Source: a virus. From it: a stretch of DNA of 23,321 bases. Each line of letters starts with the position of its first letter. Position 1 is the stretch's first letter. A program made the position numbers and the translations under genes. Location: positions 1 to 23,321 of IMG/VR virus record IMGVR_UViG_3300033388_000584; one strand, 5' to 3'. The notes below the pieces were generated by a model. The model was not told where the DNA came from and did not search any database. It saw only the letters and a program-made list of their open reading frames with translations. This document shows positions 1-23,321 of this stretch, piece by piece.

Positions 1-11
1 GAGGGGGAGTG

Positions 12-269
12 ATGGCACGAAGTTGCGAGCTAGATTCTAACCATGGGCCGTTGGATTACTGTGAGGGCTGCGACACATGCCACGCCTGCAACGAGGCCCG
101 CATCGCTGAACTGACCGCAGAGAGCCAGTGGCTCAGGGAGGCAGCGGAGGCACTGACCCCTGTCCTTATTGGCGCAGACGAGATAGATGGCGTTATGTCC
201 GAATGGGTAACGGTAGACAGGGCGCGGTATGAGGCCCTACAAGCAGCCCTACAGGGCGAGGAGGAGTAG
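12..269 (+). CDS. Small cysteine-rich protein of unknown function
   Basis: An 85-residue product that I do not recognise. Its N-terminal third carries a cluster of cysteines (YCEGCDTCHAC, about residues 17 to 27) of the kind that can bind zinc, followed by a charged, probably helical stretch beginning RIAEL. The rest is acidic and ends in GEEE. I chose ATG 12 because a purine-rich GAGGGGGAG sits just upstream; a GTG at 9 is a possible alternative. The next gene shares the CxxC plus RIAEL arrangement and a 16-base identical DNA stretch (99 to 114 versus 354 to 369), so the two look like diverged tandem copies. It is the first visible gene of the rightward operon. Confidence 0.7.
   Translation: MARSCELDSNHGPLDYCEGCDTCHACNEARIAELTAESQWLREAAEALTPVLIGADEIDGVMSEWVTVDRARYEALQAALQGEEE
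246..257 (+). repeat. Hairpin module copy 1 (GCCC-TACA-GGGC) overlapping ribosome-binding region
   Basis: GCCC TACA GGGC can form a 4-bp stem with a 4-base loop. It is followed directly by GAGGAGGAG, the ribosome-binding site of the next gene. Near-identical copies occur at 465 to 476 and 707 to 718, each at the end of one small gene just before the next start. The stem alone is short; the support comes from the threefold recurrence. Confidence 0.5.
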
Positions 270-491
270 ATGATGGCAATTAACTTATGCGCCGACCATT
301 TCAGCGAGTGGTACGACGGTGGAATGCCATGCGACTACTGCAAGCAGCAAAAGCGCATCGCTGAACTGAAAGAACTATTACACCTTATCCGCGATGACTT
401 ACGGATGCGCTCTGAAGATGGGGTTCTCGACCTTAGTAACTTCATTGTGCAGCGCATGGATAAAGCCCTACGGGGCGAGGAGAAAGAGTGA
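270..491 (+). CDS. Small CxxC protein, probable paralogue of the preceding gene
   Basis: A 73-residue product of unknown function. It has a short N-terminal part with CDYC (residues 21 to 24), then RIAEL and an amphipathic, probably helical segment, and ends GEEKE. This matches the layout of the preceding protein and suggests a tandem duplication that then diverged. The start is ATG 270 or the adjacent ATG 273; GAGGAGGAG upstream serves either. The stop TGA shares one base with the ATG of the next gene at 491, suggesting translational coupling. Confidence 0.7.
   Translation: MMAINLCADHFSEWYDGGMPCDYCKQQKRIAELKELLHLIRDDLRMRSEDGVLDLSNFIVQRMDKALRGEEKE
465..476 (+). repeat. Hairpin module copy 2 (GCCC-TACG-GGGC)
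   Basis: This is the same module as at 246, here with a C(UACG)G loop, a known extra-stable RNA tetraloop. It is followed by GAGGAGAAAGAG before ATG 491. Its placement suggests it could modulate access to the ribosome-binding site or protect an RNA end; this is inference. Confidence 0.5.
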
Positions 492-751
492 TGAAAGAAA
501 CACCTAGCACAGCATACGAGCGTTGTATAGAGACAACATACCTTGTGTGCGGGTACTCAGGGGCAGTTAGCGAGCATGACAACCTAAAACAGGCAAGGGA
601 GGCAGCTTCCTACGAAAGGACTCAGTATGGTGAGGGGTTCATACTCAAAGAAGTAAAAGAGACAACAACCCTTACGCACACCTCTTTTGTGCAAAACGGT
701 AAGATAGCCCCACAGGGCGAGGCTGATGGGGTGGGTATGACATGCAAGTGA
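491..751 (+). CDS. Small hypothetical protein
   Basis: An 86-residue product with no family I recognise. It is polar, with a helical central part (residues 30 to 45) and no signal peptide or membrane segment. ATG 491 overlaps the previous stop by one base and has GAGGAGAAAGAG upstream. Its 3' end carries the third copy of the hairpin module and overlaps the next small gene by 10 bases. The C-terminal APQGEAD resembles the ALQGEEE and ALRGEEK ends of the two genes before it only because the repeated DNA module is translated there; the rest is not obviously related. Confidence 0.65.
   Translation: MKETPSTAYERCIETTYLVCGYSGAVSEHDNLKQAREAASYERTQYGEGFILKEVKETTTLTHTSFVQNGKIAPQGEADGVGMTCK
707..718 (+). 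repeat. Hairpin module copy 3 (GCCC-CACA-GGGC)
   Basis: Third copy of the module. GCCC and GGGC pair around CACA, followed by GAGG. It lies 24 bases before ATG 742, slightly farther from its downstream start than the other copies. All three copies share AGCCC, then ACAGGGCGAGG or a one-base variant. Confidence 0.45.
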
Positions 752-915
752 AACTGGCAGACCTGAACGAGGGTGACGAGGTGCTGTACGAAGGTTGTAC
801 GTACAACGTTGTAGATGTGCTGGCCTCGCAAGTGTACCTTGCTGACGTCTCAGGAGCGCACGTGTGGGTGCTGCAAGCCAACACCCCGAAACTGGAGAGG
901 ATTGACTATGACTAA
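742..915 (+). CDS. 57-residue hypothetical protein (SH3-like beta pattern)
   Basis: A short gene reading MQVKLADLNEGDEVLYEG at its start and ending IDYD. The alternating beta pattern with GDEVLY looks like a small barrel, which is common in tiny phage proteins, but I cannot assign a function. It overlaps the preceding gene by 10 bases and the following one by 8. The palindromic site at 794 to 811 lies inside the frame, encoding part of GCTYNVV. The ribosome-binding site is not strong (GATGGGGTGGGT upstream). The compact gene chain and protein-like composition are the main support. Confidence 0.6.
   Translation: MQVKLADLNEGDEVLYEGCTYNVVDVLASQVYLADVSGAHVWVLQANTPKLERIDYD
794..811. promoter_or_regulatory. 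Palindromic site 1 (GTTGTACGTACAAC core)
   Basis: GTTGTACGTACAAC at 794 to 807 is a perfect 14-bp palindrome followed by GTTG. Closely related sites occur at 1568, 4731 and 8169. Here it lies inside a small gene, so an operator, replication or packaging-related role is more likely than a conventional promoter. The function is unknown. Confidence 0.6.
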
Positions 916-1165
916 GCCACAGATAGGCGACAAGGTGTACGTGAAGGATCAAGTGTCCAGCACCCGGACGGTCGAGGGCCACGGCATTGTGACCCGGGTG
1001 TCCGAGCACCCCGAGGAGTTCGGCAGCATCAACAACTACTGGGAGGTGTCCATTGAGTGCCGCTCGGATCCTGAGTTGAAGTGCGCGTGGTACAGCCCTG
1101 ATGAGATTGACAGTATCTACCGCCCAGAGGGGTACAAGAAGATCGACACGAAGCGAGGAAGGTGA
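908..1165 (+). CDS. Small hypothetical protein (GDKVYVKD beta-type)
   Basis: An 85-residue product starting MTKPQIGDKVYVKDQ. It is a beta-rich small protein with a GDKVYV turn like that of the gene before it, a middle RVSEHPEEFG loop and a basic end (KKIDTKRGR). The function is unknown. The frame is open upstream to 815, but ATG 908 is preferred: CTGGAGAGG lies eight or so bases upstream, and this start overlaps the previous stop by only eight bases. The stop TGA shares one base with the next ATG. Confidence 0.7.
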   Translation: MTKPQIGDKVYVKDQVSSTRTVEGHGIVTRVSEHPEEFGSINNYWEVSIECRSDPELKCAWYSPDEIDSIYRPEGYKKIDTKRGR

Positions 1166-1563
1166 TGAATCCGATAGTAGCAGCAGTGACAGCACTGGTC
1201 AGTCCAGTTACCAAAGTCTTTACAGCCCGCGAGAAGCGCAAGCAGGCCAAGCAAGAGATCGAAGGTAACATCGCACTGGCGAAGAACAACAACCAGACGA
1301 CCATCACGGTAGGGGTACAGGCATGGGAAGCACTGACAGCAAAGGGACTGAGCAGCAGTCTCAAGGACGAGTGGGCGGTACTGGTGGGGACATCGCCCCT
1401 GTACATGACAATGATTGGCGCAGTGCTCTTTGCCTTCGGCTATACGAAGGCGCTGGAGGGCGTACAACTTGGTCTGGCACTATTGACGGACATGGGTATA
1501 CCGTTAGGTCCGATGGTTATGATGACATTGGCAGCGGCTCTGGGAATCAGGTGGAGTAAGTAA
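1165..1563 (+). CDS. Small membrane protein, candidate holin
   Basis: A 132-residue protein. A polar, basic N-terminal third (AREKRKQAKQEIEG, about residues 20 to 33) is followed by a SSLKDEW segment and then by two or three hydrophobic stretches between about residues 75 and 130. The SLKDEW-then-membrane layout recalls phage holins of the three-membrane-segment type, which let endolysin reach the cell wall. The match is by general architecture only. The start is ATG 1165, overlapping the previous TGA by one base, with GAGGAAGG upstream. The location is odd for a holin: it sits directly before DNA polymerase and far from the lysozyme gene at 8385 to 8867. A membrane anchor for replication is an alternative. 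Confidence 0.6.
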   Translation: MNPIVAAVTALVSPVTKVFTAREKRKQAKQEIEGNIALAKNNNQTTITVGVQAWEALTAKGLSSSLKDEWAVLVGTSPLYMTMIGAVLFAFGYTKALEGVQLGLALLTDMGIPLGPMVMMTLAAALGIRWSK

Positions 1564-3380
1564 TGAGCGTTGTACATACAACGTTGCCCAAGTTCTTGAC
1601 CGAGCCTGACCCTGAGATATACAGGTCGGAGAACTACGTTGTTGTGGACTTCGAGACAACCAACATCGAGAAAGGCACACCCCTCAACGATGACAACAAG
1701 CTAGTGCTGGCCGCATGGTGGACCCCCACCGGCGGCATGAAGTACAAGTGGGGTGGGGAGTTTGAGCAACAAGAACTGATCGCAGCGTGCGAAGCTGCCG
1801 ACTTTATCGTGGCACACAATGCCGGGTTCGAGTTGGGCTGGCTACGCCGGTGCGGTCTGAAACTAGAAGAAACGCTGGTCTGGTGTACCCAGATCGCAGA
1901 CTACGTCATAGGAGGAAACCGATGGCAATTGAACAAACTTTCCTTGAGCGAGTGCGCCTCGCGGCACGGTATATCCGTGGAGAAGGACGACTTCGTATCA
2001 TCCTTGATCCGGAAAGCGAAGATCTGCCCCTCCGACATACCCCGGCGGTTACTATTGAAGTACTGCATGACGGACGTGGAGGTTACGAGGTGGCTGTTCG
2101 CAAGCCAGCTCGACCAGACCGATCAGCTCCCGATAATCTACACTAGATGCCTAGCTACGCCGGTACTCACCGATATAGAGTTCAACGGGATGCAGCTAGA
2201 CGTCGATGCAGTGCAGGCTATGTACGACACCAAGAGGCGGGAGTTCGCGGAGGCACAGGAGACACTGGGCCGGATGACGGGCGGGATCAACTTCAGATCG
2301 CCTGTTCAACTGGCGGAGTTCCTGTACGACGAGTTGAAGTTCGCGGAACTAAAGGACCGCCGAGGCAGCCCACTTCGGACCGCTAAGGGCGGGAGGCTTA
2401 CAGCACAGGACGTGGTGCTCCGGTTGCCGTGCAAGAACAAGCGGCAGACTGAGTTCATCGCCCAGTACAAGCTGACCAAGGCACTGAGTAATGAGATCAC
2501 TAAGTATCTCAGCAAGCTGAACGCGTGTTGTGAGGAGGCTGAAGGCTTCCTACAGGGCAAGTTCAATCAAACTAACACCCAGACGCACAGGCTGAGTAGC
2601 TCGGGACTGCGGTACAAGTGCCAGTTCCAGAACTTCCCGCGTGCGTACAAGAAGATATTCAAGGCTAGACATGATGGATGGTTCGTTGGAGAAGCAGATG
2701 GAGCACAGCTTGAGTTCCGGGCTGCTGCACAACTTGGAAGGGATCGAGTCGCGATTGACGACATTGTTGAGGGAACCGATATACATTCAGTCACGGCTGA
2801 CATTATCGGAGTCACTCGCCAAGACGCGAAGGCACATACATTCAAGCCACTATACGGAGGCACTAGCGGAACTGAAGCACAGCAGAGATATTATAAGTTC
2901 TTTGCGGAGAAGTATAGCGGAATCACGGAGACACAAAAGGGATGGATTAATACCGTCCTAGAGAACAAGTTTCTGGAGACCGAGTGGGGGATGAGGTACT
3001 ACTGGCCGGACTGCAAGATGTCACGCAGCGGCTACGTTGAGTACACGACCTCCATCTGTAACTACCCCGTTCAAGCGTTTGCCACGGCAGAGATCATCCC
3101 TATGGCTCTGACGTTCTTCTGGCACTACTTGAAGCGGAGTGATTACAAGATGCTACTGGTCAATACGGTGCACGACTCCGTCATTGCGGAGATCCCACCT
3201 GACGAGGTAGCGGCATTCAAAGAGCTATCGAAACTATCGTTCCTCGACAATGTTGCGTTGTACATGAAGAAGTGTTATAATGTAGACATGATTGTACCAC
3301 TCGCCACTGGCATTAAGATTGCAGAGCGGTGGGGTGCAACAGACGAGGAGGAATTATTTACTATGGAGTTACAAGCATGA
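1563..3380 (+). CDS. DNA polymerase, family A, with 3'-5' exonuclease domain
   Basis: A 605-residue replicative polymerase. The N-terminal proofreading domain has Exo I at D29/E31 (VVVDFETT), Exo II at HNAGFE (85 to 90, with Glu where Asp is usual) and Exo III Y167-x3-D171. The polymerase domain has a THRLSS motif (341 to 346), motif A EADGAQLEFR with D379, motif B R419-x3-K423-x3-F427-x3-Y431-G, and motif C VHDSV with D538. Ser539 replaces the usual Glu of HDE. F427 occupies the position of E. coli Pol I F762. The start ATG 1563 overlaps the previous stop by one base, and the stop overlaps the next start (ATGA). A palindromic site covers codons 2 to 8. The stretch around motifs A and B (about 2660 to 2960) looks more AT-rich than its flanks. 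Confidence 0.95.
   Translation: MSVVHTTLPKFLTEPDPEIYRSENYVVVDFETTNIEKGTPLNDDNKLVLAAWWTPTGGMKYKWGGEFEQQELIAACEAADFIVAHNAGFELGWLRRCGLKLEETLVWCTQIADYVIGGNRWQLNKLSLSECASRHGISVEKDDFVSSLIRKAKICPSDIPRRLLLKYCMTDVEVTRWLFASQLDQTDQLPIIYTRCLATPVLTDIEFNGMQLDVDAVQAMYDTKRREFAEAQETLGRMTGGINFRSPVQLAEFLYDELKFAELKDRRGSPLRTAKGGRLTAQDVVLRLPCKNKRQTEFIAQYKLTKALSNEITKYLSKLNACCEEAEGFLQGKFNQTNTQTHRLSSSGLRYKCQFQNFPRAYKKIFKARHDGWFVGEADGAQLEFRAAAQLGRDRVAIDDIVEGTDIHSVTADIIGVTRQDAKAHTFKPLYGGTSGTEAQQRYYKFFAEKYSGITETQKGWINTVLENKFLETEWGMRYYWPDCKMSRSGYVEYTTSICNYPVQAFATAEIIPMALTFFWHYLKRSDYKMLLVNTVHDSVIAEIPPDEVAAFKELSKLSFLDNVALYMKKCYNVDMIVPLATGIKIAERWGATDEEELFTMELQA
1568..1586. promoter_or_regulatory. Palindromic site 2 at the start of the polymerase gene
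   Basis: CGTTGTACATACAACG at 1568 to 1583 has 7-base arms around a CA centre, followed by TTG. It begins five bases after the A of the polymerase ATG, the only site of the four placed at a gene start. This would suit repression of initiation or translation, but that is inference. Confidence 0.55.
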
Positions 3381-3970
3381 GTCAGCAAGTTCAAGGTACA
3401 GTAGATCGGGTTTATGACAAGGCGTGGCAGGACAAGACCCTGTACTCGTTCAAGCTCGTAGGCGACAGCCAGTATTACCGGGTAGGCACACGCCAGCCCA
3501 ACTTCAGCAACGGCGACAACGTCACCTTCCAAGTAGAGTGGAAGGGCAACAACGCCAACGTTGACTTCAAGTCAATCAAAGTGGGTGGTTCCGCACCAGC
3601 CCCGTCCCAATCCTCCTCTGGTGGCGGTGGTGGTAAGAGTGCGGGATCACGGGATGACTACTGGGCGAAGAAGGAAGCGTACGACAAGGAAGTCACACAG
3701 CCCCGTATCACCTATGCGTCAGCACAGCACGATGCCACAGCTATCGTCTGCGCGGCTCTGGCCCATGATGCTATCGGCTTTGGCAACGCCAAGAAGTCCG
3801 ACCGTCTGGAGATCATCGTAGGCTACGTCAAAGAGACTACAGCCCTGCTGGTCACGGACATGATGAACGCTCCGGATCTGATCGAAGCTGCGGTTAAGAA
3901 CAACAGCTTGCCGAACACCGAGGGCGTGGTACACGCACAGGAAGATTCATCTGACGATGGCTGGGAGTAA
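3377..3970 (+). CDS. Single-stranded DNA-binding protein
   Basis: A 197-residue protein. The N-terminal half reads as an OB-fold (QGTVDRVYDKAW, then YYRVG, then GDNVTFQVEWKG, residues 1 to 70). A flexible Ser/Gly-rich linker follows (about 76 to 90), then a helical region. The acidic C-terminal tail EDSSDDGWE is typical of SSB proteins and recruits replication partners. Placement between polymerase and 5'-3' exonuclease fits a replisome role. The frame is open from 3329, but ATG 3377, overlapping the polymerase stop as ATGA, is the sensible start because the OB-fold begins immediately after it. It is longer than the E. coli SSB core. I am confident of the class rather than the subfamily. Confidence 0.8.
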   Translation: MSQQVQGTVDRVYDKAWQDKTLYSFKLVGDSQYYRVGTRQPNFSNGDNVTFQVEWKGNNANVDFKSIKVGGSAPAPSQSSSGGGGGKSAGSRDDYWAKKEAYDKEVTQPRITYASAQHDATAIVCAALAHDAIGFGNAKKSDRLEIIVGYVKETTALLVTDMMNAPDLIEAAVKNNSLPNTEGVVHAQEDSSDDGWE

Positions 3971-3975
3971 TCTCT

Positions 3976-4269
3976 ATGGCGCAACAGGACGAAGCAGTAT
4001 TGTGGTCAGACGGGGAGTTCTACGTAGTCCTCATACGGGACGATGTGACGCTGACCTTTGGCGGCTCGGAATACATGGAGTACTACACTGTCGAGAATCT
4101 GCAAACGGGCGTAGAGGAGTTCCGTACGCCATGCTTGCCCGATGCGATCTCTACGGCCAAACAGAGCTTGGCAGCACTTCGATTCTTCGGACTGGTGGAT
4201 AGCGATGATGAGGGCGGGGAAACGTGGGACGATGTGTTCGACTCTGACGATGAACCGACCACCCATTGA
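3976..4269 (+). CDS. Small acidic protein of unknown function
   Basis: A 97-residue product. The first two thirds show a beta-rich pattern (EFYVVLIRDDVTLTFGG, then YYTVENLQ), and the last third is strongly acidic (DSDDEGGETWDDVFDSDDE). The acidic tail could mimic DNA or bind a basic partner, but nothing identifies a function. The start ATG 3976 has GGGAG nine bases upstream. The stop overlaps the TTG start of the exonuclease gene (TTGA), so the two are probably translated together. I do not recognise a family. Confidence 0.65.
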   Translation: MAQQDEAVLWSDGEFYVVLIRDDVTLTFGGSEYMEYYTVENLQTGVEEFRTPCLPDAISTAKQSLAALRFFGLVDSDDEGGETWDDVFDSDDEPTTH

Positions 4270-5126
4270 TCGGCTGGGTTGACGGGGACGTACTGGTCTA
4301 CAGGGCCGCGTTCGCCGCACAGAAGAAGGTGTGGTTCTACACTGACGGCAGGGACGGGGGCATCGTGGCCTCGTTCGGCTACAAGAAGGACGCTACCGAC
4401 TGGCTAGAGCTACACCCCGAACCAGAGGAAGCTGTGCACTACGCGCTCGAGAGCGAGTACGATGTGCAGCCCGAGGACGAGGCTAGGTTCATCTGTGGAC
4501 ACATGCTCCGGCAGATCAAGAAGGGCCTCAAGCTCAAGGCGATGGAGGTAGGTATCACTGGCGATGGCAACTTCAGGGAGGAGGTTGCCGTCACGAAGCC
4601 CTACAAGGGCAACAGGGCCGCTGAGAAGCCCATACACTACGAGGCTGTCCGCGAGTACCTGCTGGATGAGTGGGACGCGCACCTCGTAGAGGGGCAAGAG
4701 GCTGACGATTGGATGGCGATCCACCACATGCAACGTTATACGTACAACGTTGATGACACGGTGATCATTACCATTGACAAGGATCTGGACATGGTGCCCG
4801 GCCGTCACTACAACTTCGTGGAGAAGAAGAAGTATGTCATCACACCCGAGGAAGGACTGCTGCGGTTCGCCGGACAGTTGCTCACTGGAGATAGCACGGA
4901 TAACATCCAAGGAGCTAAAGGATACGGTGCTGCGAAAGCACGGCGGGCACTTGGGGATCTTGGCCCAGCCGAGGCTCTGGTACTCGTACGTCAGGTTTAT
5001 GCTGACCTATATGGAGATGAAGCGGAAGATATTCTTGACGAGATGGCTACACTGCTCTGGATGAGACAGGAGGAAGGACAGACATGGCAGGAGGGGTGGA
5101 CGAAGCAGATGGAGATGGTGACGTAA
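4266..5126 (+). CDS. 5'-3' exonuclease, flap endonuclease family
   Basis: A 286-residue nuclease of the PIN/FEN type that removes primers or degrades host or replication-intermediate DNA from 5' ends. Visible metal ligands are WVDGD (D6, D8), EADDW (E135, D137, D138) and TIDKDLD (D161, D163, D165). The helix-three-turn-helix DNA-binding loop is TGDSTDNIQGAKGYGAAKA, starting at about residue 197. KPYKGNR (102 to 107) matches the basic arch of phage relatives. In this frame an upstream TGA at 4251 leaves TTG 4266 as the only reasonable start; it overlaps the previous stop. A palindromic site lies inside the gene at 4731. The 3' end overlaps a candidate 57-residue gene. Confidence 0.88.
   Translation: MIGWVDGDVLVYRAAFAAQKKVWFYTDGRDGGIVASFGYKKDATDWLELHPEPEEAVHYALESEYDVQPEDEARFICGHMLRQIKKGLKLKAMEVGITGDGNFREEVAVTKPYKGNRAAEKPIHYEAVREYLLDEWDAHLVEGQEADDWMAIHHMQRYTYNVDDTVIITIDKDLDMVPGRHYNFVEKKKYVITPEEGLLRFAGQLLTGDSTDNIQGAKGYGAAKARRALGDLGPAEALVLVRQVYADLYGDEAEDILDEMATLLWMRQEEGQTWQEGWTKQMEMVT
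4731..4752. promoter_or_regulatory. Palindromic site 3, extended 22-bp form
   Basis: CAACGTTATACGTACAACGT plus TG is a 22-bp palindrome with one mismatched pair. It extends the core seen at the other three sites by three bases on each side. It lies within the exonuclease gene, encoding QRYTYNV. No nearby promoter is evident. Confidence 0.55.
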
Positions 5127-5257
5127 CCGCAGAAGGTATGCGCGGCTACATAGAATGGTGTAAAATGATGGAGGAGTTAGATGACTCGCAAAGCAAACAA
5201 GCAGGAAGTGATCCTGAACAAGGAAAGCGTACTGACGGTAGTACCAGTACAGACTAA
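5084..5257 (+). CDS. Candidate 57-residue acidic protein in an overlapping frame
   Basis: ATG 5084 is preceded by AGGAGGAAGGA, one of the best ribosome-binding sequences in the window. It opens a frame reading MAGGVDEADGDGDVTAEG, then GYIEWCKMMEELDD, ending GSTSTD. It overlaps the exonuclease by 43 bases and the next gene by 77. It fills the otherwise untranslated stretch 5127 to 5180. The composition is protein-like (helical IEWCKMMEELDD), but there is no known family and the long overlaps argue for caution. An internal ATG at 5138 is an alternative start. Confidence 0.4.
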   Translation: MAGGVDEADGDGDVTAEGMRGYIEWCKMMEELDDSQSKQAGSDPEQGKRTDGSTSTD

Positions 5258-5522
5258 ACAGTTCTACTCCCAGACCGTTGAAGTGGAGAAGGAAGTAGCT
5301 GACTGGATCGTAGCGTTCGAGCGTCAGCGTTCGTTGTTCAACACATGGTGTGCGGACACGCACTACGCCTCGGGCCGTAAGAACATGGCCCTCCCAGCAT
5401 TCCCAGAGGAACTACTCAGTGCCGAGAAAAAGCCAGCGAAGAAAGGCCGACCAGCATCCGTATCGAAGCAACTTCGAGAATCAGATAGCGGAGATGCTGA
5501 ACAGCCAGCAGGTAAAGTTTGA
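5181..5522 (+). CDS. Hypothetical protein
   Basis: A 113-residue product of unknown function. It has a polar N-terminus, a central TVEVEKEVADWIVAFERQ segment and a Lys/Ala/Pro-rich, probably disordered C-terminus (AEKKPAKKGRPASVSKQ). ATG 5181 has GGAGG about eight bases upstream. Its last 104 bases are shared with the start of the endonuclease I gene in another frame, so the disordered C-terminus is partly an effect of overlapping coding. No motif points to an activity. Its place between two nucleases suggests a DNA-metabolism role, which is inference. Confidence 0.6.
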   Translation: MTRKANKQEVILNKESVLTVVPVQTKQFYSQTVEVEKEVADWIVAFERQRSLFNTWCADTHYASGRKNMALPAFPEELLSAEKKPAKKGRPASVSKQLRESDSGDAEQPAGKV

Positions 5523-5844
5523 GTACGAGGTGGAAGCGTTCGGGTGGGAGGAGAAGCTACCCAACGGACGTTGCCCCATTTGCAATACGCAAGCAGTTGC
5601 TCAGAGGAGTTATACGCCTGATTTCTTCTTGGAGAACGGCGTCATCCTCGAAGCCAAGGGTATCTTCACAGTCAAAGATAGAAAGATCGCGGAGGCAATG
5701 CATGAGCAAGGTAGAGACATCAGACTCGTATTTCAGCGAGACAATACTCTCAGCCGAAAGAGCAAGACTCGATACTCAGATTGGTGCACTAAGAAAGGAA
5801 TACCCTACTGTGTCGGGAAGATTCCAACCAAGTGGCTCGTATGA
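5419..5844 (+). CDS. Endonuclease I, T7 gp3-like Holliday junction resolvase
   Basis: A 141-residue nuclease that cuts branched DNA such as four-way junctions. The active-site residues fall on the T7 gp3 pattern: E20 within YRSNFENQ, D68 in YTPDFFLENG, E78 and K80 in ILEAKG. The spacing 10 then 2 equals T7 D55, E65, K67, and E20 has the same number. This alignment decides the start at GTG 5419, which has AGAGGA eight bases upstream. An in-frame ATG at 5350 would add 23 residues overlapping the previous gene. Compared with T7 there is an insertion before the catalytic Asp containing RCPIC (C52, C55). The 3' end overlaps the next gene by 35 bases from its chosen start. Confidence 0.88.
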   Translation: MPRKSQRRKADQHPYRSNFENQIAEMLNSQQVKFEYEVEAFGWEEKLPNGRCPICNTQAVAQRSYTPDFFLENGVILEAKGIFTVKDRKIAEAMHEQGRDIRLVFQRDNTLSRKSKTRYSDWCTKKGIPYCVGKIPTKWLV

Positions 5845-6274
5845 CTGGTACATCGCGGGACCGATGTCAAACCTGCCGATGTTCGGATTCGACCGATTCA
5901 TTGAGGCCGAGGTCCAACTGCGCCGAACAGGGTTCGACGTACTCAACCCAGCCATGGTGGACGTTGTGGAAGGACGCGGCGATGCAGCTATCGCCTCTGA
6001 CACTGGCTCTGCTGCTGACCTCATGGACGGTGATACTTGGGGCACTTTTCTTAGTAGGGACGTCCTACTGATCTGTGACCACATCGCTAAGGGTATCGTC
6101 TGCTTGCCCGGGTGGGAGAAGTCGAAGGGCGCACGGCTTGAAGTGTTCACTGCTATCTCTGCCGGTAAGAAACTTATGACTTTACAGCCCATGATGCGGG
6201 ATGGGGAGTTCGTACTCACCCCGCTGCCGACCAAGACAGCCATGCGGGTTATTGCTGAGGAGATGACACAATGA
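5810..6274 (+). CDS. Nucleoside 2-deoxyribosyltransferase-like (DUF4406) protein
   Basis: A 154-residue protein with the nucleotide-handling signature YIAGPMSN at 14 to 21, followed by FDRFIEAEVQLRRTGFDVLNP. Later come SRDVLLICDHIAKGIVCLPG and GWEKSKGARLEVFTA, whose Glu matches the catalytic region of deoxyribosyltransferase-fold enzymes. Relatives act on nucleosides or nucleotides, but the DUF4406 group has no firmly established substrate. I chose GTG 5810, with AAAGGA ten bases upstream, because family members begin just before YIAGPM. ATG 5702 is in frame but would overlap the endonuclease by 143 bases. The ATGA overlap with the next gene, a dNTP diphosphohydrolase, suggests a joint role in shaping the nucleotide pool. 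Confidence 0.75.
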   Translation: MSGRFQPSGSYDWYIAGPMSNLPMFGFDRFIEAEVQLRRTGFDVLNPAMVDVVEGRGDAAIASDTGSAADLMDGDTWGTFLSRDVLLICDHIAKGIVCLPGWEKSKGARLEVFTAISAGKKLMTLQPMMRDGEFVLTPLPTKTAMRVIAEEMTQ

Positions 6275-6789
6275 ATGAGATGAACGTAGGAGACTTGAAC
6301 AGTGATGAGAAAGGTTCTGGGGCTAGAGCTAACGGTGGAAAGGCGCGTTACGACCTTATTCCGCTACATCTACTGGAAGGTACAGCGAGGGTCTTGGAGT
6401 TTGGCGCTGAGAAGTACGCAGCATGGAACTGGGCTAAGGGCATGCAATGGACAATCCCCTACGCGTGTATTATACGTCACTTGGCAGCGTGGTTCCGTGG
6501 AGAGACACATGACCCTGAGTCGGGTCAGAGCCACCTAGACCATGTAATCTGCAACGTACTGATGTTGAAACACTACGAGGATCATTATCGTGAAGGAGAC
6601 AACCGGCCGACCGCTTTCAGGACCAACAATAGAGGCAACTGGAATCTTGACGCAATTCATGCGTTCAATGCAGGGGCGCAGGTTGCAAGCGCACGAGGTG
6701 ACGTTCCTGAACGAGTTGTTGGTGCAATGTCGGATCGAACTGAATACAACCTTGGTTCGAAGCATCAAAGATATGAGGAGCAGGGATGA
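6271..6789 (+). CDS. MazZ-like dATP/dGTP diphosphohydrolase family protein
   Basis: A 172-residue protein. The conserved core is GGKARYDLIP (22 to 31), GAEKYAAWNW (45 to 54) and RGETHDPESGQSHLDH (76 to 91), followed by a helical NVLMLKHYEDHY. This arrangement is that of the phage dATP/dGTP diphosphohydrolase N-terminal family (formerly DUF5664), which includes MazZ. MazZ hydrolyses dNTPs to monophosphates and supplies dGMP for diaminopurine synthesis in Z-genome phages. The acidic residues around 78 to 90 are the likely metal ligands. The start ATG 6271 overlaps the preceding stop (ATGA) and has GAGGAG upstream. No PurZ or DatZ is visible in the window, so the role could simply be dNTP balancing. 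Confidence 0.75.
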   Translation: MNEMNVGDLNSDEKGSGARANGGKARYDLIPLHLLEGTARVLEFGAEKYAAWNWAKGMQWTIPYACIIRHLAAWFRGETHDPESGQSHLDHVICNVLMLKHYEDHYREGDNRPTAFRTNNRGNWNLDAIHAFNAGAQVASARGDVPERVVGAMSDRTEYNLGSKHQRYEEQG

Positions 6790-7556
6790 GCGCAAAGATA
6801 CTACATCTTGATATTGAAACACTGCCCAGTCAAGCGTATGTTTGGGGGCTGTTCAACCAGAACATCGGGATCAACCAGATCGTAACTCCCGGACGTACCA
6901 CGTGCTTCGCAGCTAAGTGGCACGGCAAGAAGAAGATCATGTTCGCCTCTGAGTGGGAGGATGGGTTCGAGTCTATGGTAGAGCGGGCACATGAACTGCT
7001 GACCGAGGCTGACATCATCGTCCACTACAACGGCACCAAGTTCGATATCCCAACGCTACAGCGTGAGTTCGTGCTACAGGACTTATCACCCCCTGAGCCG
7101 TTCAGGCAGATCGACCTGCTGCGGACTGTCAAGCGACAGTTCCGGTTCCAGTCGAACAAGCTGGACTACGTCTCACAGCAGTTGGGGATCGGAGCTAAGA
7201 CCCAGCACAAGGGCCAAGACCTGTGGACCGGCGTGATGAACGGGGTCCGGGCTGACCAGAAAGTAATGAAGGAGTATAACAAGCAAGATGTCGTCCTTAC
7301 TGAGGAGTTGTATACTAGGCTGCTGCCTTGGCTTGTCGGCAATCCTGTCATGGGAGCTTACAACAGTGATACCGGCGAAGAAGGCGCAAGCTGCCCTAAG
7401 TGCGGAAGCACAGCGGTCCACTTCCGTGGGTACTACACCACGCAGGCTGGACGTTACCACAAGTTCCAGTGCCAGAGTTGTAATGGCTGGGGACGCGTTG
7501 CTGCTAATACACTGCCAAAGGGACAACGAGTAGCACTCGGGAGGAACATTGTATGA
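6786..7556 (+). CDS. DnaQ-fold 3'-5' exonuclease with C-terminal zinc ribbon
   Basis: A 256-residue protein with an RNase H-like exonuclease domain. Exo I is HLDIETLP (D9, E11), Exo II VHYNGTKFDIPTL (N82, D87), and Exo III EYNKQDVV (Y164-x3-D168). A zinc ribbon follows, CPKC at 203 to 206 and CQSC at 229 to 232. It resembles the YprB/DnaQ-like exonucleases annotated in many phages. Because the polymerase already carries a proofreading domain, this second enzyme probably serves repair, recombination or nucleic-acid turnover; that is inference. The start ATG 6786 overlaps the preceding stop (ATGA), with GGAGCAGGG upstream. The stop overlaps the next start the same way. Confidence 0.85.
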   Translation: MSAKILHLDIETLPSQAYVWGLFNQNIGINQIVTPGRTTCFAAKWHGKKKIMFASEWEDGFESMVERAHELLTEADIIVHYNGTKFDIPTLQREFVLQDLSPPEPFRQIDLLRTVKRQFRFQSNKLDYVSQQLGIGAKTQHKGQDLWTGVMNGVRADQKVMKEYNKQDVVLTEELYTRLLPWLVGNPVMGAYNSDTGEEGASCPKCGSTAVHFRGYYTTQAGRYHKFQCQSCNGWGRVAANTLPKGQRVALGRNIV

Positions 7557-8122
7557 ACCTAGATAGCGACATGGAGATCATGGACGCTTGCATACGAGAG
7601 GACGGGAACCTTGTGTTCCCATCTCTCAACCTTGGCACACCACTACCAAAGAAGTTCACAAGCGAGTTCGTGAGCAATTGGTGCAAAGCAGTGAGGGATG
7701 AGCATGAGCGGCAAAAGCTGGAAGCGGATGCGAAAGCTAGGGCATCGCGCCTTGATAAAGAGTTTAACGAGCGGGTCGATTCCAATGCCGGAGACGGAGG
7801 AGCAAGCACTCCACCTCCACAAGAAAACAAGCCATCGGCTGATGTCAGTCTATCGGACTTTGTCACACAACGAAAAGCGGCAGTTCAAGAAGCTCTAGAA
7901 AAGCTCCTGACCGACTACGAGGAGATGGGCAAGAAGAAGCTGGCGTTAGAAATGGAATTATTGCAACTGAGGAGATTCGATGCGGGTACCGAACCAGAAG
8001 GAGGAGTCACCGATGGGCCGGAAGATGCTGGTACATCTGGCGAAGCAGTACGTAGCCCGAAGGGCAAAGGACGGAAAGGGGGAAGCGGAAAGGTGGGCCA
8101 GACGGACGCTAAGTCCGGCTGA
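7553..8122 (+). CDS. Hypothetical protein with coiled-coil segments
   Basis: A 189-residue product of unknown function. A compact N-terminus (residues 1 to 50) includes FPSLNLGTPLP. Next come charged helical stretches EHERQKLEADAKARA and ALEKLLTDYEEMGKKK that are likely coiled coil. The C-terminus is Gly/Lys/Asp-rich and probably disordered, and its last third is shared with the next gene in another frame. ATG 7553 overlaps the preceding stop, with GGGAGGA upstream. Nothing identifies an enzyme or binding domain. It may be an accessory DNA-metabolism factor because of its position only. Confidence 0.65.
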   Translation: MNLDSDMEIMDACIREDGNLVFPSLNLGTPLPKKFTSEFVSNWCKAVRDEHERQKLEADAKARASRLDKEFNERVDSNAGDGGASTPPPQENKPSADVSLSDFVTQRKAAVQEALEKLLTDYEEMGKKKLALEMELLQLRRFDAGTEPEGGVTDGPEDAGTSGEAVRSPKGKGRKGGSGKVGQTDAKSG

Positions 8123-8168
8123 CCACGATCAGGTAGCAGCGACCATCAAGGAGATCACGGGGGGTTAA
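8013..8168 (+). CDS. 51-residue basic protein, last gene of the rightward operon
   Basis: The frame is open from ATG 7980, but ATG 8013 is preferred because AAGGAGGAG lies six to ten bases upstream. The product starts MGRKMLVHLAKQYVARRAKD, with a continuous basic helix, and ends TIKEITGG. It overlaps the previous gene by 110 bases. The small size, helical content and strong ribosome-binding site make it credible. Its function is unknown; a nucleic-acid-binding peptide is one possibility. The stop TAA abuts the palindromic site at 8169. Confidence 0.6.
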   Translation: MGRKMLVHLAKQYVARRAKDGKGEAERWARRTLSPADHDQVAATIKEITGG

Positions 8169-8184
8169 CGTTGTACGTACAACG
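8169..8184. promoter_or_regulatory. Palindromic site 4, perfect 16-bp palindrome between convergent operons
   Basis: CGTTGTACGTACAACG fills exactly the 16 bases between the stop codons of the two converging operons. It is self-complementary throughout, with no loop and no T tract, so it is not a conventional terminator. It is the best-matching member of the four-site family. Confidence 0.65.
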
Positions 8185-8385
8185 CTAGACCCGCTCCATG
8201 TTTAGAACAAACTCGTGAACACTGCCCTCGTCGGCACGGCATGTCATTCGATATACCGGACCGGCGGGGGTTTTTTGTGTCTGCGCTATACACAACTCCA
8301 TAGCAACGGGGTGAAAGAACGCGGCCATGATGACCGTCTTGAATCCCATCTTGGTGATGAGCATAGTGCTGACTGTCTGGAACAT
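8185..8385 (-). CDS. 66-residue hypothetical protein, last gene of the leftward operon
   Basis: The product starts MFQTVSTMLITKMGFKTVIM and ends VHEFVLNMERV. It is unrecognised, and its hydrophobic N-terminal half could be a weak membrane segment. ATG 8385 shares one base with the TAA of the lysozyme gene (TAATG), with AAGGGGA upstream. The frame is open farther upstream to 8493, but that would bury it in the lysozyme gene. Oddly, the rightward operon's apparent terminator, with its T6 tract at 8271, lies on the opposite strand of this gene, where it encodes part of QKTPAGP. Position next to the lysozyme allows a lysis role, but this is a guess. Confidence 0.55.
   Translation of the reverse strand: MFQTVSTMLITKMGFKTVIMAAFFHPVAMELCIAQTQKTPAGPVYRMTCRADEGSVHEFVLNMERV
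8225..8276 (+). terminator. Rho-independent terminator of the rightward operon
   Basis: In plus-strand RNA, CCCUCGUCGG (8225 to 8234) pairs with CCGGCGGGGG (8261 to 8270). This gives a 10-bp GC-rich stem with two G-U pairs, followed at once by UUUUUU (8271 to 8276). CGG 8237 to 8239 and CCG 8256 to 8258 can extend the stem after a small internal loop. It lies about 55 bases past the last rightward stop, inside the converging gene. Confidence 0.7.
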
Positions 8386-8867
8386 TACTTGGGGATCCCC
8401 TTCATAAAGTCGTGCACGGAGATGCCGGAGCTGTTCAGCCCGTCCCCATCGTAGTAGCTCTTGCCTGTGCTCGGGTTGGGCATAGAGGCCCACTCCTTGC
8501 TGATCTCCTTAGCAAACCCGGTGCGGTCGTACACGCCCCCAGAGGTAGACATTGCCCGCTTGTACCGGCGCTCTATCAGGATATCGGCCAGCCTGTCCTG
8601 CGTTTCAGCATCGAACTTCTTGTCCAGAGGGAAGTCCTTGGGGTTACGGCGCACTATCTCGTCCAACGTCTTGTTGATGAACTGGTAGCGCCCCACAGCC
8701 GTGGACTTCACGCCCGCTTGCTTCTGGGCACGTTGGTGAGCCAAGACCTGACGGATCGTCATGTTCTTCAGGTCAAGGCTACCGCCTCCGTACTCGACAT
8801 CGTAGATGCCGCCGGGGGACTCGTGCTTACCGATCATGTCCCTCAGCGACTTGTACTTGTCTGCCAT
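8385..8867 (-). CDS. Lambda R/GH104-like lysozyme (endolysin or virion muralytic enzyme)
   Basis: A 160-residue peptidoglycan-cleaving enzyme. The N-terminal MIGKHESPGG has the expected catalytic Glu (E16, comparable to lambda R E19). It is followed by YDVEYGGGS, STAVGRYQFINKTLDEIV (about residue 55) and KFDAETQDRLADILI, the order seen in lambda-type transglycosylases. EISKEWASMPNPSTGKSYY near the end also matches that family's ASLP region. There is no signal peptide, so release would need a holin if it is the endolysin. Its place directly after three ejection-protein genes also fits a virion enzyme that digests the wall during entry. It is coupled by one-base overlaps on both sides. Confidence 0.75.
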   Translation of the reverse strand: MADKYKSLRDMIGKHESPGGIYDVEYGGGSLDLKNMTIRQVLAHQRAQKQAGVKSTAVGRYQFINKTLDEIVRRNPKDFPLDKKFDAETQDRLADILIERRYKRAMSTSGGVYDRTGFAKEISKEWASMPNPSTGKSYYDGDGLNSSGISVHDFMKGIPK

Positions 8868-11800
8868 TACTTCACTCCTCTGTTAGCCTTAGCGGTGTCC
8901 AGCATAGTGGCCCGGCCTTGTGCCCGTTGTGAGCGTCCAGCGGCCTTCCGCTCTTCCTCACGCTTGGCTTCACGTTGCATCGCCTCTGCGTACGCACCCT
9001 GCAATTGGGGGTCGCGCATCAGCTCACTGAACCCACCGGGGCCAACGAGTTGCTCCATTGCCATCCACGTCCGGAACGAGCTGAACTTCATCTTGGACAG
9101 CTTCACGAGCTGGTCCAGACTGGCGGGGTCCGTCAACGCTTCCGCGTAGAACTTCCGCTTCATCTTCATAGCCGCACTCTCGGCAAACGTGATCGCACGC
9201 TGTGGCTTCGACAGGGGGCCGAACCTCAGACGGAAGAAACGTACGAAGATGTTCTGACCTTCTTCGGACTGGGCCTTCACAGCCTTGGTTGACTCCACCC
9301 GCTTGACGATGTTCTTCATCGACGTCAGGTTGTCCACGAACTGAGGGCCGTACAGCACCTTCAGCTTCGACTCGCTACGCAGTAGCTTCTCCAGCCCCTT
9401 GGCTGTCGGGTTGGCGAACGTGTCCCTCATCATGGTCTCACGACCTTCACTCAGTACGGCGTTCCACAGGGCCGGGTGCTTCGACTGCATAAGGCTACGC
9501 ATCTTGGCAACTTGGGCCGGGGTTGTGGTGTCGCTCAGAGCGGACGTCACGATGGAACTGGCGTCAGTCTTTTTCAGGCTGTTACCCAGCTCATCCTTCA
9601 GGAACGCTTGGATATCCTTCAAGCCATCCATTGCATCCTGCTGGGCGCGTCTGAACGCGGCACCGTTGGGGATGAAGTTCGGCGTACCTTCCGGCATCAG
9701 GATCTTCATGTGAGGCTCGTACCGCTCCATGAACTTGTCGAACCGGGCCGGGGAGTACCCATCCGGCGGCGACATGACCTCTTGGGCAAACTTCTTGCCG
9801 AGGGTGTTCATCAGCCCTTCCTCGATGGCCGGGTCACGGCCCAGCGCCCCGAGGCTGCGGCTCAGGTTGGACGCGTCTCCCGGCTTGAACAGCTTGGCTT
9901 CAATCTCCGCACCGTTCCGCAGGAACTCCCGCGATCCTTCCTTCGTCTTGTACGTCTCCAGCATGTCCTGAACAGCCTTCTGCTCGAACAGCTCGATCCG
10001 CTGGTTGGTGGCCTTGCCTGCATCCACGTACGCACCACGCAGTGCGCGTTCCTCCTTGCCGCTCAGTCGTGCGCCGAGCTTGTCGTCGATGTACTTGCCT
10101 TGGACAATCATCTCGTCCATGGCCCGGATCAACTTAGACAGCGTCTGGGCCGACATACCGGAGGTAGATACCGAGTTGTCGATCCTGCGCTTCTCTGCCT
10201 TCAACTGGGAGATCGCCCGGTGCAACAGCACGGGGTCCAGCTCCGCTTCCGTCAGAGACCGGCGCGAGACGTCTTGGACTATGTCCAGACCGGTGCCGTC
10301 CATCTTGTTGATGGTGTCCATCAGAACAGCGTCTACTTGCTGCGCGTTCATCTGGGAGTAGCCTGTGTGCCGCTCAAGGAACGCATCCTTCAACTGCTTC
10401 ATCACCGGAGAGTTCTGGTGGTTCAGGATCATAACCCCGGACTTGCGGGTACGCTCTGACCAGCCAGCGAGGTCGCGGAACATATCCCACGCCATGTTCT
10501 CCTCGCGGAGCATCGCTTGCTCTGCGCCAGCTACGTTCTGGCGGTACAGGTTGAAGAAGTCCTCACCCGGATGGCTCGTGACCAGCTCGTTGGAGTAGTC
10601 CTGCACGGTCTTGGTGGCGGAGTCTACCAGATCATTGGCGACTACCTCCTCCTCACGCATAGCCCTGCGGGCTGTGGAACTCACGGCATCGGCCGAGTGG
10701 ATGGGAGAGGATACACCCGCCCCATCGAACATCTTGCCTGCGGTCCGGACGAGCATCTGGTCGTTGGCGACCGTCAGCCTCTGGAGTCCTTCACCCATCT
10801 TACCCTTGGCTTGCGCCTCAAGGCTGGCCTGAGATACCATGATGTTGGGGTCCAACGTGGCCTGAGCCAGCGTGGGCCGGAACGTCTCATCGGTACTGGC
10901 CTTCAACTGCTCCACGTCCCGCTTCAGGTCTGCGGCCATCTGATGCAGAGCGGGGGCGTCCGCTTGTTCAATCACACGGCGGAACTTGTTCTGGTACAGC
11001 CTGTTGAGGCCATACACGCCCGGGCCGAGAGCCTCGAACCCTGCGCTCATAGCCATCTCGGTCAGGTACTCATCACTGACCATGGCACGCTCAATGGCGT
11101 CCTCATCCATGCCCAGACCTCGGGCGATGATCTCACGGGTGCCCATAGCTGCGCCTTTACCAGCGCCTGCGCCTGCAACACCACCCCACGGTCCCCCGGC
11201 CATGAAGCCGCCGATAGCACCAGCTACCTCACCGATCATATCCACTGCGCCGCCGAACATGTCGGCCACGTCCCCAGTGTCAATCCCCACGGGATCTGCG
11301 ATGGTAGGCACCAGCTTCCCGGTCTCCTTGTCGAACCGCATATACGCCATGCGGCCGGTGTTAGGCTCCTTGAACGCCAGCGGGGTTTCCGGGGGAGGGT
11401 TCAGACCCTCTTCCCTGTACATCTTGCGAAGCTCCGAGTCCAGAGCTATGGCCTCAGCCGCCGGGTTGTGGGCCAGCAGGGACACCTTGGCCCGGATGCT
11501 CATCGGCAGTCCGGTGTGAATGTCCACGCCCGACTTAGCGGCAGCGTTGGCGTTGTGGCGGGGGTGCTCACTCATCTGCTCGTATTCGAGCCGTGCTTCC
11601 TCGTCCATACCAGCCGTACGGGAGCTGCCCTCCGCGTAGACGCCCTGCCCCTCCAAGGGGTGAGGAGCGATCCCCTCCCTCGGTACAGGCTCGGCAAACT
11701 TGCCCTGCCACGCCTCGCGTGCACGGTCTACGGCGAACTGGTTGCCTTTCTCCAAGACGTCCATAGCGTGTTCACGGACGCTGATATCATCGCGCTGCGC

Positions 11801-11908
11801 CTCGGGGAGGCCCTGCTGCGTGATCAGGTATTTCTTCCTGTCCTCAAGCGCCGCGACCTGCTCTTCCGAGAGATATAGATTCAACTCGTCTGCAAAGTTA
11901 TCACTCAT
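8867..11908 (-). CDS. Large internal virion (ejection) protein, 1013 residues
   Basis: The largest gene of the window. The N-terminal region is charged and helical (MSDNFADELNLYLSEEQVAA). Residues about 214 to 256 form a Gly/Ala-rich hydrophobic stretch (MFGGAVDMIGEVAGAIGGFM, then AGAGAGKGAAMG) able to enter a membrane. The remainder is long, helical and charged, with a basic tail. This build and the gene order match the large ejection proteins of podoviruses (T7 gp16-like position), which form the DNA-delivery channel. I see no lytic transglycosylase motif here; that activity seems to be in the separate next gene. Its start is ATG 11908, 12 bases after the preceding stop. Confidence 0.7.
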   Translation of the reverse strand: MSDNFADELNLYLSEEQVAALEDRKKYLITQQGLPEAQRDDISVREHAMDVLEKGNQFAVDRAREAWQGKFAEPVPREGIAPHPLEGQGVYAEGSSRTAGMDEEARLEYEQMSEHPRHNANAAAKSGVDIHTGLPMSIRAKVSLLAHNPAAEAIALDSELRKMYREEGLNPPPETPLAFKEPNTGRMAYMRFDKETGKLVPTIADPVGIDTGDVADMFGGAVDMIGEVAGAIGGFMAGGPWGGVAGAGAGKGAAMGTREIIARGLGMDEDAIERAMVSDEYLTEMAMSAGFEALGPGVYGLNRLYQNKFRRVIEQADAPALHQMAADLKRDVEQLKASTDETFRPTLAQATLDPNIMVSQASLEAQAKGKMGEGLQRLTVANDQMLVRTAGKMFDGAGVSSPIHSADAVSSTARRAMREEEVVANDLVDSATKTVQDYSNELVTSHPGEDFFNLYRQNVAGAEQAMLREENMAWDMFRDLAGWSERTRKSGVMILNHQNSPVMKQLKDAFLERHTGYSQMNAQQVDAVLMDTINKMDGTGLDIVQDVSRRSLTEAELDPVLLHRAISQLKAEKRRIDNSVSTSGMSAQTLSKLIRAMDEMIVQGKYIDDKLGARLSGKEERALRGAYVDAGKATNQRIELFEQKAVQDMLETYKTKEGSREFLRNGAEIEAKLFKPGDASNLSRSLGALGRDPAIEEGLMNTLGKKFAQEVMSPPDGYSPARFDKFMERYEPHMKILMPEGTPNFIPNGAAFRRAQQDAMDGLKDIQAFLKDELGNSLKKTDASSIVTSALSDTTTPAQVAKMRSLMQSKHPALWNAVLSEGRETMMRDTFANPTAKGLEKLLRSESKLKVLYGPQFVDNLTSMKNIVKRVESTKAVKAQSEEGQNIFVRFFRLRFGPLSKPQRAITFAESAAMKMKRKFYAEALTDPASLDQLVKLSKMKFSSFRTWMAMEQLVGPGGFSELMRDPQLQGAYAEAMQREAKREEERKAAGRSQRAQGRATMLDTAKANRGVK

Positions 11909-11920
11909 GTGTCTATCCTA

Positions 11921-13549
11921 TTAATTGCCGAACAGTGCGTCCGCACGGCTATTCAGTTCTGCTTCCCGCCGGGCGTTCGTGGTCATGGGAGGTGCTGCCG
12001 CTGGGGAAGTACCTGCTGCACGCTGTGCGGCTTGGCCCGTCATCGTGGTACGCTGAGTGGCGGGGGCACGACCTTCGACCGGCCTGCCTCCACCGCCGTA
12101 GCGGGTGTCACCAGCAGCGCCCTGCCCGTAGGCATCAAGGCGTGTGACCAGATCACCTACGACCTGCATCCGCTGGTCCCTCGCTCCCTCTGCGATCAAC
12201 AAGTCCCCGATCTGATCCGGGTATGTCATCATCGCACTGTCGAAGTCAGAGTTAGCTTGGCGGATGTTCGTGGCGATCACGTGACGGAGAGCCTCTGGGT
12301 TGGTCAGGTTTGCACCTACCACAGCCGCCGCACGTTCGATATCACCTTCCGACAACTGCTTGGCGTTGGGTTCAAAGACCCGGGCCATCGCGTACGTCAT
12401 CTTCCACATAGCCGACTCAAACTGGCCGTGGCCTTCTTCAAAGACCTTGCCTCCCGAGGCGTTCTTGAGAGTCTCCATTGCCCGCTCTCGGACCTTCGCC
12501 ATAGAGGTGGTAGCCGCGTCCAGTCCGCCACTGCCTTCCAGAATGGACTGGTTGTCGTTGAAGTACGCCCCGATGTTCCGGAACGAGTTGCTCACCGTCT
12601 TGACGAAGTCTACGGTATCTGCTGCTATCTTACCGCCCGGGCCGGTCAGAGTGTCCTCACTCCCATTGATCTGGTAACTGGCGTTCTCGATAATGTTCAG
12701 CATGGAGTCCGCAACACGAGCCTGTGACACCAAGTTGGTGTGGGCCGTGCGGTGTGCAGACTGCTGAGTCGGAGAGGCGTAGGCTCGAACCAAGTCCGCC
12801 TTATCCTTCGCCGTACCGGCTGCAACCAAGTTCTGATCCTCTGGATCCAAGTCGATGAAGTCCTCTTTGGACACCACCGTGCCGTCAGCACCGAGCCACT
12901 CGCCGTTGGGCTGCATCATCACAAGCTGCGCCTGACCGTTGGGATCACCCTTCGGCCATACGTGCAACTGAGCGGCCTTCTGGCCGTCGATGGCGTCACG
13001 CCTAGCCTTAGCGTTATCGTTCCGGATCTCGGTGTCGATGTTCCCAGCTTTCGCCTCCTTCACCGTTGCCTCGGCACTCAGCTTACGCTGCTCTACCTCA
13101 GCCTTCTTCATCGCCACGATAGACGATGCGTACTGAGATGCGGCGTTGCTAGCCACTTGCGGCATACCGGCCTTCTGGGCCTCTTGGGCCACGGACTTGA
13201 GGTACTCGTTCTTCTGCTGTCCCGGAGACAGGGTAGCCCAGTCGGGCTGCGCCATCCGCTTCTCCATGGAGGTACGGACAGAGTCACTCAACTGGGTCAT
13301 CTTGTACTCAGGAGACTGCTGGGCTTCAGCCGTAGCCTTCTCCCGTGCTTGGCGCTTGCGGCGCGTAGAGCCAATCATGGCCCCACGCATCCACGCCTTG
13401 CTCATGCCAGCGTTAGCGGCCAGCCCCATCTCGTTAGCCTCGGACTGGAGACGTTCCTGTTCCCGGACACGTTCATAGCGGTCCTGTATCTGCTCAGGCG
13501 TCTCGGTAGGCATACCGAACTGCGAGAGGAATGTTTGAGCATCAGCCAT
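11921..13549 (-). CDS. Internal virion (ejection) protein, 542 residues
   Basis: The product is almost entirely charged helix in its first half (ERVREQERLQSEANEMG, then STRRKRQAREKATAEAQQ, residues about 25 to 80). It has further helical segments in the middle, and its C-terminus is Ala/Thr/Gly-rich and probably disordered (about 470 to 525). It has no enzymatic motif. Lying between the other two large proteins, it corresponds by position to the medium-size ejection protein of podoviruses (T7 gp15-like). The gene begins one base past the stop of the preceding gene and ends just before the 1013-residue gene. The assignment rests on context and composition. Confidence 0.65.
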   Translation of the reverse strand: MADAQTFLSQFGMPTETPEQIQDRYERVREQERLQSEANEMGLAANAGMSKAWMRGAMIGSTRRKRQAREKATAEAQQSPEYKMTQLSDSVRTSMEKRMAQPDWATLSPGQQKNEYLKSVAQEAQKAGMPQVASNAASQYASSIVAMKKAEVEQRKLSAEATVKEAKAGNIDTEIRNDNAKARRDAIDGQKAAQLHVWPKGDPNGQAQLVMMQPNGEWLGADGTVVSKEDFIDLDPEDQNLVAAGTAKDKADLVRAYASPTQQSAHRTAHTNLVSQARVADSMLNIIENASYQINGSEDTLTGPGGKIAADTVDFVKTVSNSFRNIGAYFNDNQSILEGSGGLDAATTSMAKVRERAMETLKNASGGKVFEEGHGQFESAMWKMTYAMARVFEPNAKQLSEGDIERAAAVVGANLTNPEALRHVIATNIRQANSDFDSAMMTYPDQIGDLLIAEGARDQRMQVVGDLVTRLDAYGQGAAGDTRYGGGGRPVEGRAPATQRTTMTGQAAQRAAGTSPAAAPPMTTNARREAELNSRADALFGN

Positions 13550-13550
13550 G

Positions 13551-15959
13551 TTAGCCTCCGAAGATGTTAGAGAGACCCTTCAGCAGGGTCGAGTTCGGGT
13601 CGTTCTGGCCCAACTGGGTCATAAAGTTACCCTGTACGCCGCCAGCCGATGCGGCCCGGCCACCGAAGTTGCCGCCCATCTCAAGAGGCGCGTTCTGCAT
13701 GTTCAGGAACGCAGTCTGCTGATCGACCATCTTGTTCTGGGTGTCCACGGCATCCGATACTGCATCGCCACCGAACCCGAACAGCTTGGTCAGATTCTCC
13801 AGTCGCTGTGAGCCACGGTCGTTCTCCGCTTGCGTGCCCGTAAGGTACGCGTTGAAGTTGTCCGCAGCCAGCTTGCCGGTAGTCCCGAGGAGGTTCCCCG
13901 CTGTGCCGTACTGGCCGAGCACGTTCTGCTGTGCACCAAGGCCCAAGTTACCCGCGCCCTGCATAGCGGTACCGGCGCTCCCGTACAGGTTCGTACCTGT
14001 CTGGAAGTTCTGGCCGCGCAGAGTATCTGCCATGCCATACGCCGTCTCTTGCCGGGCCATGTCCGCTTGGTTCTGCTCCCGGAACAGCTCACCCATCATC
14101 CGGGCACCGCCCGTAGAGCCTAGTCGTCCTTGGGAGAACAACTTGTTCTGGAGACTGTTGAACTGCCTTTCTTCATACGGGGCAGCAGATTCGCGTAGGT
14201 TCCCCAGCCGCTCATCAACGAGCTGCGAGTAGTCCTTGTCGAACAGCTCCTGTGCTTTCTGGGTCTGGTCTCCGGCGAGGAGTCGCTGCCCGTATCTTTC
14301 ATAGTTGACATCTCCTTCGAAGTCCTTGCCCAGCAGGCCCTGCGGCCCCATCATACCCGTGCCAGCATTCATCAGCTTGCTGAACATCGCGTTGGTCATC
14401 TTGGTGCCCGGCATGAAGCTCTCCGGGGTCAGGGCGTCCTGTCCTACCTCTGGCAGGAACTGTAGCCCCATGTCCTGTGCTGCACCCCGAGCCATCCAAG
14501 GCTGCGGGTTGAACATGTACTCGTTCTCAAGGTTGGCCCGGGCCATGTCCTGTATGTTCTGGAACTGCGGGTCAGCTACAAACTCAGCCTCACCGGTCTC
14601 TGTGTTGAACGTTGACTTACCAAATCCGGGGTTGTACACGTTGTACGGATCGAACTTGGAGGCTTCAATAGCCTTCTCTAGTGCCTCTGCCTGCGCCCGT
14701 GAATCGAACACGATGCTCAGGTCGTTAGAGATGTCGCCGATGGCGTTGGAGATTGACTCTCCGTCTATCCCACCTAGTATTGTGTCTAACCATGATCCTT
14801 CTGACATATCGTCATCACCGCCTGTTGGTATTTGTCCTTTAAGTACGTCACCGAGGATGCCCGTAGGGTTCCATCCGCCCGGTCTATCTGTTGGGGGAGG
14901 GGCAGTGGGAGGCCCGTTGCCCGTCACACCACCCGGAGGTAAGCCACCGTTGCCACCCCCGTTGATCGGAGGGGTACCGCCATCCGGCGGGACTGGGAAC
15001 GTAGTGCCGTCACCCGTCTGGGTACCGCCCTTGAAGATATCCCCGACCTTCCCGAGGATGCTGGAGGGCAACCACCACGGGGGCGGCTCCTGCTCCTCTC
15101 GAGCGACCTCGTCGTCCCCTCCCGTGCCGCCTGTCTGGTCCCTGCCCCCTACGTCCTCCATAGTGGGCTGATCGGCCATCACGCCGCCGCCAGTCTGCTC
15201 GTCTACTACCGATCCCGGCCCGGTCGTTACGTCCGTGGGATCCTTGGAGTAGATGCCCTCGTAGACGGGGTACGTAGCCCCGCCTGTCCGGTCGTTGATG
15301 GCTATGTCCCACACGCCACCCGGTCCCATGATCTCTTGCAGGACTGCCTCTTCCTCGCCTAGCTCACCGCCCTCGTCACTGCCCACTCCCTCTTGGGAGA
15401 TGTCGTACAAGTCTCCGGCCGTGTTGGCAAGCTGGTTACCTCGCGCCAGCACCTCTGCAAACGTCAGGGCCGCGTCTGATCCAGCCGCTGCTCCCACGCC
15501 AGCCCCAAGGGCTGCGCCTGCTGTGCCCGCGCTGATGACCGATAGCATGATGCCGAGGCCACCACTGTCCTTGAACCCCTCGAACAGCGTCTTGTCGTCT
15601 TTGACTGCTGGGGCCGTGAAGGACGGGCCACCTGACTCGGTTACTCCGACCTTTCCGCCTTGGGTCTTGATCTCGTAGGATCCGTCTGTGTAGTTGACGC
15701 CCAGATCCAGATACTGCCTGTTCCCGTCCTCGTTCTTGGTGTATAGAGGGATACCATTCTCTCGAGCGTGGTTGAGCACGATGTTGAGGTACGTGTCGAG
15801 ATCTTCGCGTTGCTGCTCTCCACCTGAACCGGACCCTCGGACATAGGTGAAGTCCTCCCCTTCCATTGCTGTCGTACCGCGATAGTCCTTGCCCGTCCAG
15901 TTCTTAAACTGTTGATCGGCAAAAGCTAGCAGTTCTTCCTGTTCCGGTGTTAAAGCCAT
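13551..15959 (-). CDS. Internal virion/ejection protein, 802 residues, composite
   Basis: The start is ATG 15959, just past the acetyltransferase stop; the frame extends open to 16052, but that part overlaps the previous gene. An N-terminal domain (MALTPEQEELLAFADQQFKN) is followed by a hydrophobic Gly/Ala segment (about 135 to 160, LSVISAGTAGAALGAGVGAA). Next is a long acidic then Pro/Gly-rich linker (about 190 to 385, with NGGGNGGLPPGG). The C-terminal half starts near SEGSWLDTILGG and contains SQGRLGSTGGARMMGEL and Gln/Gly/Ala-rich helical repeats that I associate with phage ejection proteins. The linker and an AT-richer patch at 14757 to 14850 suggest a fusion of two modules. A virion role is inferred from position. 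Confidence 0.65.
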   Translation of the reverse strand: MALTPEQEELLAFADQQFKNWTGKDYRGTTAMEGEDFTYVRGSGSGGEQQREDLDTYLNIVLNHARENGIPLYTKNEDGNRQYLDLGVNYTDGSYEIKTQGGKVGVTESGGPSFTAPAVKDDKTLFEGFKDSGGLGIMLSVISAGTAGAALGAGVGAAAGSDAALTFAEVLARGNQLANTAGDLYDISQEGVGSDEGGELGEEEAVLQEIMGPGGVWDIAINDRTGGATYPVYEGIYSKDPTDVTTGPGSVVDEQTGGGVMADQPTMEDVGGRDQTGGTGGDDEVAREEQEPPPWWLPSSILGKVGDIFKGGTQTGDGTTFPVPPDGGTPPINGGGNGGLPPGGVTGNGPPTAPPPTDRPGGWNPTGILGDVLKGQIPTGGDDDMSEGSWLDTILGGIDGESISNAIGDISNDLSIVFDSRAQAEALEKAIEASKFDPYNVYNPGFGKSTFNTETGEAEFVADPQFQNIQDMARANLENEYMFNPQPWMARGAAQDMGLQFLPEVGQDALTPESFMPGTKMTNAMFSKLMNAGTGMMGPQGLLGKDFEGDVNYERYGQRLLAGDQTQKAQELFDKDYSQLVDERLGNLRESAAPYEERQFNSLQNKLFSQGRLGSTGGARMMGELFREQNQADMARQETAYGMADTLRGQNFQTGTNLYGSAGTAMQGAGNLGLGAQQNVLGQYGTAGNLLGTTGKLAADNFNAYLTGTQAENDRGSQRLENLTKLFGFGGDAVSDAVDTQNKMVDQQTAFLNMQNAPLEMGGNFGGRAASAGGVQGNFMTQLGQNDPNSTLLKGLSNIFGG

Positions 15960-15960
15960 A

Positions 15961-16410
15961 TTACAATCTCTTAGTAAATGTCGTTCTAAGCTCTTCGTAG
16001 CCCCTGCTCTTGTAGGCGTTGGCAAGCCGCTTGGCGTGGGCGTCCGGGGCAATCTGGAGAACCATCACTTCCGCACCAGCTTCCTTGGCACGAGCCTCCA
16101 GCGCCCTCATCAGCTTGGAGCCGACTTTGGACTTCGTGTGCGCGGCACTCACGTGCCACATTACCTCTGTTGCCACTACTGGGCCGAGGGAGCCGAGAGC
16201 GGGGGACACGGTTATCGCCGCAGCCCCTATGATCCCGTCCTCCTTCTCAGCAAGCAGTATGTGGACCGAGGGCAGCATCAGCATGTTCGCCAAGTGCTGC
16301 ACCACGTCCTCTGCGTCCAGTGTTCCCAGTCTGGCGTCAGACGCTATGTCTGCAATCAAGATTGGGTAGAGTGCTTCAACGTCATCAAGCGTTGCATCTC
16401 GTACTATCAT
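15961..16410 (-). CDS. GNAT-family N-acetyltransferase
   Basis: A 149-residue protein with the GNAT fold order. It begins MIVRDATLDDVEALYPILI, with a central beta pair (ILLAEKEDGIIGAAAI), then MWHVSAAHTKSKVGSKLMRA and LEARAKEAGAEVMVLQI, and ends KSRGYEELRTTFTKRL. The acetyl-CoA loop reads KSKVGSKL, which keeps the second Gly but departs from the usual R/QxxGxG/A. The start ATG 16410 has AAGGAGT upstream. The gene lies within the virion operon between tail fibre and ejection proteins. Similar acetyltransferases occur in other podovirus structural operons; the substrate is unknown and could be a virion or host protein. Confidence 0.8.
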   Translation of the reverse strand: MIVRDATLDDVEALYPILIADIASDARLGTLDAEDVVQHLANMLMLPSVHILLAEKEDGIIGAAAITVSPALGSLGPVVATEVMWHVSAAHTKSKVGSKLMRALEARAKEAGAEVMVLQIAPDAHAKRLANAYKSRGYEELRTTFTKRL

Positions 16411-16419
16411 TGTTACTCC

Positions 16420-18423
16420 TTAAACGATGTAGGGGGGTGCTGTCCTGTCGGCTTCAGCCCCACCGTATACCGCAGTGCCCATGGTGAGTCGTACAAACCC
16501 GATGGCCCCCACAAGGGCAGCGGAGGACGACCCCGGCAGTGCGTTCATTAGGGACATCACGGTCCCGTTAAAGTTTAGTGACGTGCTGGCCGAGCCGGAC
16601 AACCATCCCTCGTCTGCGTTCCAGTACTGGAAGTAAATCGTGGACCCACTCCGCTCAATGCAGAAGTAGGCTGGCTCGAACTGCCCCTCGAACAGGGTGC
16701 CCTTAGCAAGCCGTACCCCGCCGTCTAGGGTGGAGCCGTCATACCACACGACTGCGGGCGTCTGGTCCTGCGGATCTTCGTTATCAGGCGGATCAGGTGC
16801 CCACTGCATCAAGCACCGTAGTGACGTGAGCCGTGGTGTGGACGTTGTTCCCATCGCGATGAAGTTCAGGGAGAAGCCCTCTTGCTTCGGCCTAGCCCAC
16901 CCCTCAAGGGTGAAGTCGTTGGTGCCTAGCTGCAACCGGGGGTAGTCAAAGTACATGTACTGACCGTTACCGCCCTGCTGGATTGCCACGTCACGCCAGT
17001 TGGCCCCGGAGTCTACCCGCCAGTCCAATGTGTTCCGGCTGGTGTACGGGAGTCCCGTAGCGTCCTGCCTGAAGCGGTTGGCCTCGTACGCGTACCCCTC
17101 GGGTGCCATAAACACCGTGGACCCTAGTGGCCCCTGCCCTGCGGGCGGTGCCTTCGTCCCCGTACCTGACGGGAAGAACGCCTCTGCATCGTAGGACACA
17201 CCGGAGTACCGGGCTGTCTTGGATAGCTGGGCATCCCGTATACGGAACTGTGGCGGCATCTCGACCAAGCTGTTGGCAGGGCTGGTCACACCACACCCGA
17301 GGTAGACCGTAGTCCAGTCCTCGGTGAACGGCGTAGTGACCGTCACCACACCAACCAGACCCCCGTCTCTCCACACGGATAGCTCGTCTACCCCATCGTA
17401 CTGGATCGCCCAGTGCTCAACCAATCCCGAACCTGTCGGAGTGATCGGGTCTGCGATAACCGTGCTAGGCGCAGCCGTGTTGGAGCAGTTGATGTACAGC
17501 CTGTTGCTGGCCGTGTAGATCGTGGCGTACTGGTTACCCGCAGCATCGTAGGCGCTGGACAATCCCAGAATACCTGCCGTCTGTGCGGTGTCCTCAATCC
17601 CTGCGATCATCTCCAGTGTCCACGCACCAGTAGCCGTAGGCATCTCAGCCTGATCTGCCGGGAGCACCTCCATGCTCAAGGAGCGTTGGCTATACTCCGT
17701 ATCGTCGTAGAAGTAGTCCCCGTCACTGTTGATCTCGCCCCTGTTCATCTCCGTCATCCACGTGGCCTTGCCTCGTGTATCACGCGGGAAGTCGAAGCGG
17801 TAGTCCGTCCCCGTACCGGGGTTGGGGTACATCAGCTTGGTCTTGAACGAGACGTTAAGCACCTCGAACCCACTGGCCGTTGGCCTGTCGTAGGTGTAGC
17901 TGATATCCTCGAACGTGAAGTCATCCCCCGCACCACCGTCACCGGTGTACTTGAAGTAGTAGGTGCCGGAGCTAGGGACCATGAATGAGGAGCATATCAG
18001 GTTGCCGTAGTTGGTGTCCGGGATCGTGTTGGACCACACGAGGTTGTCGTCTAGGTCGTACAGTTCAATGAAGAACTGGGTCATGCTGGAGTTCGACACC
18101 GCACCACAGTGCGTGTACGGGAGGCCCGTGTTGAGCTGCACCTGTCGTATAGCCTCTGGTGCCCCCGCGTCTCCCACGTCCCCTTGGACGACCACTTCCC
18201 CGCGACCGCCATCACTGATGACCGTGCCGGGGTTGTTGACCGTGTCTCCGTTGGTGAAGTCGCCGCTGTTGTCCCCGTCAGGATCCATCTCGTAGATAGT
18301 CTGAGGATCTGCCTCGCGGCTGTACTTCTTGCTCCCGTCTGTACCGTCATAGACGGAGTACACGCGGCCAGCACTTCCGGCCATGATGTCTGTAGTTGTC
18401 TCTCCATCTATTTTAATAGGCAT
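16420..18423 (-). CDS. Tail fibre/receptor-binding protein with lectin-like domains
   Basis: A 667-residue, beta-rich, acidic protein. After a short N-terminal region, residues about 100 to 180 form a jelly-roll-like module (FFIELYDLDDNLVW, SSGTYYFKYTGDGG). Two concanavalin/LamG-type segments follow. The first is about 265 to 405 (GAWTLEMIAGIED, LSVWRDGGLVGVV) and the second about 505 to 660 (NDFTLEGWARPKQ, FCIERSGSTIYFQYW). Such domains bind sugars, so a role in recognising the host surface is likely. I see no polysaccharide-depolymerase signature, but one cannot be excluded. ATG 18423 shares one base with the preceding stop (TAATG). Confidence 0.75.
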   Translation of the reverse strand: MPIKIDGETTTDIMAGSAGRVYSVYDGTDGSKKYSREADPQTIYEMDPDGDNSGDFTNGDTVNNPGTVISDGGRGEVVVQGDVGDAGAPEAIRQVQLNTGLPYTHCGAVSNSSMTQFFIELYDLDDNLVWSNTIPDTNYGNLICSSFMVPSSGTYYFKYTGDGGAGDDFTFEDISYTYDRPTASGFEVLNVSFKTKLMYPNPGTGTDYRFDFPRDTRGKATWMTEMNRGEINSDGDYFYDDTEYSQRSLSMEVLPADQAEMPTATGAWTLEMIAGIEDTAQTAGILGLSSAYDAAGNQYATIYTASNRLYINCSNTAAPSTVIADPITPTGSGLVEHWAIQYDGVDELSVWRDGGLVGVVTVTTPFTEDWTTVYLGCGVTSPANSLVEMPPQFRIRDAQLSKTARYSGVSYDAEAFFPSGTGTKAPPAGQGPLGSTVFMAPEGYAYEANRFRQDATGLPYTSRNTLDWRVDSGANWRDVAIQQGGNGQYMYFDYPRLQLGTNDFTLEGWARPKQEGFSLNFIAMGTTSTPRLTSLRCLMQWAPDPPDNEDPQDQTPAVVWYDGSTLDGGVRLAKGTLFEGQFEPAYFCIERSGSTIYFQYWNADEGWLSGSASTSLNFNGTVMSLMNALPGSSSAALVGAIGFVRLTMGTAVYGGAEADRTAPPYIV

Positions 18424-18836
18424 TATTCAGGTTCCGTCACAAAGTAAATAGTTCCACTGTCCATGGTGCCCGGTAGGACGCTGACCACTGATATCTCGTA
18501 GCCGTCCCACTTCAGGGCATCGCCGGGGTCACGCCCGTTGAGCGTGCCCGAGATGACCACATTCCCGCCGAACTGCACGAGGCCGGAACTGACTTGGATG
18601 TTCATCACGTTGGTGGGTAGCCACTCGTCACCGAGCGAGTCCCACACCAGAACGTCCCCGTTGAAGTCACCACTGGGGAGCGTGTTCTGGCCCACCGAGT
18701 CAGCCTTCGTGGCGATGGCGGCTGCGATAGCCGCGAACTCGGGGTCAACCTCTGCACCTAGTATAGCCTTGGCGGGATCACCGCTAGGCAGGACGTCCTT
18801 CGGTGCAAAGAAGGTAGTCTGCGTATAATTCGCCAT
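18423..18836 (-). CDS. Short tail-fibre/collar-type structural protein
   Basis: A 137-residue protein. The N-terminus MANYTQTTFFAPKDVLPSGD, then AKAILGAEVDPEFAAI, is of a type seen at the virion-attached end of podovirus fibre proteins. The C-terminal half is beta-rich, with DVLVWDSLGDEWLPTN and a DSGTIYFVTE ending typical of fibre repeats. It could be an adaptor on which the next, lectin-type protein is mounted. It is coupled to both neighbours by one-base TAATG overlaps, so adaptor and fibre are probably made in step. The virion role is inferred. Confidence 0.65.
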   Translation of the reverse strand: MANYTQTTFFAPKDVLPSGDPAKAILGAEVDPEFAAIAAAIATKADSVGQNTLPSGDFNGDVLVWDSLGDEWLPTNVMNIQVSSGLVQFGGNVVISGTLNGRDPGDALKWDGYEISVVSVLPGTMDSGTIYFVTEPE

Positions 18837-20428
18837 TACTTGAGTCTCCCAAGTTTGAAGTAGAGTGCCAACTGCTGTATGGACACTGGGGTGTTATCGC
18901 ACACCACACTCATGCCCACCTTGACGTATTCGCCGGATCCCCGGCCTCCGACCTTGACCTCACGCACTGCGATAGGACTGCCCCATTCGGACTCAGCCCA
19001 CTCTCCAATGCCCCACTCATAGGTGGTGCCGTTGCCTAGCAGTCGTACCTGCTCCTTCTTAAACACGGGGTCAAAGTCAAACCCCCACTTGAAGTTGATG
19101 ATGGTCTCCTCAGCCCCAGAGGGGTAGAGGATCGCATTGAACCGCTTGGGGAACTTCAGGTAGGGATTGTCGAGGTCGAACCACGCACTCTCCCACTCCA
19201 TGAAGTATGACTCCCCGTTGTCCTGATACCCGCCGTACTGGCCGATCTTCTGGCCCAGCACACGCGCTCCGAACAAGAGGCGGTTGGTGTTGTCTAGTAC
19301 CCCGGCTGTCGGGATCATACCGGTCCACACGCCTACGCACCTCGCGGTGCCGTCATCCAGCTTGCCACGGGTGTCCATAGCGAACACCTCGCCCTGCTCC
19401 GGGTCACCGGGGCTAGGCAGGCACAGGAGGTAGAGCTTCTCCACCGGGCTGTAGAACGCCTTGATGTCGGTCCTAGCGGACCCACGGGTGCTCAGGCTCA
19501 ACTGGTCCCGGATGTTCTGGGACAGGTTCATCACAGGGTTGGACCGCTGTACCAACAGCCTGTCGAGGCTGATGATACCGGACTCACTGAGGAACCAGAG
19601 GTCTCCGTCCACGTTCAGCACGCTGTCTCGGGCTATGCACCCGATGTTGGGGATCGTGTCCACCACGTACATGTTGATCGGGTCGAGGCCAATCTCTGAG
19701 CCGGAACCGTCAGACCACAGCAGGATGTTGCGCTCCCCGAATACTACTAGCTGGCCGTTGAACTCGATGATCGCTTGAATAGTGTCAGTACCTTGCCAAA
19801 CGTTCTTGAGATCAAAGCCCCCGGTGTCTTGGTTGTTGTTCTCGTCCCACGCTGTCGCAGAGCTTGCATCCAGAAGCGCAGAGTATCGAAGGTCGGTGCC
19901 TCCGGCTGCTGCTGCCCATACTCGACCATAAGCTGAAGCGGCGACACTTCCGGTAGGGATCCCGGCGACCGCAAGATCGCTAAAGGTAAGCCCGTCTGCC
20001 GAATATAGAACACCGCCATTCCGTTGCCAAGCGTACACTTCATCGTTGAAGTTAACGAACTGCATGTGCGTGTCAGTGACCGTTGCGGTTCCTGTTGCAT
20101 CAGTCCAATTAAGCCCAGCATCGGCTGAGGCCCAGATGGACCCGTCACCTGATACGGCAAGCAGTACGAATGTTCCGTCATGCTTCTGATACTCGAACAT
20201 CTGGTCGATGCCGCCTGTTCCCAAGTCAGCGTGTACGTCATTCAAATCCTCCACTCCCTTGCGAGTCGCAACACGGTTGCTCTCGTCAAGGACTGTATTC
20301 ACTAATCGTGTAGCCCACTCCGGGCCAAGGATGGCTCCGGGGGACTGTAGGTTGACCCCATTAAACGCTGGGAGGTTCAACGGGATGTGCTGTAAGGCGG
20401 CACCGCCGTGTGACCTCTGTGTAGGCAT
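18836..20428 (-). CDS. Beta-propeller tail protein (tail tube B/DNA-stabilisation-like)
   Basis: A 530-residue protein made of short beta strands throughout. It begins with INLP-type polar sequence and ATRLVNTVLDESNRVATRKG (residues 40 to 57), a pattern of podovirus tail-nozzle and packaged-DNA stabilisation proteins. An Asp-box S101-x-D-x-G-x-x-W108 (SADAGLNW) and a second, degenerate one (SADGLTF, 143 to 149) indicate propeller blades. Position after the adaptor-like protein fits a tail-nozzle role. The DNA for residues about 30 to 216 (19780 to 20338) looks less GC-rich than the rest: two 60-base hand counts gave 30 versus 40 G/C. It is coupled to both neighbours by one-base overlaps. Confidence 0.7.
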   Translation of the reverse strand: MPTQRSHGGAALQHIPLNLPAFNGVNLQSPGAILGPEWATRLVNTVLDESNRVATRKGVEDLNDVHADLGTGGIDQMFEYQKHDGTFVLLAVSGDGSIWASADAGLNWTDATGTATVTDTHMQFVNFNDEVYAWQRNGGVLYSADGLTFSDLAVAGIPTGSVAASAYGRVWAAAAGGTDLRYSALLDASSATAWDENNNQDTGGFDLKNVWQGTDTIQAIIEFNGQLVVFGERNILLWSDGSGSEIGLDPINMYVVDTIPNIGCIARDSVLNVDGDLWFLSESGIISLDRLLVQRSNPVMNLSQNIRDQLSLSTRGSARTDIKAFYSPVEKLYLLCLPSPGDPEQGEVFAMDTRGKLDDGTARCVGVWTGMIPTAGVLDNTNRLLFGARVLGQKIGQYGGYQDNGESYFMEWESAWFDLDNPYLKFPKRFNAILYPSGAEETIINFKWGFDFDPVFKKEQVRLLGNGTTYEWGIGEWAESEWGSPIAVREVKVGGRGSGEYVKVGMSVVCDNTPVSIQQLALYFKLGRLK

Positions 20429-21186
20429 TATCCTCTGCTCCAGTCGAACCCGTCTGAGTGCTCCCGTGACTTGATGTCCTTCTCCTTAGCAGCCGCCAAG
20501 GCTCTCCCGTACCTGCGCTCCGCAAGGTTGCCGGGTTCCCCCATCTCCTCGCCACGCTCGTTCAAGAGGTACATCATCGCCAGCTCTTGCACTGGGCGGA
20601 AGGGTATCTCTAGCTTCCTGTCGTCCTCTGTACCGTCCACCTCGAAGCGGGTGGGGCGGTCCTGCCACTGCATCACAAAGGTGCTGTCGTTCTTAGCCCG
20701 AGGCCACACGTCCATCTTGACGGTGCCGTTGGGGCCGTAGTTGATGGCGAACACGGACGGGTGAACCGCGTTGCCGGTGTCGATCAGAGAGGACTTCCAT
20801 ACCTGAAAGTGCTGCCAGTCCATCTCCTTCAGGGGAGACATGCCGTTAAGCACATACTCTGGATCGGTGTAGTCGTACCGCGAGACGGTAGCAGCGGGGC
20901 TACCTTGACGCCTCATCAGGTGCGACTCGTCTGTGGGCCGGAACCCGTCTGTGTTGTGGATAGTAGCGGTGGTAAAGTTGAGACTGAGAGTGTCGGCAGG
21001 GACTGATACGATCAGCTCCTTGTCCATTGCACTCCAGTCCCACTCGTCAAGTACCTCCTCGTGAGCTTCTGACACAAACTCCGCAACCAGTGTGGCGTAG
21101 CTGTTATCTATGGTGCTCTGCACCCTGTCCTCTCGCGCACGGAGGAGCAGGTTGTTCACCACATCTAGTAACGTCTTCTGAGCCAT
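20428..21186 (-). CDS. Head-tail adaptor/tail tube A-like protein
   Basis: A 252-residue protein whose N-terminus, TLLDVVNNLLLRAREDRVQS followed by LVAEFVSEAHEEVLDEWDWS, is the helical pattern of podovirus adaptor or tail-tubular A proteins (T7 gp11-like). These sit between portal and nozzle. The middle part is beta-rich (KMDVWPRAKNDSTFVMQWQD), and a C-terminal helix (YGRALAAAKEKDIKSREHSD) follows the usual layout. The start ATG 21186 has AGGAGC upstream, overlapping the stop codon of the small membrane protein gene. The stop shares one base with the next start. Identity is inferred from pattern and gene order. Confidence 0.75.
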   Translation of the reverse strand: MAQKTLLDVVNNLLLRAREDRVQSTIDNSYATLVAEFVSEAHEEVLDEWDWSAMDKELIVSVPADTLSLNFTTATIHNTDGFRPTDESHLMRRQGSPAATVSRYDYTDPEYVLNGMSPLKEMDWQHFQVWKSSLIDTGNAVHPSVFAINYGPNGTVKMDVWPRAKNDSTFVMQWQDRPTRFEVDGTEDDRKLEIPFRPVQELAMMYLLNERGEEMGEPGNLAERRYGRALAAAKEKDIKSREHSDGFDWSRG

Positions 21187-21194
21187 GACTGCTC

Positions 21195-21371
21195 CTACTG
21201 AATGGTGGCTGTGGCCTTAAAGGCTCCTGAGCCGATTAATGATTGGATGATCGCTAGAGCCTCGACTGGTCCCGCCACAATGGCCGTCCAGACAAGCAAT
21301 ATAGATACAACCAGCGACATCGTCTGAAACGGTTTGGTTACGAGTTCCCGTAGAATCTCTTTTCCGGTCAT
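21195..21371 (-). CDS. 58-residue single-span membrane protein
   Basis: This small gene has a strong GGAGG ribosome-binding site. It starts MTGKEILRELVTKPFQTM, then has one hydrophobic span of about 24 residues (SLVVSILLVWTAIVAG), and ends GAFKATATIQ. The charged N-terminus followed by one span would suit a small lysis protein such as a pinholin or a membrane-bound virion factor; neither can be shown. It occupies the gap between two structural genes exactly and provides the next gene's ribosome-binding site with its stop codon (TAGGAGC). Confidence 0.7.
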   Translation of the reverse strand: MTGKEILRELVTKPFQTMSLVVSILLVWTAIVAGPVEALAIIQSLIGSGAFKATATIQ

Positions 21372-21380
21372 GTGACCTCC

Positions 21381-21731
21381 TTATATAGCAATCCATACAG
21401 CGGCTCCCGCCGCCGAGTTAACACACTTGTACAACGTAGTGCTCACCGTGTCGTACCACTCACTGCCCGTATCAAACCCGTAGGTCCAGTCGTCTGTGAC
21501 GCCGGGGGCTGTGGTAGCGGTATAGTTGTTACGGTTGATCACCTTCTCAACGAGAGTATTGTCGCCATCCACCAGCTTGTAGAACAGCAGTGGTTTAGCG
21601 AAGGGAGTCACCTCGTCAATGTACATGACAAGCGAGCCTCCGGGGATGTCGGTCGAGGTTGTCCTAGGGTCGTGATCAATCACCACAAAGTAGATGTCGC
21701 CACCCATGCTGTTCGCCGATATTAACGCCAT
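21381..21731 (-). CDS. Small structural protein with sugar-binding-like C-terminus
   Basis: A 116-residue protein. The N-terminal part is a beta pattern (DIYFVVIDHDPR, SLVMYIDEVTPF). The C-terminal SEWYDTVSTTLYKCVNSAAG, then AAVWIAI, is a motif often found at the ends of fibre and head-decoration proteins, where a W-Y-x-C sandwich packs against sugars. It lies close after the capsid gene, so a head decoration or head-fibre role is likely. ATG 21731 overlaps the preceding TGA by one base. The call rests on pattern and context. Confidence 0.6.
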   Translation of the reverse strand: MALISANSMGGDIYFVVIDHDPRTTSTDIPGGSLVMYIDEVTPFAKPLLFYKLVDGDNTLVEKVINRNNYTATTAPGVTDDWTYGFDTGSEWYDTVSTTLYKCVNSAAGAAVWIAI

Positions 21732-22267
21732 CAGAATACCTCTCTAAATATCTCGACTACGTATGACCATGTCTCGGTGTTCCGCCCTCGGGCTTCAATA
21801 ACCCAGTCGTCACCGTCCGTGGAGAATCTCAAGTTGGGCCGTGTGTCGGTGCCCTTCTTGATAATAGTTTCCGCTCCCTGCGGAATATTACAGTTGACCC
21901 CATCGTTGTGGACCAACATCTCGAAGCGGCCTATCGCCGCCCCAGTGCCCGCTCCCGCCGTCTGTGTGGCGTGGAAGAGCACTTCTATAAATACATTGTC
22001 AGTAGACGTGACGTCTGCGCCACTCCACTGCTGTCGGTATACCTCACCCCAACCGTTCGTGGTCCTGTCGAACGAGAACTCCTCGTAGTCGTTGAACCAT
22101 AGGGGGCTTCTATCTCCCAAGTCTTGATTCAGCGGGTTCTGCACTAGCTCCCACTTGCGTAGTCCCAAGTTCCACTGTATATGCTGACCATCGCCTATCT
22201 GTCTGATGTCGAACGCGCAGTCCCCAACCAGACCATTCTTGAGTAGCTTGTATCTCTTATCTGCCAT
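21731..22267 (-). CDS. Structural protein following the capsid gene
   Basis: A 178-residue, beta-rich protein of unknown fold. It starts MADKRYKLLKNGLVGDCAFD and has alternating strands (VFIEVLFHATQTAG, IGRFEMLVHNDGV, WSYVVEIFREVF). It is the first gene after the capsid terminator and is coupled to the 116-residue gene by a one-base TGATG overlap, so the two may act together, for example as a head fibre with its tip. ATG 22267 has GGAGTT upstream. A virion role is inferred from position only. Confidence 0.55.
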   Translation of the reverse strand: MADKRYKLLKNGLVGDCAFDIRQIGDGQHIQWNLGLRKWELVQNPLNQDLGDRSPLWFNDYEEFSFDRTTNGWGEVYRQQWSGADVTSTDNVFIEVLFHATQTAGAGTGAAIGRFEMLVHNDGVNCNIPQGAETIIKKGTDTRPNLRFSTDGDDWVIEARGRNTETWSYVVEIFREVF

Positions 22268-22280
22268 AGGAACTCCATTG

Positions 22281-22301
22281 AGAAAGGGGGCCGTAGCCCC
22301 C
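22281..22301 (-). terminator. Rho-independent terminator after the capsid gene
   Basis: On the minus strand GGGGGC TACG GCCCCC forms a perfect 6-bp GC stem closed by C(UACG)G, followed by UUUCU. It lies between the capsid stop (22316) and the next start (22267). It would end a share of transcripts after the capsid gene, giving more capsid message than downstream message. Confidence 0.85.
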
Positions 22302-22315
22302 GATCCTAGTCCCGA

Positions 22316-23269
22316 TTAACGGGGTACCATGATAGCTGTACCAGCTTCAGGGCGCAGTACGCCTGTACCGTAGAGCATGTCTGCGGTGAACAGGTCAGCA
22401 AGGTATTCCTGCTTGTACTGAGTCTGAGAGCGAGGTGACAGTTGCGAGATGTGCAAGAGGGCTTCCTTAGAAGTCATCAGACACGCACGCGCAGCAGTAC
22501 CAGCGTTCGGACAGTTGGTGGAAACATACACTTCCAACCCGTAGATGTCACCAATGTAACCGTTACGGATGCTGTTCTGACCGGCACGCTCGCCGACCTT
22601 AGCTTCCTCGGTGAAGCGCGGCTCACCCAGCAGAGAGTTCTTCTCGCTCGGGGGGATTACCAGCACACGACCGTAGTGGGGTACATCGTTGTCATCCAGA
22701 GCCTGAATGGCGTTACGGATACCAGCATCATTGATGTTGGCCTCAGCACCGTCAGTCCACAGGGTAGAACCGTCAAAGTCACCAGCTACGGACTTGGAGT
22801 AGGCAGAGCCTTCAACGTCCGGGTTAGCATCGGCAGCGGCCAGCAGAGCGCCAAGGGCGTGCAGGTCGGTGTCGGTCTTCTTAGCCAGTGCATAACCAGC
22901 GTCATCGGTGTAGAACGCACGCAGTGAGTCATCGGCCTGAATGGTCACGATGTCCTCGATCAGACGTGAGTACTCCCAGTGCTGGTCGATCAGGTACTGA
23001 CTGTTCTCTTCTTGGATCGCAATCAGAGTAACCTGAGTCTCGCTCGCCTTCTCAGAGGCAGCGCCACGCTGGGGACGCGGGATATGAACGGTATCACCCT
23101 TCTTGCCGTTGTGGTTCATGTTGACTACCAGCGGCTGAAGGACGAGGTTGGATTTGTAGGAAGCGATGATCTCATCTGACCAAAGCTCGCGGATAAACGC
23201 ACTGTTACTACGCGTACGGCTAGCAGCAGACGCGATAGTAGTAGTTACGTGGTTAGTACCAAGTGCCAT
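22316..23269 (-). CDS. Major capsid protein
   Basis: A 317-residue protein with the pattern of podovirus HK97-fold capsid proteins. The N-terminal arm is FIRELWSDEIIASYKSNLVL, then VVNMNHNGKKGDTVHIPRP (E-loop region, about 50 to 66). A long spine helix carries DQHWEYSRLIEDI and KKTDTDLHALGALLAA. A P-domain has YGRVLVIPPSEKNSLL (about 199 to 214) and a core NGYIGDIYGLEVYVSTNCP. The end LRPEAGTAIMVPR is also typical. ATG 23269 has GGAGAC upstream. No scaffold or portal is visible because the window ends 52 bases upstream. The dedicated terminator after the gene fits high expression. Confidence 0.9.
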   Translation of the reverse strand: MALGTNHVTTTIASAASRTRSNSAFIRELWSDEIIASYKSNLVLQPLVVNMNHNGKKGDTVHIPRPQRGAASEKASETQVTLIAIQEENSQYLIDQHWEYSRLIEDIVTIQADDSLRAFYTDDAGYALAKKTDTDLHALGALLAAADANPDVEGSAYSKSVAGDFDGSTLWTDGAEANINDAGIRNAIQALDDNDVPHYGRVLVIPPSEKNSLLGEPRFTEEAKVGERAGQNSIRNGYIGDIYGLEVYVSTNCPNAGTAARACLMTSKEALLHISQLSPRSQTQYKQEYLADLFTADMLYGTGVLRPEAGTAIMVPR

Positions 23270-23289
23270 GACTTGTCTCCATTATATAG

Positions 23290-23321
23290 TTAATCCACAA
23301 TACGGCCCTCTCGGTAGGCAT
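23290..23321 (-). CDS. Possible 3' end of the gene upstream of the capsid gene (partial)
   Basis: Read on the minus strand from the window edge, one frame gives AYREGRIVD followed by TAA at 23292 to 23290, ending 20 bases before the capsid ATG. In podoviruses a scaffold gene often lies here. Only about ten codons are visible and a second frame also closes nearby, so this is tentative. Confidence 0.3.
   Translation of the reverse strand, partial: AYREGRIVD

Follow-up and report, generated by a model that had tools for sequence, protein, structure and literature searches.

Dispersed palindromic sites along the early arm and at the converging gene junction of podoviruses related to Zobellviridae

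Described systems of dispersed phage sites

The closest described systems are the stoperators of the cluster A mycobacteriophages and the SPBRE repeats of phage SPbeta. Cluster A phages such as L5 and Bxb1 (repressor Rep) carry many stoperators per genome, with each phage having its own variant; a site lies upstream of the repressor gene and more lie downstream, with an operator at the early promoter (PMC6550527, PMC9283540). SPBRE, a 15-bp sequence repeated in the intergenic promoter regions of a single phage genome, was recognized by in silico analysis; its master repressor MrpR, itself phage-encoded, was identified 24 years later (PMC10516654). SPbeta is a prophage of a lineage unrelated to the present phages, and MrpR has a tyrosine-recombinase-like fold; Pfam and fold searches with the candidate binders considered below gave no match. 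The conserved inverted repeats of phiC31 are likewise near-palindromic sites for a repressor, scattered close to early promoters and to the ends of genes; this is an actinophage system with a different repressor, and it is likened to the present sites by layout, not by sequence. To our knowledge, most systems of dispersed repressor sites described so far belong to temperate phages that infect actinobacteria or Bacillus.

The window analyzed here (the whole of a 23,321-base virus record, a linear fragment) and its relatives resemble the cluster A phages in carrying many copies of one site, enriched in the early arm (4 in the window and 13, 13, and 11, respectively, in the related records G001, G010, and G011). 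However, stoperators are asymmetric and mostly keep one orientation to transcription, whereas the sites here are perfect or near-perfect palindromes; because asymmetry is a defining feature that fails here, these palindromes are not filed under stoperators. Cluster A phages also carry an integrase or parABS, neither of which is known in the present phages. Where cluster A phages have a repressor gene with sites around it, the present phages have a candidate gene that is flanked by sites, may encode a repressor, and has no detected domain. As with SPBRE, the repeated sites of Stenotrophomonas phage StenR_269 and Vibrio phage 1.015.O are mostly intergenic (7/9 and 10/12, in stretches with intergenic shares of 6.4% and 9.3%); in contrast to these two annotated genomes, the window's three upstream copies lie within genes. 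The junction itself resembles the ordinary intrinsic terminators of converging operons in having a stem and T-run at the rightward end (in the window, G001, and locus L129), but differs from them in that these stems lie past the palindrome, inside the opposing gene, and in that the palindrome has no T-run. No report of these palindromes in Zobellviridae-like phages was found in open-licence PMC papers, the literature covered.

The converging junction and the copies of its palindrome

The window consists of two converging arms. Up to position 8168 the genes are rightward and include those for a family A DNA polymerase (the query used for finding relatives), exonucleases, and a dATP/dGTP-hydrolase-like protein; from 8185 on they are leftward, with an endolysin-like gene first and, farther along, one for a major capsid protein, labeled from matches to an annotated major capsid protein and to its counterpart in G001. 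The other leftward genes between endolysin and capsid are presumably structural. The rightward stop codon (TAA, 8166-8168) is separated from the leftward one (8185-8187, CTA on the plus strand) by 16 bases, and the statement of a preliminary description that a palindrome alone fills this gap proved exact, as the intervening bases are precisely CGTTGTACGTACAACG (Table 1). The same description placed a rightward terminator within the opposing gene, and here too our analysis agrees: 8224-8234 pairs with 8261-8271 (11 pairs, including G-U), and T6 follows at 8271-8276. This element has the GC-rich stem and subsequent T-run of an intrinsic terminator and folds at -31.9 kcal/mol (z -5.1; 0/200 shuffles as good); it was missing from a simple terminator scan, in which the loop limit was 8 nt. 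Its bases do double as codons, as had been proposed, with the minus strand reading ...TQKTPAGPV..., and a search of the minus strand between 7940 and 8320 yielded no leftward terminator, also in line with the earlier account. Leftward transcripts may accordingly continue into the replication genes as antisense RNA, as that account suggested. The palindrome itself has no T-run after its stem on either strand and thus does not have the form of a terminator.

Table 1. Coordinates of features in the window (position 1 is the first base)
Feature	Position	Strand	Remarks
Dispersed site, one mismatch, GGTTGTACGTACAACG	793..808	no strand	in small ORF 742-915
Family A DNA polymerase gene	1563..3380	+	rightward replication arm
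Dispersed site, one mismatch, CGTTGTACATACAACG	1568..1583	no strand	first codons of DNA polymerase gene
Dispersed site, one mismatch, CGTTATACGTACAACG	4734..4749	no strand	within exonuclease gene
Last rightward ORF, 62 aa	7980..8168	+	ends directly before palindrome; one weak match in 357 loci
Perfect 16-bp palindrome, junction copy of dispersed site	8169..8184	no strand	same site at G001 junction
Last leftward ORF	8185..8493	-	102 aa from GTG; carries the terminator as coding DNA
Rightward intrinsic terminator	8224..8276	+	stem, inner hairpin, T6; inside last leftward ORF
Endolysin-like gene	8385..8867	-	next in leftward operon; phrog_90, phrog_30077

The last leftward ORF has no homologue among the 357 fetched loci and is taken to be a gene solely from its position. 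An alternative start, ATG at 8385, gives a product of 66 aa and forms a TAATG (8383-8387) overlapping the endolysin stop; translational coupling of the endolysin gene and the 66-aa ORF is possible at this point.

As a lone element the palindrome would be unremarkable: the one 16-bp palindrome found in the window, as against 0.36 expected in 23 kb, is compatible with chance. It is significant because three further copies, each with one mismatch, exist in the window. The resulting four copies compare with 0.08 expected, and 0/100 shuffles reach four, which rules out a chance origin of the site family. None of the four lies right of 8184: they are in the rightward arm or, for the junction copy, at its end, and the window's 15 kb of leftward genes contain none. 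The earlier view of the palindrome as particular to this junction is not supported, as it belongs to a dispersed family.

When the exact palindrome was sought in 2.9 million viral contigs, 14 stretches contained it, three of them from a single contig, G001 (IMGVR_UViG_3300032087_003052; 42,736 bases); the other 11, with one exact copy each, were taken as chance. G001 is syntenic with the window (polymerase 52% and capsid 67% identical) and carries 8 exact and 5 one-mismatch copies, spanning 9143 to 28152 of 42736, along with two further copies with three mismatches. These copies are dense at the divergent early promoter region, and one site is centered at +29 of a perfect TTGACA-17-TATAAT promoter; similarly, a site in G011 is centered at +64 of a perfect sigma-70 promoter. 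Flank pairing within the G001 sites is no better than between them, as expected for half-site preferences. The early operon of G001 also encodes an ECF-like sigma factor (L027:18714-19481; Sigma70_r2 and Sigma70_r4_2), which is not among the listed clusters common to at least three genomes.

The last G001 copy (28137-28152) again occupies the converging gap, between stops at 28127 and 28156, and a plus-strand stem at approximately 28168-28201 with a T-rich tail, ATCTTTTC, lies inside the opposing gene (z -2.8). L129 has the same layout as the window in a different sequence, with a palindrome at 12305-12318 and a stem at 12331. In both G001 and L129 a leftward terminator is present inside the last rightward gene; each operon's terminator apparently lies inside the other's last gene, with the palindrome between them (L028:8090-8210; L129:12270-12375). 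Because it recurs in these two genomes, the converging arrangement—a palindrome with a terminator in the opposing gene—looks like a selected layout. Nine junctions were inspected in all: the window, G001, L129, L136, and G013 (locus L137) have a copy in or at the converging gap, and G010 (L139) and G011 (L141) have one within about 400 bases of it, while the junctions of StenR_269 (L127/L290) and 1.015.O (L128) have none. The earlier proposal of a roadblock at the junction is therefore retained in part, since the layout recurs in G001 and L129 and the role is plausible, but neither the bare palindrome as the obstacle nor its specificity to this junction is supported. The palindromes of several relatives are AT-rich and barely fold as RNA, which makes a bound protein the likelier obstacle than bare DNA.

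Site families and the flanked gene in related phages

De novo scans for repeated near-palindromes covered 249 loci, and exact and gapped dyads were then sought in 44 records or loci, several of them chosen on account of a family already observed there. The relatives carry families that differ in spelling from that of the window and G001. TCACACGTGTGA occurs 13 times in G010 and 11 times in G011, TAGTTTAAACTA 13 times in G012, and TTAACATGTTAA eight times in G013; StenR_269 contains nine exact copies of TTTAACGTTAAA, all in the first part of its record, with none in the second part, which includes the structural arm. Vibrio phage 1.015.O has TATACATGTATA (5 copies) and TATACAnTGTATA (8 copies), two interleaved families whose spacing differs by one central base. 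Further families were found in L129 (TTGTACGTACAA, 4 copies), L136 (TTGTATATACAA, 4), L226 (GTCCTTAAGGAC, 4 exact), L156 (AGTAG-N6-CTACT, 6), and L251 (TGTTTAAACA, 10), and gapped dyads in G002 (4), G023 (6), G027 (4), G032 (6), and G037 (13); mirror-repeat controls at the gapped-dyad threshold gave 1/44. Within the 27 records chosen by polymerase alone (G019-G045), a family was recovered de novo in four (G023, G027, G032, and G037), a doubtful fifth appears in G029 (CGTTTAAACG, 5 copies; L307-L308), and one more, in G019, was seen beside the candidate gene discussed below. No site family was observed in VpV262, SIO1, 1.070.O, and most of the remaining scanned records; the first gene of VpV262 and of 1.070.O matches another PHROG, phrog_5277. 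Wherever both arms were examined, the relatives' site families are restricted to the early arm, and all sites of G001, G010, G011, and G012 fall within one span of the record.

An early cassette encoding gamma-glutamyl cyclotransferase, COOH-NH2 ligase/amidoligase, and class II glutamine amidotransferase is kept in G001 (L027:11801-18331), G010-G013, StenR_269, and G002. A further gene of this cassette is, we presume, ATP-grasp-like; together these genes suggest an amide-forming pathway common to the phage group.

At the early-promoter end of G001, G010-G013, StenR_269, and 1.015.O, sites lie on both sides of a gene of about 190-260 codons. In StenR_269, whose host is Stenotrophomonas rhizophila CEMTC 4565, this gene is WQZ00907, and in 1.015.O it is the first gene. 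A flanked gene is also present in G002, G023, G027, G032, and G037, where the gene was picked for having sites around it; choosing the gene by its flanking sites is circular for most genomes, and only G019 and L202 are prospective, having been reached by protein sequence. With an HMM built from the proteins of G001 and G013, a homologue was identified in G019, whose site family the de novo scans had missed: GTTATACGTATAAC and GTCATACGTATAAC lie one on each side of the gene and three more sites lie elsewhere, giving five copies of GTyATACGTATnAC in the record. L202 encodes a protein homologous to that of 1.015.O; its gene is truncated at the start of the contig and adjoins GTATACTAGTATAC (9 copies, including one-mismatch copies). 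As a control for finding an adjoining palindrome family, a similar search succeeded at 4/210 random intervals. Weak matches of the G001 and G013 profile were also obtained in L107 (E 0.0066) and L054 (E 0.064).

Several candidate proteins are homologous and can be compared together with their sites. The G002 and G010 proteins (BLASTP 1e-19) are associated with CTCACA-N3-TGTGAG and CTCACACGTGTGAG-like sites, and those of StenR_269 and G032 (4e-4) with TTTAACGTTAAA and TTAACnGTTAA. Half-site agreement averages 5.6/7 for 8 homologous protein pairs as compared with 3.3/7 for 83 others (permutation p 0.00015), although this co-variation of protein and site is confounded with descent, because site similarity tracks polymerase clades. 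The G001 and G013 proteins are homologous (2e-8), yet their sites are clearly different. Candidate proteins of different groups have no detectable homology to each other. A single conserved regulator common to all palindrome-bearing phages was also sought by all-against-all BLAST, which returned none.

Searches of Pfam, NCBIfam, and PHROGs assigned the candidate proteins no DNA-binding or other known domain passing the cut-off, and a PDB sequence search with the G001/G013/G019 profile gave 0 matches. Foldseek comparison of two candidate models with the PDB returned nothing at E <= 0.001; regulators of the MarR and TetR types appeared several times at E about 1 and were not counted as matches. 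The best VIA-align scores of the models (Z 7.7 and 7.0) were mostly to designed helical proteins and single helices, in a comparison where a family missing from the matches excludes nothing. The models themselves are fair at best (pLDDT 67 and 79).

Possible roles of the sites

These data make it highly probable that the palindromes constitute a family of sequence-specific operators. The overall reading that we favor, and regard as probable, is that an autoregulated phage DNA-binding protein uses them as dispersed operators to damp early transcription and forms a roadblock at the junction copy. Each palindrome would be the operator for a homodimeric, phage-encoded protein, with many copies along the early/replication operon, densest at early promoters, and one at the early/late convergence in several members. 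The binder would most likely be the product of the flanked gene at the early-promoter end, which for the window would lie to the left of the fragment; the positional association of sites with this gene makes the assignment a reasonable one, which we hold with somewhat better than even confidence. Such a protein would lower transcription, by repression or attenuation, both at the early promoter and farther downstream, including transcription of its own gene. Bound at the junction, it would serve as a roadblock backing up terminators that are read through, halting polymerases that pass the overlapping terminators; this attenuation and roadblock action is proposed more tentatively. Each phage lineage would possess its own protein-site specificity.

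Several other roles can be considered for these palindromes. They could bind a phage activator, or belong to phage promoters that switch on successive early genes, and many sites do lie directly upstream of a Shine-Dalgarno sequence and start codon (for example, 10600 and 11487 in G001; 19983 and 22591 in StenR_269; 4083 in L137). However, the sites associated with perfect sigma-70 promoters in G001 and G011 are downstream of the transcription start, not upstream, no further conserved promoter element was seen beside the palindrome, and copies at the junction or inside genes are not placed to switch on any gene; we consider a promoter or activator element unlikely. A partition, replication, or packaging site without a role in transcription—parS-like or iteron-like, and bound by a phage protein—would fit the clustering of sites at one end of the early arm, and the 16-bp palindrome frame GTTnnACGTnnAAC recalls chromosomal parS. 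This has a low probability, given sites distributed over approximately 20 kb, their placement at gene boundaries, the copy at the junction, and a Pfam scan of 20 proteins from G001 and the window (itself a fragment) that revealed neither ParB nor anything similar. The binder could instead be a host regulator or nucleoid protein, its sites differing as hosts differ; the families do vary among phages. Nevertheless, the sites are absent from the examined structural arms and track the adjoining phage gene, and the window's exact palindrome occurs only 6 times, as single copies, in the 84,980 species genomes scanned, making a host protein improbable. These six single exact copies rule out a widespread host chromosomal element in sequenced species.

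Two further possibilities involve no DNA-binding protein. If the palindromes acted as mRNA hairpins—in processing, stability, or translation control—rather than as DNA sites, their placement before ribosome sites would be readily accommodated, as would the folding of the window's leftward RNA around the palindrome (-23.1 kcal/mol, z -4.0). Yet the families of StenR_269 (-0.2 kcal/mol), 1.015.O (-0.4), and L251 (0) hardly fold, and the flanks of the G001 sites do not covary within sites; for these reasons RNA hairpins are very unlikely. Least of all do we credit the earlier reading, in which a single bare palindrome obstructs converging polymerases by its own structure. It accounts for the precise placement within the gap of both the window and G001, but not for copies elsewhere, inside genes and at gene starts; moreover, copies within one genome share their spelling, whereas other genomes spell the site differently. 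Structure alone would not demand such a pattern, which renders bare DNA structure exceedingly improbable.

Operators for a phage-encoded protein, as favored here, would also bear on the infection biology of these phages. The StenR_269 paper describes, in the parts that concern infection, weak lysis without a clearly detected integrase, with pseudolysogeny among the possible reasons; its main text makes no mention of palindromes, promoters, motifs, terminators, or repressors. A repressor of the proposed kind would be one explanation of this weak lysis. It is conceivable, though on the doubtful side, that podoviruses regarded as simple lytic phages carry a repressor-and-stoperator system built on a new protein family that matches no known fold, with a specificity that diversifies per lineage in the manner of immunity types. 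If true, a carrier state or superinfection exclusion could exist without an integrase, with the weak lysis of StenR_269 as one of its visible effects, made testable with one gene and nine sites. The sites described here would amount to a symmetric version of dispersed repressor sites, with lineage-specific spelling, in environmental podoviruses related to Zobellviridae. The specificity of an uncharacterized candidate protein family would be readable directly from genomes, and the system would reveal, in phages so far regarded as purely lytic, a hidden layer of gene control and possibly immunity groups that are likewise hidden.
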